A DNA stretch of 64,000 bases from Achromobacter ruhlandii (lineage in GTDB: Bacteria; Pseudomonadota; Gammaproteobacteria; Burkholderiales; Burkholderiaceae_B), in NCBI RefSeq assembly GCF_902859695.1, contig NZ_CADIJL010000008.1:124001-188000 (forward strand), written 5' to 3'. The notes below the pieces were generated by a model. That model was not told the origin of the DNA and made no database searches. It worked only from the letters and a program-made list of their open reading frames with translations. Position 1 is the first letter of the stretch. Each line of letters starts with the position of its first letter. Below, one piece after another: positions 1-64,000 of the stretch. The translations under genes were made by a program, and so were the position numbers.

Positions 1-1462
1 GCACCGGATCGACCGAACGCAGGCGACGGATGAGGTCCGCCAGCGCGTCGCGGTCCGCGTCCAGGTCCGAAGCGAGGAACTGGTCGTTCTCGTCGATGAA
101 GGACGAGGCCTGCCGCACCGCTTCGCCGGAGGTCTCGCCGTCCGGGATGTACAAGACACCATGGTGGCAGACGCCCTTGTCGGTGACTTCGACGACCTTG
201 CTGCCGGCGCGCAGGCGCACGGCCTCGCACAGGATCACGGTGGGCCACACCCAGCGCCCTTCCAACTGGACGCGGACCTGTTCGGACACCGCCTCGACCT
301 GCACCGTTTCCTGGTCCAGGAAACGCACGTGGCGCCATGCCCAGTGCTCGGAGCTCAGGCCGATCCAGTCGAAGAGCAAATAGCCCTTGGCCCGGGCGAG
401 CATCCAGCGTGCTGCGTTGTCGTCGCCCAACCAGTCGAGCGAAACCAGAGTCACTTTGCCGCTCTCGACGGCATGTCGAGTGGGTGCTACGGCAACTTGC
501 CGGACATAGCTGCGGTCGTCATCCTGGATCGGATAGTCGACGATTTCGTCGAATAATTCGACCGGCAGCACATCAAGGTCGTTGAGCAGGTCCCAATGTC
601 CCCAGGCGCGCATCGCCGCGTAATAGATTGCAACGAAGCGCTCGGGCGAAAGCTGGGTCTTGGCGACCTCTAGCGTCTGCCGCCAGCAGGCCTTCAACTC
701 GGTATCGATCCGCTTTCTCTGTACGTCCTCGTCGATCAACTTGTCGCGATCCGGCAGGCGCGCCACGAACTGGCGCGAATCCAGGTGCACGATATTGACC
801 TCGTCGAACGGGCAATAGTTGGGCTTCATGACGCAGAAGCCCTGCAGGAAGACCAGGGTGTTGTAGCTGAACTTGCCGTCCCGCGTGCCGGTGAGGTGGA
901 CCGTGCCCATCGGGCTGGCCATCGTCGCCAGGTTCGCGGCGGCAAAGCGCCGCAACAGCGGCTTGCCGTTGAACAGCACCTCCACCGGAAAACCCAGGCA
1001 CAAGCTCTCGATGCGATTGCCCAGGTCGGGCAGGTCAACGCCGTGCAACTCGATCCGGGTACCGGCAACGGCTTCGGCGATGGGCTCCACCTCGATGGAC
1101 GCCTTGGCCAGCGCCGCCGCGGTGTCGATATCGACACGCTGATGCTTTGAGGCGACGATGCAGCGCGTGGCGGCATACAGGCACTTCGAGAAGCCCACCC
1201 CGAAAGGGCGCTCCTCGGCACTGGTGGCCGCATCCCAACCCGACTCGTGGAAGCTCAGGAGCTTTTGGAAGTCGTCGAGGCCGCGGCCATCGTCTTCCAC
1301 CCGCAGTACCTGCGTGGTGGCGTCGTATTGAATTTCGATGCGCATCGCGCCGGCACGGCGGGCGTTCTGCAACAGCTCGGAGACGAGCGTAAAGCGGTCG
1401 GTAAAGGCATAGCGCTGGTTGCGCAGCGCGCCTTCCTCGTTGATTTGAACCTGTATCTGCAT
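1..1462 (-). CDS. GHKL (HATPase_c) ATP-binding protein, 3' end outside window
   Basis: The minus-strand frame is open from 1462 to the window edge, so the protein is partial (about 487 residues seen). Near the N-terminus it shows a GHKL ATP-binding fold: SELLQNARRAGA (N box, about residues 27-38), then VEDDGRGLDDF (G1 box), then FGVGFSKCLYAA (G2 box). This is the Hsp90/MutL/histidine kinase fold, but no kinase H box precedes it, so it is not a sensor kinase. Start: ATG at 1462 has GGAG six bases upstream; an in-frame ATG at 1474 has no ribosome site. Proteins like this are common in ICEs and plasmids, and their role is unknown. It heads a minus-strand string that includes the three small genes upstream (1535-2774). 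Confidence 0.8.
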   Translation of the reverse strand, partial: MQIQVQINEEGALRNQRYAFTDRFTLVSELLQNARRAGAMRIEIQYDATTQVLRVEDDGRGLDDFQKLLSFHESGWDAATSAEERPFGVGFSKCLYAATRCIVASKHQRVDIDTAAALAKASIEVEPIAEAVAGTRIELHGVDLPDLGNRIESLCLGFPVEVLFNGKPLLRRFAAANLATMASPMGTVHLTGTRDGKFSYNTLVFLQGFCVMKPNYCPFDEVNIVHLDSRQFVARLPDRDKLIDEDVQRKRIDTELKACWRQTLEVAKTQLSPERFVAIYYAAMRAWGHWDLLNDLDVLPVELFDEIVDYPIQDDDRSYVRQVAVAPTRHAVESGKVTLVSLDWLGDDNAARWMLARAKGYLLFDWIGLSSEHWAWRHVRFLDQETVQVEAVSEQVRVQLEGRWVWPTVILCEAVRLRAGSKVVEVTDKGVCHHGVLYIPDGETSGEAVRQASSFIDENDQFLASDLDADRDALADLIRRLRSVDPV

Positions 1463-1534
1463 GATGTGCTCCATGAGTGCAGGCGGAACCCGGCCCCGGC
1501 GGGACGGGCCCGCCAAGGGGGAAAGAACGATCGG

Positions 1535-1864
1535 TCAGCCGAGACGGCGGATCGGCGGGGTAAACAACTGGCCGGCGGCCAGGGCCTCCATCAGGCTGTG
1601 TCCGAGGAACTCCCAGGGCAGCAGGTGCTGGGTGGAATGAAGCCCACTGAGGACCCGGCCCTCGGCATCGAGCCGTTCGACTTTCAGGCCGATCGGATGC
1701 CAATGCACCCGGTAGGCCAGCCAGTCGGCGCCGGCGATGACGAAGGTGCGGCCGGCCCGACCGGTGAGGATTTCGCTTTCCTTGACCAGGAACTCGATGT
1801 CTTCCGGCGCCTGAACGGTCAGCAGGGAAGGGGCGTCGTGCGCGATGCGCGTTTGGGTATGCAT
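1535..1864 (-). CDS. Hypothetical protein, 109 aa
   Basis: No family is recognised. The protein is soluble and mixed alpha/beta, with no signal peptide or membrane segment. It contains LLTVQAPEDIEFLVKESEI and a Trp-rich middle (ADWLAYRVHWHPIGLK), and ends in IRRLG. It lies 73 bp upstream of the GHKL ATPase gene and is oriented the same way, so co-transcription is likely. Codon use is GC-rich like its neighbours. The reading frame is the best-structured one at this locus; opposite-strand frames give low-complexity Arg/Pro-rich products. Confidence 0.6.
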   Translation of the reverse strand: MHTQTRIAHDAPSLLTVQAPEDIEFLVKESEILTGRAGRTFVIAGADWLAYRVHWHPIGLKVERLDAEGRVLSGLHSTQHLLPWEFLGHSLMEALAAGQLFTPPIRRLG

Positions 1865-1874
1865 GGCGGCCTCC

Positions 1875-2132
1875 TCACAGCACGCGCGACGCGCAGGGCT
1901 GCCCGTCTTCGGGCGCGGCTGCGTCCGTGCGACGGGTAGATGGATCGAAGGGCAGATCGTTGATCTGCGCCAGGGCTTCGCGGTCGGCTGGCGTCGTCAT
2001 CTGACAGTCGACGTGATGCCGTTCCTTGATAATCTGTTCCAGCCCTACCGCGTCTTCATAATCCATGCGTCCGACGATGCCGTAGGCGACGAAGATTGCC
2101 AGCAGGCACAGGACATCCTTGAAAGTGGTCAT
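1875..2132 (-). CDS. Small protein with N-terminal hydrophobic segment, 85 aa
   Basis: Residues 5-20 (KDVLCLLAIFVAYGIVG) form one membrane segment or uncleaved signal, followed by a polar tail with DPSTRRTDAAAPEDG. The tail probably faces the periplasm. It has a good ribosome site (AAGGAG about seven bases before the ATG). The gene ends 10 bp before the next minus-strand gene, which suggests one operon with 1535-1864 and the GHKL ATPase. Family unknown. Confidence 0.55.
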   Translation of the reverse strand: MTTFKDVLCLLAIFVAYGIVGRMDYEDAVGLEQIIKERHHVDCQMTTPADREALAQINDLPFDPSTRRTDAAAPEDGQPCASRVL

Positions 2133-2195
2133 GACGACTCCTTGAAGGGGTGAGGCTTTCGCGTTGGCGACAAGCCCTAGAAATGGAAGAAGGCG

Positions 2196-2774
2196 TCAGG
2201 CAAACAGGTCGCCCTGTACCGCCATCCGCTTGATTTGCTCGTTGATCCACTGGGGGTTCTTGGCAAGCCGGGCCTCGACCCATGCTGGGTTGTGGACGAC
2301 GGCATCGCGCACCCAGTCCGGGTAGCGCTCGAGCGAGACATCGAGCCAGGCCTTCAGGCCGTGGCGGATGCAGTCGCGCACTTCCTCCGCGTCGACCCGA
2401 CCGCAGTAAGCGATCGGCGACAGCGGACTGCAGCCGACGACGCGCAGGCAACTTACAAAGGAGAACGGCATGCCGTCCTTCTCGCGTTCGCTGAACACCC
2501 AGCGCAGGGTGTCGAACTTCTCTTCCAGCGGCGTTGTGGGATCAGCCAGATGGCTGACCTCCTGCAGCAGGCGCCAATGCAGGAAGACGATGTCTTCCTC
2601 GCTCCATTCGACGGGCGCCTCCTCGTCGTCGAGCAAAGCGTCCAGGGCGGCACGATCGGGGATCGCCGCCGGACGGTGGCGCGAGGCGGCCGCGAGAGAG
2701 GGAAGAATGCGCGGCAAAACAGGCCCCACGGGCGTGGGACGGGAAACTCGGGGGGATACGTTCTGATTCAGCAT
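2196..2774 (-). CDS. Hypothetical protein, 192 aa
   Basis: Residues 1-45 are Pro/Arg-rich and look disordered. The rest is helical and acidic, with WSEEDIVFLHWRLLQEVSHL and a C-terminal part with repeated short helices (YPDWVRDAVVHNPAWVEARL and KNPQWINEQI) that resembles a small degenerate helical repeat. It contains no catalytic motif I can name. It is the first gene of the minus-strand string 2774 to 1. Proteins of this size and layout are frequent unknowns in ICE backbones, so it is probably a real element gene. Confidence 0.6.
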   Translation of the reverse strand: MLNQNVSPRVSRPTPVGPVLPRILPSLAAASRHRPAAIPDRAALDALLDDEEAPVEWSEEDIVFLHWRLLQEVSHLADPTTPLEEKFDTLRWVFSEREKDGMPFSFVSCLRVVGCSPLSPIAYCGRVDAEEVRDCIRHGLKAWLDVSLERYPDWVRDAVVHNPAWVEARLAKNPQWINEQIKRMAVQGDLFA

Positions 2775-3317
2775 CGTTGGCTCCAGGAAAAATTGGAGGC
2801 AACGCGCACCACGACGGGGGGCATATGCCCCCGTGGGGTGAGAAGCTGCCGACCCGCTACGGGCGGAACGGCGCTATGGGAAGAAGCTCCAGGGCTGGCT
2901 TGAACGGGCGGTGAGCACCGCCGTGACCGGTATGCCAGCTACCGATCGAGGAAGGCTTTCGGGGGAGGGGCGCTTACGAAATCGTTAAAGCGCCTCGCCC
3001 CTGCCTCGAAAACTCGCCTCGATGGCATGGGTGCGACAGGCACCCATATCGGTGCCGGCAAGATCGGCGCACGCGGCACCGGCGAAGCCGATGGCATACG
3101 CGACAGACAGGAAACTCCAGGGCTTGCCTTGTTTGAATGCAGGGCCAGCTGCTGCATGACGTCAAGGTAGTGCCACCGGATGGCCAGGTCAATCCAGAAA
3201 AGCCGGTCCAATCTGGCCCGATGCCGAAAGCCCCCTCAGGTGACGGCCATTTCCGGTGGCGAGTGCATGTGCCTGCATGGATGATTGGCCCGAACGCGGT
3301 ATTTCGAGGAGCACGGC
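2775..3317. other. Intergenic region between divergent gene sets
   Basis: 543 bp separate the minus-strand string (from 2774) and the plus-strand gene at 3318, so both promoters should lie here. No clear -35/-10 pair, operator or RNA gene was found by eye. A minus-strand frame of about 90 codons (2939-3211) has an unconvincing composition and is not called. Confidence 0.4.
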
Positions 3318-4091
3318 ATGTCGGAGATCCAGATCGTCAAGGTAGACCAGGGGGCCGTCAACGCCCGCATTCTCGCCAAGGAGGCCAAGGCCGACTTCCG
3401 ACGCGTCGAGGCGGCCAGTCTGAAGATGCCGACGCGCTTCACCAGCGCCGAGGGCAAGCGCTTCTTCGCGCGGCTGTTCAACACGCTGCAACTCAACACC
3501 CACTTCATCTCGGTGATCGCTCGCACGAGGCTCGACCACGAGGACGTCGCCAAGGTCGAGGAGGCCATTCGAGCCCAGATGGACGCAGTGACCGAGAACC
3601 TCAATAAAGCCATCGACGGTGCCGAAGCACTATTCAAGGTCCATGGCATTACCAGCACGGCGACCTACGACACCGTGCCGCTGGATGTGGACGTCCATGT
3701 GCTGTCGTCCATCGGTCGACGCTTCCTGGAGGTGCTGGGCAAACTCGACCAGTTGATGCCGTTGTTGCAGACCCTGGAGATTCACGAGGTGATTACCACC
3801 CAGGCCGTCGACATGCAGCGCGCGGGTCTCAAACGGCAGGTGCGCGATGTCGCCAATGGCGCGCGGAACTTTGCGATGGGGTTGCGGCGGCGGATGAATG
3901 CCCTGGACGCGCACGATGTCGAAGGCCGCAGCGGGCCAAACCGCCAAGAGGCCGAAGCCGTGGGGGCACCGAATGGTGCGGACGAACCCGGTCCGGAAAG
4001 CGACGCGGCGGTCGATCCGACGGCGGCCGACGCTAGCGCACGAATGCCGGAAGCAGCCCTGGAAAGCACCGAACCTGCGGTTGGCGATTAG
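3318..4091 (+). CDS. DUF1845 / AcaB-like ICE protein
   Basis: This 257 aa soluble protein opens with SEIQIVKVDQGAVNARILAK and has a conserved-looking helical core (KRFFARLFNTLQLNTHFISV). After residue 200 it runs into an Ala/Pro/Glu-rich disordered tail. The core matches my memory of DUF1845 proteins, found in ICEs and IncA/C-like plasmids where one member (AcaB) acts in transcription control; the assignment is by recollection, not alignment. ATG 3318 is preferred over an upstream alternative start at 3285 because GGAG lies six bases before it. It stands alone, 380 bp before the HTH regulator. Confidence 0.6.
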   Translation: MSEIQIVKVDQGAVNARILAKEAKADFRRVEAASLKMPTRFTSAEGKRFFARLFNTLQLNTHFISVIARTRLDHEDVAKVEEAIRAQMDAVTENLNKAIDGAEALFKVHGITSTATYDTVPLDVDVHVLSSIGRRFLEVLGKLDQLMPLLQTLEIHEVITTQAVDMQRAGLKRQVRDVANGARNFAMGLRRRMNALDAHDVEGRSGPNRQEAEAVGAPNGADEPGPESDAAVDPTAADASARMPEAALESTEPAVGD

Positions 4092-4471
4092 CGTCGATGG
4101 CTGCTGCTTCACGGTCAGCGATTCTGTTATTGGGGCCGCTGAACCTGCACGGCGGCGTTCGCGCTCATGGCCATCGCCTTGGCATTTCCGAAGCCGTTTG
4201 ACGTTTTCCCGGTCGACGCACCTAGACATTTGATCGGCGAAGGCGTGACTGATTTTCGTTGCCACCATCCAGAGCGTGATTACGGCAATCTGAGCCATCT
4301 GCCCGAGTTCACTGTAAGCCGCCCGCAATTCGCAGCGGACGCCAGAATATGACTATTTCATCGTTTCTTTCCGCTAGAACTCAACAAGTATGTAGATAGT
4401 TAAAACAACATAAGTAACCCTGTTTCGATAGTCCAGTGACCGTCATTCTTGTTGATTGAAAGGACAACACG
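4092..4471. other. Intergenic, no recognised feature
   Basis: 380 bp. The last 100 bp are noticeably AT-richer (around 4340-4440) and probably hold the promoter of the HTH regulator. No repeat, IS end or RNA was recognised. Confidence 0.4.
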
Positions 4472-4831
4472 ATGGCGGTAAAGAAAAAAGACTCCGCCCG
4501 TCTGGCGAAGCGATTGGGGGGCAACCTATCGAAGCGGCGCAAACAGCTGGGATGGACACAGGAAATGGTTGCGGAGCGGGTAGGCGTTGACGCCGAAACC
4601 ATTTCGCGCATTGAGCGCGGGGCGCATTTGCCGTCCCTGCCGACGCTGGACAGGCTTGCGGTGGCGCTGCGCTGTTCCGCCGGCGACCTGTTATCGAATG
4701 AAGGGCCCGAAGATGCCAGCGAAGCTGCAACCTTCGGTGCATGGATTTCCGAACTGGGGACTGATGATCGGGCATTCGTTATGACGGTCGTGCGGAATTG
4801 TTGTGAGCACTTGGGCAACCGCTCGAAATAG
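4472..4831 (+). CDS. XRE-family helix-turn-helix regulator
   Basis: The protein has 119 aa. Residues 14-70 form a Cro/CI-type HTH: LSKRRKQLGWTQEMVAERVG, then ETISRIERGAHLPSLPTLDR and LAVALRCSAGDLL. The C-terminal 40 residues are a short helical tail, likely for dimerisation. AAGGA sits at a proper distance before ATG 4472. It is probably a DNA-binding repressor of element functions; the AT-rich stretch upstream is a plausible self-regulated promoter. It is followed by a long non-coding stretch, so it is likely monocistronic. Confidence 0.88.
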   Translation: MAVKKKDSARLAKRLGGNLSKRRKQLGWTQEMVAERVGVDAETISRIERGAHLPSLPTLDRLAVALRCSAGDLLSNEGPEDASEAATFGAWISELGTDDRAFVMTVVRNCCEHLGNRSK

Positions 4832-5499
4832 CCAATATTTCTACCCACAGGGGGGAGCATGAGCCGCACGGCCGCGAAATGTTATGCGTGAAACCCTCCA
4901 GTCACTCTCCCCGTGGGATGACTGGCAGGCGGACACCAAGGCGCCTGATGAGACGCAGACACAAATCATGGCCCCATCCGCCAACGCGGGCTTGAGCCGG
5001 ATCGGCTTCGTTCGCGATTCGGCGCCTGGGCGGCAACCTTGATGACGGCGTGCCGGAATGGGTTCGGTACCGGTGCCATCTCCAATCGCTGGCGTGTGCG
5101 GCCCCTTTCGGCTGGCGCGTCCCGAGGCGTCTTGCGTCGGCCCACGGACCTCAATATCGTATCGACAGGTTCCACGTCCGCATGATCTGACGCCGTGGGC
5201 ACCTTCACCGCACTCGTGGCGGCGTCGCAGTCGTTACCTGCCTGTTGCCCGACGATCCGCCGTCGCGCGTGCTGCGCGGTGCTGGTGCGGATCGGCTGAT
5301 CTTTCCCGACCCGGATGCCCTTGGCCGTCATGCGGTGGGAGTCACTTTCTTGTTCATCCTTCCATGCCGTGCGACCGGGACGCCGGCGGCATGTCGTCGA
5401 GTTCTGCGTTCCCTATCGGCCCGCGCCATCCTGACCTAGCGCGGCCGCAACAGAGCAGGTCATGTCCTTTATCGGCACCCGCCGTGACGAGGCCCGATC
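4832..5499. other. Long non-coding stretch
   Basis: 668 bp with no convincing gene on either strand. The open frames here (for example 4966-5331 minus) have Arg/Pro-rich random composition and no ribosome site. It may hold regulatory DNA for the AlpA gene. Confidence 0.4.
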
Positions 5500-5784
5500 A
5501 TGCCCAACATCCGTACCATCCGTACCAGTACCGCCGCGAAGGTGGCGGCTTCCAGCGCTCGTACAACGACGCCTGCCGCTTCGGTTGCGACCCTGACGCT
5601 GCCCGAGACCGGCTTCCTGCGCCAGCCCCAGGTGCTGGCCTTCGTGCCCATCTCCAAATCGACGCTCTGGCGGCGCATCCAGGCTCGCACCTTTCCCGAG
5701 CCGGTCAAGCTTTCGGAGCGGGTGACCGTCTGGCGCGCGGAAGACATCCGCCGGTGGATCGCGCAGCAAGGCCAGCCCGGGTGA
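5500..5784 (+). CDS. AlpA-family DNA-binding protein
   Basis: This 94 aa protein has a Thr/Ala-rich, probably flexible N-terminus (about 35 residues), then a winged-helix MerR/AlpA-like domain: FLRQPQVLAFVPISKSTLWR and IQARTFPEPVKLSERVTVW, ending RAEDIRRWIAQQ. This order is diagnostic for AlpA-type proteins, which in prophages and ICEs activate integrase or excision genes. A recombinase-like gene follows 258 bp downstream, in line with that role. Alternatively it acts as an excisionase. Confidence 0.85.
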   Translation: MPNIRTIRTSTAAKVAASSARTTTPAASVATLTLPETGFLRQPQVLAFVPISKSTLWRRIQARTFPEPVKLSERVTVWRAEDIRRWIAQQGQPG

Positions 5785-6041
5785 AGAGCAAGGCAATGAG
5801 CGGGGACAGGTGGGGCTCGGAACGGCGGCGTCGTTCGCGAATCGACCGGGTCGGCGCCGACCCGCCCCGTGCGTCGCGCGTGCGGTCATCGGTCGGGCCG
5901 GCCAGTTCTTCAGCGACGGCGGCGCGCTCGGCCTGATGACGAAATCCCGCGCCTTTCCCGGCGTTTTCGCCTGGCGAAGGGGGCGTCGGCGCTCGAACAT
6001 TCGGGCTGATGACGATCGAGAGATGATGGGAGAAGCAAGAC

Positions 6042-6986
6042 ATGCAAGACAACGAGGAGATCAGCAAGCACCACGAGAACGCATTGCAATCGGTTGAGAT
6101 GCTCCGTGCCGTCATCGGCGGCGAGACCTACGAGGCGGTGGCCAAGCGCTTCGGCGTATCACGCACGGCGGTCGAGCGGCGCATCAAGTCCGTCGCGGTC
6201 CAACTCACCCAGGTGGTGGGCGTGGATGGACTCAAGGAAGAAGGCGCGGCTTTCGTGCGGCGGCTGCGCCTGCATCGGGACGCGATCCTGGTCGCGCTGG
6301 AAGGCTTCGAGCCCCAACCGCCGGCAGGCGCCCGTCCGGCGCGCGTATTGTCGGCGGCGGAGGTGGCTCAGGGCGCAGTGCGCATCAAGGGCCGCACCAG
6401 CCGCACTTGGCACGACTTGGCCCTGTACTACCTGCTGTTCGCCACGGGTCTGCGTCCCCTCGAGATCGCACGGATCGAGGTCCGCGACTACCTGCATGCC
6501 GACGGCAGCGTATGCAGGGAATCGGAGTTGCGCACCGACGCGGCGATCAACGGCAAGCTCCGGCCGCTGTACTTCAGCAGCAGCCGGCTCGACGATGCGC
6601 TGGCTGCCTATTTCCGCGAGCGTCTCGCTGGCGGGCATGGCCTGGGTACGCCGGATGCCTACCGTGGCTTGGACCCGGGTAGCCGACTATTCCTTTCCCC
6701 GAGTGGCGAGCCCTACAAGATCACGCCCAACAATGGCGAGCCGGGGCAGAACCGCTACGTCTGCCGGGCGCTGCTGGAGATCTACCGCAAGTTGTTCCGC
6801 TACGCCGAACTCAAGGGGTTGAGCACCCAGTCGGCGCGCCTCACCGTGATATCGCGGATGTATGAGCGCGGGGCCGACGAGGATCAGGTGGGCGCGATCC
6901 TGGGCATCGGCGAGCGCAGCGCGGTGCGGGAGCTGTTGCCCAGGCCCAAGCCGACGCTGGCGGAGCTGCTCGATGAGTTGATTTGA
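6042..6986 (+). CDS. HTH plus degenerate tyrosine-recombinase-like protein
   Basis: In this 314 aa protein, residues 19-50 form an HTH (YEAVAKRFGVSRTAVERRIK). From about residue 105 it follows the core-binding/catalytic layout of phage integrases: LYYLLFATGLRPLEIARIEV carries the first Arg region. The C-terminal block STQSARLTVISRMYERGADE and VGAILGIGERSAV occupies the place of HxxR...LGH, but both His positions and the Tyr nucleophile are not recognisable. It is therefore probably a DNA-binding relative and not an active integrase. It has a GGGAG ribosome site. The DUF1173 gene follows 7 bp after its stop, so the two are likely co-translated. Confidence 0.65.
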   Translation: MQDNEEISKHHENALQSVEMLRAVIGGETYEAVAKRFGVSRTAVERRIKSVAVQLTQVVGVDGLKEEGAAFVRRLRLHRDAILVALEGFEPQPPAGARPARVLSAAEVAQGAVRIKGRTSRTWHDLALYYLLFATGLRPLEIARIEVRDYLHADGSVCRESELRTDAAINGKLRPLYFSSSRLDDALAAYFRERLAGGHGLGTPDAYRGLDPGSRLFLSPSGEPYKITPNNGEPGQNRYVCRALLEIYRKLFRYAELKGLSTQSARLTVISRMYERGADEDQVGAILGIGERSAVRELLPRPKPTLAELLDELI

Positions 6987-6993
6987 GTTCGCC

Positions 6994-8202
6994 ATGGACG
7001 CCCAACGTTTCGCCATCAAGGGCCGCGTGATAGGCGCGGACGATCCACAATTGCAGGAGGCGCTCGCCCACGTCTACGAGACACCCGAGCGGCCGAGATG
7101 CCTATGCGTGCCCGGCGGCGTCGAGATGTACGTGGCGCGGCATCGCCAGCTCGTGGTCAAGCGCATGCCGGACAGCGGCAGCGCCCACCATCCGGGCTGC
7201 CCTTCCTACGAGCCGGAGGTCCAGCAGTCCGGACTGGGCGAGCTGGTCGGTGAAGCGGTGCTGGAGTCGGAACCGGGCCGGGTCGAATTGCGGGTGGATT
7301 TTCCCTGGACACGGGTGCTCGGGCGCGGCGTGCCGCGCGGCGAACCTCAGGAGGTGGCGGAGATCGGCGTGCCACGGCGGCAGATGACGTTGCGGGCGTT
7401 GATGCATTTCCTGTTCGAGCGCGCGGGCTTCAACCGCTGGAGCCCGGCGATGGCGGGCAAGCGCAACCAGGGCGTGCTGCGCAAGTACCTGCTGGAGGCA
7501 GCCGAGGAGATCGTGGTCAAGGGCGTGCCGCTGGCCGAGCGCCTGTATGTGCCCGAACCTTTCAGCGAGAGCGCCAAGGCCGAAGCGGCCCAGCGCCGGC
7601 GCGAGAAACTGGCCGTGCTGCGCCCCAAAGACGGGCAGGCGCCCCTGGCCATCATCATCGGCGAGTTCAAGGCAAGCGAAGCCACTGCGCAGGGCCGCCG
7701 GGTCTGGATCCGGCACATGCCGGATGCGCCGCTGCTGATCGCTAACCGGAGTTGGGAGCGGATCGAGCGGGTGTTCGCGCCGCTGTTCGAGGCGCGCGAT
7801 GCCGATATTGGCCACCACGTCCGAGTGGTCATGGCCGCCCTGATCCGAGATCGCCGCGAATACACCTACGAGATCGATGCGGTGAGTCTGATGCTGACGA
7901 GCGAGCAATGGATTCCCATCGAAGGCGTGCATGAAATTCCGCTGATCGACGCCCTTGTGGCCCAACAACGTCGCTTCGTCAAGCCGTTGCGCTACGATGC
8001 TCGAAGTGCAGCCATATTTCCGAATGCCTTGCTGCTGGATACCGGGGCGGCGCCGGTGCCGCTACACGTGTTTAGCGCCTTCATGGACCCCAAAGAACGA
8101 ACAGCAAAGGAGAAGGCGATTGCGGCAGCCGGGCAGGATGCCTGGGTGTGGTCGACAGACCACCCGATGCCTTCCCTGAAAAATGCGGCGGACCCTCGCT
8201 AA
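6994..8202 (+). CDS. DUF1173-family ICE protein
   Basis: This 402 aa protein opens with RFAIKGRVIGADDPQLQEAL, then CLCVPGGVEMYVARHRQ and HHPGCPSYEP. The Cys/His spacing (C-x-C, then HHPGC) is typical of DUF1173 proteins, which occur almost only on ICEs and conjugative plasmids and have no proven function. A Cys/His cluster at the N-terminus suggests metal binding. The middle (RQMTLRALMHFLFERAGFNR) is helical. It sits 7 bp after the integrase-like gene. Length fits the family. Confidence 0.75.
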   Translation: MDAQRFAIKGRVIGADDPQLQEALAHVYETPERPRCLCVPGGVEMYVARHRQLVVKRMPDSGSAHHPGCPSYEPEVQQSGLGELVGEAVLESEPGRVELRVDFPWTRVLGRGVPRGEPQEVAEIGVPRRQMTLRALMHFLFERAGFNRWSPAMAGKRNQGVLRKYLLEAAEEIVVKGVPLAERLYVPEPFSESAKAEAAQRRREKLAVLRPKDGQAPLAIIIGEFKASEATAQGRRVWIRHMPDAPLLIANRSWERIERVFAPLFEARDADIGHHVRVVMAALIRDRREYTYEIDAVSLMLTSEQWIPIEGVHEIPLIDALVAQQRRFVKPLRYDARSAAIFPNALLLDTGAAPVPLHVFSAFMDPKERTAKEKAIAAAGQDAWVWSTDHPMPSLKNAADPR

Positions 8203-8240
8203 AAGGAGTTGACGCTTGCAAAGCAGAACGCGCGTGTCGA

Positions 8241-8447
8241 TCAATTCCTCAGCGACATTCCCTGGGGAGGCGCCGTCGCCATCACCCGTTCACGTAGTTC
8301 CTTCCCTGCCTTGAAGGCGGGCACCTATTTCGCCAGTGCCGTCACCGGCTGACCTGTTTTCGGGTTACGCGCTTGGCGGGTTGCGCGGTAGTTCAGGCTG
8401 CAACTTCCGAATCCGCGAATCTCCACTCGACCGCCCCGACGCGGTGT
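8241..8447 (-). pseudogene. ihfB: Fragment of ihfB (IHF beta subunit), C-terminal part
   Basis: Reading the minus strand, the frame gives [20 protein letters not shown], then [15 protein letters not shown], a TAG stop at 8327-8325, then VPAFKAGKELRERV and a natural-looking stop at 8243-8241. This is the DNA-binding beta-arm half of IHF-beta (compare the family motifs EIRGFGSF, GRNPKTG and FKPGKELR). The N-terminal ~40 residues, start codon and promoter are missing, and the internal amber codon kills the rest. The missing N-terminal half of an IHF-beta is found fused to the ATPase gene at 47,437. It abuts the relic at 8448. Confidence 0.88.
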
Positions 8448-8845
8448 ATTCCCACTGGCGGCAAGATTCGCTCCGGCATCAAGGTGCTCACGAAGAAGGC
8501 TGCCGGCGAGTTACCGCCGCGAGCGGGGTGGCCCAGATTTTCGAGAATCTGATGGCCCGCGCGCAGGGCCACGGTATCCGATGGGTGCAGTACCAGGCCT
8601 ATGCAGACCAGTTCACACCTTGTTTTTGCATCCTGACAGTGAACAATGCGGCGGTGGCGGCTACAGTGAGCGTGGTGGAGGCAGAGCCCGGGCCGTTGGC
8701 GAAGATATGGAGTGCCTGCTGCGTGGCTATCTCGTTGCGATCACTCACGAAGATAGCAGCGGCGATGCGGAAATTGGTTTACCTGGAAGGGCTTACTTCA
8801 GGCGCGGACCGGCACTGGCGATGCATGCAGGGCTGGGCATGCGGT
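8448..8845 (+). pseudogene. Collapsed relic of the RDF-like/SbcD-like cassette
   Basis: Three short stretches match the intact cassette at 47.6-49.4 kb, in order and orientation but with the material between them deleted. 8448-8515 matches the N-terminal part of the RDF-like gene ([19 protein letters not shown]). 8535-8610 matches its C-terminal part (FENLMARAQGHGI and YQAYAD). 8615-8750 matches the middle of the SbcD-like gene (CILTVNNAAVAATVSVVEAE against CVPTVNKAAVAAAV). No open frame spans it. The left edge joins the ihfB fragment directly, as expected from a deletion that removed both 5' ends. Confidence 0.8.
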
Positions 8846-8884
8846 TCGATTGACGCCATATTCCGTTAGGAATAATCTCCTTCC

Positions 8885-9253
8885 ATGTTCCGCTACTCAC
8901 ATTTCCGCTCGGTCCTTGCGATACTGCTGGCTTTCAGTCTGGTCAGCGCATCGTTGTGGAGCTATGGGGCCGAGGCAACTGCCGATTTACTGTCGGACGA
9001 GATGGCGCACTTTTCCGCCACGGGCCACCACGCCCAGCCGGACCACGAGTCCATCGGCAAGAATGGCGCCAACAAGCCCTGCAACCACGGCTGCCATGCC
9101 CAATTCCATTTGGCCGGGGCAGAATGCCACGACGAATCCTTCTCACCCATTCCCCCAGCAGGCGAGCGCTTTGATCCCCTGCGGGTGGGGCTGGTCCCGA
9201 CCCGCCCGAACGAGGATCCCTTCCGGCCGCCTCGCAGCTTCTTTCAAGCCTGA
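8885..9253 (+). CDS. Small periplasmic His/Cys-containing protein of the RND operon
   Basis: This 122 aa protein has a signal peptide or anchor at residues 9-28 (VLAILLAFSLVSASLWSYGA). The mature part has a metal-binding look: HFSATGHHAQPDH, then CNHGCHAQFHLAGAECH. Size, layout and position at the head of an RND operon recall CzcI/DUF2946-type proteins, thought to tune efflux or bind metal in the periplasm; the assignment is by layout. It lies 61 bp upstream of the outer-membrane factor gene. The preceding DNA carries gene relics, so this operon may begin here. Confidence 0.6.
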   Translation: MFRYSHFRSVLAILLAFSLVSASLWSYGAEATADLLSDEMAHFSATGHHAQPDHESIGKNGANKPCNHGCHAQFHLAGAECHDESFSPIPPAGERFDPLRVGLVPTRPNEDPFRPPRSFFQA

Positions 9254-9314
9254 GTCTTTTCCTTTGACCTAAGGCGGGCGCCGTTGGCGCCGGCCGGCTT
9301 GAAAGATTTATTCC

Positions 9315-10622
9315 ATGCTGTCTTGCAGTTCCCTTGCTGCGGCACGTCCTTTAGGACACGCCTTCGCGCTCCTGGCCGGGGCTTGGCTCGTGCTCGCCGG
9401 TGCGCCTGAAGTGAGCTACGCCGCCACGCCCTTGACGTTGGACGAAGCGTGGCGTCTCGCCGAAGCCGCCAACCCGACGCTACGCACCGCACAGGCCAAT
9501 CAGGCGGCGGCCGAGGGGCAACGCGCCGACACCCGCGGCCTCCTCTGGAACAATCCCCAGCTCTCCGCTGAAACCCTCCGCCGGGAGGGCCGGCAACCTG
9601 GGTTCTCCCAGGAACGATGGCGCGAGTGGAACGCCGGCCTTTCGCAGACTTTCGAAATCGCCGGGCAGCAGGGCCACCGCCGCGAGGCCGCCGATCAGGA
9701 TCTGGCCGCCCTGCAGGCGGTACTGCAGGAGACGCATCGCCGGGTACGCGCCGACATCGAACAGCGTTTCGTCCGGGTGCTGGCCCTCCAGCTTCGCATC
9801 GCGACCGAAGAAGTAGCGCTCCAGCTGGTTGAGGACGCCGCCACCGCCGTCCTGAAGCGAGTAGCGGCCGGCGAGGATAGCCGGCTCGACGGCAACCTGG
9901 CCCTCGTCGAAGCGGAGCGCGGCCGCAACCAGCTCGCTGCCCTGCGCGAGCAGCTCACCGAGGTCCGCGCCGAATTGGCCAGCGCCCTACAACTGGCACC
10001 GGAAAGCTTGCCCGAGGTGGCCGGCGAACTGATGCCCAGTGCCGCGAACTACACCCTCGATCAGTTGCTGGCGACGGCCCTCGGACGGCCGCAGTTGCAG
10101 GCACTGGAGCGGCGCGAAGCGGCGGCCGCCAGCCGCCTTGGCCTGGAGCGCGCCTCGGCTTACCCCGACATCACCGTCGGCGTGACGGCAGGCCGGGAAG
10201 GGGCGACTGAGGCGCGGGAGAAGCTCATCGGCGTCAGCCTCTCGGTACCATTGCCGCTCTTTCGCCGCAATGCCACGGGCATCGGCAAGGCGACGACCGA
10301 GCTGACCCAGGCGCAGATCGAGCGCCAGGTGGCTGGCCGCGACATTCCCGCCCAGGTGCGCGCCCTGTGGCTCAACGTCGAGAGCCTGCGGGCCCGGGTG
10401 AAACGCCTGGAAGCCAACGTGCTGGCCAGCCTCGATCAGAACCAGCAGCTGTCGACCAAGTCCTATCGCGCCGGCGAGATCGGCCTCCTGCAGCTCATCG
10501 TGGTGAACCGCCAGGTGCTCGACGGGCGCCGCGACCTGATCGACGCTCGCAGCGAACTGCGCCTCGCCACCGTTGCCCTCCAAGCCGCCGCAGGCTGGCC
10601 GGCCGCGGGAGGGGCGCGATGA
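9315..10622 (+). CDS. CzcC-type outer-membrane factor (TolC family)
   Basis: This 435 aa protein is within the normal size of TolC/CzcC proteins. Signal peptide: about residues 1-37, rich in Ala/Leu and ending SYAATP. It has the two-fold OEP repeat: TLDEAWRLAEAANPTLRTAQ opens the first half and LDQLLATALGRPQLQALERR the second. It forms the trimeric channel of a three-part metal pump. Its TGA overlaps the ATG of the adaptor gene (ATGA), so translation is coupled. Because the partner pump's substrate is not certain, I give no Czc or Cus symbol. Confidence 0.9.
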   Translation: MLSCSSLAAARPLGHAFALLAGAWLVLAGAPEVSYAATPLTLDEAWRLAEAANPTLRTAQANQAAAEGQRADTRGLLWNNPQLSAETLRREGRQPGFSQERWREWNAGLSQTFEIAGQQGHRREAADQDLAALQAVLQETHRRVRADIEQRFVRVLALQLRIATEEVALQLVEDAATAVLKRVAAGEDSRLDGNLALVEAERGRNQLAALREQLTEVRAELASALQLAPESLPEVAGELMPSAANYTLDQLLATALGRPQLQALERREAAAASRLGLERASAYPDITVGVTAGREGATEAREKLIGVSLSVPLPLFRRNATGIGKATTELTQAQIERQVAGRDIPAQVRALWLNVESLRARVKRLEANVLASLDQNQQLSTKSYRAGEIGLLQLIVVNRQVLDGRRDLIDARSELRLATVALQAAAGWPAAGGAR

Positions 10623-11878
10623 AAGCACTGCTGACGAATACCTATAACAAGAACTTTTCCGGGGTAAATCCCATGCCAATCCTTTCCCTACCGCGGGCCG
10701 CCGGGCTCGCCCTCCTGGCCGGCGCCTTCCTGCTGGGTGCCTGCAACCGACCGGATAGCCCGTCGGCCGAAGCGAAACCGGCCACATCTGTCCAGGAAAA
10801 GCCAGGCGCCGACAAGACGACGGACGAACACGGCGAAGCCGGGCAAATGAAGCTCTCCGCTGAGGAAATCGAGACTGCGGGCATCCGGGTCGAAGTGCTG
10901 AAGGCGCAGCCCGTTGCCGACCAGGTAGTGCTCACCGCCACCATCCGGGCCAACCAGGACCGCATCGCCCATGTCGCGCCCCGCGTCCCGGCCCGGATCG
11001 ACCAAGTCTACGCCAACCTGGGCGACGATGTGAAGGCGGGCCAGCCGCTGGCCCGCCTCGACAGCATCGAGCTGGGCGAGGCCCATTCCGTCTATCGCCA
11101 GGCGCAGAGCCAGTTGGCGCTCGCCAAGGCCGACTTCGAGCGGGCGCAGAAGCTCAAGGCCGATGAGATCATCCCCGAGAAGGACTATCTGCGCGCCCGC
11201 AGCGAGTACGAGAAGGCCCGTGCCAGCCAGCGCGCCGCCGAAGACCGCCTGCAACTCCTGGACGCCGAGCACCGGGATTCGGAACAGGGACCGACTTCGC
11301 TCTTCTCGGTGAAGGCGCCGTTCGCCGGTACCGTCATCGAGAAGGCGGCGGTCCTGGGCGAATTGGCGCAGCCGGACAAGAGCCTCTTCACCGTCGCCGA
11401 TCTGTCGACCCTGTGGATCGAGGCCAACCTGTTCGAGAAGGACCTCGGCCGGGTACGCCCGGGCGCACCGGCCACCGTGACCGTGAGCGCCTATCCGGGC
11501 GAAACCTTCCAGGGCCGGCTTACCTACATCAGCAGCATGGTGGACAAGGAAACCCGGGCGGTGCCGGCCCGAGTCGAGGTGCCCAATCCGGATCGGCGCA
11601 TGAAGCCCGAGATGTTCGCCACCGCCGCCATCGCGACGGGGTCCGCGACCCCGGCGATGACGTTGCCGCAGGCAGCGGTGCTGCTGGTGAACGGCCAGCC
11701 CATGGCCTTCGTCCAGGAAGCCGGCGGCTTCGAGCCCCGCGCCGTCGAGCCTGGTGACAAGGTCGGCGACCGGGTCGTCATCAAGAGCGGCATTAAGAGT
11801 GGTGAAGTGGTGGTCGTGGCGGGCGCCTACGCGCTGAAAGCGCGGCTCCTCAAGTCGCAAATCGGCGACGAACACTGA
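10619..11878 (+). CDS. RND periplasmic adaptor (CzcB-like lipoprotein)
   Basis: The start at 10619 has GGAGG six bases upstream and overlaps the preceding stop; an in-frame ATG at 10673 would give a more usual signal peptide, and both lead to a lipobox (AFLLGAC). The product is 419 aa from 10619. Order: signal, low-complexity linker, KLSAEEIETAGIRVEVL (CzcB-type entry), barrel-sandwich halves around HVAPRVPARIDQVYANLGDD and KAPFAGTVIEKAAVLGE, and a coiled-coil hairpin between them (VYRQAQSQLALAKADFERA). It joins the outer-membrane channel to the inner-membrane pump. The pump gene follows 12 bp later. Confidence 0.9.
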   Translation: MKALLTNTYNKNFSGVNPMPILSLPRAAGLALLAGAFLLGACNRPDSPSAEAKPATSVQEKPGADKTTDEHGEAGQMKLSAEEIETAGIRVEVLKAQPVADQVVLTATIRANQDRIAHVAPRVPARIDQVYANLGDDVKAGQPLARLDSIELGEAHSVYRQAQSQLALAKADFERAQKLKADEIIPEKDYLRARSEYEKARASQRAAEDRLQLLDAEHRDSEQGPTSLFSVKAPFAGTVIEKAAVLGELAQPDKSLFTVADLSTLWIEANLFEKDLGRVRPGAPATVTVSAYPGETFQGRLTYISSMVDKETRAVPARVEVPNPDRRMKPEMFATAAIATGSATPAMTLPQAAVLLVNGQPMAFVQEAGGFEPRAVEPGDKVGDRVVIKSGIKSGEVVVVAGAYALKARLLKSQIGDEH

Positions 11879-11890
11879 CGAGGTGCCCTC

Positions 11891-14800
11891 ATGCTGAATT
11901 CGATTGTCGATCTCTCGCTGCGCTACAAGGTGCTGGTGCTGCTGGGATTCCTGCTCGTCGTGGTCTTCGGGGTGCAGGCGTTCCGCACGGTGCCGGTGGA
12001 CGCCTTCCCGGATGTGACACCGGTCCAGGTCAATATTTATACCGAATCCCCAGGGGTCGCCGCCGAGGACGTCGAGAAGCTCCTCACTTTTCCGGTGGAA
12101 ACCGCCCTGGCCGGTCTGCCCGGGGTCGACGAAATCCGCTCGGTGTCCTTGTTCGGCCTGTCCTACGTGAGCGTCTATTTCAAGGACAACGTAGACATCT
12201 ATTTTGCCCGCCGCCTGGTCAGCGAAAAGCTCCTCGAAGCGAAGGAGCGGATTCCCGAAGGCTATGGGGAACCGACCCTGGGGCCGAACACCTCGGGACT
12301 CGGGCAAGTGTTCTGGTACACCATCGAGTCGGCCGACCGGAAGCTCTCGACCATGGACTTGCGCACCCTACAGGACTGGACCGTGCGACTCATGCTGCGC
12401 ACCGCGCCCGGCGTGGATGACGTGACTTCGTGGGGGGGCGACGAGAAACAGTTCCAGGTGCTCATCCAGCCCCAGAAACTGATCAAGTACGGCCTGACCT
12501 TCAAGGCGGTGATGGAGGCCCTGGCCGCCAACAATCGCCAGGTGGGCGGCCAGTACCTGAATCTCGGCCAGGAGCAGTATCTGGTACGCGGCCTCGGTCT
12601 GGTCACCGGCTCCCGCGACATCGGCAACATCGTGATTACCCAGCGCGAAGGGGCCCCCGTCTACGTGCGCGACGTGGCAGAAGTGAAAGAAGCCCCCAGC
12701 CTGCGTTTTGGCGCGGTCACCAAAGATGGCCGGGAAGTGGTATTGGGGCTGGCGCTGGCGCGCATCAACGAGAACGCCAAGAACGTGGTGGATGCGGTGA
12801 AGGCCAAGCTCAAGGTGGCCCAGCAGGCGCTGCCCAAGGGGGTCACCATCACCCCGGAATACGACCGCACGGAGTTGGTGGAGAAGGCGCTGAAGACGGC
12901 GGAAAGCGCCCTCCTGGAAGGTTCGATCCTGGTCGCGCTAATCCTCTTCCTGTTCCTCGGGGAAATCCGCTCGGCCGTGGTCGTAGTCGTGACCCTGCCG
13001 CTCGCCATGCTCATCGCTTTCATCCTGATGCAATATGTCGGGATGTCCGCCAACCTGATGTCGCTGGCGGGGCTGGCTATCGGCATCGGCATGATGGTGG
13101 ACGGCGCGGTGGTCATGGTGGAGAACAGCTTCCGGCTCCTCTCCCATCAGGCCGGCAAGCCGGTCAACAAGACGCATGTGATGCTGGAAGCGGCGCGGGA
13201 AGTGATCAACCCGATCGCGTTCGCCATCCTGATCATCATCGTCGTCTTCCTGCCGCTCTTCTCCCTGACCGGTCTGGAGGGCAAGCTCTTCAAGCCCATG
13301 GCGCTCACCATCGCCTTCGCCATGCTGGGGTCCCTCATCCTGACACTGACCCTCGTTCCGGTACTGGCGGCGCTGATCCTGAAGCCGAAGGAAGAGAAGG
13401 ATACTTTCATCCTGCGCCATGCGAAGCGTATCTATCTGCCCTTGCTGGACTGGGCGCTTGACCGGAAAAAGACCGTGATCGGCGGCGCCCTGGTGCTACT
13501 GGCGGCGGCGCTGGCCCTGTTTCCCTTCCTCGGCAAGGAATTCATGCCGACGCTGCAGGAGGGCACCATCCTTTTCCGCGTCACCGGCATTCCTTCCACC
13601 TCGCTGGAAGAGAGCATCGCCGTCTCGAAACGCATCGACGCCGTGCTCAAGGAGCATTTCCCCCAGGTGACCTCGACCCTCGCCACCATCGGCCGCGCCG
13701 AGAAGGGCGAAACAGCGGATGTGAATTACATGGAAATCCTGATGACCGCGAAACCGGTGGATGAATGGCCCAAGCGCCTATCCATGCCGGAACTCGCCCG
13801 TGAAATGCAGGAAACCCTGGAAAAGGCCGTTCCCACCGTGGTATTCGGCGCCACCCAGCCGATCCAGATGCGGGTCGAGGAACTGATTTCCGGCGTACGC
13901 GCCACCCTGGCCCTCAAGGTCTATGGAGAGGATCTCGCCACCCTGGATCGCCTGGCTGGGGAAATGAAAACCGTGCTCGACAAGGTGCCCGGCGCGGCGG
14001 ACCTTTCTCTGGAAGCCAACAAGGGCAAGCCGCAGATGGTGATCAAGGTCAACCGCGACGAAGCGGCCCGCTATGGCATCAACGCCGACGAAATCCTCGA
14101 AGTGGTGCAGGCCGGCATCGGCGGCAAGACCGTGTCGACGGTGATCGACGGCACCAAGCGCTTTGCTCTCCAGGTGCGCCTGGACGCAGCCTTCCGCGAC
14201 AGCCCGCAGGCGATTGCCGACATCCCCATCCGCACTCAGTCCGGAGCGCTGGTGCCCCTGTCCCGGGTGGCGACGGTGGAGATGAACGAAGGTTATTCCT
14301 TCGTGCGGCGCGAACAGCTGCAGCGCTATGCGGTGATCCAGCTGGACGTGCGGGGCCGCGACGTGAACGGGTTCGTCCAGGAGGCTGAAGCCCGCATCCG
14401 GACGCAGGTGAAGCTGCCGGCCGGCTACTGGACCGAGTGGGGCGGCGCCTTCGAGAACCAGCAGCGGGCCATGGCCCGGCTGGCGGTGATCGTGCCGCTC
14501 ACCATCGGGCTCATCTTCATCCTGCTCTACACTGCCTTCAACTCGCTGACCCATGCCACCCTGATCATCGCCAACGTGCCCTTTGCCGTCATCGGCGGCG
14601 TTTTCGGCCTGGCGCTGACCGGCCAGTACGTGTCGGTGCCATCGGCCATCGGCTTCATCGCCGTGTTCGGGGTGGCCATGCTGAACGGCATCGTGCTGGT
14701 GTCCTTCCTCAACGACCAGCGCCGGCACGGGGCGTCGATTCGCGAGGCGGTGCGCCAGGGGGCCGCCCTGCGCCTGCGGCCGGTGCTGATGACCGCTTCG

Positions 14801-14983
14801 GTCGCCATCCTGGGCCTCATTCCCATGCTGCTTTCGCAGGGGGTGGGTGCCGAGACCCAGCGCCCGCTGGCCACCGTGGTGGTCGGCGGGCTGTTTACTT
14901 CGACAGCGCTGACGCTGCTCCTGCTGCCGCTCATGTATGAATGGGTGGAGTCCCGGCGGGAGCGCAGCAACCCCTCAACCTGA
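11891..14983 (+). CDS. CusA/CzcA-family heavy-metal RND pump
   Basis: At 1030 aa the length fits HME-RND proteins. It has twelve membrane segments with two large periplasmic loops; the first helix is YKVLVLLGFLLVVVFGVQAF. The TM4 signature reads LAIGIGMMVDGAVVMVEN. Classical zinc/cobalt/cadmium pumps have DFGxxVDGAVVIVEN there; the first Asp is absent here, and the copper/silver type (AVGAMVDAAIVMIEN) also differs, so the cation is uncertain. It exports periplasmic or cytosolic cations, driven by protons. It forms one operon with 8885-11878 and is followed by a PII-like gene, an association reported for the PII 'new group'. Confidence 0.92.
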   Translation: MLNSIVDLSLRYKVLVLLGFLLVVVFGVQAFRTVPVDAFPDVTPVQVNIYTESPGVAAEDVEKLLTFPVETALAGLPGVDEIRSVSLFGLSYVSVYFKDNVDIYFARRLVSEKLLEAKERIPEGYGEPTLGPNTSGLGQVFWYTIESADRKLSTMDLRTLQDWTVRLMLRTAPGVDDVTSWGGDEKQFQVLIQPQKLIKYGLTFKAVMEALAANNRQVGGQYLNLGQEQYLVRGLGLVTGSRDIGNIVITQREGAPVYVRDVAEVKEAPSLRFGAVTKDGREVVLGLALARINENAKNVVDAVKAKLKVAQQALPKGVTITPEYDRTELVEKALKTAESALLEGSILVALILFLFLGEIRSAVVVVVTLPLAMLIAFILMQYVGMSANLMSLAGLAIGIGMMVDGAVVMVENSFRLLSHQAGKPVNKTHVMLEAAREVINPIAFAILIIIVVFLPLFSLTGLEGKLFKPMALTIAFAMLGSLILTLTLVPVLAALILKPKEEKDTFILRHAKRIYLPLLDWALDRKKTVIGGALVLLAAALALFPFLGKEFMPTLQEGTILFRVTGIPSTSLEESIAVSKRIDAVLKEHFPQVTSTLATIGRAEKGETADVNYMEILMTAKPVDEWPKRLSMPELAREMQETLEKAVPTVVFGATQPIQMRVEELISGVRATLALKVYGEDLATLDRLAGEMKTVLDKVPGAADLSLEANKGKPQMVIKVNRDEAARYGINADEILEVVQAGIGGKTVSTVIDGTKRFALQVRLDAAFRDSPQAIADIPIRTQSGALVPLSRVATVEMNEGYSFVRREQLQRYAVIQLDVRGRDVNGFVQEAEARIRTQVKLPAGYWTEWGGAFENQQRAMARLAVIVPLTIGLIFILLYTAFNSLTHATLIIANVPFAVIGGVFGLALTGQYVSVPSAIGFIAVFGVAMLNGIVLVSFLNDQRRHGASIREAVRQGAALRLRPVLMTASVAILGLIPMLLSQGVGAETQRPLATVVVGGLFTSTALTLLLLPLMYEWVESRRERSNPST

Positions 14984-15026
14984 CCGCGGTGGCTCCACTC
15001 GCCGGGGCCGCCGCATGGAGAACGAC

Positions 15027-15365
15027 ATGAAAGAGATCAAGGCACTCATCCGCCAAGACCGCATCGCCGACGTGCTCGAAGCATTGCGGGATTCGGGGCT
15101 GTGCAATTGCGCCGGGAACTCCGCTTGCCACAACATTACCGCCTCCCGGGTGCAACATCCCTTCGCCGGCACCGATACGGCGCAGCAGCACTACGCGATG
15201 GATCTCGCGGAACCCGTCGTGATCGAGTACAAGCTCGAACTCCTGTGTAGCGATGACCTGGTGGACACCTTGGTGGACGTGATCGCCAAGGCGGCGCACA
15301 CCGGCCAGCCCGAACCGGGATGGATCCTGGTCGGCGCCATCGAGCGCGCAATCAAGATATCTTGA
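15027..15365 (+). CDS. PII-like signalling protein linked to metal efflux (PII-NG type)
   Basis: This 112 aa protein has the PII start KEIKALIRQDRIADVLEAL followed by a divergent middle, where a cysteine/His cluster (LCNCAGNSACH) stands in place of the usual early loop, and YKLELLCSDDLVDTLVDVI as the second beta-alpha unit. The GRQ T-loop motif of GlnB/GlnK is absent, so it is not a nitrogen sensor. PII proteins of the 'new group' are known next to RND metal pumps and may sense metal or nucleotide. ATG 15027 is chosen because GGAG lies six bases before it; ATG 15015 has none. The gap to the pump gene is 43 bp. Confidence 0.8.
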   Translation: MKEIKALIRQDRIADVLEALRDSGLCNCAGNSACHNITASRVQHPFAGTDTAQQHYAMDLAEPVVIEYKLELLCSDDLVDTLVDVIAKAAHTGQPEPGWILVGAIERAIKIS

Positions 15366-15416
15366 GGAGCAAGGGATGACAGCCAATCCATCCGCCGCAA
15401 CGCTCCTGGCGAAACC

Positions 15417-16526
15417 ATGAATAGGCGCTTCTGGCTGCTCCTGGTCGCCCTGGCCGGCATCGGGCTCCTGGTCTGGTCCTTCCTCTCGGAGCGAGGCGGG
15501 GGGTGGGCGATGCGGGAAGTCATCACGATCAAGGAAACAGCTCCACCACCCGCGACGACAGGCCCATATAGCTTCCGCCAGGCGGCACACAAAGCCATGT
15601 CCTCGGTCGTGAATGTCTATACCCTGAAACAGGTCGTTACCCGGCGCGGTCCGGGTTTCAGCCATCCCTTCGGGCAGCCGTTCGGCGGGCCGGCACCGCA
15701 GCCGGCGAGCAGTCTCGGTTCGGGGGTCGTCGTCAGCGCCGACGGTTACATCCTCACCAACAACCACGTGGTCGAGGGCGCCGATGAGATTGCAGTCGCC
15801 TTCCCGTCGGGGGAAGCGGCCGAGGCTCGCGTGGTCGGGGTCGACCCGGAAACCGACCTGGCCGTGCTGAAGATCGAGGCCAAGGGGCTGGTTCCCGCGA
15901 CTTTCGCCGACCCAGCCAGCGTCGAAGTCGGCGATCCGGTCCTGGCCATCGGCAACCCCTTCGGCATCGGGCAGACGGTCACCCTGGGCATCGTCAGCGC
16001 CACCGGGCGCAACCGGCTCGGCATCAATACATTCGAGAATTTCATCCAGACCGACGCGGCCATCAATCCCGGCAATTCCGGCGGGGCGCTGGTGGATGCC
16101 TCCGGCGCCCTCATTGGCATCAATACGGCGATCTTTTCCCAAAGCGGCGGCTCTCAGGGCATCGGCTTCGCCATCCCGGTCAGCATCGCCCGGCAGGTCC
16201 TGGAGCAGATTCTCAAGACCGGGCGGGTCGAACGCGGCTGGCTCGGCATCGATGCTCGGGAAATCCGCCGCGAGAACGGGCGCCCGGAGGTGGTCATCGC
16301 CGGCGTACTGCGGGGTGGCCCGGCCGATGTGGGCGGCATCAGGCCGGGTGATGTCGTCGTCGCCATTAACCAGCGGCCGGTCACCGACACGGTGGACCTC
16401 ATCAACCAGATCGCTGCAGTCGCACCGGGCAGTTCGCTGGGAATCTCGGTCAGGCGTGACGGATCCGAACTGCCGTTAAGGCTGCGTGCGGGCAAGCGGC
16501 CGGCGCTACGCGGCGTCGAACAATAG
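15417..16526 (+). CDS. DegS/HtrA-type periplasmic serine protease with one PDZ domain
   Basis: This 369 aa protein has an N-terminal signal anchor (residues 5-22). The trypsin-like domain has its catalytic His in LTNNHVVEG (about residue 117), Asp in DPETDLAVL (147) and Ser in NPGNSGGAL (221). A single PDZ domain follows (about 260-355, with RGGPADVGGIRPGDVVVAIN). One PDZ plus an uncleaved anchor fits DegS/AlgW rather than DegP. In that family the protease cuts anti-sigma factors or damaged envelope proteins. Being 51 bp after the PII-like gene suggests it serves the same operon, perhaps against metal-induced misfolding; this is inference. Confidence 0.9.
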   Translation: MNRRFWLLLVALAGIGLLVWSFLSERGGGWAMREVITIKETAPPPATTGPYSFRQAAHKAMSSVVNVYTLKQVVTRRGPGFSHPFGQPFGGPAPQPASSLGSGVVVSADGYILTNNHVVEGADEIAVAFPSGEAAEARVVGVDPETDLAVLKIEAKGLVPATFADPASVEVGDPVLAIGNPFGIGQTVTLGIVSATGRNRLGINTFENFIQTDAAINPGNSGGALVDASGALIGINTAIFSQSGGSQGIGFAIPVSIARQVLEQILKTGRVERGWLGIDAREIRRENGRPEVVIAGVLRGGPADVGGIRPGDVVVAINQRPVTDTVDLINQIAAVAPGSSLGISVRRDGSELPLRLRAGKRPALRGVEQ

Positions 16527-16636
16527 ACGGATGGACGGGAAAAACTCGCGCTTGGGTTCGCTACCGGCCCGGGTTTTCTTGGCGGGCGCTGCTTCTCGGT
16601 CACCGATTTTCTCTTGGCATGCTTGGCATATCACCC

Positions 16637-16641
16637 TATTG
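16637..16641. repeat. Target-site duplication TATTG, left copy
   Basis: These five bases lie directly outside the left 38-bp inverted end at 16642. The same five bases directly follow the right end at 29110. Tn3-family transposition makes 5-bp duplications. Confidence 0.85.
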
Positions 16642-16679
16642 AGGGTCGTCTCAGAAAACGGGAAATCAAGCACGCTAAG
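16642..16679 (+). repeat. Left terminal inverted repeat (38 bp, Tn21-like)
   Basis: It reads AGGGTCGTCTCAGAAAACGG outward to inward and ends GCACGCTAAG. It matches the right end at most positions, including CAAGCACGCTAAG exactly. The similarity continues about 20 bp inward (CCGGTTGCAGCGGTCGTAAC on this side), as in Tn3 elements. Confidence 0.88.
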
Positions 16680-17062
16680 CCGGTTGCAGCGGTCGTAACG
16701 GCCTGTACGAGATCCTCGATCTCTTCACGACTCATTACGGCCATCAGGTCGACCACTTCTACGATAACCTCGTTCATGCTAAAACTGCAGTTGAAATCGC
16801 CTGGCACCTCGAAAGGGTTGTGCCACAATGGTTTCGAGTAAATCAGCGTTGCTGTAGATCAGTTGGACAAAAATCCAGAAAAACCTTGCAGCACAGCGGT
16901 TTCCACGTACCCCTCCGTTCAACTGAGTTTTCTAGGTTCATCCTGATCCGAACCCCAAGCCCCGGGACGACGATCCGCCGTTCTGATCCTCATGCGATCA
17001 ACTCAACAATGCCGTCGGCATAAACCTTTGGCGGCGTTTCTCGTTGCCTTGTAAGCGTTCTA
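16680..17062. other. Subterminal region of the Tn3-type unit
   Basis: About 380 bp with no sure gene. A minus-strand frame from 16777 to 16631 (48 codons, NEVIVEVVDLMAVMSREEIE) reads out through the left inverted repeat. It has no ribosome site and may be a tail of the transposon. Near 17050 GTAAGCGTTC could be the outer end of the IS66 remnant. Confidence 0.35.
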
Positions 17063-17354
17063 CGCTACCGCACCGCTCGGCGGGTTGGCCCTGAGCGGCA
17101 GCAGTTCATCGATCCTGCTATAAGGCCAAGTGGGGAGTTTTTCGAAAGTGTCCCTGAGCCAGGCGTACGGCTCCAAGCCATTGAGCTTTGCCGTGGCCAG
17201 CAAACTCTGAATCGCTGCTGCTCGGCGACCGGCCCGCTCGGAGCCGGTGAATAACCAGTTGCGGCACCCCGGCGTGATCGGCCGGATGGAATTTTCCGCC
17301 GGGTTGTTGTCAATCGGCAAATCCCCATGATCGAGATGAATCGCCCCGGCTCTA
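17063..17354 (-). pseudogene. IS66 family transposase (TnpC), C-terminal fragment
   Basis: The minus-strand frame contains DLPIDNNPAENSIRPITPGC and WLFTGSERAGRRAAAIQSLL, then AKLNGLEPYAWLRDTFEKL, the hallmark C-terminus of IS66 TnpC. The N-terminal four-fifths are missing. The fragment runs straight into IS3-type sequence at about 17355, showing that the IS66 element was cut by another event. Confidence 0.85.
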
Positions 17355-17600
17355 CTAGACACTCTGTAGCCGGTTGAAATACTGGTTTTCGAACTCTACC
17401 GGAGAAACGTCGTTTGCATAGCCATGACGACGTTTCGGGTTATAGAACATCTCGATGTAGTTGAAGACATCTCGGCGCGCTTCCTCGCGGTCGAGATAGG
17501 TTTTGCGGCGAATGCGCTCGCGCTTGAGTAGCTGGAAGAAACTCTCTGCGACCGCGTTGTCGTAGCAATTTCCCCGGCGGCTCACAGCCATCGCCATTCG
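17355..17600 (-). pseudogene. IS3 family transposase OrfB, C-terminal fragment
   Basis: The frame gives SRRGNCYDNAVAESFFQLLK, RKTYLDREEARRDVFNYIE and FYNPKRRHGYANDVSPVEFE. These are the final Asp/Glu part of the DDE core and the tail of IS3-family OrfB (the Glu is in NAVAESFF). The upstream two-thirds are missing; the fragment is wedged between IS66 tnpB and tnpC pieces. Confidence 0.88.
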
Positions 17601-17863
17601 GCTTGGCTCAGGGTACAAGCGGCATCATTACTTTGCGGCCAGGTGAAGCGACCTTGATGCAAACGCCGAACACATAACCAGACACCGGTGCCGTCCCAGA
17701 CCAGCAATTTGATCCGATTGCCGCCCCGATTGCGAAAGACGTACGCCGTACCGTCGCAAGGTGATCGCCCCAGTGCTTGCTGAATTTGTTGTGACAGGCC
17801 GTCAATGCCCCGGCGCATATCGGTCGGCTCGACGACCAGCCAGAATTGCTCCGGCCGGATCAT
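17601..17863 (-). pseudogene. IS66 TnpB, truncated
   Basis: From ATG 17863: IRPEQFWLVVEPTDMRRGID, then AYVFRNRGGNRIKLLVWDG and HQGRFTWPQ, the typical IS66 TnpB (accessory protein, about 115 aa). It is intact until about residue 85 and then merges with IS3 sequence near 17600, so the C-terminus is lost. Confidence 0.85.
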
Positions 17864-18259
17864 GGCAAAATCTCGCGCAACCACTGCGCACAGGCATTGG
17901 CCTGGCTAACCGGCCAGGTGATGTGAATCGTTGTTTCCGGGCGGCGGATTTCGATCTGGAGGTTGGCTGCAGATTCCGGCTCCGGTGTGCGGAGCGTTAT
18001 GGGAACCAGGGTGGTCGACGGCGGGGGCTTCGCTGATTCGTGCGACATCTTGCCCGGTGCTGTGGTGGCGGCCGTTTGTTGATCGCGATGGACCTTGACC
18101 CAGCGACGCAGGTAATTGGCGTTGAGTTGGTTGGCTAACGCAATGGCTGCGATCGATACGCCGGGTTGCAGGCAGGCTGCTAATTGCTTGGGCCTTGAAT
18201 TCGGGAGAATGGCGGCGACGAGGCCGATACGCAGGAACGGTGATGAGGTTTGTGTCCAT
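17860..18259 (-). pseudogene. IS66 TnpA, frameshifted
   Basis: The start at 18259 gives DTNLITVPAYRPRRRHSPEF and then breaks. The next frame supplies LAACLQPGVSIAAIALANQL and NANYLRRWVKVHRDQQ, the HTH part of IS66 TnpA. The shift lies near 18180. The C-terminal end overlaps the tnpB start by four bases, as in intact IS66 elements. Confidence 0.8.
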
Positions 18260-18414
18260 GTGTCCACCAAAAATGTTGTGGACACAATGCTCGCCGTTGC
18301 CAACTGGATCAGCAATGAGGTCGGGTTAGACGCTTTCGTTGCCTTTCGATTCTCCGACCACCATCACCGTCCGTGACCATCGGAACATCAAATCAGGTGA
18401 CCATACTTAGGCAG

Positions 18415-18649
18415 GTCGAGCTGCTCTTCAAGTGGATCAAGCAGCATCTTCGTATCAAGAAATTCTACGGCACGTCGGAGAATGCGGTGAAGTCGCAAAT
18501 CTGGATCGTCGTATCGGTCTATGTCCTGGTTGCCATCGTCAAAAAAACGTCTCGGCCTCGATGCCTCGCTCTACACATTGCTACAGATTTTTTCGCTCAC
18601 TCTGTTCGAGAATATGACCATCCAGCAAGCCTTTGCGGGAAACGACTAA
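18415..18649 (+). pseudogene. IS4-type transposase, C-terminal fragment with frameshift
   Basis: RQVELLFKWIKQHLRIKKFY and GTSENAVKSQIWIVVSVYVL match the C-terminus of IS4-family transposases. A run of seven A at 18541-18547 shifts the frame; the following frame gives RLGLDASLYTLLQIFSLTLF and a TAA at 18647-18649. The 5' part is absent. The next 220 bp (to 18870) hold only the outer end of this IS and the leader of the telA-like gene. Confidence 0.8.
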
Positions 18650-18870
18650 ATTCCAGAGCAGGGCAATAACAGCAATCAAATGACTTTATTCGCGTTCTAA
18701 CCGGACACTGCTGATACAAGTGTGCCAAACTTACCGGTGGGTAAAGATCGTAGTCTACCGCGTAATTTTTGAGCAAGATGGACTTTCCGGGGTTTTAGCC
18801 AAAAACTCCCAACATTGACCATGCGGGATGGGCGGTGTTATTCCCGATCCGACCGGCAGAGGAGAAATTA

Positions 18871-20040
18871 GTGGAACGCAACATCGCCCCTACCGTAGTG
18901 CCACCGCCCTCGCCAAGGCAGGGCCCCCTCGTGCAAGATTCCTTGGAGACCGGAGCCATCGTGCTCCGGCCGGAGCAGGTGCCGCAAGCCGAGCAGGCGC
19001 TTGCCGCGCTGGACTTCGCGGACGTTCCATCCGGCGACATCATCAAGATCGGCCTCGGTGCCGAACAGGCGCTGCAGAAGACCCTCGACGGCTTCCTCGC
19101 CCGGCTCGACAAAAAGACGGCGTCCAAGGTGTTCGCTCTCTTCGGGCGCCTGGAAAAAGGTGTCGATGACGCCAAGCTGCCTGAAATCCTGGAGAAGATC
19201 CAACAGGGTGAAGCCCCGGGGTTCTTCGCCGGCCTGTTCGCCAAGCTCACCGGCCGCAAGCCCGAGGAAGCCTTTCGCGAGTTCATGCAGGAGATCGGCG
19301 AGTTGATCTCGATCCGGACGCAGACGCTGGCCGACGAGATGGTCCGCCTGGAGGGAGAACTGTCCAAGGAAATGAAGACGCTGTTCGGCGAACTGCAGGC
19401 GCTGGAGAGCCTCAAGCAATCGTACGGCACGCACTTCGCCAGTTTCACCGTCGATGCTGCAGTGGCGCGGGCGTTTCTCGAAAAGGCCCGGCAGTACGTA
19501 GCGCAGCAGACTGTGGCAGCGGACCCTGCCGACGTGTCCGCCCAGGCACGGTTGCGTGAGTTGCAGGACAAGCTCAGCCTGCTGGAAAGTCGGGCCCTTG
19601 CGCTCGAAGGCACCTATACGCGCCTGCCGGCCGACCAGATGGTGATCCAACAGATCGAGGCCGCCGGAATCGCGACGCTGCAGGAGACCGCCACAACGGT
19701 GTCCTCGCGCTTCGCGTCGATCAAGATGACCTTGCTGGCTATCCACGGTGCATTCGCGGTCAAGTCGGTGCAGCAGATCGCCGAGCGCCAGGCGCGCCTC
19801 GACCAGCAATTGACGCAACTGCGCGGCCAGGCCACCAAGGACGTGGCAATCGCCGCGGCCAAGGCACCCGGTGACAACCGTGTCGCGCAGGCGCAGCAAA
19901 TCGCCGCGATCATCACGCAGACGCGCGAGATCCACGAACTGGTCGAAACCGCAAAGCAGGAAACCGAAGCGAAGTTCGAGGCGGCGCGGCAGATGTTCGA
20001 GCAGTCGCGAGCCGAGCTCGCGGCGCTGCGCAAGGTATGA
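18871..20040 (+). CDS. TelA-like toxic anion resistance protein
   Basis: This 389 aa protein starts from GTG 18871, preferred because AGGAG lies six bases upstream; a farther GTG (18835) lacks one. It is entirely helical with long coiled-coil stretches (QEIGELISIRTQTLADEMVR, LQDKLSLLESRALALEG). The C-terminal half (VQQIAERQARLDQQLTQLRG) fits TelA/KlaA-type proteins linked with tellurite and general stress resistance. It is cytoplasmic, with no signal or membrane segment. First gene of a plus-strand operon: TelA-like, TerD, second coiled-coil protein, VWA protein (gaps 19, 9 and 13 bp). Confidence 0.82.
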   Translation: MERNIAPTVVPPPSPRQGPLVQDSLETGAIVLRPEQVPQAEQALAALDFADVPSGDIIKIGLGAEQALQKTLDGFLARLDKKTASKVFALFGRLEKGVDDAKLPEILEKIQQGEAPGFFAGLFAKLTGRKPEEAFREFMQEIGELISIRTQTLADEMVRLEGELSKEMKTLFGELQALESLKQSYGTHFASFTVDAAVARAFLEKARQYVAQQTVAADPADVSAQARLRELQDKLSLLESRALALEGTYTRLPADQMVIQQIEAAGIATLQETATTVSSRFASIKMTLLAIHGAFAVKSVQQIAERQARLDQQLTQLRGQATKDVAIAAAKAPGDNRVAQAQQIAAIITQTREIHELVETAKQETEAKFEAARQMFEQSRAELAALRKV

Positions 20041-20059
20041 CAACAACCCGGAGAAACCC

Positions 20060-20716
20060 ATGCTCACACTAACCCTTGACAAGCCCGGTGCCGCGCCGGC
20101 CCGCAAGCTGCAACTCTCGCTCAACAAGGGCGCTACGTTCAAGGTGACCGTCGCATGGCAGTGCGACGCCCGCCATCAGGACGACATCGACATCCATGCG
20201 CTCGAGGCACGCAACGGCGGCAATGGCGCGAAGGTCACGGTGCTCGAAGAGATCCTGTCCACCTACAACACGACGAAGATGAGCCCGAAGACCGGCGTGC
20301 TGCCAACCGCGGCCGACGGCTCCTTCGCCACGCCCACGGGCGGGCTGCGGCACTCCGGCGACGTCCGGGTCCAGGGCAACACCGAAACCATCGTCATCGA
20401 TGGCTCGAAACTTCCTGCGGGCGTGAATGAGATCCCCCTCTTCGCCACCGTCCACAAGGCCGAACACACCGCGGGGCACGACGAGGGCTCCGCGGCCGAG
20501 GACGAGGCGGCCTTCGCTGACATTGAGGTCTGCACCGTCACCATCGCCGACGAGAGCGGGCGCGAGCTGGGCGCCTACCAGCTGTCCAAGGAATTCGGCG
20601 AGTTCAACGTGGTGCAGCTGGGCAGCATCATGCACGGCGACAACGGCTGGGAGTACGCGCCTGTCGGCCGCGGCTTCACGGGAACGTTCAACGACGTTCT
20701 GGGCCACTTCTCCTGA
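20060..20716 (+). CDS. TerD-family stress protein
   Basis: 218 aa; ATG 20060 has GGAG upstream. The TerD beta-sandwich is plain: LSLNKGATFKVTVAWQCD, DDIDIHALEARNGG, GGLRHSGDVRVQGNTETIVI, GVNEIPLFATVHKA, FADIEVCTVTIADESGREL and YQLSKEFGEFNVVQLGSI, ending WEYAPVGRGFTG. The Asp-rich loops bind calcium in TerD. A charged His/Glu insert (KAEHTAGHDEGSAAEDEA) lies between the last strands. It is cytoplasmic and is thought to act in membrane-associated stress complexes with VWA proteins; the operon here matches that association. Confidence 0.92.
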   Translation: MLTLTLDKPGAAPARKLQLSLNKGATFKVTVAWQCDARHQDDIDIHALEARNGGNGAKVTVLEEILSTYNTTKMSPKTGVLPTAADGSFATPTGGLRHSGDVRVQGNTETIVIDGSKLPAGVNEIPLFATVHKAEHTAGHDEGSAAEDEAAFADIEVCTVTIADESGRELGAYQLSKEFGEFNVVQLGSIMHGDNGWEYAPVGRGFTGTFNDVLGHFS

Positions 20717-20725
20717 AGGCCTGCT

Positions 20726-21706
20726 GTGCCGCCCACGAAGGACAAGTTGCGTCCGACGGTCATCGGCGCCCCGGGCGCTTCGCTGCGCACCCCCGCGGGG
20801 GCCGCGCCGCGAGCGCAGGACGTCCTGTCGCCGGCGCGTCGTGTCCCCGCTGCCACGCCGGTGGTGCGGCAGCCGACGGCCATCCCAGGTGCCGAACGAA
20901 AGCGGATCGAAGTGGCTGTGTCGGATTTGCAAGCGTTGTCGCCAGGCGCAGCTGCCGGGGTATACCAGCAGGCGCGAGCGCTGGTCGGCGCATTCGTCGT
21001 CGACAAGGCTTCGCAGCGCAAGGCGATCCTGTGGGGCCACAACCTGCAGCAGGCGCACGGCGACCTCGTCACCGAGATGCTTGCCCTTGCGCGCAGCCCT
21101 GTGCTGCGTCAGGTGGAGGGCTACCTCGCGCGAATGATGGACATTCTGGGATCGATCGACCTCATGGCCGTCTGCGGACATGGCGGCGACAGTCTCGTGG
21201 GCCGGCTGTTCCAAGGCATCAACAGCCGGATCGACACGCCGGGCGAACTTGCCCAGGCCCAGGCCGAGCTGGAGCAGCTGCTGGCACTCATGGGTGGCGC
21301 ACTCGACCCCCTGCTGGATCTGAAGGACCGGCTGCTGCGCCTGTCCGGGTCGATGGAGGGGACCGCGGCACAGGTCGAAGCTTCTGCCATCGGCGCCCTG
21401 TTCCTGTCGGAGCGCCTTCGTCAGGACGACGCCGCACTGGCGCAGTGCTTCGTGGAGCGCAGCATGAGTCTGACGCAGACCCTGGCGCAGATGCGGCAAG
21501 CCGGCTCCACGCGAGAAATGCAGATCGAGCAGCCGATCCGCCTGATCGGCGCCATCCAGAACGTTGCGCTGGTCGTGATGCCGGCGTTCATCGGCAGCAT
21601 CGCGTCCATCGCCACCCTCACCGCCAGCAAGACCACGATCTCGCCGACCGAAGCCGGCGAACTGGCCTATCGGCTGCGGGACATCATCAGTCAGTTGAAA
21701 CCCTGA
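20726..21706 (+). CDS. Coiled-coil protein of the Ter operon, possibly TelA-related
   Basis: 326 aa from a GTG start. The first 55 residues are Pro/Ala-rich and disordered. The rest is helical: RKAILWGHNLQQAHGDLVTE, LRQVEGYLARMMDILGSIDL, and a C-terminal hydrophobic patch (IRLIGAIQNVALVVMPAFIG). The C-terminal part resembles that of TelA proteins, but I am not sure of homology. It sits between terD and the VWA gene with 9 and 13 bp gaps, so it is surely part of the same machine. Confidence 0.7.
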   Translation: MPPTKDKLRPTVIGAPGASLRTPAGAAPRAQDVLSPARRVPAATPVVRQPTAIPGAERKRIEVAVSDLQALSPGAAAGVYQQARALVGAFVVDKASQRKAILWGHNLQQAHGDLVTEMLALARSPVLRQVEGYLARMMDILGSIDLMAVCGHGGDSLVGRLFQGINSRIDTPGELAQAQAELEQLLALMGGALDPLLDLKDRLLRLSGSMEGTAAQVEASAIGALFLSERLRQDDAALAQCFVERSMSLTQTLAQMRQAGSTREMQIEQPIRLIGAIQNVALVVMPAFIGSIASIATLTASKTTISPTEAGELAYRLRDIISQLKP

Positions 21707-21719
21707 ACCAGGAGCAAAC

Positions 21720-22511
21720 ATGAACAGCAAACTCACACTGAATCTGGACAAGTCGGCCAACGCGCTGCGCTTGGCGCTCGACAAGGCCGGCGTGGTGGCG
21801 AACGTGAAGGCGGAAACCGCCGCGATCATCGACGTCTCCGGCTCGTTCGAGCACGAACACGAGGAGGGCACGACCAGCATCCTGATCGAGCGGCTCGTAC
21901 CCTACTGCATGGTGCTCGACCCGGACCGCAAGATGGACGTCTTCACCTTCAGCGCCGGCGAAGACAGCGCCCACTACGTGGGCGCGGTGACGCCCGACGA
22001 TGCGCGCGACTACGTCACGCGCAACATCGTCGACCGGGTTCCGGGTTGGAACGGCGGCACGACCTACAGCTTCGTGCTCGAGCGCGCGCTCGAGCACTTC
22101 GGCTGGAAGGTGTGCGAGGAGGCACACCGCTCATCCCAGGGCGCCGGCTTTCTCAGCCGCCTGTTCGGCTGGTCGGCGAGCGGGCATGAGCACGGCACCC
22201 CACACACGCACGAGAAGAGGCGCTCGCTCGTGCTCTTCATCACCGACGGCGAAAACGACAGGAGCGATGAGGCGCGCACCATGCGCATCCTCGAGGAATC
22301 GCAGAAGCGCGGCGACCAGGTCTACTTCCTGTTCATCGGCGCCTGCGAAGACAAGGGCGTGACGTTCGAATTCGTGCAGAAGATTGCACACCGGTTCAGG
22401 AACACCGGCGTGGTGGTGATCCGCGATCTCGAAGCCTTCGTGGCGCAGTCGGACGAGGAACTCAACGCCACCCTGCTGGGTCCCGAACTCGTCGAGTGGC
22501 TCAAGTCGTAG
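21720..22511 (+). CDS. VWA-domain protein of the Ter system (TerF/TerY-like)
   Basis: 263 aa; AGGAG upstream of the ATG. The N-terminus (KLTLNLDKSANALRLALDKA) resembles the first strands of TerD. A von Willebrand A domain follows with MIDAS motif DVSGSF (DxSxS), the Thr in GGTTYSFVLERALEHF, and the Asp in VLFITDGENDRSDEAR. A His-rich loop (SGHEHGTPHTHEKRR) interrupts the fold. VWA proteins of Ter operons are expected to hold TerD or TelA partners in metal-dependent complexes. Last intact gene of the operon. Confidence 0.88.
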   Translation: MNSKLTLNLDKSANALRLALDKAGVVANVKAETAAIIDVSGSFEHEHEEGTTSILIERLVPYCMVLDPDRKMDVFTFSAGEDSAHYVGAVTPDDARDYVTRNIVDRVPGWNGGTTYSFVLERALEHFGWKVCEEAHRSSQGAGFLSRLFGWSASGHEHGTPHTHEKRRSLVLFITDGENDRSDEARTMRILEESQKRGDQVYFLFIGACEDKGVTFEFVQKIAHRFRNTGVVVIRDLEAFVAQSDEELNATLLGPELVEWLKS

Positions 22512-22584
22512 CCGGCAGGGGGTCGTCCCAGCTTGCCCTTCCCGGCGCGGGCAAGACCAGAGTCGGCGCCGCCTCCGGCCCGAC

Positions 22585-23244
22585 GCGGCCTCGTCGATGC
22601 CTGCGGGCGCTGGCTTGGGGCATCACGCTGCAACTGGCCGCAGCGGCTGCTGCAGCGCAGCCGCTGGACGACTACATCAAAACCCTGACCGTCCCGGCAT
22701 CGCCGACGGCAGCAACGTCGTCGGGGCTGGCCGCATTCAAGTGGTGACCGGGCTGCAGCGGGAATACCGCAGCAGCAATGGCGCGCAGTCCCGGACGCTG
22801 TTCCTGCCCACGCTGCTGAGAATGGGGCTGAGCGAGAATTTCGAGTTCCGCATCGAGAGCAACACCTGTACCCGGACGACGGAGACCGACTCGACGCAGG
22901 GGACGGCAAGAGCCGAGGGCATCGCGCCCGTGTCGGTGGGCCTCGAGTACCACTTCATCGACGCTGACGGTCGGCAACAACCGTCGGTGGGCGTCATCGC
23001 TCGCGTCTTCCCCCGATACGGCACGCGCGATTTCCAGACGACACGAGCCACCGGCGACTTCAGGCTCGTGGCGGACTGGGATTTCTTGCCGGAGTGGTCC
23101 CTGAACCCGAACGTCGGTGTCGCCCTGTACGAAAGCAGTGACCGCCGCCTCCTATACGCGGCTGGGTTGTTCGCTGCGACACTCAATTTCAACCCCAGCA
23201 AGAGCTTGAGCTTTTTCATCGACACGGGGACTCCAGTCTTCTGA
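22585..23244 (+). pseudogene. Outer-membrane transporter-like protein, frameshifted
   Basis: A signal peptide (LRALAWGITLQLAAAAAAAQ) is read in one frame. Near 22680 the frame changes and continues DRPGIADGSNVVGAGRIQVV, RTLFLPTLLRMGLSENFEFR and SLSFFIDTGTPVF. The second part has the alternating pattern and motifs of a family of porin-like transporters (putative MetA-pathway phenol degradation type). The shift between the DDYIKT codons and the DRPGIADG codons makes it a likely pseudogene, or a sequencing error. It starts about where the VWA gene ends. Confidence 0.65.
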
Positions 23245-23586
23245 AACGAGACACGGGCGAAGCGCCGCCGCGGCCTTTTCTGGCTGGCCGGCCTCAGGAA
23301 GCGGTTTTGATCGGCGCGTGGCGGCGAACCGCTGCATGCGGTCGCAGACTCATCGCAGCGTCGGCTCCGGGCTTGGCCGCGTCTCGAATCAGCTGGTCCT
23401 ACCCGCGCAGGGCCGGTGCAGGGACCCACTGGGCACGGCACGTGCACCTCGCCCTCCGTCGAAGGTTCTTGGTGCCCCGCCTGCCCATGGAAGCCGGGAA
23501 ACCGAAGAATCATGTCATTGAAGCCCGCGAGCGCGACGAACCGAACCGGGACGGCTGCGCGCGGGGCTTGCGCCATGTTCGCCGGA
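23245..23586. other. Non-coding gap between convergent genes
   Basis: 342 bp between the broken outer-membrane gene and the CDF exporter gene (convergent). No clear hairpin terminator, gene or repeat was recognised. Confidence 0.4.
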
Positions 23587-24525
23587 CTACACAGCGCGAG
23601 CGCCCTCGGTCGCGGCGCTGTCGGCATCCTCGATCTCGATCGTCGTGTGTGACAGAGCAAACCGGGTGGCCATGGCCCCGCGCGCCGCGGCGAGCACGGT
23701 CGTGGCGTCCGCGCCGCCATCGACGACGAGGTGGCCGCTCATCGAGTCCAGGCCGGAAGTGATGGTCCACACATGCAGGTCGCGCACCGCAGTCACTCCG
23801 GGGATCGCGAGCAGCGTGCGCTCGAGCAGCGCGACGTCGACTTCGGGCGGTGTGCCTTCCATCAGGATGTGGATAGCCTGCTTGAGCAGGGTCCAGGTGC
23901 GCGGCAGGATGAGCAGCCCGATGCCGGCGCCGATCAGCGGGTCGGCAAGCTTCCAGCCGGTGAAGATGATGATGCCGGCGGCGACCAGCACGCCCAGCGA
24001 ACCCAGCATGTCGCCCAGCACCTCGAAGTAGGCGCCCTTCACGTTGAGGCTTTCCTTCGAGCCGGCCGCCAGCAGCTTCATGCTGATGAGGTTGACCACC
24101 AAGCCGGCTGCGGCCACCGCCAGCATCGGCACACCCAGAATCTCGAGTGGATTGAGGTAACGCTGGTAGGCCTCGTAGAAGATGTAGACCGTCAACAGCA
24201 GCAGCACGACGGCATTGGTGAGCGCGGACAGCACTTCCATCCGCACATAGCCGTAAGTCTTCTGTGGCGTGCGTGGGCGCTCCGAGAAGCGGATCGCCAG
24301 CAGCGCCAGCGCCAGCCCGCCGGCATCGGTCAGCATGTGTGCGGCGTCGGCCAGCAGGGCCAGGCTGCCGGTCCACAGGCCGCCGACAACCTCGATGGCC
24401 ATGAAGGCCGAAGTCAGTGCCAGCGCCCAGGTGAGGTTCTGCCGGTGGCGCCCCGCTGCCGTACCGGAGGGTTTGCTGTCAGGCAGACGAGTTGCTGGAG
24501 TCGTTACTTGAGGCGCATCGATCAT
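23587..24525 (-). CDS. czcD: CDF-family cation exporter (CzcD/ZitB-like)
   Basis: 312 aa, normal length. It has six membrane segments from about residue 31 to 205. TM2 carries the metal site ADAAHMLTDAGGLALAL (HxxxD) and TM5 has the paired acidic/His site region (EVLGDMLGSLGVLVAAGIII). The cytoplasmic C-terminal domain (residues 215-300) contains VTAVRDLHVWTITSGLDSMS and SHTTIEIE. It exchanges cytosolic Zn, Cd or Co for protons. ATG 24525 with AAGGA is clear. The 238-bp upstream region, facing the membrane-protein gene end, probably holds its promoter. This is the intact copy; a broken relative lies at 30.3-30.9 kb. Confidence 0.92.
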   Translation of the reverse strand: MIDAPQVTTPATRLPDSKPSGTAAGRHRQNLTWALALTSAFMAIEVVGGLWTGSLALLADAAHMLTDAGGLALALLAIRFSERPRTPQKTYGYVRMEVLSALTNAVVLLLLTVYIFYEAYQRYLNPLEILGVPMLAVAAAGLVVNLISMKLLAAGSKESLNVKGAYFEVLGDMLGSLGVLVAAGIIIFTGWKLADPLIGAGIGLLILPRTWTLLKQAIHILMEGTPPEVDVALLERTLLAIPGVTAVRDLHVWTITSGLDSMSGHLVVDGGADATTVLAAARGAMATRFALSHTTIEIEDADSAATEGARAV

Positions 24526-24763
24526 GTTCTTCCTTCTGGGGTAGGTGTAAGGATTCCTTCGTAAATGAATAAGATCGCCGGGAAACCCTTGTCACGCTTG
24601 AGCATCAGACGTGAAAACCCCCGGCAGCAACTGCGCGTGGGTTGAGATTTGATGAATCATACGGGCAGAGATCGGTCGCTAATCACGTACATTTTTACAC
24701 TGCGATTCTTACTGCAGGTCCCTTTGGCCAACTTCCAAGGCACGAGGAGAGATTCGCGACGAG

Positions 24764-25645
24764 CTAGTGGCCATTTTCTGCATTGCCCGTGCGCCGCTTT
24801 AGGTGCTCGGCAGTCCGCTCAACCTGGAACAGGCTGATGTCGTCTTGCGTACTCCCTTTGGGGTGGAAAGGCGTGCTGATTACCTCAATAAGCCTCAAGA
24901 TGTAAATGAAGACAAATGCGATCAGTCCTATGGCGACGAAGGAGGTCGAGAATGGCTCAAGGGCCGTCAGGAGCAGAAGACCGATGGTGCCGAGCAGCAC
25001 TGACTTCGCCAGAAAGAACGCCGACGGGATGAAGCGGATCGACTGGATGTAGTTGACGCGGAACAGATTCCGAACCAGTTGCGCTTGCTCCTGCTTCAGC
25101 TTGACAATGTAGTTGGGCGGCACTTCGGCCTTCTCCATCTGCGCGAAGAACTCCCCCAGCGCAAACACGTGATGGTGGGTCTCCCTGTTGCCCGACACTA
25201 CATCGTCGCGCAAGCTGTCCAGCGCCGCGAGCAGTCCTTCGCGGAACCGCTCAATGTCCAACGGGTAGCGGCGACTGATCAAGAGCACGTCCTCGTACAT
25301 ATTCTCGACGATAGCCGTGAATTCCGCGGGAAGCCGCTCGCTTTCCTTGTAGTCTGCGATGGTGGCCGACAGGATGAACCCGAGGATGAAGAAGCCACCT
25401 GCGACCGCGGTGGCGTGTAGGGGGCTCAAGACCAGCATCTCCCAACCAAGCAAGTGAACGACGAGTTTCAGCCCGAGCACCAGCGCGAGCCACGCCAGGC
25501 TTCGAATGAAGATCTGCTGCTTGGATATCCAAGCTCTCATACGAGGAATTTGCAACATTTCAAGTTGAACCTTGCCCAATCTACGACTATGCACGAGCGA
25601 CTCGGAGCCTCCGCGAATATTTTTTCGCAGCCAACTGATAAACAT
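24764..25645 (-). CDS. Membrane protein of unknown function
   Basis: 293 aa from ATG 25645, whose A and T follow the TGA of the DUF4337 relic (TGATG), implying translational coupling in the ancestor; a farther start at 25687 is possible. It has two N-terminal membrane segments (SLAWLALVLGLKLVVHLLGW and ATAVAGGFFILGFILSATIA), a large soluble helical loop (YKESERLPAEFTAIVENMYE), and two C-terminal ones (FLAKSVLLGTIGLLLLTALE, FVAIGLIAFVFIYILRLIEV). The layout recalls bestrophin-like or DUF4239 proteins, but I cannot confirm a family. It could be an anion or cation channel. Confidence 0.7.
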   Translation of the reverse strand: MFISWLRKNIRGGSESLVHSRRLGKVQLEMLQIPRMRAWISKQQIFIRSLAWLALVLGLKLVVHLLGWEMLVLSPLHATAVAGGFFILGFILSATIADYKESERLPAEFTAIVENMYEDVLLISRRYPLDIERFREGLLAALDSLRDDVVSGNRETHHHVFALGEFFAQMEKAEVPPNYIVKLKQEQAQLVRNLFRVNYIQSIRFIPSAFFLAKSVLLGTIGLLLLTALEPFSTSFVAIGLIAFVFIYILRLIEVISTPFHPKGSTQDDISLFQVERTAEHLKRRTGNAENGH

Positions 25646-26221
25646 CAAGATAGTAGGCGTATCAGGCCTGCGGGGTGAATCGCCCAACCGAGTAAACCTG
25701 CCAACCCCATTACGGCGCCAAATCCCGTCGGGATCAGCGCGACAAAGTAGAGCCAGCGCTGATGGGTCAGCGCCGTCACCGCCAGCAATGCAATCGCAAT
25801 TGCCAGCAAGGCATCGGAAAGATCAAATTAATCATCGCGATAATTGCCTGAGTCATAATCCTTCTGATCCTGTTCGGCCTTGATGCGCAATTCTTCTTTT
25901 TTCTTGTTTTGCTCTGCAGCCAGTTTCTCGTATGTCTGGATGGCATCGATATAGGCCGCTTGTTCCGGTGGCGCTTTTCCTGCCGCAGCCAGTCTCAGCT
26001 GAACGCCAGCGGCTTGGGCGATTTCTTCGCGAATATTGCGTGCCTGATAAAACGCCCAGCGGTCCAGCTTGTTGGCCTGCGCCTGCTGCATTCCCTGAAC
26101 CCCATGAAGGTGCGAGGAAAGCGACGGTGATCGCCACTAGCATATTCAGGCGCGCCACACTGCGTTCGCTGGCCTGCATCTGGTTGGCCTGTTCCACAGC
26201 ATCTAAAACGGTAATTTCCAT
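25645..26221 (-). pseudogene. DUF4337 membrane protein, deleted and frameshifted
   Basis: Start 26221: EITVLDAVEQANQMQASERS, ending after NMLVAITVAFL. A short deletion with a frameshift follows near 26105. The next frame gives MQQAQANKLDRWAFYQARNI, ending YRDD and a TAA at 25830-25828. The same frame then continues FDLSDALLAIAIALLAVTAL and WLYFVALIPTGFGAVMGLAG to a stop at 25645. This order (helical N-terminus, TM, MQQAQAN block, two C-terminal TMs) is that of DUF4337. Two independent lesions show it is dead. Confidence 0.8.
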
Positions 26222-26413
26222 TGCTGAATCGCCTGATGAAATGAATAAATGCCGACACGTATTTTACCCGGCTTTGACACCGCCAAGTCACACGTCCAGC
26301 GCAAGGCCTTGATCGGCACGGCTTTCTAGATAATCAACACGTTAATTTATGTTTCTTGAAAGTCTGCATCGGCTCGGACAAGTTGACTCAGGGATTCGGT
26401 GTGCGGTCTGCTG

Positions 26414-28927
26414 TCAAGCGGCAGCCGCACTCGGCACCGCACCAGCGGCCGCCCGCTCAGCCGTCTTGTAGGCCAGCAGTCGCAACGCGTTGGCCACGAC
26501 GATCAGCGTCGAGCCTTCGTGGAACAGCACCGCGGTGCCGATGTTCAGGCCGAAGATCGTGGCCGGGATCAGCACCGCGACGACACCCAGGCTCACATAG
26601 AGGTTCTGCTTGATGATACGGCTGGTGCTGCGCGACAGGCCGACAGCGAAAGGCAATTGCGCCAGGTCGTCGGCCATCAGCGCGACGTCGGCGGTTTCCA
26701 GCGCGACATCCGAGCCCGCCGCACCCATCGCGATGCCCACTGTCGAGTTGGCCATTGCCGGCGCGTCGTTGACGCCGTCGCCGACCATCGCGACCTTGCC
26801 GTGCTGGTCACGCAGCGCCTTGATCGCATCGACTTTGTGCTCGGGCATCAGATCGCCGCGCGCCTCGGTCAGGCCCACACTCTTGGCCACCGCCTCGGCC
26901 ACTTGCTGGTTGTCGCCAGAAATCATGATCAGTCGCTCGATGCCGAGCTCGCGCAGTTCGGCCATCACCCGCGCGGCCTCCGGCCGGGGCGTATCCATCA
27001 CTGCGATGACGCCCAGGAACCGCTGTCCATGACGCACCACCATCGTCGTGCGGCCCGCGGCAACCAGCTTGTCATTGGCCGCTGCCACCTCGGGCGGCAG
27101 CGTCGAATCGGGCAGTTCGGAGAATAGCACCGGCTTCCCGATCACCGCCGTCTCGCCTGCGACCTGCGCCTGCACACCGCGGCCGGTAATGCTTTTGACG
27201 TCGGACACAGCAGGCAGTGCGACCCGTCCGCCCAGCCGCTCCGCGGCACCGGTGACGACGGCCGAAGCCAGCGGATGGTCGCTGCCCTGTTCGACCGCCT
27301 GGGCCAGGGCCAGCAACTCGTCTTCGCTAACCCCGGGCATCGCCACCACATCCGTCAGCCGCGGCTTGCCTTCGGTCAATGTGCCGGTCTTGTCGAAGGC
27401 GATCGAAGTCAGCGTGCCCAGGTTCTCGAGCGGCCCGCCGCCCTTGACCAGCACTCCACCGCGGCCAGCGCGAGCCACGCCGCTGAGGACGGCGCTCGGC
27501 ACCGAGATTGCCAGCGCGCACGGGCTGGCCGCCACCAGCACCGCCATCGCACGGTAGAAGCTGGCTGAGAACGGCTCGTCGATCACCACTCCAGCGAACA
27601 GCAGCACCACCACCAGCACCAGCACTGCCGGCACAAAAAGGCGCTCGAAGCGTTCGGTGAACTGCTGCGTTGGCGAGCGCTGCGCCTCGGCCTCGGTGAC
27701 CATCTTTACCACCCGCGCCATCGTCGATTGCTCGGCGCGGCGGGCGACCATCACCTCGATCGCGCCCGAGCCGTTGATCGTGCCGGCAAAGACGCGATGC
27801 TCGGCGCTAACGCGGTCGAACGCGGCCAGTGCCGCCGGCGCGTCGGCCACTGGCCGCTTGTCGACCGGAACGCTCTCGCCCGTCACCGGCGCCTGGTTGA
27901 CGCTGGTCGTCCCGACCACCACCACGCCATCGGCAGGCAGTCGTTCGTTGGGGCGCACGATCACGACGTCGGCCACCTGCAATGCGGCGACGGCGACTTC
28001 CTCGGTTCCGGCGGCGCGGCGCACGGTGGCTGTCTCTGGTGCCAACTTGGCCAGGGCTTCGATCGCCTTGCGGGCGCGGCCCATCGCGTAGTGCTCCAGC
28101 GAATGTCCCAGACTGAACAAGAACAACAGCAAGGCGCCTTCGGCCCACTTGCCAAGCGCTGCAGCGCCGATGGCGGCCACCAGCATCAGCGTGTCGATCT
28201 CGAAGCGCCTTGCGCGAAGGTTGTCGAACGCTTCGCGAACCGTGTAGTAGCCGCCGAATAAATAGGCCGCGACGTACAGCGCCGTAGGCAGCCACGCCGG
28301 ACTGACGACCACGCGTTCGAGCAGCCAGCCAACACCCAGCAGCGCGCCGGCAGTGCCGGCGAAGACGAGTTCGGTCATCTCACCGAATGGGCCGCCGGCG
28401 TGCGAGTGGCCGGCATGGTCACCGGCTGCCTTGGCGTGGTCGTGACCGGCGTGGTCGTCCGCTTTCGCCGCGTCTGCCGGTGCCGCATCGGGCGCCTTGA
28501 GGCCCAGCGTGGCGGCGTGTTCCAGCAAGACCTGCGCCGACACCTTCTGGCGGTCGTATTCGATCCGCACCGCGCCCGAAGCAGCGACATCAGCTTCGAG
28601 CACGCCAGGTATACTGCGCAGCCCGTCGGCGACGCTGCGCGCGGCACGCGCATGAAGCGCTGCGTCGGCGCGCACGACCAAATGCCCGAAGCGCTCGCTG
28701 ATCTCCGCGCCCGCGGCATGAACCAGTTCTCGGACGCGGCCGATGTTGATCTGTGCCGGGTCGTAGTGGATGCACAACTGCGGCGCGTCGGCGTCGCGCG
28801 CGACATGCGCCTCGGAGATACCGGGCCTTCCCGACAGCGCGGCGATCAGTCGGCCGACGCAGCGGTCGTCGGCGTCGGGCAGGAGCAGCGGCAGGTCGAG
28901 CCGCAGCCGGGTCGTTGGTTCGTTCAT
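26414..28927 (-). CDS. P1B-4-type heavy-metal ATPase (CzcP/CadA-like)
   Basis: 837 aa from ATG 28927 (a GTG lies two codons upstream). Two HMA-like N-terminal domains lack CxxC (for example AHVARDADAPQLCIHYDPAQ). Then comes a His-rich linker (HAGHDHAKAAGDHAGHSH) and eight membrane segments. TM6 has SPC (VAASPCALAISVPSAV) and the last helices carry HEGST, together the P1B-4 signature seen in CzcP and CtpD. P domain: DKTGTLTEG; HP motif SDHPLAS; hinge GDGVNDAPAMA. It should export Zn, Cd or Co from the cytosol. It is the last gene before the right end of the Tn3-type unit, read away from that end. Confidence 0.92.
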   Translation of the reverse strand: MNEPTTRLRLDLPLLLPDADDRCVGRLIAALSGRPGISEAHVARDADAPQLCIHYDPAQINIGRVRELVHAAGAEISERFGHLVVRADAALHARAARSVADGLRSIPGVLEADVAASGAVRIEYDRQKVSAQVLLEHAATLGLKAPDAAPADAAKADDHAGHDHAKAAGDHAGHSHAGGPFGEMTELVFAGTAGALLGVGWLLERVVVSPAWLPTALYVAAYLFGGYYTVREAFDNLRARRFEIDTLMLVAAIGAAALGKWAEGALLLFLFSLGHSLEHYAMGRARKAIEALAKLAPETATVRRAAGTEEVAVAALQVADVVIVRPNERLPADGVVVVGTTSVNQAPVTGESVPVDKRPVADAPAALAAFDRVSAEHRVFAGTINGSGAIEVMVARRAEQSTMARVVKMVTEAEAQRSPTQQFTERFERLFVPAVLVLVVVLLFAGVVIDEPFSASFYRAMAVLVAASPCALAISVPSAVLSGVARAGRGGVLVKGGGPLENLGTLTSIAFDKTGTLTEGKPRLTDVVAMPGVSEDELLALAQAVEQGSDHPLASAVVTGAAERLGGRVALPAVSDVKSITGRGVQAQVAGETAVIGKPVLFSELPDSTLPPEVAAANDKLVAAGRTTMVVRHGQRFLGVIAVMDTPRPEAARVMAELRELGIERLIMISGDNQQVAEAVAKSVGLTEARGDLMPEHKVDAIKALRDQHGKVAMVGDGVNDAPAMANSTVGIAMGAAGSDVALETADVALMADDLAQLPFAVGLSRSTSRIIKQNLYVSLGVVAVLIPATIFGLNIGTAVLFHEGSTLIVVANALRLLAYKTAERAAAGAVPSAAAA

Positions 28928-29072
28928 TGGCACTCTCTTTCGTTGTTATGCTGCAGGGCCGACTGGTCAAAGCATTTCATCGGCGGACCATCACTGCGCC
29001 TGTCACTGGCGATAATATTTTTGAAGCCATCGCGGATGGCACCTTGAACTGGGTAACGGCCGCTGCAATCGG

Positions 29073-29110
29073 CTTAGCGTGCTTGATTTTCCATTTTCCG
29101 AGATGCCCCC
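29073..29110 (-). repeat. Right terminal inverted repeat (38 bp, Tn21-like)
   Basis: On the minus strand it reads GGGGGCATCTCGGAAAATGG and ends CAAGCACGCTAAG. It is inverted relative to the left end at 16642-16679. Confidence 0.9.
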
Positions 29111-29115
29111 TATTG
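29111..29115. repeat. Target-site duplication TATTG, right copy
   Basis: TATTG immediately follows the outermost base of the right inverted repeat and equals 16637-16641. Confidence 0.85.
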
Positions 29116-29185
29116 GGCGAGTGCTCTTTCTGCAGCGTATATCGACCGATGCTCAGCGATCCCATCTTAACGACATTGAACCGGC

Positions 29186-29776
29186 TCATTTGAGAGCTCT
29201 TAGCAGTTCCAGCATATCTTTAAATTCTCCGCCCACGCGATCCAGAGTAAATTGGTACATGATTGCGTTATCAGAAAACTTAGATCGCTCCACATCCATC
29301 TCGACGGTGTTGCCGTCGGCACTGATCTGGTTTGGCTCCTGATATTTGATCGCAACTCCTTTATAAGATCCCCCCGCTGGATCTGAGGCAATATGCGATG
29401 GGGATGTTGTAGCCAAACCCGGAAAGGATCCCGTTGTATATTGGGCTTTCTTCATGGCCTCATTGAGGTCGATATCGATAGCCTTGTAACCGGGAGTATC
29501 AGCGTTCGCGATATTTGAAGCGATTAACTGCTGGCGATAAGCCCGAATACCGAGCGCCATTTCCATGAAATTCTTCGACGAAGGCCCTGCATCGGAAACC
29601 GGGAAGTGACGAGGGTTGCCTTTTGACGCATCGTCTCCTCGGCGTTGTATCGCTTGCCCTAAAGCGTTTGCGAAAGAATCGGTAAGCGGCGAAGTCCCTT
29701 GGACGTCTGGACGATTTTCAGCATGCCGTATAGAAATATCGGAAGAGGCATTATCGGGGCGATTAATCGGCTGCAT
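29186..29776 (-). CDS. flgB: Orphan flagellar rod protein FlgB with N-terminal extension
   Basis: 196 aa, against about 130 for usual FlgB. Residues 1-65 are an extra polar segment. From about 66 it reads MEMALGIRAYRQQLIASNIA, NADTPGYKAIDIDLNEAM, ADGNTVEMDVERSKFSDNAI and MYQFTLDRVGGEFKDMLELL, which is FlgB. FlgB builds the proximal rod of the flagellum. No other flagellar gene is in the window, and it lies among metal genes, so it is a strayed copy. GGAG precedes the ATG. Its stop overlaps an ATG that opens a frame cut by the Tn3-type unit. Confidence 0.88.
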   Translation of the reverse strand: MQPINRPDNASSDISIRHAENRPDVQGTSPLTDSFANALGQAIQRRGDDASKGNPRHFPVSDAGPSSKNFMEMALGIRAYRQQLIASNIANADTPGYKAIDIDLNEAMKKAQYTTGSFPGLATTSPSHIASDPAGGSYKGVAIKYQEPNQISADGNTVEMDVERSKFSDNAIMYQFTLDRVGGEFKDMLELLRALK

Positions 29777-29871
29777 GGCGCTCCTTCGATCAACTGGGCA
29801 ATTGGCGGGGACGGACAGGCAAGTGGTTTGCTATAACTGACCGGTCCCGCTTGGACTCTTGAGATAAGCAA

Positions 29872-30297
29872 CTACCTTAGGGTGAACCGAACAACCTGAC
29901 TCGCTTTGTCGCCAAGTTTCACCAAAGCCGCCGCCTTCATGCCGGGCTGGATCTTGAAGGCCCCTTGCGCCTGCAGCTTGTTGCCCCCGGCCGGCAGCAA
30001 TTTGGCTTCTGTTTTCTCAGATGCGGACAGCAACGTCATCGTCGCTGACGCGTTCTTGGTATCTACCGGCTGATCATGGTCGGTGACGTAGAGCGTGAGG
30101 GCATCGGCCTTCGCCACCAACTCATAGTTGATGTCCTTGACGACCGATACGATGCCGCCATGCTGCGGTTTGACGTCGTGGGCGTGTGCCTGCCCCGGTT
30201 TTTCGTCATGGGCGTGGCCCTTGTGATCGTCCGCGGCCGAGGCCTGGTGGATGGCGCAAAACGCAGCGAGAACGGTGATGGCATGCGATAGCTTCAT
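29872..30297 (-). CDS. Periplasmic His-rich protein, CzcB N-domain-like
   Basis: 141 aa; GGAG seven bases before ATG 30297. Signal peptide: SHAITVLAAFCAIHQASAAD. A His-rich stretch follows (HKGHAHDEKPGQAHAHDVKP), then HGGIVSVVKDINYELVAKAD, LYVTDHDQPVDTKNASATM and a beta-rich end. The HGG...YELV...LYV.DH..PV pattern resembles the extra N-terminal domain of CzcB-type adaptors and small periplasmic metal-binding proteins. It probably binds Zn, Co or Cd. It is adjacent to the czcD relic and downstream of the czc operon on the same strand. Confidence 0.75.
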   Translation of the reverse strand: MKLSHAITVLAAFCAIHQASAADDHKGHAHDEKPGQAHAHDVKPQHGGIVSVVKDINYELVAKADALTLYVTDHDQPVDTKNASATMTLLSASEKTEAKLLPAGGNKLQAQGAFKIQPGMKAAALVKLGDKASQVVRFTLR

Positions 30298-30947
30298 GGG
30301 GTTGCTCCCTTTGGGTTGATAACTTGATGAATGGCGATGCGGCTCTTCCCCGTACCCGGGCGTGCCGGCGACATAGGTGCAGCCCCCCGCCTGGCGGTTG
30401 CAGGGGGTGGTTTCGCATTGCAGTGTCGTGTGAACGACCTTGAAGCGCTTGGCCAGGTGGGAATCAAATCGCCCTCCGGCGAGAAAGAGCGGTCGTGGAC
30501 TACATGGGCGGTCAGGCTGACCTGGCCGCCACTCAGCAATCGAAGGCTGACCAGATTGACGACCAAGCCGATGCCGGCGATGACCAGCATTCCCGTCGGG
30601 TGAACCTCGGGCGTATGCAGGAAGCGCTGATATGCCTCGCCCAGGATGTAGAGGGCGACGGCAAAGAGCAGCAAGGCATTGAACGCCGCCAGGATTTCGA
30701 ACCGGTGGTAGCCATAGGTCCGCCGGACATCGGCCTGCCGCCGGGCGATGCGGATGGCAGCCAGGGCGATGGCGAGCGCGGCGGCATCGGTAAACATGTG
30801 CGCAGCGTCCGAGATGAGGGCGAGGCTGCCGGTCAGAATGCCGCCAACGACTTCGGTCATCAGGAAGCCGAAAGTCAGCACCAGGGCAAGGCGCAAGGCC
30901 CGCTCGTTCCCGGTACTCGGCAGCGCGTGGGTGTGGCTTGCACTCAT
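30298..30947 (-). pseudogene. czcD: CDF exporter (czcD) with internal deletion and frameshift
   Basis: The start at 30947 gives LVLTFGFLMTEVVGGILTGS and SDAAHMFTDAAALAIALAAI (TM2 metal site), intact through TM4 (IAGIGLVVNLVSLRLLSGG). It then jumps directly to the C-terminal domain motif QVSLTAHVVHDRSFSPEG, so TM5, TM6 and the start of the cytoplasmic domain are gone. After that the frame shifts near 30470; the neighbouring frame carries KRFKVVHTTLQCET, the normal C-terminal strand. The gene cannot make a working exporter. It overlaps the previous gene by four bases. Confidence 0.85.
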
Positions 30948-31159
30948 GGTGGCGGTTCCTTTCCGGAGGGGCGTTTCTTCGATCCCCGCTTCGTCGGCTG
31001 CAACCGACGCCGGAGTTCGGCAGAAAATTTCGGCGTCGACGTGCGCCTCCCCTCGCGCCAGCAGACAAAGACGTAGAAAGCCAGGATGGCAATCGCCAAG
31101 CCCAGGCCGACGACGATCAGCCGAAACTCAAGGTGACTGTGGAGGAGATGGTCGAGCAT
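30944..31159 (-). CDS. Small single-span membrane protein
   Basis: 71 aa: a short N-terminus, one membrane helix (FRLIVVGLGLAIAILAFYVF), then a very basic tail (REGRRTSTPKF and KRGSKKRP) that should stay in the cytoplasm. Its stop overlaps the start of the czcD relic (ATGA), so it was translationally coupled to that exporter. Function unknown. Confidence 0.6.
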   Translation of the reverse strand: MLDHLLHSHLEFRLIVVGLGLAIAILAFYVFVCWREGRRTSTPKFSAELRRRLQPTKRGSKKRPSGKEPPP

Positions 31160-31177
31160 GGAGTGACGCTACCGCCA

Positions 31178-31492
31178 TCAAGGCTGCTGCGCCTTGCCGC
31201 AGTTCGGGCAAAACTTAATCCCCGGCGCCAGGCTTGCATTGCAGGTGGCACAAGTGCCGGGCAGCAGCGTCGTGCCGCACTGCGCGCAATAACGCGCACC
31301 GGAGGCGGTAGCAGTGCCGCACTTCGGGCATGAGGGGCCGTCGGCGGCTATCCCGCCGCTGGGCTGCCCGGCATTCGACGGGTAATTTTGCCCCCAGCCA
31401 TGATCGCCGCCCGGATAATTCCCCCGACCGCCATGATGGCCACCTTGATGGCCGCCGGCTATCCCCTGCAAGAGCTTTTCAAAGAATCCCAT
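31178..31492 (-). CDS. Double zinc-ribbon protein with His/Gly-rich linker
   Basis: 104 aa from ATG 31492, chosen because GGAGG lies just upstream. The N-terminus GFFEKLLQGIAGGHQGG leads into a Gly/His segment (HHGGRGNYPGGDHGWGQN). Two zinc ribbons follow: CPKCGTATASGARYCAQCG and CATCNASLAPGIKFCPNCG. Eight Cys in four CxxC pairs can bind two Zn ions. Similar short proteins with terminal zinc ribbons are common, mostly of unknown job. Its place directly after czcA suggests metal handling. Confidence 0.78.
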   Translation of the reverse strand: MGFFEKLLQGIAGGHQGGHHGGRGNYPGGDHGWGQNYPSNAGQPSGGIAADGPSCPKCGTATASGARYCAQCGTTLLPGTCATCNASLAPGIKFCPNCGKAQQP

Positions 31493-31582
31493 AACATCCT
31501 CCGCGATGTGAGTCGGTCGATATGTGACCGGTTGCCTGAATCGCAGTTTCAGCGCCAAGCCTCCGGTCACGCCTGAAAAAAC

Positions 31583-34500
31583 TTATACCGGTGTCGACTC
31601 GGGTGCCGACTCGGCGGTGAAATCCTCTTCCTCAACGTCCTTACCATGGACAAGGCGATATAGAAGGGGCAGGACGAGAAGCGTCAGTGCAGTCGATGAC
31701 AGGATGCCACCGATCACGACCGTGGCGAGCGGACGCTGAACTTCGGCACCGGTTCCCGTTGCTATTGCCATGGGAACAAAGCCGAGGGAAGCGACCAAGG
31801 CCGTCATCAGCACGGGACGCAAGCGGGTTAATGCTCCGTCGTGAATGGCGTCATCCAGAGTGCGTCCTTCCTCGCGCAGGCTACGGATGAACGAAATCAT
31901 CACCAGCCCGTTGAGTACCGCCACGCCGGACAAGGCAATGAAACCGATACCGGCTGAAATTGACAACGGGATGTCCCTCAACCAGAGCGCCACGACACCA
32001 CCCGTTAACGCGAACGGAATGCCGGTAAACACAAGCAATCCATCTTTCGCGTTGCCGAACATGACGAACAACAAAGTGAACACCAGCAGCAAGGCAACGG
32101 GCACCACAATTTTCAGACGTTGAGAAGCTGACTCCAGTTGCTCGAAGGTTCCGCCCCAAGAGGTCCAATAGCCTGTCGGGATTTTGATCTCTGGCAGACG
32201 TGCCTGGGCTTCGCCCACGAACGAGCCGATATCCCGTCCCCGAACGTTGGCACTGACGACCACGCGCCGCTTGCCATTCTCCCGGCTGACTTGATTGGGC
32301 CCTGGTGCAACCTCCAGGCTGGCGACTTCACTTAAAGGAATGTAGGTTGTACGCCCCTCGATGCCATTGCTGACCGCAGAATTTTTTGGCAAGGCGATCG
32401 GTAGCCGCTTCATCGATTCGATATCAGAACGCAGGTTATCTGGGAGCCGAACAACAATATCGAAGCGTCGATCGCCTTCGAACATGGTTCCAGCCTCTCG
32501 ACCACCAATGGCCGTCGAAATTGCATCCTGGACATCGCCGATGTTGAGCCCATAGCGGGCGGTCTTTTCCCGGTCGATGTTGACGGTCAGCATGGGCAAG
32601 CCGGTCGTCTGCTCCACCTTGACTTCGGATGCGCCAGGGATCTTTTCCAGAACGGCGGCAATTTTGCCCGCTGTTTCGTTCATCACATCCATATCGTCGC
32701 CGAAGATCTTGATCGCCACATCGCTGCGGACCCCGGAAATCAGTTCGTTGAAACGCAACTGGATTGGCTGCGAGAATTCATAGGTATTACCTGGCAACTT
32801 ACCCACGGTCTCCTGTATGGCAGCCAGCAGTTCATCCCTGGATTTCTTCGGCTCTGGCCACTGCGCTTCCGGCTTCAGCATGATGTAGCCGTCCGAGATA
32901 TTGGGTGGCATCGGATCGGAGGCGATTTCAGCCGTTCCTGTCCGCGCAAACACACGATCGATTTCTGGAAAATCCTCCTTAAGCCGCTTTTCAAGTTGTT
33001 TTTGCATAGCAACCGACTGAGACAGGCTTGTTCCCGGAATCCGCAGTGCCTGAATGGCGAAATCGCCTTCATTCAAGCTGGGAACGAATTCGCTCCCCAT
33101 GCGTGTGGCAAGCAGGCCGGAGAGAATGACCATAACGGCTGTGAAAACCAGAACCACAGGCTTGTTGGCCATGACATTGGCCAGCACCGGTTCATACCAG
33201 CGCTTGGCGGTCCGCATCAGGATGTTTTCCTTTTCTGCCACCTTCGCACCGATGAACAGCGCCACTGCCGCCGGGATGAAGGTGACGGAGAGGATCATGG
33301 CGCCAACCAGAGCCGTGACCACGGTGAAGGCCATGGGATGGAACATCTTCCCTTCAACGCCGGTGAGCGCAAAGATCGGCAGGTAAACGATCATGATGAT
33401 GATCTGACCGAAAAGTAGTGGCCGGCGTGCCTCTCTGGATGCGGCAAAGACCTCGTGGAAGCGTTCGGTCCGGGTCAGCGGTCGCCCGTGATGTTCCTGA
33501 GCATGGGCCAGTCGACGAACGCAGTTCTCGACGATGACGACTGCGCCGTCGATGATGATCCCGAAGTCGAGGGCCCCGAGGCTCATCAAGTTGGCACTGA
33601 TGTGGTAAGTCACCATTCCTGAAAAGGTAAACAACATGGAAAGCGGAATCACCATGGCTGTGATTACCGCTGCCCGGATGTTGCCGAGGAACAGGAACAG
33701 AATGACGATGACCAGAACGGCGCCCTCGAGGAGGTTTTTCTTGACGGTATTGATCGCCTTATCCACCAGAACAGTCCGGTCATAGACGGTGACCGCCTTA
33801 ACTCCTTCCGGCAGGCTGCGGTTGATTTCGGCCATTTTCTGGTCCACAGCCGCGGAGACGGTGCGACTGTTCTCGCCAATCAGCATGAATACCGTACCGA
33901 GGACGATTTCACGACCGTTGTCGGTTGCGGCACCGGTCCGCAGTTCGCGGCCGATACCGACCTCCGCTACATCGCGGATGCGGATCGCTACCCCTTGCAC
34001 ATTGCCGAGAATGACGTTGCGGATGTCCTCGATGGTCCGTACCTGGCCTGGTGCTCGGATCAGGTACTGTTCGCCACGCTTCTCGATATAGCCTGCCCCG
34101 ACGTTGCTGTTGTTGCGGTCGAGAGCGGTTACCACGTCTTGCAGCGTCAGCCCATAGGAAGCCAGCTTTTCCGGACTGGGCGCAACCTGGTATTCCTTGG
34201 CAAAGCCGCCGATCGAGTTGATTTCGGTCACCCCCGGCACATTGCGCAATTGCGGCTTGATGATCCAATCCTGAATCTCGCGCAGATCAGTCGGCGTATA
34301 GAGCGTGCCATCTGGCTTCCTCGCACCGTCTTCAGTTTCGACAGTCCAAAGGTAAATTTCCCCAAGGCCTGTCGAGATCGGCCCCATGGCCGGCGAAATT
34401 CCGGCCGGAAGTTTTCCCTTGGCCTCCTGAATACGCTGATTGACCAGTTGGCGAGCGAAATAGATGTCCGTGCCGTCCTTGAAAATCACCGTGACTTGGG

Positions 34501-34771
34501 ACAAACCGTAACGTGACATGGAGCGGGTTTGTTCCAGATGGGGCAATCCGGCCATGACGGTCTCGACCGGATAGGTCACCCGTTGCTCAACTTCCAATGG
34601 TGAGTAACCGGGTGCCGCTGTATTGATCTGAACCTGGACGTTCGTGATGTCGGGCACCGCGTCGATCGGCAGCCGCTGGTAGTTGTAAATGCCCAGCACG
34701 GCCATGCCAAGCACGGCCAAAATGACCAGCCAGCGGTGCTCAATGGCGAGGCGAATGATGCGTTCAAACAT
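31583..34771 (-). CDS. czcA: CzcA-type RND cation pump
   Basis: 1062 aa from ATG 34771 (GGGGAG upstream). TM4 has DFGIIIDGAVVIVENCVRRL with both Asp and the Glu used in proton flow by CzcA (Asp402/Asp408/Glu415 in that protein), so it belongs to the zinc/cobalt/cadmium or nickel/cobalt class. N-terminus FERIIRLAIEHRWLVILAVL and C-terminus GTGAEVQRPLATVVIGGILS are typical. It is the third gene of the czcC-czcB-czcA operon, 16 bp after czcB. Codons are slightly less GC-rich than in the 9-16 kb pump, which supports separate origins. Confidence 0.94.
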   Translation of the reverse strand: MFERIIRLAIEHRWLVILAVLGMAVLGIYNYQRLPIDAVPDITNVQVQINTAAPGYSPLEVEQRVTYPVETVMAGLPHLEQTRSMSRYGLSQVTVIFKDGTDIYFARQLVNQRIQEAKGKLPAGISPAMGPISTGLGEIYLWTVETEDGARKPDGTLYTPTDLREIQDWIIKPQLRNVPGVTEINSIGGFAKEYQVAPSPEKLASYGLTLQDVVTALDRNNSNVGAGYIEKRGEQYLIRAPGQVRTIEDIRNVILGNVQGVAIRIRDVAEVGIGRELRTGAATDNGREIVLGTVFMLIGENSRTVSAAVDQKMAEINRSLPEGVKAVTVYDRTVLVDKAINTVKKNLLEGAVLVIVILFLFLGNIRAAVITAMVIPLSMLFTFSGMVTYHISANLMSLGALDFGIIIDGAVVIVENCVRRLAHAQEHHGRPLTRTERFHEVFAASREARRPLLFGQIIIMIVYLPIFALTGVEGKMFHPMAFTVVTALVGAMILSVTFIPAAVALFIGAKVAEKENILMRTAKRWYEPVLANVMANKPVVLVFTAVMVILSGLLATRMGSEFVPSLNEGDFAIQALRIPGTSLSQSVAMQKQLEKRLKEDFPEIDRVFARTGTAEIASDPMPPNISDGYIMLKPEAQWPEPKKSRDELLAAIQETVGKLPGNTYEFSQPIQLRFNELISGVRSDVAIKIFGDDMDVMNETAGKIAAVLEKIPGASEVKVEQTTGLPMLTVNIDREKTARYGLNIGDVQDAISTAIGGREAGTMFEGDRRFDIVVRLPDNLRSDIESMKRLPIALPKNSAVSNGIEGRTTYIPLSEVASLEVAPGPNQVSRENGKRRVVVSANVRGRDIGSFVGEAQARLPEIKIPTGYWTSWGGTFEQLESASQRLKIVVPVALLLVFTLLFVMFGNAKDGLLVFTGIPFALTGGVVALWLRDIPLSISAGIGFIALSGVAVLNGLVMISFIRSLREEGRTLDDAIHDGALTRLRPVLMTALVASLGFVPMAIATGTGAEVQRPLATVVIGGILSSTALTLLVLPLLYRLVHGKDVEEEDFTAESAPESTPV

Positions 34772-34787
34772 GTTGTTCTCCCCCGCC

Positions 34788-36392
34788 TCAGTGGCTATGC
34801 TCGGCACTACCCTTGCCGAGCTCCGATTTCAGGACAAAGCTACCGGCTGCGGCGTATGGTGTTCCAGCTTTCAAACCGCTGAGCACTTCGATCAGTTTGC
34901 CGTCAGAACGCCCCAAGGTAACGGGTTGGGCAACAAAGCCGTCAGCCACCTTGATAAAAATGACGCTCTTGTCTCCGATCGTCTGGATTGCGTCGGCAAC
35001 AACGCTTACCGGGACTTCGGCCTCACCGGAGACCACTTCGACATTAACGAACAAGCCAGGACGCCAGGCCATCTTCGGGTTGGCCAGGGTGACACGCGCC
35101 TTGGCAGTACGGGTTTCCTGGCCAAGCAAGGCACCAACGTAGGAGATGCTGCCTTCGGCCTTAGATTCGAAGGCCGTGGCCTTGACGACGACCTTTTCGC
35201 CGATGCGAATAATGTTCAGATCCTTGGCAGGAACAACGATTTCCGCCCAAACTGTGGACAGGTCGGAAACCGTGAATATGCTGGCATCTTCCTTGACCGC
35301 TTCGCCGAGCGCGATGTGCTTTTCCACGACCATGCCATCGAAAGGCGCCCGAATTTCGTAGCGATTGAGGCTTCCCGAAACGCTCGGGCTTGCCCCCAGG
35401 GCAATCAGTTTCTGCTGGCTGTTGGCGACAGCAATTTCAGCCTCCCGCAAAATCTGCTGAGATTGGAGGTAATCCTGCTCGGCGGAAATCTTTTCTTCCC
35501 AGAGCTTCTTTTCCCGATCGTAAGTCGATTTGGCCAGGGTCAGGCGCTTCTGCGCAGACAACAGTTCACTGCGCTGCTCGGAAAGCCCGATACTGGCGAT
35601 GACTGCCAGAACCTGCCCACGCTTGACCAACTGTCCAAGATTGGCTGGAACACTTTCAACAACACCGGCCAACCGCGGCACAACGTGAGCGGTCCGGTCT
35701 TCGTTGAAGCGGATCTCGCCCGGCAGTTGTGAAGCGGTTCTGATTTTGGCAGGAGCCGCCTTCTGGATGCCAATGGCGGCCGATTTGACCTGCTCATCGG
35801 TCAGTTCGATTTTTCCTTCTTCCCTTGTATCAATGAACAGGAACGGTGTGTTAGACACCATAGCGGTAATAGCCGCCTCAAAGGCATGGGGTTCGGCGAT
35901 CGGACTGGTGCTCATCAGGAAGTCTTGTTCCACCTTGAAGGCCACTTCCTGCTTCTCTCCGTTCGGCCGCGTCAACGTCACAGAAACCTTAGCTGCTGAC
36001 GGGGCCAAGGGCTTGTCCTGTTGGAACAGCCAGACACGAAAATGTGGCTCACCACCTTCTTCAGCCAACAATAACTCCAGGCCGAATCCATCTTCGGTAA
36101 ACAGTTTGCCTCCGTGAGCGCCAGTCGTCGGTCCATCCTCATGATGTTCAGCATCGCCGTGGCCCTTGGCGTGATCATGGCCATCGCCGGCCTGAGCACC
36201 ATGATGCTCAGCATCAGCATGTCCCTTGGATTCGGCATGGCTGGCATGTTCACCCTGCTCAGCAGACTGATCCGAAGAGGAGGAGCCCAGAATCCAGCCG
36301 CCGGCAGCAATGCCCATCGCCAAGATGACAGCGATGGCGATACCTTGTTTTTTGGAAAGGTTAAAGGCGTTCTTGTTGATATTGATTTTCAC
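34788..36392 (-). CDS. czcB: CzcB-type periplasmic adaptor with His-rich N-terminal domain
   Basis: 534 aa from a GTG start with GGAG six bases upstream. N-terminal membrane anchor: QGIAIAVILAMGIAAGGWIL. A His-rich segment follows (HASHAESKGHADAEHHGAQ, HDHAKGHGDAEHHEDG), then the HGGKLF entry of the extra CzcB domain, then the adaptor core with the coiled-coil hairpin (SELLSAQKRLTLAKSTYDRE) and YEIRAPFDGMVVEKHIALGE. The segment can bind several Zn or Co ions and hand them to CzcA. It ends in AEHSH. The gap to czcC is 9 bp. Confidence 0.94.
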   Translation of the reverse strand: MKININKNAFNLSKKQGIAIAVILAMGIAAGGWILGSSSSDQSAEQGEHASHAESKGHADAEHHGAQAGDGHDHAKGHGDAEHHEDGPTTGAHGGKLFTEDGFGLELLLAEEGGEPHFRVWLFQQDKPLAPSAAKVSVTLTRPNGEKQEVAFKVEQDFLMSTSPIAEPHAFEAAITAMVSNTPFLFIDTREEGKIELTDEQVKSAAIGIQKAAPAKIRTASQLPGEIRFNEDRTAHVVPRLAGVVESVPANLGQLVKRGQVLAVIASIGLSEQRSELLSAQKRLTLAKSTYDREKKLWEEKISAEQDYLQSQQILREAEIAVANSQQKLIALGASPSVSGSLNRYEIRAPFDGMVVEKHIALGEAVKEDASIFTVSDLSTVWAEIVVPAKDLNIIRIGEKVVVKATAFESKAEGSISYVGALLGQETRTAKARVTLANPKMAWRPGLFVNVEVVSGEAEVPVSVVADAIQTIGDKSVIFIKVADGFVAQPVTLGRSDGKLIEVLSGLKAGTPYAAAGSFVLKSELGKGSAEHSH

Positions 36393-36401
36393 AGCTTGCT
36401 C

Positions 36402-37724
36402 CTACGGACGGCTTGGCATGGCGGATGGCATTGAATTGGTGGAGCCCAGAACACGCTCCAGTTCGGCAGAAGTCCGATGCGCCTCAGACAAACTTTTCAG
36501 GTATTGGGCTCTTGCCTGAAAGAAGGTGCGTTGAGCATCCAGGACTTCCAGAAAACTGAATTTCCCAAGCTCGAACCCTTTACTAGCTGCGTCATAGGCG
36601 CTGCGTGCGCCCGGCAAAATTTCGCTTTGCAGGGCTTGAGCTTCAACGACCAGTGCCTTTAGGCGCTCCTGGTTTTGCGTAACTTCCGTGCTCAAGCGAA
36701 CCTCGGTGGCGCTCAATTCATCCCGAGCCTTATCAGCCCGCCGCAGCGCTTCATGCACATTGCCCTGGTTGCGGTCGAATATCGGGAATGGGATCGAGAG
36801 ACCCACGATGGTTTGGTTGCGCCCAAGCTCTTCAACCTTTTTTGAACCCAGGCTGACCGTGACGTTTGGAATCCGCCGAGACCGCTCGACATCGGCAAGC
36901 GCCGCAAAACGATCGGCCTCGTGGCGTGCTCGGGCAAGTACCGGAGAGTTGTTCAAGCGACGATCGATCTCGTCGGCGGAGAGGATTTCTGGCAGATTGT
37001 CGGTACGCCCCTCGACCTGTCCAAACCGTGGTGTCTTACTTCCCCAGGTCGCTGCCAGACGATTTCGTGCTGCGACCAAATCGCCTTTGGCTTGATTCAA
37101 CTCGACCCGTGCAGACGCCTCAGCAACGCGCGCCTTGGTTTCCTCAACGGGTGAGATTTTGCCGGCCGTAACCCGGCGCGATGCAGCTTGGGTAGCGCGT
37201 TGGGCGAGGCCGAGCAAATCCTCTGTTTGCAGTATCCGTTCTTGAGCCACCAGAACATCGAAGAAGGCACCAACAACGCTAGCTCGGATGCTCTGGCGTT
37301 TGGCCACCAAGTCGGCAGAGGCTACATCCCGTCCCCGCTCGGCGGAAACAATCCGTGCAGCGCGCCTGCCCCCCAACTCGATTAATTGGCTGATCTGAAC
37401 GGTTGTGGTTCGCGTTGCCTTATTCTGCGTATCTTCAACCAAGGTTGAAATTTCCGGGTTCGGCAGTATCCCTGCTTGAATCACTGCTCCCTCGACTGCT
37501 CGCAATTCGTTGGTTGCGGCAGATAGTTCGGGATTGGCCGTTAGCGCGAGATCAATTGCAGTGGAAAGGGTCAAGGTTCCGGTCGGTTCCTTGGCAAGCG
37601 CAGGTACTGCCTCGATCGGCGACGGCGCATTTTGCATCTGCGCCCAGAGGTTGGTGCTGGCAAGCACCGTAAATCCGAAAAAGGTTCGGGCCAGTAAAGT
37701 GATAATTGGTTGTTGGCGGTACAT
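36402..37724 (-). CDS. czcC: CzcC-type outer-membrane channel
   Basis: 440 aa from ATG 37724, which has GGAG upstream; two farther starts (37751, 37787) do not. Signal peptide: IITLLARTFFGFTVLASTNL ending WAQ. OEP repeats: LSTAIDLALTANPELSAATN and a second half around VLARARHEADRFAALADVER. Residues 290-320 (SIPFPIFDRNQGNVHEALRR) match CzcC. It forms the outer exit of the CzcCBA pump. First structural gene of the operon after czcI, with 124 bp between. Confidence 0.93.
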   Translation of the reverse strand: MYRQQPIITLLARTFFGFTVLASTNLWAQMQNAPSPIEAVPALAKEPTGTLTLSTAIDLALTANPELSAATNELRAVEGAVIQAGILPNPEISTLVEDTQNKATRTTTVQISQLIELGGRRAARIVSAERGRDVASADLVAKRQSIRASVVGAFFDVLVAQERILQTEDLLGLAQRATQAASRRVTAGKISPVEETKARVAEASARVELNQAKGDLVAARNRLAATWGSKTPRFGQVEGRTDNLPEILSADEIDRRLNNSPVLARARHEADRFAALADVERSRRIPNVTVSLGSKKVEELGRNQTIVGLSIPFPIFDRNQGNVHEALRRADKARDELSATEVRLSTEVTQNQERLKALVVEAQALQSEILPGARSAYDAASKGFELGKFSFLEVLDAQRTFFQARAQYLKSLSEAHRTSAELERVLGSTNSMPSAMPSRP

Positions 37725-37848
37725 CCGACTCTCCGTTGATGAAAGGTACATCAGGGAATCGGCGGGGCACCACCCCGCAAGCGGCATGGCACAGTGCGCA
37801 GCTCAAGCTGCGGCGAACTGATATGGGAAAGTAACCCAACCCCGCCGA

Positions 37849-38196
37849 TCAGGCGGAGATCGACCAGTTGGGACGTTCAGGCAAATCGCTAGGTGGCGAC
37901 GTCAAAAAGTGGGGAGACCAAGGGTGATCGGCTACGCCACCGGCAACAAGTTGGGCATTGGCAACACTGGTCAATACTGCAATACAGCTGGCATGGCAGA
38001 CAGCACAATCACTGTCGATGCCAGAGAGTTGGCCTTTGGTATCTTTAGTTCTATCGTCAGTCTGATGCTTGTGCTCGTGGTGACCAAAATGATGCGCAGT
38101 GGCTCCCGTTTCATGCTGGCAATAGGCAGCCGCCACCGACCAGGTAGTCTGGAGTGACAGTAATACCAACAGGAAAACGGCAAGCCAACGACGCAT
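37849..38196 (-). CDS. czcI: CzcI-family periplasmic protein
   Basis: 115 aa. It starts RRWLAVFLLVLLSLQTTWSV (signal), then YCQHETGATAHHFGHHEHKH and DCAVCHASCIAVL, and ends LPERPNWSISA. The His clusters and the C-x-x-C-H motif are the mark of CzcI, which is encoded first in czc operons and thought to regulate or feed CzcCBA. A second, related copy lies at 42.0-42.4 kb. Confidence 0.9.
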   Translation of the reverse strand: MRRWLAVFLLVLLSLQTTWSVAAAYCQHETGATAHHFGHHEHKHQTDDRTKDTKGQLSGIDSDCAVCHASCIAVLTSVANAQLVAGGVADHPWSPHFLTSPPSDLPERPNWSISA

Positions 38197-38366
38197 GAAG
38201 CGGATTCTATCAGCTAATATCGCAGAATTAAAAAAGCCAATCTGCTACGTTTCGTCAAATCGCAGTAGTGATGTGCAGCAGCGATGTAACCATTGCACTC
38301 ATGAAGTATTCAACAACCGCGCATTATTTCTTGCGCACTGTATGAGAAATAGTCAGTGAGCACCAA

Positions 38367-38606
38367 ATGAATACTCGAAAAGCGATACTGTTCGTGTTGA
38401 TCGTAGTCATTGTGAGTATAGGGGCTTGGGCAACCTGGAAAACGATGTATCACACTGATAGCGATGGTCATGGTCACGGCCTGAATGCAACCCATGAAAA
38501 CAACATCTCTCAGATACTCAACTGGATGGGCAGCATGTTTAGCGCCAAGCCTACCGTGCATGATCCAGCTCACGAAGAAAAAACTCCGCCCAAGCAGGAG
38601 AGATAA
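38367..38606 (+). CDS. Small membrane-anchored His-containing protein
   Basis: 79 aa. One N-terminal helix (AILFVLIVVIVSIGAWATW) is followed by a periplasmic His-rich tail (HTDSDGHGHGLNATHE, HDPAHEEK). The frame has good composition but a weak ribosome site, and it lies divergent from czcI. The 170-bp gap (38,197-38,366) between them should hold both promoters. The tail suggests weak binding of Zn, Ni or Cu. Family unknown. Confidence 0.5.
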   Translation: MNTRKAILFVLIVVIVSIGAWATWKTMYHTDSDGHGHGLNATHENNISQILNWMGSMFSAKPTVHDPAHEEKTPPKQER

Positions 38607-38658
38607 CCATCCCCCGGCCACAACAGGCCAAGGGGGTCATGAACCACCAATATACCGA

Positions 38659-38973
38659 TCAGCGGCCGCGCATCCAGCTGCCATTGTGCTGCATCATTTG
38701 CTGCTGCATACCCATGCAGGTTCCCATCATCTGCTGGCGTCGGTTGATTGCCTGAGTTGACACATCCTTGGGATTCCACCATCCCATCCATCCCATCCCA
38801 TCCCATCCCATCCCATCCCATGGCATGCCATGCCATGCCATGCATGCATGCCACTGCCACCGCAGCAGCCTGAGCCGCCAGAGAACGTCATTTCCCAGGT
38901 TTTTCGTTCTTAGCAGGTTCGTGGTGGGCATAAACCTTGGCCGCTCCATCGGATTTAACCAAAATGACATCAT
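38659..38973 (-). pseudogene. Met/Trp-rich reading frame across a pentanucleotide repeat
   Basis: The frame ends INRRQQMMGTCMGMQQQMMQ and HNGSWMRGR, a Met-rich tail seen in small periplasmic copper/metal proteins. Upstream it runs through WDGMGWDGMGW, coded by the GGATG repeat at 38,779-38,852. Beyond the repeat another frame (DVILVKSDGAAKVYAHHEPA, stop before the repeat) looks like the C-terminus of a second small protein. I think two gene remains were joined here and that the repeat has changed the frame. No signal peptide is visible, so I call it broken. Confidence 0.45.
38779..38852. repeat. CCATC/CCATG pentanucleotide microsatellite
   Basis: About seven CCATC units (one of them shortened to CATC) followed by four or five CCATG/GCATG units and two CATG. 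A five-base unit is not a multiple of three, so any gain or loss of one unit shifts the frame of a gene crossing it. Confidence 0.9.
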
Positions 38974-39001
38974 AAGCGACTGAATTTGGGCTTTCCATCC
39001 C

Positions 39002-39166
39002 GGGCGAGCCCCTGCGGCACGCCTAGAGCTGCTAGGCCGACACCGCAAGACGCGCTACCGTGGTTTGGCCAAGAACACGGCCCAACTCTTCTCGCTGTTC
39101 GGCTTCGCCAATCTGGTGCTGGCGCGCCGTTGGCTACTCGACGCCAACACCCAAGGTGCGTCCTGA
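39002..39166 (+). pseudogene. IS5-type transposase, C-terminal fragment
   Basis: The frame reads LELLGRHRKTRYRGLAKNTA and QLFSLFGFANLVLARRWLL, then a TGA at 39164-39166. RYRGLAKNTAQL is a hallmark of the C-terminus of IS5-group transposases. The rest of the element is missing. The 50 bp after the stop probably include its end. Confidence 0.8.
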
Positions 39167-39211
39167 AAACGGAAAATGGGCATAACGCCACGCAAAAACA
39201 GCGACTGGACT

Positions 39212-39233
39212 GGGAAATCAGGCCTGATTTCCC
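39212..39233. repeat. Perfect 22-bp palindrome
   Basis: GGGAAATCAGG followed by its exact complement CCTGATTTCCC, with no spacer. It lies 45 bp after the IS5-type stop, so it may be a piece of an IS end or a recombination or operator site. As a perfect palindrome without a T run it is not a terminator. Confidence 0.8.
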
Positions 39234-39320
39234 AATCAAATCTACCTCGCCCGCCTCTCGCTTTGGGGCAAGGTGAATTGTTCAGCATTTCCCTAGGCAA
39301 TATATTTTCAGGTGGGCTAA

Positions 39321-39377
39321 TTAGCCGCCTTGGTAGAGGGCTTCACGCTGCTTCTTTTCTTCCGTTGTCACCCTCAT
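39321..39377 (-). pseudogene. C-terminal fragment of a DUF4148-like protein
   Basis: The frame gives RVTTEEKKQREALYQGG and a TAA. The intact gene at 42,506 ends KMTPEERKQHDALYQGG, so this is the tail of a paralogue whose remainder has been lost. Confidence 0.7.
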
Positions 39378-39459
39378 GCAGTTGCGCTTCACCTCGTTCG
39401 CTGTAGTCGGCTTGCGGAAGGACTTCCACCTTCAAGATCGCGCCCGTGCCGGGCGCACA

Positions 39460-39489
39460 ACAAAAGGGGCTGACATCAGCCAGCCCCTT
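39460..39489 (-). terminator. Rho-independent terminator of the TonB receptor gene
   Basis: On the minus strand AAGGGGCTG and CAGCCCCTT form a nine-pair stem with an eight-base loop, followed by TTTTGTTG. It lies 24 bp after the receptor's stop. Confidence 0.8.
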
Positions 39490-39512
39490 CATGCACGAAC
39501 GATCGACGCTAA

Positions 39513-41615
39513 TCAGAAAGCGTACTTCACCCCAACCTGAATCAGGCGTGGCATGCCTACTTGAATGCCACGAGTGCGATCAACGATGTAGGTCTTGTCG
39601 AACAGGTTCTTCCCGGTGACGAATGCGGACAGCGCCTTGTCAAAGCGATAGTTGAGCGCTGTGTTCCACACGGTGTAAGCCGCAATTTCGCCCTTTTGTC
39701 CGTCAGCAGTCGGCAAGACTGTATTGGCAAAATCGGAATACTGGCTACCGACATACTGGGCTTCGATTTCGCCTCTGAAAGGCCCTACGCCATAACCAAC
39801 AGCAGCCGTCAGTGTATGTTCGGGGGCATACGCCTGTCGCTTGCCCTGAGCACCGACGATTGCACCGCTGGCAACATTGCGGAAAGCCTCGGTTTGTTCG
39901 GCGGTCGGCAACCATGTGTAAGCCATACGACCAAAAACGCCATTGGAGAACTCAGCATTGGCCGCCAATTCAAGCCCTTCGAACAAGGCCTTGCCTTGGG
40001 AAAGCGGTGTGCTGCCACCGGCAATTGAACCAACGGCGATCAGGTTGTCGTAATCGTTGCGGAAATAGGCCGCCTGGACGGAGACGCCCGACAAGGGTTG
40101 GGCACGAACACCGAATTCAAAATTCAGCGATTTTTCGTAATCCACATCCACCACGGTGCCCGTGCCACCAATCAGATCCTCGACGCGCGGAGGAGCAAAA
40201 CCCTTGTGCAGGCTGGTGAAGACGGTCAATGTCGGCATCGGGTTCCAGGTCGCGCCAATGCCCGGCGTGAAGGTATGAACACTGTTTTCACCGCTCTGAC
40301 CGGTCAGGCGATTGGTCCGCTCGGCTTTGATCGACTCATAACGGGCAATAGGCGTCACGCTGAACTGGCCAATGTCGAAACGGTTGGCAACGAAGCCGGA
40401 GTAGGCGCTGGTCTGGCGATGATTATTCTCGGCCAGGGTGCCGGTGCGTGCCGTCGGGCTGGTGCCGTTGATCTGTATGCGATTCTGCTCCTCGAAATGA
40501 GCACGAACACCCGCCTGAAACTCACCCAGTCCATGCGCTACGGTCAGACGTGGTTCTATCCCCCAGGTTTCGTAACTGCGTAGACGCCCCTGGGTGGAGT
40601 TGCAGGTATCGGGATCAATCGCAACACCGGCCAGACGAGAAGGATTCAATGCTGCGCATTGTGCATCCTGACTGTTGCTGGCCTGACGCCACCAATCGCG
40701 ATCGAACTTCGAGTAATACACGCTGGTCGTCAGCGTTGATTTATCGCTGATCAGGAAATCATGCGTTGCGGAAAGCCCAACCCGTTCCGCTTCAAAACGA
40801 TCATTTTTGAACGGATTGTAGCGAGCCTCCAAGCGGTCGAACTCGGCCTGGGTCAAGCCGGAATAGGTCAACATCGAATCTTCTTTGTAGAAGTTCCCGC
40901 GCAAGGTGATCGCATGCCGCTCACTCAATATGGCGCCATACTTGATATTGAGGTCATCCAGTTTGTGATTCATGTTGTCCCGGGCACCGTCACCTTCCTT
41001 GTGCCCGTAGTCCACCGTAAAACCGCCACCACCCACATTCACCTTGCCGTTGAAGTAGTCACGGTTGCCGACGACACCCTGGACATAACCCCCAAAACTC
41101 TGGCGCGGTGCCGGCGTAATGTAGTTCACCACGCCACCAACCGTTTGCGGGCCGAACATCAGGGAACTGGCCCCCTTCAAGACTTCGATCCGCTCGTAAC
41201 GGTCCACCATGGGATGGTAGTAGCTGGCATTGTCACCGTAGGGCGCATAGGCCAGAGGCAAACCGTCTTCGAGCAGGGTGATTTTGGTTGAACGCGTCGG
41301 GTTCAGGCCGCGCATGGCAATGTTGGGGCGCAAACCGAAACCCTCTTCATCGCGGGCATGAACACCGGGAACTTTGCGCAAGGCTTCATTCACGGTGAAA
41401 ACGTGAGAATCTTCCAGTTCCTTCTTGCCAAGAATCTGGCCGGCACCACCCAGGGTCGACAGATTTTCTTCGCTACCGATCACCTGAATGGTAGCCAAGG
41501 TTTTTTCAGCGGCGCCTTCCTTGGCATATACAGCCGGAACGCAAGCATATGCAGCGGCAATCGCCAGGACGAGCGGGGTGGGAGAAAATGAATTTCTCGA
41601 TAAGCAATACTTCAT
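39513..41615 (-). CDS. TonB-dependent outer-membrane receptor (FecA-like)
   Basis: 700 aa, normal length. Signal peptide: residues 1-31, ending ACVPAVYAKE. Plug domain: LATIQVIGSEENLSTLGGAG (TonB-box region), EALRKVPGVHARDEEGFGLR, PNIAMRGLNPTRSTKITLLE and RYERIEVLKGASSLMFGPQT. The barrel ends with RLIQVGVKYAF. It has no N-terminal signalling domain. The plug is close to FecA-type receptors for iron complexes; other metal chelates are possible. It needs TonB-ExbBD from the host. It has its own terminator and a possible Fur site 100 bp upstream. Confidence 0.92.
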   Translation of the reverse strand: MKYCLSRNSFSPTPLVLAIAAAYACVPAVYAKEGAAEKTLATIQVIGSEENLSTLGGAGQILGKKELEDSHVFTVNEALRKVPGVHARDEEGFGLRPNIAMRGLNPTRSTKITLLEDGLPLAYAPYGDNASYYHPMVDRYERIEVLKGASSLMFGPQTVGGVVNYITPAPRQSFGGYVQGVVGNRDYFNGKVNVGGGGFTVDYGHKEGDGARDNMNHKLDDLNIKYGAILSERHAITLRGNFYKEDSMLTYSGLTQAEFDRLEARYNPFKNDRFEAERVGLSATHDFLISDKSTLTTSVYYSKFDRDWWRQASNSQDAQCAALNPSRLAGVAIDPDTCNSTQGRLRSYETWGIEPRLTVAHGLGEFQAGVRAHFEEQNRIQINGTSPTARTGTLAENNHRQTSAYSGFVANRFDIGQFSVTPIARYESIKAERTNRLTGQSGENSVHTFTPGIGATWNPMPTLTVFTSLHKGFAPPRVEDLIGGTGTVVDVDYEKSLNFEFGVRAQPLSGVSVQAAYFRNDYDNLIAVGSIAGGSTPLSQGKALFEGLELAANAEFSNGVFGRMAYTWLPTAEQTEAFRNVASGAIVGAQGKRQAYAPEHTLTAAVGYGVGPFRGEIEAQYVGSQYSDFANTVLPTADGQKGEIAAYTVWNTALNYRFDKALSAFVTGKNLFDKTYIVDRTRGIQVGMPRLIQVGVKYAF

Positions 41616-41717
41616 GGAGAATCTCCGAAGGCAGTTTTAGCGGTACTGGCTGGCTGCCTAGGAAAGCTCCCTCGGTTGCTGGCTTGTAAGTTGGTAAGAA
41701 CATCTGTCATAAATTGT

Positions 41718-41738
41718 AAATGAAAGTAAATCTCATTT
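41718..41738. promoter_or_regulatory. Possible Fur-type operator before the TonB receptor
   Basis: AAATGA and TCATTT form an inverted repeat around AAGTAAATC in a very AT-rich stretch 100 bp upstream of the receptor start. It is only a moderate match to the Fur box. Confidence 0.35.
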
Positions 41739-41865
41739 CAATTCAGGAATTAATTCTACTTTGTTAGATTGGTCATCAATTTGATGTTGCGAGGGTTTCG
41801 GCCTGTTTTCGGTAAGCGGATTGGTTTATCTTGAGGCGCTGATGGCAGGTAAAGCAGCGATTCGA

Positions 41866-41980
41866 GCACCAACAAGTTCGCACCCATATCTGCGAAGACT
41901 ATATCCACATCATGGACTCCCCGAATACCACCAGCCCGAGGAACAAGATCTTGATGCCCATAGCGCGGCTCAGGCCGCGA
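41866..41980 (-). pseudogene. C-terminal fragment of a CadA/ZntA-type ATPase
   Basis: The minus-strand frame reads SRAMGIKILFLGLVVFGES and MMWI; one frame over it reads VFADMGANLLVLESL. This matches the end of the intact ATPase at 45.1 kb (LALGIKVVFLGLAVFG, MAVFADMGASLLVV). A frameshift near 41908 and the loss of everything upstream make it a relic. It lies beside the second czcI copy. Confidence 0.8.
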
Positions 41981-42022
41981 ACGCGAAGGGAAAGCGAATC
42001 AGGGAAACGCCCGTCCCGTCGA

Positions 42023-42367
42023 TCAGGCGGAGATGGACCAATTGGGACGTTCGGGCTGGCCGCCAGGTGGGGATGTCAAAAACGGGACTGTCCGAAAATG
42101 ATCAGCAACAACACCGATTTCGGGCACCGAACTGCTAAAGGCGGTCAATGCGGCAATACAGCCCGCATGACAGACAGCACAATCATTGTCCACATCGGAA
42201 AGAGAATCTTTGACAAGCTTCTCGTTATCTTCAGCCTGATGCTTGTGGTCGTGATGACTGAAGTGCTGTGCCGATCCCGTTTCGTGCTGGCAACAGGTAG
42301 CGGGCACAACCCAGAAAATCTGGAGCGGCAAGACAATCAACAGGAGAATGGAAAGCCAGCGACGTAT
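42023..42367 (-). CDS. czcI: Second CzcI-family protein, start codon altered
   Basis: The frame aligns over its whole length with CzcI at 37,849: RRWLSILLLIVLPLQIFWVV (signal), CQHETGSAQHFSHHDHKHQ, DCAVCHAGCIAAL, and the same end PERPNWSISA. Where the other copy has ATG this one has ATA (42367-42365), so it needs a rare start there or starts at TTG 42340, which would cut the signal peptide. It may be silent. Length from the ATA codon is 114 aa. Confidence 0.75.
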   Translation of the reverse strand: MRRWLSILLLIVLPLQIFWVVPATCCQHETGSAQHFSHHDHKHQAEDNEKLVKDSLSDVDNDCAVCHAGCIAALTAFSSSVPEIGVVADHFRTVPFLTSPPGGQPERPNWSISA

Positions 42368-42505
42368 GGTATGAGTATTAACAGAATTGAAGTGTGTTCA
42401 AAAAGCCAAGCCGGCAGCGCAAATTGAATTTGAAGGCGAGTTGACGATGACCAGAGTTTCTCTAGTCATCGTCCGATGGGCGACACATCCTTCCTCGGCG
42501 TGCAG

Positions 42506-42883
42506 TTAACCGCCCTGGTACAATGCATCGTGCTGCTTCCGTTCTTCCGGTGTCATTTTCATGGATGGTGCAGGGGTGTTGTGCTGGAGTTTGTCGACAT
42601 GCTGCCATTTCCCATCGCGGTAGGCATATTCGTGCGGAATCAGTGCCCAGCCTTGGTCACCGCCCACGTAACGATACTGGCCATCCGCGCTAACCGGATT
42701 GCGTTTGAAGTCATCGAGCTCCTGTTGCACTTGCTGGGCGGATTTGCTGCCCGAGTCGTGCGCCGGGTAGAATTTTGTCGTACCCTCCGGCGTGCTGTGC
42801 ATGACCGACTCGGCCAACACCTGCCCTGACAGGGCCAAACCAGCACAGAGAACGGGGATGGAAAGGGCTTGTTTGACGTTCAT
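42506..42883 (-). CDS. Small secreted protein, DUF4148-like
   Basis: 125 aa. Signal peptide: ALSIPVLCAGLALSGQVLAE. The mature part has SAQQVQQELDDFKRNPVSAD and QYRYVGGDQGWALIPHEYAY, and ends TPEERKQHDALYQGG. The QQVQQEL...NPV pattern recalls DUF4148 proteins, secreted proteins of betaproteobacteria without known function. GAAGGAG lies before the ATG. It is divergent from the two-component genes with 145 bp between, so it is likely a target of that regulator. A C-terminal relic of a paralogue is at 39.3 kb. Confidence 0.75.
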   Translation of the reverse strand: MNVKQALSIPVLCAGLALSGQVLAESVMHSTPEGTTKFYPAHDSGSKSAQQVQQELDDFKRNPVSADGQYRYVGGDQGWALIPHEYAYRDGKWQHVDKLQHNTPAPSMKMTPEERKQHDALYQGG

Positions 42884-43028
42884 GATAGAACTCCTTCAAT
42901 GATGTTTAGGTTCATCGGGTTTGGGGTATGCCGAACAACTGAACGGCATGGATGAACTATAAAAAATCAGCACTGACAGAACGCCAACAGGAAGTTTACA
43001 AAATTGACATCTTTCGATTCGTGAAGAA
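42884..43028. promoter_or_regulatory. Shared promoter region, regulator gene and secreted-protein gene
   Basis: 145 bp between divergent genes. Around 42995-43010 GTTTACAAAATTGACA lies close to the regulator start and resembles operator halves of CopR/CzcR-type regulators. This is a visual match only. Confidence 0.4.
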
Positions 43029-43712
43029 ATGAAACTATTGGTTGTCGAAGATGAGCAAAAGCTTGCCCAATACCTGCAAAAAGGATTGGGTACCGCAGGC
43101 TTTGTCGTTGACCTTGCCCACGACGGCGTAACGGGACTCCACATGAGCTTGGAGTTCGATTACGCGGCCATCATCCTCGACTCCATGCTGCCCGGCATGG
43201 ACGGGCTCTCCTTGTTGGCTGCCTTGCGCACAAAGAAGCAAACACCGGTATTGATGCTGACCGCGCTGGGCAAAGTGGAGGACCGGGTTAACGGTTTGCA
43301 GACCGGCGCCGACGATTATCTGGTCAAGCCGTTTGCCTTTTCTGAGCTGATCGCTCGAATCCAGGGACTGCTGCGCCGGTCGGTGCCGCAGCAACCGGAA
43401 GCCACGCCGAACCGTCTTGCACTGCACGATCTTGAAATGGACCTGGCTCGTCGCAAGGTCTCCAGGAACGGTCAGCGCGTCGATCTGAGTGCCAAGGAGT
43501 TCCTGCTGCTTTCTCTGTTTCTAAGGAAACAAGGCGAGGTGCTGTCACGAACCGAGATTGCCGAGCAGGTTTGGGATATGAACTTCGATAGCAACACCAA
43601 TGTAGTCGAAGTTTCCATCAAGCGACTTCGCGCCAAAATGGATACGCCCTTCGAGACGCAGTTGTTGCATACCGTACGCGGCATGGGCTATGTCCTCGAA
43701 CTGCGCGAATGA
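43029..43712 (+). CDS. OmpR-family response regulator (CzcR/CopR-like)
   Basis: 227 aa. Receiver domain: LLVVEDEQKLAQYLQKGL, phosphoacceptor Asp in IILDSMLPGMDG (about residue 51), switch Thr in MLTALGK, Lys in YLVKPFAF. The C-terminal winged helix (residues 130-225) contains LSAKEFLLLSLFLRKQGEVL and NVVEVSIKRLRAKMD. It should activate metal-efflux genes when phosphorylated by the kinase encoded next. Its stop overlaps the kinase start by four bases. Confidence 0.93.
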   Translation: MKLLVVEDEQKLAQYLQKGLGTAGFVVDLAHDGVTGLHMSLEFDYAAIILDSMLPGMDGLSLLAALRTKKQTPVLMLTALGKVEDRVNGLQTGADDYLVKPFAFSELIARIQGLLRRSVPQQPEATPNRLALHDLEMDLARRKVSRNGQRVDLSAKEFLLLSLFLRKQGEVLSRTEIAEQVWDMNFDSNTNVVEVSIKRLRAKMDTPFETQLLHTVRGMGYVLELRE

Positions 43713-45040
43713 GACTCAGAACAATGATCAATCCGACGCTGAACAGTCGCCTCATACGCTGGCTCGCTTCGCTGAGTTTGGGTGTTCTGGTGTGTTTGTG
43801 CCTCGGCGTCTTTTTCTCGGTCAAAGCCAACCTTGAAACACAACAGGACCTGCGTCTTGAAAAGCTCAGCACGGCAATTCGGCACCTGTTTGAAGAAACA
43901 CCGGGACACCTGCAAGCGGGATCACTTGAACACGACCTGGACGATCTTCTGAAAATCAATCGGGACTCACATCTCAAGTTAATCGATAGGCTGGGTGAGG
44001 CTCGCTTCATCTCGATGCCAAGTGCGTGGCCATCAAAAGCTCGCTTTTATTCGTTTGCACTCCCCGGTGAAGCGCAGAGGACAGATTTTGCCGTTGCCGA
44101 ATTGGCACTTGAGACTGCGCCCGATGAAGCGATTCTGGATCGCCTCGCAGCCATCCTCTGGGGGGCTGCCTTGATCGGGAGTGCCGCAATCACCCTTGGC
44201 GGCTACTTGGTCGTTTATTTCGGACTGGCCCCCATTCGGACGCTGGCTGAGCAAACGCGCAGTCTCGCAATCCTTTCCCTCGACACGCGCTTGGAAACAG
44301 AGGGTATCCCTGCCGAGTTGCAAGTTCTCGTCGATCATTTCAACGAGTTGCTGAATCGACTGGAAAAAGCCTATCAGCAACTCGAAGGGTTCAATGCCGA
44401 TGTGGCTCACGAATTGAGAACCCCATTGGCAAACATCATCGCCAGCAGCGAGTTGGCCTTGCGTAGCAACGACAAGGACGAACACCTGCGCGATTGCATC
44501 GGTTCAAATCTCGAAGAAATGCACCGGTTGTCGTGCATCGTTAATGACATGCTGTTTCTGTCGCAAGCCGACCGGGGTGCTAAAGCCCGGCGGATGCCTA
44601 TTCAAAGCCTTGCCCAGCTCTGCGCCGAAGTGGCCGACTACTACGAAGCGGTGCTGATCGAATCTGACCTTCAATGGTCTATCGAAGGCGATGCATCAGG
44701 CCAGTACGACGCGGCGCTGCTCCGGCGCGTGCTGTCCAATCTGCTGAATAATGCGGCTCGGTATGCCGATCACGGAAGTTCAATCGTGATTCGTATCGCC
44801 GCGGAAACTCATGGACACATCAAGCTCTCGGTGATCAATCGAGGGGAACCGATTTCTGCCGAGAGTCTGCCTCATATCTTCGACCGCTTTTTCCGCGTAG
44901 ATGCCTCACGTAGCCACGGTCATCAGAATCATGGACTGGGTCTCGCCATCGTTGGCGCGATTGCCCGGATGCATGACGGGGAGGCCTTCGCAAAATCCGC
45001 CCATGGTGAGACAGAAATAGGCGTACGACTGGCCGGCTGA
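43709..45040 (+). CDS. Heavy-metal sensor histidine kinase (CusS/CzcS-like)
   Basis: 443 aa. TM1: RLIRWLASLSLGVLVCLCLG. A periplasmic sensor of about 120 residues follows, then TM2 (LAAILWGAALIGSAAITLGG), HAMP (PIRTLAEQTRSLAILSLDTR), H box FNADVAHELRTPLANIIA (phospho-His), N box LSNLLNNAARYADHG and G box HGLGLAIVGAIARMHDG. It autophosphorylates on periplasmic metal and passes phosphate to the regulator. The sensor loop has few His, so the metal cannot be named. Convergent with the CPC ATPase gene. Confidence 0.92.
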   Translation: MRLRTMINPTLNSRLIRWLASLSLGVLVCLCLGVFFSVKANLETQQDLRLEKLSTAIRHLFEETPGHLQAGSLEHDLDDLLKINRDSHLKLIDRLGEARFISMPSAWPSKARFYSFALPGEAQRTDFAVAELALETAPDEAILDRLAAILWGAALIGSAAITLGGYLVVYFGLAPIRTLAEQTRSLAILSLDTRLETEGIPAELQVLVDHFNELLNRLEKAYQQLEGFNADVAHELRTPLANIIASSELALRSNDKDEHLRDCIGSNLEEMHRLSCIVNDMLFLSQADRGAKARRMPIQSLAQLCAEVADYYEAVLIESDLQWSIEGDASGQYDAALLRRVLSNLLNNAARYADHGSSIVIRIAAETHGHIKLSVINRGEPISAESLPHIFDRFFRVDASRSHGHQNHGLGLAIVGAIARMHDGEAFAKSAHGETEIGVRLAG

Positions 45041-45042
45041 TG

Positions 45043-45076
45043 GCCCCGCTGCTTTTTGCCAACCAACAACGGGGCT
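45043..45076. terminator. Bidirectional hairpin between convergent genes
   Basis: GCCCCGCTG and CAACGGGGC pair around CTTTTTGCCAACCAA, with T-rich runs on both sides (TTTAGTCTTT downstream on plus, TTTTTGCC-type inside). It lies exactly between the kinase and ATPase stops. Confidence 0.6.
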
Positions 45077-47437
45077 TTAGTCTTTGGTTTGCGCTGCAGA
45101 GGTCCGCAACATCCGCAGACCGTTGGCGACGACCAGCAGGCTGGCGCCCATGTCGGCAAACACCGCCATCCACATGGTGGCATTTCCGAACACCGCGAGC
45201 CCGAGAAATACGACCTTGATGCCCAAGGCCAGTGCGATGTTCTGCCAGAGCACGGCATGTGTCTGGTGAGACAAACGGATAGTTTCCGGGATGCGCCGCA
45301 AATCGTCGTTCATGATCACCACATCGGCTGCCTCCATGGCGGTATCGGTGCCGGCAGCTCCCATGGCGACACCGATATCGGCGCGTGCCAGGGCGGGCGC
45401 ATCGTTGATGCCGTCGCCGGTCATTGCCGTCGATCCATAGCGCCCCTGCAGTTCCTCGATGGCAGCCAGCTTGTCCTCAGGCAGCAGATTGCCTCGTGCA
45501 TCGTCGATTCCCGCCTGGCGGGCAATACTGGTTGCGGTTGCTACGTTGTCGCCGGTGAGCATGACCGACGTGACACCAAGGCGATGCAGATCGATAATCG
45601 CTTCCCGCGAGCTTTCCTTGATGGTGTCGGCTACCGCGAAGATGGCCAGTACCCGATCCTCGGTAGCCAGCAGAGTGGCGGTTCGCCCCTGATTTTCATG
45701 AACTGCAAGACGTGCCTCGATCTCGGTGCTGCACAGTCCACGATCCTCGATCAAGCGATGATTGCCAAGAATCAAGGTATGGCCGTCCAGGCGGGCCTCG
45801 ATGCCGCGACCGGGAATTGCAGTGAAGTCGGCGAGGTCGTTTTCCGGCAGGTTCAGGCTGGTGGCAATGGCCTTCGAGACGGGGTGATCCGAATGACCGG
45901 CTAGGCTGGCCGCCCAGGAAAGAATCTTAGATTCAGGTTCGGCGGTCGCCAGCACTTCCGTGGCAACCAGTCGAGGCTTGCCCTCGGTAATGGTGCCGGT
46001 CTTGTCCAGGGCGATGGCGCGCAGCTTGCGGGCCTCCTCCAGATAGACGCCGCCCTTGATCAGGATGCCGCGCCGGGCGGCCGAGGCTAATCCGCTGACT
46101 ACCGTAACCGGCGTGGCGATCACCAAGGCGCACGGGCAGGCGATGACCAGCAACACGAGTGCCTTGTAGAGCGCCTGCATCCAGCTCCAGGCGAATAGCC
46201 AGGGGCCAAGTGCGGCCACCGCCACCGCGATGGCGAAGATGCTTGGAGTATAGAAGGCAGCAAAACGGTCCACGAAGCGTTGGGTCGGTGCTCGGGTACC
46301 CTGTGCCTGTTCAACGGCGTGGATGATGCGCGCCAGCGTGGTGTTGTCGGCAGCTGCCGTCACCTCGAACTCCAGAGTGCCCGTTTCGTTGATGGTGCCG
46401 GCAAAGACAAGATCGCCGACCGTTTTGTCCACCGGAATGCTCTCACCGGTCACCGGCGCCTGGTTCACCGCGCTGCTGCCGGCCGTCACGCGGCCATCCA
46501 GAGGGATGCGGGCGCCGGGCTTGACGCGGGCCACGGCACCGAGGACGACGTTCGCGGCCGGCATTTCTTCCCAGGAACCATCCTCGTGCCGAACCTCGGC
46601 GGTTTCGGGCGTCAGGGCGAGCAGGCCCTTGATGGCATTGCGTGCCCGATCCACGGAGCGGGCCTCAATCAGTTCGGCGATGGCGTAGAGCGCCATGACC
46701 ATCGCCGCTTCCGGCCATTGGCCAATCAGGAAGGCGCCGGTCACGGCAACCCCCATCAGGGCGTTCATGTTCAGTTGCCCACGGCGCAATGCCGCCAACC
46801 CCTTGCGATAGGTTGAAATCCCGGAAAACCAGATGGCAATGGCAGCCACGGCCATCCCCAGCCCCTTGAACCACAGCGTGTCAGGGGCGAAAAAATCGAG
46901 CCCTTCGGCGGCAATGGCCAGGCCGAGCGCGAGCAACGCCTTGCCAAAGTCTCCGAAGCCGGAAGGGGGAGTTGATTCTCCCGTTGCTTTGACTGGCTGG
47001 ATTTCGAAACCCAGCTTGCGGATCGCAGCCAGCGCAACTTCCTGTATGGGCGGCGGAGCCTCAATGCTCAAGGTCCGGGCAGCGAGTTCGAAGCGTAGCG
47101 AGCGGATGCCGTCGATATCGGCCAAGGCTTTGCGAATATCGTTTTCCTCGTTCGGGCAGTCCATGGCAGGAATCCGGAAAACGCTCACGGTGCTGGTTGG
47201 ATCAGGCGCGAACGATTGTGGGACTTCTTGAGGCACTACGGTTACTGAGGCACAACTGCCTGAACAACCACCGTGTCCGATGTCATTGGATGTTTGCTGG
47301 TCAGCATGAGTGGCCACAGCGATCTCCTGTTCGTTACCGCCATTTAAAACCGCTACCGCCAGTTCGGCATCTTTCTGTACGAGTTGCGGAAAACGTTGGG
47401 CAAGGAGGACGACGAGTTCGGAGCGAGTCATGGTCAT
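45077..47437 (-). CDS. CadA/ZntA-type P1B-2 ATPase with IHF-beta-derived N-terminus
   Basis: 786 aa. Residues 3-31 (TRSELVVLLAQRFPQLVQKD, then AELAVAVL) are the N-terminus of IHF beta, not of an ATPase. A Cys-rich linker (GHGGCSGSCAS) and one HMA domain with the MDCP motif (IPAMDCPNEENDIRKALADI) follow. TM6 has CPC (IACPCALVIATPVTVV). Then DKTGTITEG, the HP motif SDHPVS and GDGINDAPALARADIG. The class exports Zn, Cd or Pb from the cytosol. It uses the ihfB start and probably its promoter; the divergent gene begins 133 bp away. Convergent to the sensor kinase. Confidence 0.93.
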   Translation of the reverse strand: MTMTRSELVVLLAQRFPQLVQKDAELAVAVLNGGNEQEIAVATHADQQTSNDIGHGGCSGSCASVTVVPQEVPQSFAPDPTSTVSVFRIPAMDCPNEENDIRKALADIDGIRSLRFELAARTLSIEAPPPIQEVALAAIRKLGFEIQPVKATGESTPPSGFGDFGKALLALGLAIAAEGLDFFAPDTLWFKGLGMAVAAIAIWFSGISTYRKGLAALRRGQLNMNALMGVAVTGAFLIGQWPEAAMVMALYAIAELIEARSVDRARNAIKGLLALTPETAEVRHEDGSWEEMPAANVVLGAVARVKPGARIPLDGRVTAGSSAVNQAPVTGESIPVDKTVGDLVFAGTINETGTLEFEVTAAADNTTLARIIHAVEQAQGTRAPTQRFVDRFAAFYTPSIFAIAVAVAALGPWLFAWSWMQALYKALVLLVIACPCALVIATPVTVVSGLASAARRGILIKGGVYLEEARKLRAIALDKTGTITEGKPRLVATEVLATAEPESKILSWAASLAGHSDHPVSKAIATSLNLPENDLADFTAIPGRGIEARLDGHTLILGNHRLIEDRGLCSTEIEARLAVHENQGRTATLLATEDRVLAIFAVADTIKESSREAIIDLHRLGVTSVMLTGDNVATATSIARQAGIDDARGNLLPEDKLAAIEELQGRYGSTAMTGDGINDAPALARADIGVAMGAAGTDTAMEAADVVIMNDDLRRIPETIRLSHQTHAVLWQNIALALGIKVVFLGLAVFGNATMWMAVFADMGASLLVVANGLRMLRTSAAQTKD

Positions 47438-47570
47438 ATTTTAACGGAGACTGCTTTCGAGTGAGCAGCATCCCTGGGAGAGCCGAGTGCCGCCCAAGGG
47501 GTTGCATCGCGGGGAAGGCGCGAGAGCATGAATTGTCGGAATGTCCCGATGTTCATGGAGGCGCGCCGTC

Positions 47571-48899
47571 ATGGCCCATCCCAACGCACACCCCGTTATT
47601 GCCGTGCAAGGCGCCGGCGCTACCGCTGCGGCGACCCTGCTGGGGCAAGGCCCCGCCCGAATTCCCACCGGTGGCAAAATCCGCGCCGGTATCAAGGTGC
47701 TCACCAAGAAGGCCGCTGGCGAGTCCCGCGCCAAAGCGATCTACGACCAGGGGGTGGCCGCGGGCCAGTCCTTCGAGCAGATCGAGCGTGCCATCACGGC
47801 GGCCTTGCCCGACCTCAAGACGCCGCTGGTGCCGCGCAACGTGCCGTGGTTCACCGTGCGGGCGCAGGACTTTCCGAATCCCGAGATCGCCCGGGAGATT
47901 CTGGAAATCTATGGCGAGGATCGGGGCGAAGGCCGGCGCCTGTACCGCTTCCCGGTGGTCTTCCCCTCCGACTACTGGCAGACCGTGATGCCCCACGAAC
48001 TGGCGGCCTGGGGCACCCACGACAAGCACTACTGGTCGCAATACTCGGCCGATGGCCGAGTGCGCCACTGCATGTGCCATGCGCCGGTGCCGGTCGACGA
48101 TACGGGGCGGCGCATGATTCGCCTCTTCGGCGGGCGCAAGACCATGATCCGCGAGGACAACGGCGGTCTCTGCGAGCCCGAGGCCTGCCGCGAGTACCAG
48201 CAGCGCCAGTGCAACCTTACCGGGCGCTTCCTGTTCTTCATCCCCGGCATACGGTCGATCAGCGCATTCGAACTGCATACCAACAGCTTCTATGCGATGA
48301 ACGCGGCGATCCAGAAGTTCGAAACAGTGGGCTTCCTGCGGGGCGGGCGCATTTCCGGCTTTCTCGACCGGCAAGGCACGCCGTTCTACCTGACCAAGAA
48401 GCTCATGGAGGTGGCCCACATCGACGAGCAAGGCCGGGCCGTTCGCGTGCCACAGTGGATCATCGACCTGGCGGCGCCGGTGGACGTGACGGCCTTGCTG
48501 CGCGAGAACGAAGATGCCGAGACAGCCTTGGTGCAGGCGCAACTGGCGACGCAGGTGCTTCAAGGCTGCCCGGCAGAAGCCAGTGCCGAATCGCTGTCGC
48601 CGGAGGCCGCTGCTGCGCACGCGCCGACGGTGGTCGATGCAAAGTCTGCCGAGGAGCCGCCGCTGCACGACGGTCGTCCGAGCTTCGAGCAATTGATGGC
48701 CCGTGTGCAGGCCTACGGGATCGTGCCGGAACGCTACCAGGCCTACGCCGACCGGCGCTGGGGACGGGGTTGGAAGATCAACCCGAACGGCCGCGTCCTG
48801 GCCTGGAATGAACTCGAGCGCTACGGCAACGATCCGCAGGGCTACCTCGACAAGATCGAGAGCGAGATGCAACTAGCCTCGCGGGGGAGGACGGCATGA
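47571..48899 (+). CDS. RDF-like / 'hydrolase or metal-binding' ICE protein
   Basis: 442 aa from ATG 47571 (GGAGG nine bases before); an upstream start at 47541 is less likely. The N-terminal region has [20 protein letters not shown]. The core has YRFPVVFPSDYWQTVMPHEL, HYWSQYSADGRVRHCMCHAP, CEPEACREYQQRQCNLTGRF (metal-binding Cys cluster) and LFFIPGIRSISAFELHTNSF. The layout recalls recombination-directionality-factor-like (Gp3-like) proteins of ICEs; I am not certain. Its stop overlaps the next gene's ATG (ATGA), tying it to the SbcD/SbcC-like pair. A collapsed copy exists at 8.4 kb. Confidence 0.7.
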   Translation: MAHPNAHPVIAVQGAGATAAATLLGQGPARIPTGGKIRAGIKVLTKKAAGESRAKAIYDQGVAAGQSFEQIERAITAALPDLKTPLVPRNVPWFTVRAQDFPNPEIAREILEIYGEDRGEGRRLYRFPVVFPSDYWQTVMPHELAAWGTHDKHYWSQYSADGRVRHCMCHAPVPVDDTGRRMIRLFGGRKTMIREDNGGLCEPEACREYQQRQCNLTGRFLFFIPGIRSISAFELHTNSFYAMNAAIQKFETVGFLRGGRISGFLDRQGTPFYLTKKLMEVAHIDEQGRAVRVPQWIIDLAAPVDVTALLRENEDAETALVQAQLATQVLQGCPAEASAESLSPEAAAAHAPTVVDAKSAEEPPLHDGRPSFEQLMARVQAYGIVPERYQAYADRRWGRGWKINPNGRVLAWNELERYGNDPQGYLDKIESEMQLASRGRTA

Positions 48900-50206
48900 T
48901 CCGTATCGCGCATTTCTCCGACCTGCACTACGGCACCAAGAACCTGGCGGAAGCTGACCGCTGCTTCGGTGCCGCCATCGACCGGGCTATCGCGTTGGGC
49001 GTGGAGGCGGCCGTCCTCTCGGGCGATGCCACCGACCATGGCCTGGACTTGCACGCCCCGGCCGCCGAACGGCTGATGGTCCAGGTGCGGCGACTGGCCG
49101 ACCATTGCCAGGTGTTGATGCTTCAAGGGACGTTCTCGCATGAACCGCCGGGCACCCTGGCGATCTTCCGGCTGCTCGGCGGACGGCACCCGGTGCACGT
49201 GGCCGACCGGATCGCGCAGGTCGCCCTCACGGCCCAGGGCGAATGGCTCTCTTCGACGGGCTGGTGCTTCGATCAGCTGCCGGGCAATGCTCACGCGCTG
49301 TTTTCCTGCGTGCCCACGGTGAACAAGGCTGCGGTCGCCGCTGCGGTCGGTGCAACGGAAGCCGCCCAGGCGGTCGGCGAGCAGCTGGCCCTCTTGTTGC
49401 GCGGCTACGCGCCCATCAATCGCGCAGCCCGCCGGCAGGGCGTGCCCAGCATCGGCGTCGCCCATGGCACGGTGTTCGGTTGCGTCAGCGAGCACGGCGT
49501 GCCGATGGCCGGCTTCGATCACGAGTTCACTACCGGTGCCCTGTTCGGTGCCGAGGCCCAGGCCTTCATGCTCGGGCACATTCATCGGCATCAGGCATGG
49601 GAACAGCAGAGCAGGGTAGGGCGGCAGTGCATCGCCTATCCGGGCTCGATCGGTCGTTTTCATTACGGCGAGGAAGGGGAGAAGGGTTTTCTGCTCTGGG
49701 AAGTCGACGCCGACCAGGCGCGTTTCACCCTGGAGCCCACGCCCGCGTGCCGGACTGTCGATATCGTGTTCGACGGCAAACCCGACCTCGACGCCCTGCG
49801 CACAGCCGTCGCGCAGCAGGACATCGCCGGTGCGTTCGTGCGCGTGCGCTGGACCGTCGCCGATGAAGACCGCCATCAGGTCGACCGTGCGGCGATCGAG
49901 CGGTTGCTGGACGGGGCGGCGGAAACCAAGCTGGAGGGGCGCATCGTGCCGGTGGTGCGCACGCGGGCGGCGGGGATCTCGCAACTGGCGAATCTGGCGG
50001 ACAAGGTGCGGGTCTGGGCGCAGGTGACCGAGGCGCGGGTGGAACCCTTGCTCGAGTGCCTCCGGTCGCTGTCAGGCCAGGAACCGGAAGTCATCGCCGA
50101 GCGTGTGCTGCGTGGGCAGGAAGTCCCCGATGGCGGGGAATGCATCGACACCGCAGACACCCTGTCGCCCCCAAGGGCCGATCTTGAGCTCGCGCTGTCG
50201 TTTTGA
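48896..50206 (+). CDS. SbcD-like metallophosphoesterase
   Basis: 436 aa. Calcineurin-type motifs: IAHFSDLHYGTK (DxH), VLSGDATDHG (GDxxD), MLQGTFSHEPPG in place of GNHD, SIGVAHG, and MLGHIHRHQAWEQ (GHxH). SbcD and Mre11 use these to bind two Mn ions for DNA cutting; Thr-Phe-Ser before the His is unusual. The C-terminal 150 residues form a cap for binding an SbcC partner. Start and stop are coupled to the gene before it; 87 bp lie before the sbcC-like gene. Probably a DNA end-processing nuclease, used for element maintenance or defence. Confidence 0.85.
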   Translation: MIRIAHFSDLHYGTKNLAEADRCFGAAIDRAIALGVEAAVLSGDATDHGLDLHAPAAERLMVQVRRLADHCQVLMLQGTFSHEPPGTLAIFRLLGGRHPVHVADRIAQVALTAQGEWLSSTGWCFDQLPGNAHALFSCVPTVNKAAVAAAVGATEAAQAVGEQLALLLRGYAPINRAARRQGVPSIGVAHGTVFGCVSEHGVPMAGFDHEFTTGALFGAEAQAFMLGHIHRHQAWEQQSRVGRQCIAYPGSIGRFHYGEEGEKGFLLWEVDADQARFTLEPTPACRTVDIVFDGKPDLDALRTAVAQQDIAGAFVRVRWTVADEDRHQVDRAAIERLLDGAAETKLEGRIVPVVRTRAAGISQLANLADKVRVWAQVTEARVEPLLECLRSLSGQEPEVIAERVLRGQEVPDGGECIDTADTLSPPRADLELALSF

Positions 50207-50293
50207 CCTGGCCAGGGCCTGTCACTTGGGGACGGACTTGCACACCCTCTTTCGTGCGGGAGACTGATCTGGTCATCCCGCTGGAGTATCGCC

Positions 50294-52738
50294 ATGCAAC
50301 CTCTTTCACTCACTCTCAAGGGCTTTCGCGGCATTCGCGATGGCCTGGGACGCGATGTCCTGACCCTGGATTTCGAGCGACTGGCCGACGGTGCCGAATT
50401 GGTCGCCATCGTCGGCGCCAACGGGCGCGGCAAGACCACCGTGATGGACAACATGCACCCGTACCTCTCGATGCCCTCACGTGCCGCTGTGGCGGGGCCG
50501 GGTGGGTTCTCCTACTACGACCACGTGTGCCTGCCCGAGAACGAGAAAGACCTGATCTGGGCCCACGACGGCTGCAGTTACCGATCGCAGGTCGTGATCC
50601 GCCTTAACGGCCGGCGCAAGACCGAAGCCTTCCTGTTCGTCCTCGCCGACGATGGCGCCTGGAAACCTGTCGCACTGGGTGACGGCACCGTGTCCGACGG
50701 CAAGGTGGACACCTATACCCGCTGCGTCGAGGCCCTCTGCGGTAGCGCCGACACCTTCTTCACCTCGGTGTTCTCGGCCCAGGGCAAGCGGCAGCTGAGC
50801 GCCTACCGCAATGCCGAGATCAAGACCCTGCTGGCCGATCTGCTCGGGCAGGAGGAGATCCGCGTGCTCGGCCAGAAGGCGGGCGAGACGGCGCGTCTGC
50901 TCAAGATGGGCCTCGCGGCGATCCGGCAGGAACAGGCCTCGCTGGATGAGGAAGCGCACCGGATCGAGAGTGAACGGCGGCGCCTTGATGGCGCCCAGGC
51001 TCGCGTCGCGCAGAGCCTGTCGACCCGACAGGTGGCTCAGGCCACGCAGGAGTCGGCGCGAGCCCGGCATGCCCAGTTGATCGCCGAGCGCGCGCAGGCG
51101 CAAGGCGTGGAAGCGCGCCGGCGGCAACTTCAGGGCGAATGCCAGGCGGTGGTCCAGGCCGGCAAAGGGGCTATCGAAGCCTTGCAGGCACAGGATCGGG
51201 GCGAGCAACAGCGGCTGCAACGGCTGGAGCTGCGCATCGCCCAGCGTCTCAACCAGGAGCGCAACCGCCGGCAAGTCTTGCAGAACCAGCGCCGGCAGTG
51301 CCTCACGTCGCTGGCCGGGGCGCAAGCCGTGCGGCGTGGAGAGCGCCGTCTGCCTCTGGCCGAGCGAGTCTCATCGCTACGATCGGCGCAGGTCGGAACG
51401 TGGCGGGAGCACGTTCAACGCCTGACCCGGTGCGATGCAGCGGAACGGGTGGCCCAGCAGCAATTGTCCGGGATCGAGCGCGAGGCCGGGCAAGCAACGT
51501 TCAAGGCTGAGGAGTTGGCGCGGCGCTTCGGGCTCACCGGCGAGGTGCCGTGTGCGGGTAGCGACCTGCAGGGGCAATGCCAGCTCCTGGGCGATGCGCG
51601 GGAAGCCCAGGCCATGATTCCCAGCGCCCAGGGGACGATTCAGCGCCTGGGGCGCGAGAAAGCGACGGTGCTGAAGGAACTGGACGCCTTGCGCGGACAG
51701 CATGAGGCCCTCGCCGGTGCGCCGCAGGCATTGGTACGGGCCGAGCACCGGGCCGAGCGTGCCCGGGTACGTGCCTCGCGGTTTGCGCTGCTAGCCGCCC
51801 AGGCCGGGGAAATGGTGCGGGCGCGAGCCACGCTAGCAGAGATCGAGGAGGAGCTGACGGAACTGCGGACGGCTCTGGGACCGAATGCCGCCGATCAGCC
51901 GGCGGAGACGTCCGAGGAGGCCACCGAGCGCCAGCAGATAGGAGCGGCACGGCAGGCCATCGCCGTCCAGCACGAACAGCAGGCCGAGCACCATCGCGCC
52001 GCCCTGGACCGCCTCAAACAGGTGCTGGCGGCCTTGCCGGCACCTTACGACGAGCAGCGCCTGATCGATGCCCAGACCGCGATGGAGCAGGCCGCGCGGT
52101 CGGTCATTGCCGCCGAGCAGGCCCACCTGGCTGCGGTGCGGGACGCCGAAACCCTGGGTGCCGTGGTGCAGCAGGCAACGGCCCTGGCCGGTCGTCAAGC
52201 GCACGTGGCCAACCGCATCGCCAAGGTCGAAACCGAGTTGGGCGACTGGAATCTGTTCGCCAAGTGCATGGGCAACGACGGTCTGATCGCGCTGGCCATC
52301 GATGATGCCGGTCCGGCCTTGTCGGGACTGGCCAACGACCTCCTGCTCGCCTGCTACGGTCCCCGCTTTACGGTATCCATCCAGACTCTGGTGGAGACCG
52401 GCAAGGGCGAGCAGAAGGAAGGCTTCGACATCCTGGTGCACGATGGCGAGTCGGGCGAGAGCAAGAGCGTCGGTCTGATGAGCGGCGGCGAAAGGGTGTG
52501 GATCTCATGCCGAGCTCGGCATGAGATCCACTATGCCGCGAACCGGGTTATGCCGAGTAGCCTTCGACGGCGAGTTTTCCGCGCCAGTGGACGCGGACCG
52601 ACGTCGTGCCGCGATGGTCGGCATAAAACGCGCGTCAGTGCCCCTGATCTGTCGGCAACACACCATGCGCATTCAATAACCCCCTCGCAGAACCGTAGGG
52701 CGACGGAATATTTTTCGACGTTGCCGAACAGGACTTGA
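50294..52738 (+). pseudogene. SbcC-like ATPase, first copy, interrupted after its signature motif
   Basis: The native sequence spans 50294 to about 52492. Walker A: IVGANGRGKTTVMDNMHPYL; two coiled-coil arms joined by CAGSDLQGQC; signature start LMSGGE. The frame then leaves homology and reads 80 unrelated residues to 52738. Walker B and the C-terminal lobe are missing, so it cannot hydrolyse ATP properly. The original last 30 codons survive at 56,308-56,400. The point of break coincides with a perfect 34-bp palindrome. The second copy at 52,790 shows what was lost. Confidence 0.88.
52498..52531. repeat. Perfect 34-bp palindrome at the sbcC break point
   Basis: GTGGATCTCATGCCGAG followed by its exact complement, with no spacer. 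It begins five bases after the SGGE codons of the first sbcC. Further copies of the TATGCCG / CGGCATA motif occur in the next 100 bp (52,532-52,626), so it is probably the end of the inserted element. Confidence 0.9.
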
Positions 52739-52789
52739 AGACGAAAAAGTCCGTGATAGCCTGAACTGAACCTTTCTTAAGGACACCTC
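52532..52789. other. Leader of the inserted segment
   Basis: About 260 bp between the palindrome and the second sbcC. It holds repeated TATGCCG motifs and, just before the gene, an AAGGA ribosome site. No gene is seen except the random tail of the first sbcC frame. Confidence 0.5.
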
Positions 52790-55279
52790 ATGCGACCTCT
52801 CACACTGACCCTGAAGGGCTTCCGCGGCATCCGCGATGGCCTGGGCCTCGATGCCCTGACGCTCGACTTCGAGAAACTGGCGGGTGACGCTCAACTGGTG
52901 GCGCTCGTTGGCGCCAATGGGCGCGGCAAGAGCACCATCATGGAAAACATGACGCCGTTCCTGACCATGCCATCGAGAGCAACTGTTGCCGGACCGGGCG
53001 GTTTCTCCTACTACGACCATGTCTTTCTGCCGGAAAACACCAAAGACTTGATTTGGGTTCACGAGGGGCGCCGCTACAGGTCGCAAATCGTCATCCGTCT
53101 CAACGGTCGACGCAGAACGGAAGCCTTTCTCCATATCGTCGACGAGCGCGGCTTTTGGCAGCCCGTGCGACTCAACGACGGCACTGTGTCTGACGGCAAG
53201 GTCGACACGTACAGCCGCTGCGTGGAGTCGATCTGCGGTAGTCCTGAGACGTTCTTCACATCCGTGTTCTCGGCCCAAGGCAAGCGGCCGTTGAGCGCTT
53301 ACCGCAATGCCGAGATCAAGACCTTGCTTGCTGATCTGCTGGGACAGGACGAAATCCGTGCGCTGGGTCAGAAAGCATCGGAGACCGCTCGCCTGCTCAA
53401 GAGCGGTCTCATGCTGATTCGGCAGGAACTGGCTGGACTGGACCTTGACGGTGAACGACTGCGCGGCGAGCGCCTGCGACTCGACGGTGCGGCCGAGCTC
53501 GTCACGCGCTGCGAAACGACGCGCCAAGAGGCGCAGCGTGCAGTCGAAGTGGCCCACGCCTCGCATGCCTGCTTGTCGGTAGAGCGTGAGCAGTCGCGAG
53601 GCATCGAGGTACGGCGTTCGCAGTTGCTGGCTGAGCGCAAATCCTTGGTCGATGCAGACGTCCAGACTCAACGGACGCTACAGGTACAGGATCGCGGTGA
53701 ATGCGAGCGCCTCGAACGACTTGATCAGCGCATTGCCAATCGGCTGCAGCGGGAGCGCTCCAGGCGGCAGGCCTTGGTGCAGTCACGACAGCGGAACCTC
53801 GATACGCTCGCCGACACGCGTGCCGTGCAATGGGCGACGGTTCGCCTGCCGCTGGCCGAGCGCGTGCTGTCTCATCGCCTCGCGCTGACGCGCGCCTGCC
53901 GCGATCAGACCAACGCACTGATGCAATGCCAAGCTGCTGAGCGGCTGGCCGAACAGAAATTGGCTGACATCGAGCGCGATGCGGGCAAGGCCGCGCTGAA
54001 GGCAGAAGAACTCGCCCACCGGTTCGGGTTGGCGGGCGAAGTACCTTGCGCCGGCACTGACCTGCAGGGCCAGTGCAAGCTGCTAGGCGATGCACACGAA
54101 GCGCAAGCACTCGGTCCGAGTGCAAAAGCCGAGATTGCTCGGCTGGCTCGCCAGAAGTTGGCCGCGCAAGGCGAGCTTGCCATTGCGCGGCAACAGCGCA
54201 AGGTGTTGGCAGGTGCCTCGCAGGCACTGGCTTGGGCGGAACACCGGGAAGCGATTGCGCGAGACCGGGGGGCCAAGCTGAGCGCTCTGGCCGCAAAAGC
54301 CCAGATGTGCGCCCAAGCGCGAACGGTGTTGGCGGATATCGATCAGGAACTGGCCGCGATGGGCCCAGGCGACGCAGAGTGCAAGGGCGTCGAGGTGGCT
54401 GAAGAACAAGCCGAGCGCCGCCAGATCGCTACGTCGCGGCGGATGATCGCAAAACAGTTGGAACAGCATGCACAGCAGTCGAGTACCGCACTGGCGCGCC
54501 TGGCCAGCACGCTTGCCGCGCTGCCCCCTCCTTACGATGAGCAAGGGCTGGCCGCGTCTGCCCAGGCCTTAGCGTTGGCACGCGCCGCACTGGCGACAGC
54601 GGAACAGTCGCATCTGGCAGCGGTGCGCGACGCCCAGTCTCTTGATGCGCTGTCGAGACAGGTGGCGGCGCTGGCTGAACGCAGAAGCCTGATCGACGCG
54701 CGGCGGGAGCAGGTCGAGAATGAACTGGGCAATTGGAACCTCTTCGCCCGCTGCATGAGCAACGACGGCCTGATCGCGCTGGCTATCGACGATGCCGGCC
54801 CGGCGCTGTCGGCCTTGGCCAACGATCTGCTGCTCGCTTGCTACGGACCACGATTCACAGTGTCGATCCACACCCTGCTTGAGACCGGCAAGGGGGAACA
54901 GAAAGAAGGCTTCGACATCGTCGTGCACGACGGTGAAACAGGGGAAAGCAAGAGCGTTACGTGGATGAGCGGTGGGGAGAAGAACATCGTGGAGTCCTGT
55001 CTGACCCGTGCGATTGCGCTCTACCTCGCACAACACTCGGGGCGGCAATACACGACATTGTTCTCCGATGAAGCCGACGGGGCGCTTGACCCCGAGCGCA
55101 AGCGCATGTTCATGGCGATGAAGCGTGAGGTGCTGCGCCTGGGCGGTTATGAGCAGGAATACTTCATCTCGCAGACCCCGGAACTAACGGCGATGGCAGA
55201 TGTAATGATCGATTTGGACCGTCTGTGTTGGCAGGCTTCTGACCAGGCCAATGAAGTTGCTGCGCTGGCCGAAGCATGA
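52790..55279 (+). CDS. SbcC-like ATPase, second, intact copy
   Basis: 829 aa. Walker A: LVGANGRGKSTIMENMTPFL; coiled-coil arms about 180-420 and 470-650; hook CAGTDLQGQC; signature TWMSGGEKNIVESCLTRAIA; Walker B LFSDEADGALDPERKRMFMA; D loop and C-terminus FISQTPELTAMADVMIDLDR. It is similar to the first copy along its whole length but clearly diverged, so it came from a related element, not from a recent duplication. SbcC/Rad50 proteins clamp DNA and gate the SbcD nuclease. With the first copy broken, this one probably serves the SbcD-like protein at 48,896. Confidence 0.88.
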   Translation: MRPLTLTLKGFRGIRDGLGLDALTLDFEKLAGDAQLVALVGANGRGKSTIMENMTPFLTMPSRATVAGPGGFSYYDHVFLPENTKDLIWVHEGRRYRSQIVIRLNGRRRTEAFLHIVDERGFWQPVRLNDGTVSDGKVDTYSRCVESICGSPETFFTSVFSAQGKRPLSAYRNAEIKTLLADLLGQDEIRALGQKASETARLLKSGLMLIRQELAGLDLDGERLRGERLRLDGAAELVTRCETTRQEAQRAVEVAHASHACLSVEREQSRGIEVRRSQLLAERKSLVDADVQTQRTLQVQDRGECERLERLDQRIANRLQRERSRRQALVQSRQRNLDTLADTRAVQWATVRLPLAERVLSHRLALTRACRDQTNALMQCQAAERLAEQKLADIERDAGKAALKAEELAHRFGLAGEVPCAGTDLQGQCKLLGDAHEAQALGPSAKAEIARLARQKLAAQGELAIARQQRKVLAGASQALAWAEHREAIARDRGAKLSALAAKAQMCAQARTVLADIDQELAAMGPGDAECKGVEVAEEQAERRQIATSRRMIAKQLEQHAQQSSTALARLASTLAALPPPYDEQGLAASAQALALARAALATAEQSHLAAVRDAQSLDALSRQVAALAERRSLIDARREQVENELGNWNLFARCMSNDGLIALAIDDAGPALSALANDLLLACYGPRFTVSIHTLLETGKGEQKEGFDIVVHDGETGESKSVTWMSGGEKNIVESCLTRAIALYLAQHSGRQYTTLFSDEADGALDPERKRMFMAMKREVLRLGGYEQEYFISQTPELTAMADVMIDLDRLCWQASDQANEVAALAEA

Positions 55280-55341
55280 GCCACCATCGTGGCGCAGATG
55301 TCCGCTGCCGAGGAAGCTGGCGGCGGGCATCCAGCTACCCA

Positions 55342-56409
55342 CTACAAAGCGGCAAGAAACGCCAGTAGTTGATCGTCTGGTCGGTAGCGGCCAGACTTTC
55401 CGACATGCGGCGCTGTCTTCTCCAGGACTTGCTCCTTTAATGTCATGTCGGCCTCCAGGTAGATCTGCGTCGTCTCGACCGACTCGTGCCCCAGCCACAG
55501 CGCAATGACGGAACGATCGACACCGGCCAGGAGCAGATCCATGGCTGTCGTGTGGCGCAGCACGTGGGGCGTCACGCGCTTGCCCAGCAACGAAGGGCAG
55601 GCCGTACTCGCGGTCGCGACATGTTTGGCCAGAAGGTACTGGACACCGTCTGCGCTGAGCCGGGTGCCCCTCGCACTCGGAAACAACACCTTACACTCGG
55701 GAGGCAAGTCGATTCGCATCCATGTCTGCAGGACGTGGCGGGTCTGCTTCGCCAACGGCGTGCACCGCTCCTTGCGCCCCTTTCCGACGACATGAACGTG
55801 AGCGCCGGTGTCGAATCTGACATCCTCGCGACACAGGCCGGTCAGTTCGGAGAGCAGCAACCCCGTTTGTACCGCCAGCAGCAGGAGCGCATGATCGCGC
55901 CGACCGCCCCACGAGCTCAAGTCGGGTGCGGCGAGCAGCGCTTCGACCTCCTGGCGCGTCAGATGGCACACCTGATTGCGTGGGCCACGCTTGCTGGGGA
56001 TCGCGAGGATGCGCTGGATCTGGGCGGAATGCGCCGGTGCTTCGAACGCGGCGTAGTGGAAGAATGAACGGATGGCGCTCAGGCGCAGATTCCGACTGCG
56101 CGTCGAAACACCACGCTCGCGCTCCAGGTCACCGAGAAAGTCGGTGATCACCACTGCGTCGAGTTGCTCGAAGGCCAGTTTGCAGGGTGACGTGCCAAAG
56201 TGCTTGTGCATGTACTTGAGCAGCAGGCGGAAGGTGTCTCGATAGGAGGCGATCGTGTGTGGACTGGGCCGCTGTTGCTGCATAAGCCGGCGCGTGAAGA
56301 ACCCCTCGAGTATCAGCGGGAGTTCTTCGTGTCCCAGACGCCGGACCTGACCGCCATGGCGGATGCGGTGATTGATATGGATCTTCAGGGCCGCTTGTAG
56401 GATTGCCAT
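55342..56409 (-). CDS. Tyrosine recombinase with altered catalytic Arg
   Basis: 355 aa. N-terminal SAM-like domain: SPHTIASYRDTFRLLLKYM. Catalytic domain: VQTGLLLSELTGLCREDV, TPHVLRHTTAMDLLLAGVD, IALWLGHESVETTQIYLEAD (Tyr nucleophile). The usual TGLR is TGLL, so the first catalytic Arg is Leu; one base change (CGx to CTx) explains it. The first 38 residues lie antisense over the tail of the first sbcC, so the true start may be further in. It probably moved the 3.8-kb insert and may now be weak or inactive. Confidence 0.82.
   Translation of the reverse strand: MAILQAALKIHINHRIRHGGQVRRLGHEELPLILEGFFTRRLMQQQRPSPHTIASYRDTFRLLLKYMHKHFGTSPCKLAFEQLDAVVITDFLGDLERERGVSTRSRNLRLSAIRSFFHYAAFEAPAHSAQIQRILAIPSKRGPRNQVCHLTRQEVEALLAAPDLSSWGGRRDHALLLLAVQTGLLLSELTGLCREDVRFDTGAHVHVVGKGRKERCTPLAKQTRHVLQTWMRIDLPPECKVLFPSARGTRLSADGVQYLLAKHVATASTACPSLLGKRVTPHVLRHTTAMDLLLAGVDRSVIALWLGHESVETTQIYLEADMTLKEQVLEKTAPHVGKSGRYRPDDQLLAFLAAL
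56308..56400 (+). pseudogene. 3' end of the interrupted sbcC-like gene
   Basis: EYQREFFVSQTPDLTAMADA, then VIDMDLQGRL and a TAG. This matches the C-terminus of the intact copy (EYFISQTPELTAMADVMIDL). It has no start and is separated from its 5' part by 3.8 kb. The next plus-strand gene starts 43 bp later, as expected for the original order. Confidence 0.85.
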
Positions 56410-56443
56410 GGCTTGTCCGGCGCCCCGCCGCTAAAATGTCTGC

Positions 56444-56680
56444 ATGTCGAAAATCCCCGAACCCACACCCGCGTTGAACAGGCTGCGCGCAGCGGCCGGC
56501 TTGATCCCCCTCATTGAGGATGGCCTTCGCCAGTCGAAAATCACCGTCGAGAAGGCTTCTTTGATGTCGGAGTTTTGCAGCTGGGCGGCCCAGCAAGCAA
56601 CGGAAGGCGGCCCGGAGGCCTTACGCCTTGGCGATGACATCAAAGCGGGCTTGGAACGGCTTAAAACGCTGCTGGCATAG
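56444..56680 (+). CDS. Small helical protein, 78 aa
   Basis: Mostly helix: TPALNRLRAAAGLIPLIEDG, ITVEKASLMSEFCSWAAQQA, and a Leu-rich end (IKAGLERLKTLLA). It has no membrane or metal motif. It follows the sbcC tail, so in the uninterrupted element it was the next gene of the nuclease cassette. Family unknown. Confidence 0.6.
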   Translation: MSKIPEPTPALNRLRAAAGLIPLIEDGLRQSKITVEKASLMSEFCSWAAQQATEGGPEALRLGDDIKAGLERLKTLLA

Positions 56681-56747
56681 CGGTGGCCGGGCATGTTCGG
56701 CCACCGCCACTATCGTGTGGTCCCGTTGTGAGAGCTGGATTGCCGAC

Positions 56748-57071
56748 TCACGGCTCGGGCTCCTGCAAATCAAAAACCGGTAGACCGTCGATCACGGCCG
56801 CTTCGCTATCGAACTTCAGCCAGGCAATACCGGCTTGCTCCGCGACTTCGAAGATTGTGGCTAGATCGGCTTCCGTCGGCATCCGGTAACGGGGGGAGCC
56901 GACATAGATAATGCCGCCGCAGTCGGTCGGGTAGGCGTTGACCGACAAGTCGTCATCGGCCAGTTTCAGGCGGGTGCTTGAACTCAGATGCGAGATCGAT
57001 AACGAGGCCAGAGGTTCAGCCTGCGCTTGCAGGGTTGCCACAGCGGGTGCTTCCATGCGCTTCTCCTCCAT
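56748..57071 (-). CDS. Hypothetical ICE protein, 107 aa (DUF5983-like?)
   Basis: Contains SLSISHLSSSTRLKLADDDL, TDCGGIIYVGSP and AEQAGIAWLKFDSEAAVIDG. The layout (short N-terminal strand, GG-IYVG, then DLATIFEVAEQAGIAWLKFD) resembles DUF5983-type element proteins, though I cannot verify it. Its start overlaps the end of the zinc-ribbon gene upstream by 56 bp. Confidence 0.6.
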   Translation of the reverse strand: MEEKRMEAPAVATLQAQAEPLASLSISHLSSSTRLKLADDDLSVNAYPTDCGGIIYVGSPRYRMPTEADLATIFEVAEQAGIAWLKFDSEAAVIDGLPVFDLQEPEP

Positions 57072-57231
57072 TTTGATGAGCCGTCGACTTGGTCTTGGGG
57101 CGCGTGCCAGTCTGACGACTGAAGTTCATGCCGCAGTTGCGACACCGGAACCAGCGCAGGCGGCCCAGCGTACCCAAGGGCACGCCGTCGCCCGCGCAAG
57201 CTGGACAATGAGGCGGGATTCTCGTCGCCAT
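57016..57231 (-). CDS. Small zinc-ribbon protein
   Basis: 71 aa from ATG 57231 with AGGA before it. One zinc ribbon: CPACAGDGVPLG and RWFRCRNCGMNFSRQTGTR, with four Cys in two CxxC pairs, then a polar tail. Such ribbons act in transcription or transposition accessory proteins. It overlaps the next gene (56748-57071), so the two are co-translated or one start is further in. Confidence 0.6.
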   Translation of the reverse strand: MATRIPPHCPACAGDGVPLGTLGRLRWFRCRNCGMNFSRQTGTRPKTKSTAHQNGGEAHGSTRCGNPASAG

Positions 57232-57329
57232 GATGATTTCCTCATGTGACAGCAAAGGCAGCCCGACCCAATGAGGTGGGCATGCCTTTGAGCATCGGAC
57301 GCGACGCGGTTGGCCGGCGGCGCATGGCG

Positions 57330-57353
57330 TTACACCAGCCCACGTTCGGCAAA
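57330..57353 (-). pseudogene. radC: Displaced last codons of radC
   Basis: FAERGLV and a TAA, the usual ending of RadC proteins, directly outside the left end of the RIT element. Joining it to the radC body at 60.83 kb across the shared repeat gives [12 protein letters not shown]. Confidence 0.7.
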
Positions 57354-57354
57354 C
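57341..57354 (+). repeat. Left att-like direct repeat of the RIT element
   Basis: CACGTTCGGCAAAC; the right copy at 60821-60834 differs at one base (CACATTCGGCAAAC). Both lie in radC-derived sequence. Confidence 0.8.
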
Positions 57355-57386
57355 TATGTGGAGCACAACATAGTTTGCTGAATGTG
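57343..57386. repeat. Hairpin sequence at the left RIT end
   Basis: TTCGGCAAACTATGT and ACATAGTTTGCTGAA form inverted arms around an eight-base loop. The inner arm is the RIT terminal repeat. It may be the synaptic site for the recombinases. Confidence 0.7.
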
Positions 57387-57467
57387 GACTTCTTTGATAT
57401 GTGGAGTCGCACCGCGCCCTCCCAGGAGAACGGGGGCTACCAAAGCTGTTGACTCCACATCTCCGGC

Positions 57468-58499
57468 TCACATCCGCCGCAACCAACCGAGCAAGTCACG
57501 GCCGTCGAATTGGAACCGACCGCCACGCGGTGGCGCCAGCGCATCTGGGAACACCTGCGCAATGGCCTGGCGCTTGAGATCGATATCGGCCCGGGCATAG
57601 CGCATCGTCGTATTCAAGCTGGCGTGCCCCAGCCACTGGCTGATGGTAGCGAAGTCCACCCCTGACTTCAGCAGCGCAATGGCTGTGCTATGGCGCAGTG
57701 AATGCGGGTGGATGCTCTTGTCTCGTATGCTCGGCGTCCGCTGCGCCGCAGCGGCGACGTACCGGCGCAACAGGTAGCGCACGCCAAAGCGCGTCAGCGG
57801 CCCACCGCGGGCATTGGTGAAGAGCAGCGCATCCGCGGGATCCCCGTCGGGCGCCGGTGCTTCAGCGATGAAGGCGCGCAGCAGCTTGGCCGTTGCTGGC
57901 CAGATCGGACACAGTCGCACCTTGTTGCCCTTACCGTGAAGGCACACCTGGGGCGGCGCATCCAAGCGCACATCGCGCCGCCTCACGTCCAACGCCTCCT
58001 GCACGCGCGCGCCGGTGTTAAACATCAGGGCGAACAGGGCATAGTCGCGCCGGCCCAGTGCGGTGTCACGGTCGATGCTCTGCAGCATCGCCTCGATCTC
58101 GGCGCGCTCCAGATAGTCGATCGGCACCTCGCGCGCGCCACGCTTGTACGGCAGGCCGATCACCTGCTGCAGCGAACCCAGATACTCCGGCCGGCGCGTC
58201 GCTAGGAAGCGTGCAAAGACATGGATGGCACCGAGGCGGGCGTTACGGGTGGCGATCCCGTTGCCACGGTCCGTCTCGAGGAAGTTCAGGAAGTTGATCA
58301 CCCGCTCGGCGGTCAGATCGGACACCTCCAGTCGCTCGATCGGTCGCTTGGCGTTAGCTGAGGCGAACTGCAGCAACAGCAGCAAGGCGTCCCGGTAGCT
58401 GCGCACCGTGTTTGGGCTCAAGCCACGCTGCGCTGGCAGGAACTCCTCGAAGAAGCGTACCAGTTCGCGCCCGAGATCGGTTGGGGTGAACGGCTTCAT
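57468..58499 (-). CDS. RIT tyrosine recombinase, third gene (RitC type)
   Basis: 343 aa from ATG 58499; longer upstream starts are in shadow sequence. Catalytic set complete: FNTGARVQEALDVRRRDVRL (Arg I), HPHSLRHSTAIALLKSGVD (HxxR), SQWLGHASLNTTMRYARAD (GH and Tyr). N-terminal arm/core: SPNTVRSYRDALLLLLQFA. It cuts and rejoins DNA through the Tyr. Its ATG overlaps the TGA of the second recombinase (ATGA). Confidence 0.9.
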   Translation of the reverse strand: MKPFTPTDLGRELVRFFEEFLPAQRGLSPNTVRSYRDALLLLLQFASANAKRPIERLEVSDLTAERVINFLNFLETDRGNGIATRNARLGAIHVFARFLATRRPEYLGSLQQVIGLPYKRGAREVPIDYLERAEIEAMLQSIDRDTALGRRDYALFALMFNTGARVQEALDVRRRDVRLDAPPQVCLHGKGNKVRLCPIWPATAKLLRAFIAEAPAPDGDPADALLFTNARGGPLTRFGVRYLLRRYVAAAAQRTPSIRDKSIHPHSLRHSTAIALLKSGVDFATISQWLGHASLNTTMRYARADIDLKRQAIAQVFPDALAPPRGGRFQFDGRDLLGWLRRM

Positions 58500-59467
58500 G
58501 AGGCACCTCCTTCGATCACCCCCGCGCAGGAGCGCGCGAACCGATCCGATGCCTGCGACATGACCGCCGGCATCCAACGCAGGTAGTACGCGGTCGAGAC
58601 GATTGACACATGGCCCATGTAGAGTGCGAGCTTGGGCAGGCAGGACTGGACATCGGCGTTGGCCTTGTACCAGCGCAGCAGCGCCGACACCGCGAAGCTG
58701 TGCCGAAAGTCCTGCACACGTGGACACCGGCCGGCGCTGTCGTGAATGCCAGCGCAACGCAGCAGGCGTTTGAAGCTGCTGTAAAAGCCCTCGCCAGTGT
58801 AGGCACGCGATCCCCGGGTGCATAACAGCGGCGCCTCTCGGTGCTCATCGAAATGGGCCTGTTGCCGCACCGCAAGGTAACACCGCAGCTCAGCATGCGC
58901 GCTGACCGACAGGGGAACCCAGCGTGACTTGTGAAACTTCGACTCCCGGATCCGCAGAATTCCGGCGTCGGCATTCACATCGCCCAGCGTCAGACGGACG
59001 AGTTCACCGCGCCGTAGTCCGGCGGTGTACAGCAGCACGACCGCCAGGCGCATGGCCTGCGCCCGCACGGGGGATCGACTCCCAGAGGGCAGTTGCGATA
59101 CGTAGGTGAGCAATTTCGCCACCTGCCCGGGCTCGATGATGGTCGGCAGCGCATGCGGCTTCTGGCGCGCGAGCGAGTCCCGATCCGGCAGGAAGCAGCC
59201 GAGATCGCTGCGTCGGCGATAGCGGTAGAACTTGTAGACGGTGTGCTCACGTACGACGCGCGTACTCGAGCTGAGGTGGTGGAACTGCGCGCGCCAGCAG
59301 TCGAAGAGGGCCGGATCGAGATCAGTGGCGCCAGCGCGTATGAGGAAGCTGCGCAGCTCGCGCAGGATCAGTTCCTCCTTACGGTAGGCGCGGCCGATGG
59401 CGTGGCGGCTGTTCAGATAGGCCGCGACGGCGGCGTCCCAGGTGTCCAGGCAATGGGTTTCATGCAT
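58496..59467 (-). CDS. RIT tyrosine recombinase, second gene (RitB type)
   Basis: 323 aa from ATG 59467. Arg I is in LYTAGLRRGELVRLTLGDV; box II has RVQDFRHSFAVSALLRWYKA (Gln for the usual His); then LYMGHVSIVSTAYYLRW with GH and Tyr. The N-terminus has RKEELILRELRSFLIRAGA. The middle protein of the trio is usually the most divergent, which fits. It overlaps the first gene by eight bases. Confidence 0.88.
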   Translation of the reverse strand: MHETHCLDTWDAAVAAYLNSRHAIGRAYRKEELILRELRSFLIRAGATDLDPALFDCWRAQFHHLSSSTRVVREHTVYKFYRYRRRSDLGCFLPDRDSLARQKPHALPTIIEPGQVAKLLTYVSQLPSGSRSPVRAQAMRLAVVLLYTAGLRRGELVRLTLGDVNADAGILRIRESKFHKSRWVPLSVSAHAELRCYLAVRQQAHFDEHREAPLLCTRGSRAYTGEGFYSSFKRLLRCAGIHDSAGRCPRVQDFRHSFAVSALLRWYKANADVQSCLPKLALYMGHVSIVSTAYYLRWMPAVMSQASDRFARSCAGVIEGGAS

Positions 59468-60692
59468 GGCCGTCTCCCTGACCGAGATCTGCCTCGGGCA
59501 CTTCGAGGGCGACGCCGCGCAGCATCTCAGTGTCCAGCCGCAAGTAGGTGCAGGTGCTCTCCAGGCTATGGTGGCCGAGGAGGTCACCGATGGCCTTGAC
59601 GCCCACGCCCCGCGTGAGTAACCGCATCGCGAACGTGTGTCGCAGGCGGTAGACGTTGTGGTCCGGCAGTTCCAGATTGGACTGCCGAACGCGCTTCTTG
59701 AAGATGTCGCCGATCGCATAATGTTCCAGTGGGCCGCTCGGGCAGCGTGCGCGCAGGAACAACTCGGGGTAATCCGTGCCTTGTGCACGGCGCTCGTGCG
59801 CCAGATAGTCGCGCAAGAGCCGCATGGTCTGGGGCGCCAGCGGCAGCAGCAGGTCCGACCGGGTCTTGCATTGGACGACATGCAGCACGGCGGCCTCCCA
59901 GTTGATCGAGTCTACGCGCAGCGCCACGACTTCGGACGGCCGCAGGCCGTAGTGGGCCATCAGGTGCAGGATGCACTGATCGCGCCGCCCCGCCTTGCTA
60001 TGAAGGTCGATTGATCGAATCAGCGCCTGGACCATCGACCAATCGAGCGCCCGTGGAGGCAACTCGCCACGGTAGGTTCGGGGCGTCTCAATCGCATCGA
60101 GCACGCGTCCGATCGCGCCGTGGTCGTGACAGTAGCGCAGGAAGCTCCTCAGGTACGCGACTACATGCTGCAGCGAGTGGCGAGTCACCTCGCGGCTGCG
60201 CAGGGCAACGTATCGTTCGATGTCCTCGAGCTTGAGCGCGTCTAACTCCTGCCCAGCCCCGAGGCCACGCGCCAGGAAATCGGCGACGGTCATCGCATGG
60301 TGCTGGCAAGACGACAGGGACAGGCCGCGCAGTTCCCGCAGGTGCCGCTCGTAAGCGATACACAGGTGGGTGTGGCGGCCTTTGTCCTCGTCCTTGATCA
60401 GCCGACCGTGCGCAAGCAGGAATCGGCCATAGGTACGTTCGGTGGCATGAAACCGATGGAAGCGGCTCGGCACCCCTCGGCCGACAGCCACGAACGCACT
60501 GTGCACGTCTTCCACGCGGCAAGTCGGGCCTGCAAGTCGAGGCAAGACCTGCTCCAGCCGCAGCAAGTGCAGATGAGTGACGAACGGCGTGTAGCGCTCG
60601 CAGCCGAGCCACAGCGCAAACTCCTTCAACTCCGGCGCGAACGCTGATCGCGCCAACAGCGTGCGTGTATTGCTGGGAAAATTGATAGCCAT
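59460..60692 (-). CDS. RIT tyrosine recombinase, first gene (RitA type)
   Basis: 410 aa from ATG 60692, with GGAG seven bases upstream. Arg I is in HYGLRPSEVVALRVDSINW; box II NVYRLRHTFAMRLLTRGVGV (Tyr for His before LRH); LLGHHSLESTCTYLRLDTEM with GH and Tyr. It has an extra N-terminal part of about 100 residues (SAFAPELKEFALWLGCERY). First of the trio to be transcribed; the promoter probably lies between 60,693 and 60,820. Confidence 0.88.
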   Translation of the reverse strand: MAINFPSNTRTLLARSAFAPELKEFALWLGCERYTPFVTHLHLLRLEQVLPRLAGPTCRVEDVHSAFVAVGRGVPSRFHRFHATERTYGRFLLAHGRLIKDEDKGRHTHLCIAYERHLRELRGLSLSSCQHHAMTVADFLARGLGAGQELDALKLEDIERYVALRSREVTRHSLQHVVAYLRSFLRYCHDHGAIGRVLDAIETPRTYRGELPPRALDWSMVQALIRSIDLHSKAGRRDQCILHLMAHYGLRPSEVVALRVDSINWEAAVLHVVQCKTRSDLLLPLAPQTMRLLRDYLAHERRAQGTDYPELFLRARCPSGPLEHYAIGDIFKKRVRQSNLELPDHNVYRLRHTFAMRLLTRGVGVKAIGDLLGHHSLESTCTYLRLDTEMLRGVALEVPEADLGQGDGHA

Positions 60693-60809
60693 GGTGTCTC
60701 TCCTCATGCAGTGGATGGACACCGTACGGTACGTGCGACGCGGAGTTATGTGCAGTTCGCCGACGCCAGCGCGGCGGCAGGAGCCGCGTGGACTCCCGCA
60801 CTGCACATA

Positions 60810-61391
60810 TCAAAGTCGTCCACATTCGGCAAACGACACTACCGTGTCGCCGGCGACGACGAAATGGTCGATCACCCGCACATCCACCAGGCTCAGCGCC
60901 TGCTTCAGGCTCTGTGTCAGCAGCTCATCGGCCCGCGAGGGCTCGGCTTCCCCCGAGGGATGGTTGTGCGCAACGGCCAGCGCGGCGGCGTTACGGGCGA
61001 GCGCCCCCTTGACCAGTTCCCGAGGATAGACGGAGGTCTGGGTCAATGTCCCCCGGAACAATTCCTCGACTTCGATCAGGCGGTGCTGGGCGTCCAGGTA
61101 GAGCGCCAGGAACACCTCGTGCTCCAGGCCAGCGCAATACAGCCGCAGCCAATCGCGCAGGACTTGCGGCGAAGTCATTAGCGGGCCGCTGCGCATCTGC
61201 TCACGCAGATTGCGCAGCAGCAGTTCGCGGGCAATGCCCAAGCGATGGGCGAGAAAGGTATCGGTGGTGCCGAGCATGCCCATTTGCGCCACGGCATCGC
61301 TGACGTGCAAACGGTTGGTACTCGACGCGCAAACCAGGGGCGAGAGTAATTCACTGACCAGATCAGCGCGGGGCAAGGCAGATAGATTCAT
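60810..61391 (-). CDS. radC: RadC-family JAMM protein, 3' end rebuilt by the RIT element
   Basis: 193 aa from ATG 61391 (AGGAG upstream). N-terminal helical domain: [24 protein letters not shown] metal site: [20 protein letters not shown] (HxHPSG...SxxD), with the Glu in [11 protein letters not shown]. The end reads [10 protein letters not shown] where the displaced original reads FAERGLV. Element-borne RadC proteins are frequent in ICEs; no nuclease role is proven. The last 25 bases belong to the RIT terminal repeat. Confidence 0.9.
60821..60834 (+). repeat. Right att-like direct repeat of the RIT element
   Basis: CACATTCGGCAAAC, within the end of radC; partner of 57341-57354. Confidence 0.8.
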
Positions 61392-61866
61392 GGCGTTCTC
61401 CTCTATGAAACAAGAAAAGCGGAAACGCCGATCCCAAAGGGGACGAGGTCCCCGCTTGGGATGAAGGTGCGGACGAATGTACGTAACATCGGTCGGCACG
61501 ATGAATGAGGCAGGTATCGACTGCGACGCCGGCCAGAGCCGGGCTACATCCCAAGATGGAATGCAGGTATGCCCAGTCAGTTTCCGGCATCAGTAGGGTG
61601 GATTCAAGGGGATGTAGAGGACGCAATGTTCAAGCGGCCGGAATCCGACGGGCTTGCGAATGGCGTCGATGATGAGGGCGTGCCGATCGCTTCCTGCGGC
61701 GCAAGGGTGCGGTCGGCTTGGTCAACAGGGCCTACTTGCACTCCAGTGTGATCGGGATGTCAGCCTAATTGCACCGCACAAATTTTTTGCGTGACCGCCG
61801 TAAAACCCAGGACAAGCCTGAAAAATTTGATCAAGATGAAGGCTCAACCCTTCACGTAGAACGACG
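61392..61866. other. Intergenic region upstream of radC
   Basis: 475 bp between divergent genes. The first 15 bp hold the radC ribosome site. No clear promoter, repeat or RNA was seen; short frames here have poor composition. Confidence 0.4.
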
Positions 61867-62082
61867 ATGATCCGCCTCGGCTCGCAAATTCGACTCACTC
61901 GCCGGGAGGTCGAGCGCTTCCGGAAGATCACCGACATCGAGCCGGTGGACCTCCGCACGCTCGACGACCTGGACGCCTACATCGCCCGATGCAAGGCGCA
62001 CTACTGGGGCGTCTCCAGGGACACCCAGTTCCTGCATTGGCTCATCGACCGCGAATACGCCCAGTGCCGCCTGGCAGCATAG
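61867..62082 (+). CDS. Hypothetical protein, 71 aa
   Basis: Soluble and charged: IRLTRREVERFRKITDIEPV, RTLDDLDAYIARCKAHYWGV, then TQFLHWLIDREYAQCRLA. Helical, no known motif; the ribosome site is weak. Good composition and a clear helix pattern support a real gene. It is the only plus-strand gene in this part, facing the next gene end to end. Confidence 0.55.
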   Translation: MIRLGSQIRLTRREVERFRKITDIEPVDLRTLDDLDAYIARCKAHYWGVSRDTQFLHWLIDREYAQCRLAA

Positions 62083-62163
62083 CGCGGTTGGTTTTCTGGG
62101 GGCGACAGCCTCCCCAGCGTTTCTGCCGGGGAGGCGCCGCGCCATCGGGTACTGCCCTCGAAG

Positions 62164-62835
62164 TCACTGGAAGACACGCGGCTCGATCGTCGCGCCGCGC
62201 ATGAAGGCGAGGTAGGCGCCGGCCTTGCCGATGTCCCGGAAACTGGCGACGACTTCCTCGCGCCGCAGAACGTTCCAGGACCGGTCGGCGTCGCCCGAAG
62301 GCCTGATGCTCAAGTCGGCTTCACGGTAGGCGGCATGGCGATACAGGAAGTCGCCCGATTCCCAATCCACGATGGCAAGGAGGCAGGCGCACAGGATGGC
62401 ACTGCCGCCATGCTCGCCGGGCTCGATCAGCAAGGGGACCTTCAAACTCCCCGTCGAGCGGCCAATCCGGCCGACGACGTCGTGCTCTTCCAGCCAGGGT
62501 TCGCCGGTGCTCGTCTCACCCAGGATCAGGCGGACCTTTCGTTCGCGGGTGCGGCAGGATTCCAGGACCCTGGTGGCCTTGGCATCCGTGCCGGGATCGA
62601 AGTAGGTCGTGCGTGTCAGCGGCGACTCGCTCCAGGCCTGGACGGCTCGGCCGTACTTTTCGTAGCCGGTGAGGGTTGCGTAGTCCTCGTCCGTGAACGA
62701 CAGGTCGGCACGGCCCAACTTGCAGGCGATCTGGTTGGCGTGATCCCGGGCATTGGCAAAGCCAAGGCAGGTATAGCCCTCGCCGCAATCGATCACGTAG
62801 CGCTGTTGCGCCGCATTGATGCTCACCTTGTTCAT
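62164..62835 (-). CDS. Hypothetical ICE backbone protein, 223 aa
   Basis: ATG 62835 with AGGA upstream; a farther alternative start at 62997 is in shadow sequence. Contains YVIDCGEGYTCLGFANARDH, NQIACKLGRADLSFTDEDYA, ILCACLLAIVDWESGDFLYR and SWNVLRREEVVASFRDIGKA. Predicted soluble, no catalytic motif recognised. It is in the same direction as 62,948 and 63,475 and likely in the same transcript. Confidence 0.7.
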   Translation of the reverse strand: MNKVSINAAQQRYVIDCGEGYTCLGFANARDHANQIACKLGRADLSFTDEDYATLTGYEKYGRAVQAWSESPLTRTTYFDPGTDAKATRVLESCRTRERKVRLILGETSTGEPWLEEHDVVGRIGRSTGSLKVPLLIEPGEHGGSAILCACLLAIVDWESGDFLYRHAAYREADLSIRPSGDADRSWNVLRREEVVASFRDIGKAGAYLAFMRGATIEPRVFQ

Positions 62836-62947
62836 CTCGGGTTCCTTTCGAAATATCGTGGAACCCCACCCCGTCGGGCGTGAGCCCCACGGGGTTGTTG
62901 GGTATCCAGCAGGCCGGAGGTCGGCGAGCCGGTGGTGTCGCTGCGGC

Positions 62948-63190
62948 TCAGGCCGCCTGCGCCACTGCCTGGAATCCTTGCTCCAGGACGCCGGCATCGG
63001 CGGTCAGAATCGCTTGGTCGGACTCCAGACGACCCAGCTTCAGCAGCAGGGCGTCGGCGTGGTCCTGGTCTTCCGGGCTCAGGGAGGGGCGCAGTTGCAG
63101 GACCTCCTTCTTCATGAGGCGAAGCTCTTGGACGATGGCGCGCTCGGCGCGCGTTTCGATGGCATTCAGGATTTCAGTAGCGGTTCTCAT
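62948..63190 (-). CDS. Small helical protein, 80 aa
   Basis: ATG 63190 with AAGGA upstream. Fully helical, heptad-like: ATEILNAIETRAERAIVQEL, MKKEVLQLRPSLSPEDQDHA, LGRLESDQAILTADAGVLEQ. It could form a short coiled coil. It stands 112 bp upstream of the 62,835 gene. Family unknown. Confidence 0.65.
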   Translation of the reverse strand: MRTATEILNAIETRAERAIVQELRLMKKEVLQLRPSLSPEDQDHADALLLKLGRLESDQAILTADAGVLEQGFQAVAQAA

Positions 63191-63474
63191 CAATGGATTC
63201 CTTTCATTGCTGAAAAAAATGGGCCGGCATGCCGGGGGCAGATCGGCGGGCGAGGTTTGGCCCGGCGGGCGCAGACGGCGTAGCGGGCGGGTGGGGGCGC
63301 CCCGTGAAGTCGGCTTGCCGGCGTTCATGGGCACTCGATGAGGTGTGCGGGGATCGGGGCGAGCACCGCACGCGCCGCTGGGGAACAGCGGGCGTGGGCG
63401 TTCGGCGATCCGGATGCGACGGCAAGTGCCGCCGCATCACAGGCCGGGCCGGTGATGGCCTGGCGCTTCTCGGG

Positions 63475-63990
63475 TCAGGCGGCCGAGCGCGTTGATTTTC
63501 CGCTGGGCGAGGCCTGGGCTTCAGTGGATGCGGGTAACGGGTCGGCCGCAGGCTGGGCCGCCTGTTGCTCGAAGGCCGTGTGTGCCGCCGTGAACTCGGT
63601 TTCCCGAGCCAGGCGGCGCACTTGGGCGACGGCGGGCTCCTTGACCATTTCGGGCAGGCATTCGACGGCGATGTCGCTGCCGTGCCGCAGACCCTTCTGC
63701 AGACTGTGCAGCGGCCGGACGAACAGGCCGTGGCACAGCCAGCGGACAAACTGACCGATCCGCTTGTTGCGTGCCTGGCGGGCTTTGTGCCGACGCAGGG
63801 ATTCCTTACAGCACAGATACAACGCCAGATGGGTGCGCTTCATTTCGGGATCGGACTCGAGCTGGGCCATGACTTCCGTCGCGATGGCCGGATCACGGCC
63901 GACGCGCTGGTAGAAGCCGACCCAGGCACGCTCTTCCTCGGACTCGATACCGGAGCGCCGGGGGCGAGGACGGGGTTTCTCAAGGGACAT
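63475..63990 (-). CDS. Hypothetical basic protein, 171 aa
   Basis: Contains EEERAWVGFYQRVGRDPAIA, ALYLCCKESLRRHKARQARN and RIGQFVRWLCHGLFVRPLHS, with a disordered C-terminus (QPAADPLPASTEAQASPSGK). Strongly basic in the middle, so nucleic-acid binding is possible. No family recognised. The 284 bp before the next gene show no feature. Confidence 0.6.
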   Translation of the reverse strand: MSLEKPRPRPRRSGIESEEERAWVGFYQRVGRDPAIATEVMAQLESDPEMKRTHLALYLCCKESLRRHKARQARNKRIGQFVRWLCHGLFVRPLHSLQKGLRHGSDIAVECLPEMVKEPAVAQVRRLARETEFTAAHTAFEQQAAQPAADPLPASTEAQASPSGKSTRSAA

Positions 63991-64000
63991 GATGTTTCTC

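Follow-up and report, generated by a model that had tools for sequence, protein, structure and literature searches.

This locus raises the question of why a nuclease module on a conjugative element should hold two sbcC genes, one of them broken. The window, meaning the whole stretch of 64,000 nt of Achromobacter ruhlandii DNA that was analysed, had initially been annotated as containing a single cassette of an RDF-like gene, an SbcD/SbcC-like pair and a small protein gene. That description missed a duplication and an insertion: two sbcC genes are present, and the second lies inside an insert that interrupts the first.

A conserved nuclease module on a mobile element

The module and its right-hand neighbours comprise the following features, in window coordinates, with the resident sbcC listed further below.

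47571–48899, + strand: Gp3-like protein, 442 aa, first gene of the module (PF18897, E = 9e-31)
48896–50206, + strand: SbcD-like metallophosphoesterase with a GTFSHE motif (weak matches to phrog_100 and TIGR00619)
56444–56680, + strand: small 78-aa protein, 3' of the resident sbcC (91–96% in L023, L031, L045 and L066)
56748–57071, − strand: DUF5983 protein, a frequent right neighbour of the module (PF19419; near sbcC in many loci)

The module of Gp3-like, SbcD-like and SbcC-like genes is genuine and conserved. The Gp3-like reading frame, which has two candidate starts (47571 or 47541) and ends at 48899, scored 107.7 bits for the PF18897 domain against a cut-off of 23.6. A Gp3-like gene lies immediately upstream of 48 of 50 SbcD copies and 0.4 and 1.2 kb upstream of the remaining two; homologues free of the RDF-like gene are thus not common. 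The chain of overlapping genes described by the initial annotation holds for the Gp3-like and SbcD genes, which overlap by 4 nt (48896 to 48899), but not for SbcD and sbcC1, which are separated by a gap of 87 nt. Its fourth member, the 78-aa protein, is indeed conserved downstream of sbcC in the four close relatives listed above, but in the window the insert parts its gene from sbcC1.

The canonical motif of Mre11/SbcD proteins is GNHD. This motif was absent from SbcD among the 30 homologues compared, all of which have the form GT[FYW]SHE with S81, H82 and E83 invariant, while the SbcC hook is C-x8-C in 92/92 sequences (91 by the strict pattern and one variant) and a CxxC zinc hook occurs in neither SbcC copy of the window. 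Both replacements, remarked on at the outset, are borne out. Against the PDB, the SbcD profile gave weak Mre11/SbcD matches only (best E 1.6e-4) and the Gp3-like profile gave nothing up to E 1; the AlphaFold model of the Gp3-like protein was poor (mean pLDDT 52, pTM 0.24). A TraI_2 relaxase, which we take to be MOBH, lies on the same contig, ~4 kb beyond the left edge of the window, and the module is also found on plasmids, including pMOL28 (typed conjugative). These findings support the view that the window module is an ICE-borne, Mre11/Rad50-like pair of predicted nuclease activity that is tied to a Gp3-like gene. Like Mre11-Rad50 and SbcCD, it combines a metallophosphoesterase with a coiled-coil ATPase bearing Walker A and signature motifs; unlike them, its SbcD lacks GNHD and its SbcC lacks the CxxC hook, in agreement with the earlier claim that it is distinct from housekeeping SbcCD.

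The resident sbcC is interrupted by an insert with an intact copy

The interrupted gene and the insert are made up as follows.

50294–52498, + strand: 5' part of the resident sbcC1, codons 1–735, broken (resident clade, support 98; homology to intact relatives stops here)
52499–52504, + strand: TGGATC, probable 6-nt core for crossover at the second insertion site (core, TGGATC or TGGGTC, at both element ends in Dechloromonas CZR5)
52505–52524, no strand: palindrome of 20 bp at the element junction (also present at this position in 10 other sbcC genes, and in two more)
52525–52789, + strand: element end and sbcC2 leader (52525–52807 matches both CZR5 right ends, 90.9 and 97.5%)
52790–55279, + strand: sbcC2, intact, 829 aa, element-borne, altered at both insertion sites (element clade, support 100)
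55342–56316, − strand: RitC-type tyrosine recombinase (97% to ritC of the CZR5 element)
56311–56400, + strand: stranded 3' end of sbcC1 (DNA identity 90–95% to six close relatives and 79–86% to two more)

As an open reading frame the first sbcC spans 50294–52738, and its own code stops at about 52498–52504. The C-terminal code of sbcC1 is found 3.8 kb away from the break, antisense within the start of the recombinase reading frame, which as called extends to 56409, and about 156 bp of sbcC1 were lost at the right junction. The second gene, about 62% identical to the first, is the sole intact copy of the sbcC family found in the genome. Judged from this arrangement of the sequence, the intact sbcC2 is a gene that arrived with the insert.

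RIT-type elements at codons 735/736

The loci used for comparison (L numbers) were found with sbcC2 as the query and the best 80 of 161 were kept, so elements without sbcC could be under-counted. The insertion point, with TGGRTC as its core, lies in the code for the SbcC signature motif and separates codon 735 from codon 736 (732 from 733 in SbcC2). In Dechloromonas CZR5, element pieces (ritABC and both sbcC2 ends) sit at the identical base in two sbcC genes and match the window element at 97% for ritC and 98% for sbcC2, the full-length sbcC2 of CZR5 not being assembled in one piece. The motif of the second site together with the palindrome was found at 11 loci, every one in sbcC at one codon, and in whole genomes at 7 places, all 7 in sbcC, in 4 of the 8 genomes searched. 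With the palindromic end as query, a similarity search of plasmids returned a single partial match, located in a thioredoxin-family gene.

Three adjacent recombinase genes were not found in the window insert, and the RIT membership of its element rests on relatives because only ritC remains. The CZR5 element, a 97–98% match, has the ritABC trio, and ritA, ritB and ritC follow in this order in CZR5, L061 (12770–15932, overlapping), L063, L156 and L160; RitC of the window is 64–67% identical to the third genes of three plasmid RIT trios. The palindromic end is followed by ritA in L061, L063 and L039; ritA was not detected within 1.3 kb beyond the palindromic end in L011, and no palindromic end was found in three other RIT loci. 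On these comparisons we identify the window element as RIT-type, having lost ritA, ritB, one end and the missing stretch of sbcC1. BIM (bimAB), whose second protein is captioned as an SMC-domain protein in the part of its source available, was also considered, but the recombinase of the window is a match to RitC. In other RIT elements the sbcC cargo is limited to the 3' end, which fuses in frame with the broken gene (5 loci, two with the same sbcC), and the function of these fusions is doubtful because a linker is kept between the two signature motifs.

These data bear on whether the module is a nuclease system for defence or excision that has not been described before, with the second sbcC an ordinary paralogue. 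The three-gene module is conserved on mobile elements, its SbcD and hook motifs are distinctive, and PADLOC returned a match of SbcC2 to mads_3 (E 5.5e-14, an ATPase match spanning both ends), all of which would fit. However, the next best defence-family match was 7e-4, and PADLOC found nothing for the Gp3-like, SbcD or 78-aa proteins; the defence role first suggested is not supported. The recombination-directionality role fared no better: the Gp3-like domain is shared with phiC31 gp3, the RDF of a serine integrase, but its partner, a large serine recombinase (PF07508), was found neither in this genome nor on three plasmids tested, and was present in 4 of 12 genomes or records. Moreover, the insert that holds the second sbcC has element ends and a recombinase, and matching pieces occur at 97–98% in the sbcC genes of another genome. 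A paralogue within such a system is an unlikely account.

GInt-type elements at codon 56

A second class of element, GInt-type (ginABCD-like), was found in other species at a first site, codon 56 of sbcC, just after Walker A, with the core CAYCCC. Seventeen stubs end at codon 56 at one exact base, and all 17 stub loci have an element-borne sbcC downstream; the sbcC carried by this class of element is full-length. CAYCCC stands at both junctions, as short imperfect direct repeats, in 13 of the 17 loci; the right end departs from it in L010 and L042, and L038 and L124 are cut off by the contig end. In gene layout these elements resemble GInts: at one end they have an operon of three integrase genes with a small fourth one, in L042 (minus strand 18077–12807) with reading frames of 396, up to 699, 631 and 163 aa. 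In L042 the second ORF alone gave an Xer-type match (E 2e-8), with none for the 631-aa ORF. The ginABCD operon is absent from the window insert.

Assembly error or chance duplication could be raised against all these insertions, several loci being metagenome bins and L026 having an odd head-to-head junction. Yet the same junction base recurs in isolate-titled records (for example L012, L021, L037, L040, L043 and L075), and the insertions are independent, with differing flanks, making an artefact exceedingly improbable.

Identical copies of the 12-kb mercury-resistance element are found in different species, which points to very recent movement: each of two 12-kb GInt versions is 100.0% identical among its copies, while the resident genes match at 68–76% (alignable parts) in 14 of 16 pairs and at 93.1 and 96.5% in the remaining two. 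In L040 and L075 the residents are 97.5% identical and the elements 81.9%. Censuses without sbcC as bait were also made. GinA had 2 close matches in 399 genomes, with 148 more at E ≤0.001 being distant recombinases; the first close match is an sbcC-carrying element on a 12-kb contig (in the family around it, only that one of 11), and the second is on a 5.8-kb contig, too short to judge. The GInt left end had 1 match in the 399 genomes, the same sbcC-carrying GinA element. For GInts on three other plasmids (GinA 66, 41 and 40% identical), no sbcC was annotated in the 12–14 kb flanks, as judged from annotation only. On the first of these plasmids (GinA 66%), an sbcC lies about 45 kb away.

Carried sbcC copies are altered at both insertion sites

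In a tree of sequences >500 aa, shorter ones being dropped, the carried copies and the window SbcC2 form one clade (support 100). Among 287 conserved columns, six were lost by the carried clade and all six are near the two insertion points (P=2.8e-5, a post hoc value for which window widths were chosen after the columns were seen and columns were treated as independent). For this test, 3 plasmid rows and duplicates were dropped (33 to 24 and 59 to 56), and L042, a resident row that branches at the base of the element clade, was grouped with the residents. With looser cut-offs, 7/12, 9/13 and 12/30 fixed differences lay ≤20 codons from the sites (P 2e-5 to 2e-3); the strictest gave 3/3 (P 0.007), or 2/3 at 12 codons (P 0.04). 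Six control clades showed no clustering of fixed differences at the insertion points. At 37, 45 and 60 the window SbcC2 is like the residents, and only at 55, 732 and 736 does it depart from them.

The site codons themselves agree. CAYCCN at site 1 occurs in 0/24 carried copies versus 34/40 residents (6/40 residents being without it), and GTNTGG at site 2 in 0/23 versus 46/54 (8/54 without), rows lacking the needed codons, including residents interrupted at site 1, having been dropped from the counts. Ten carried copies have dN/dS of 0.17–0.28, indicating purifying selection.

A carried SbcC might instead serve the inserting element, through end processing or by poisoning or redirecting the resident complex, and not rescue the host gene. 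Its own clade with lineage-specific changes would suit that role, as would the pairing of carried copies with SbcD of other origin. Against it, carried copies occur where the resident gene is broken (17/17 stub loci) and their fixed changes lie at the insertion points and are not spread across the protein. Further, no sbcC other than the element-type gene was seen behind SbcD in L017, and L004 and L024 have retained an open carried sbcC although their recombinase genes are decayed. We regard service to the element as improbable.

A proposed break-and-replace explanation

We are instead largely confident that site-specific elements break the sbcC of an ICE-borne nuclease module and carry an insertion-proof replacement; rescue and immunity are the inferred parts of this account. 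The sequence shows that a RIT-type element inserted site-specifically at TGGRTC in the code of the signature motif, bringing a full-length sbcC. This carried gene would keep the SbcCD complex working, and the insertion would therefore be tolerated; the altered codons at both attachment sites may protect the replacement against insertion by the element or its rival, and the module may process DNA ends for its conjugative element. In simple terms, two kinds of element break one DNA-repair gene at fixed points in the code of its active site, and both come with a copy of that gene, changed at the break points, through which the gene probably stays functional and safe from recutting.

With somewhat less assurance, we favour the broader reading that two unrelated recombinase elements converged on break-and-replace, homing into catalytic-motif codons of one nuclease ATPase gene of conjugative elements with an insertion-proof copy recoded at their own and the rival's site. 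This would resemble a natural counterpart of the engineered cleave-and-rescue drive, with sbcC swapped between species as elements decay. This reading suggests a way for a mobile element to strike a conserved motif in a gene that its vehicle needs, namely by bringing the gene along. It would also provide a natural, testable case of target-site recoding, with two recombinase families at one gene, and account for a possible replacement of resident sbcC genes by foreign ones. The broken genes are a natural hint that the SbcC of the module matters.

Comparison with known systems

Islands that restore tRNA genes usually carry a short gene end, whereas the elements here carry an entire protein gene that has diverged and is changed at the site of insertion. 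In those islands the split gene is restored by the element, as proposed here (PMC4383910, as far as its available text describes). The codon-56 elements share with GInts, in the available text of the GInt paper, three recombinase-sized genes with a small fourth at one end, cargo (mercury resistance there too), site-specific insertion and short imperfect direct repeats. The targets in that paper are an ABC transporter gene, ssb and a ribonucleotide reductase gene, and its main text does not contain "sbcC"; an outward promoter is suggested there to lessen damage, and the text available does not describe elements that carry a copy of their target gene. RIT elements, according to the available portions of PMC2864759 and PMC3414803, have RitA/B/C in overlapping order, are about 3.5 kb, lie inside genes such as radC and are flanked by an inverted repeat and a palindromic sequence; their targets are inactivated and no cargo gene is mentioned in those portions, whereas the elements here carry a full or partial copy of the target. 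Integron-like elements in rulB of pWW0 likewise insert at one base of a gene, there a plasmid UV-tolerance gene, with three recombinases and a tetR-like gene; the target is another one, and the available text mentions no replacement copy (PMC4542609).

The sbcC family was found in 8 of 399 genomes (E 1e-6). One further stub was seen in genome G408.

Duplication and disruption of sbcC in the Gp3-like/SbcD/SbcC module

The Gp3-like, SbcD-like and one SbcC-like open reading frames were found where the initial annotation had placed them, though in describing a single SbcC-like gene it had overlooked a second sbcC and an insertion:

47571-48899, Gp3-like gene
48896-50206, SbcD-like gene
from 50294, sbcC1, the module's resident gene, broken; homology to intact relatives ends at ~52504 and restarts at ~56311, with ~156 bp gone
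52790-55279, sbcC2, intact and element-borne

The intact SbcC had three matches in the genome: itself, a 62% identical copy over residues 1-745 and a 24-residue piece. The copy after SbcD, sbcC1, groups with the resident lineage by tree (support 98) and is 88% identical to relative L031. The 3.8 kb insert within it consists of sbcC2 and a recombinase 97% identical to ritC from the Dechloromonas sp. CZR5 trio.

The SbcD motif GTFSHE and the SbcC hook C-x8-C, which had been read as setting the complex apart from housekeeping SbcCD, were both confirmed and are conserved in 30/30 SbcD homologues (Y or W can replace F) and 92/92 SbcC sequences, and are therefore traits of the family. The Gp3-like protein matched PF18897 well over the cut-off; SbcD and SbcC matched phage SbcCD-like families, and matched Mre11/Rad50-type families only under the curated cut-offs. 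The proposed tie between the Gp3-like gene, then called RDF-like, and SbcD held up: it was directly upstream in 48 of the 50 SbcD copies with enough upstream sequence and still upstream, 0.4 and 1.2 kb away, in the two exceptions (L054, L084). A TraI_2 relaxase gene lies ~4 kb left of the window edge, and the module recurs on plasmids, with 28 of 59 matching records typed conjugative. Judged from its family, the module's likeliest role would be DNA-end processing for a conjugative element.

Several other features were observed. Just left of the window (L085) the TraI_2 relaxase is accompanied by hydrogenase-like genes and a primase-like ORF with a zinc finger, the hydrogenase-like and primase-like assignments resting on visual inspection of ORF starts. 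The gap between SbcD and SbcC serves as a cargo site, holding a GmrSD-type restriction enzyme in L061 (7526-9688) and measuring 0.6-4.6 kb in other loci. Decayed second Gp3-like copies lie upstream of the intact module in L015 (2-1077; SbcD too) and L067 (332-529).

GInt-type elements insert at codon 56 of sbcC

Among the relatives' loci (best 80 of 161 matches to sbcC2), the resident sbcC ends in 17 at one base of codon 56, just past Walker A (CAYCC[CT]|TTATGTTGA). Both element ends were present in 17 loci, mostly but not entirely identical to the 17 with a resident stub and probably 16 distinct, because L038 and L124 look like one contig. The elements, 12.0-13.5 kb long, combine mer genes and a complete sbcC with an operon in which three recombinase-sized genes are joined by a small gene, the layout described for GInts (PMC5385486). 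An element-type sbcC lay downstream in 17/17 stub loci, which is not a census since loci were collected with sbcC2 as bait; one more stub, in genome G408, falls outside the count.

Two element versions were each 100.0% identical (to one decimal) across loci: 12,013 bp in L037, L039, L040, L042 and L043, and 12,008 bp in L018, L019, L057 and L075. Among pairs sharing a version, the aligning parts of the resident sbcC 3' parts were 68-76% identical in 14 of 16, the two close pairs being L018/L019 (96.5%) and L037/L043 (93.1%). Conversely, L040 and L075 have residents 97.5% identical but elements just 81.9% identical, as likewise seen for L039 and L018; close residents with diverged elements therefore indicate independent hits on one base. 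The 12,008-bp version in L075 (6549-18556) is a mercury-resistance element in sbcC of Piscinibacter sakaiensis 201-F6.

GInts and RITs are already described element classes (PMC2864759, PMC3414803, PMC5385486). Published insertion targets include radC for RITs (PMC2864759, PMC3414803) and, for GInts, ssb and genes for an ABC transporter and a reductase (PMC5385486). In the accessible portion of the open-access literature, we found neither class described within sbcC, nor one that brings along a copy of the gene it targets.

A RIT-type element inserts at a second site

CZR5 has two resident sbcC genes, L056 and L064, that end at the codon where sbcC1 is broken (735/736; 732/733 in SbcC2 numbering), with the same element end. 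On a 4.2-kb contig this shared end is followed by ritA, ritB, ritC and a reversed stretch of sbcC2, whose residues 565-829 match the window copy at 98% identity. Another two contigs start or finish at the first sbcC2 codons, cross the other element end and re-enter resident sbcC at W-[IV]-N-E-C. We infer that these contigs join, the middle of sbcC2 being absent from that assembly. Both CZR5 junctions have the core TGGATC or TGGGTC. Relative to CZR5 the window element is inverted, and its ritA, its ritB and one of its ends are gone. In both orientations the palindrome TCATGCCGnnnnCGGCATGA is on the resident 5' side; in eight whole genomes searched it occurred at 7 places in 4 genomes, 7/7 in sbcC, and 4 had none.

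In L026 (20554-20735), two sbcC 5' halves meet head to head via this 20-bp palindrome, which could have arisen by recombination or be an artefact of assembly.

Carried sbcC copies are changed at both insertion sites

A single 34-row clade (support 100) contains all 18 copies scored as element-borne as well as window SbcC2. It has 14 further non-interrupted rows, of which 12 adjoin a gin gene or gin fragment on their contig; in L017 and L077 the sbcC is behind SbcD. Resident row L042 sits at the clade's base and was grouped with residents in the column test below. For ten carried copies, simple counting put dN/dS at 0.17-0.28, with dS reaching 1.5.

Conservation in 85% or more of residents was seen at 287 columns, of which the carried clade lost six: 37, 45, 55, 60, 732 and 736 (SbcC2 numbering). 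Every one of the six is no more than 20 codons from one of the two insertion points (hypergeometric P 2.8e-5), and five are no more than 12 away (P 1.1e-4), widths picked after the columns were seen, with P 2e-5 to 0.04 under other thresholds. Losses near the sites in six resident control clades were 0/6, 4/23, 0/1, 1/7, 6/46 and 1/28. At the DNA level, CAYCCN at site 1 was found in 0/24 carried copies versus 34/40 residents, and GTNTGG at site 2 in 0/23 versus 46/54. At 37, 45 and 60 window SbcC2 still matches the residents, and it is changed at 55, 732 and 736; its site-2 codons, AAG AAC ATC, are unique among the rows. V732 is also absent from the RIT-borne partial copies of L061, L063, L011 and L039. 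All of these, and the partial copy of L160, keep the reading frame of the broken gene; L061 and L063 share one and the same sbcC.

At the level of sequence, these comparisons demonstrate that the elements insert at fixed sites, that the GInt class has moved recently, that a copy of the target is carried and that it is changed at both sites. Most likely, the carried copy would supply SbcC to the resident SbcD, making insertion into a needed gene tolerable, and the site changes would prevent both self-insertion and insertion by the rival element class. In L017 the element-type gene is directly behind SbcD, 53 nt apart, and L004-L006 and L024 have kept sbcC and lost most recombinase genes; these loci appear to represent a later stage, after takeover by the carried gene.

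Other features in the window

6994-8199, DUF1173 gene
8445-8510, short Gp3-like gene remnant behind it
57468-60806, minus strand, second trio of overlapping tyrosine recombinases

The second trio adjoins DUF5983 and is a separate RIT-like or GInt-like element. Metal-resistance-type genes lie in the 39 kb that separate the Gp3-like remnant from the intact Gp3-like gene to its right, and the remnant possibly dates from an earlier element's entry into this first gene of the module.
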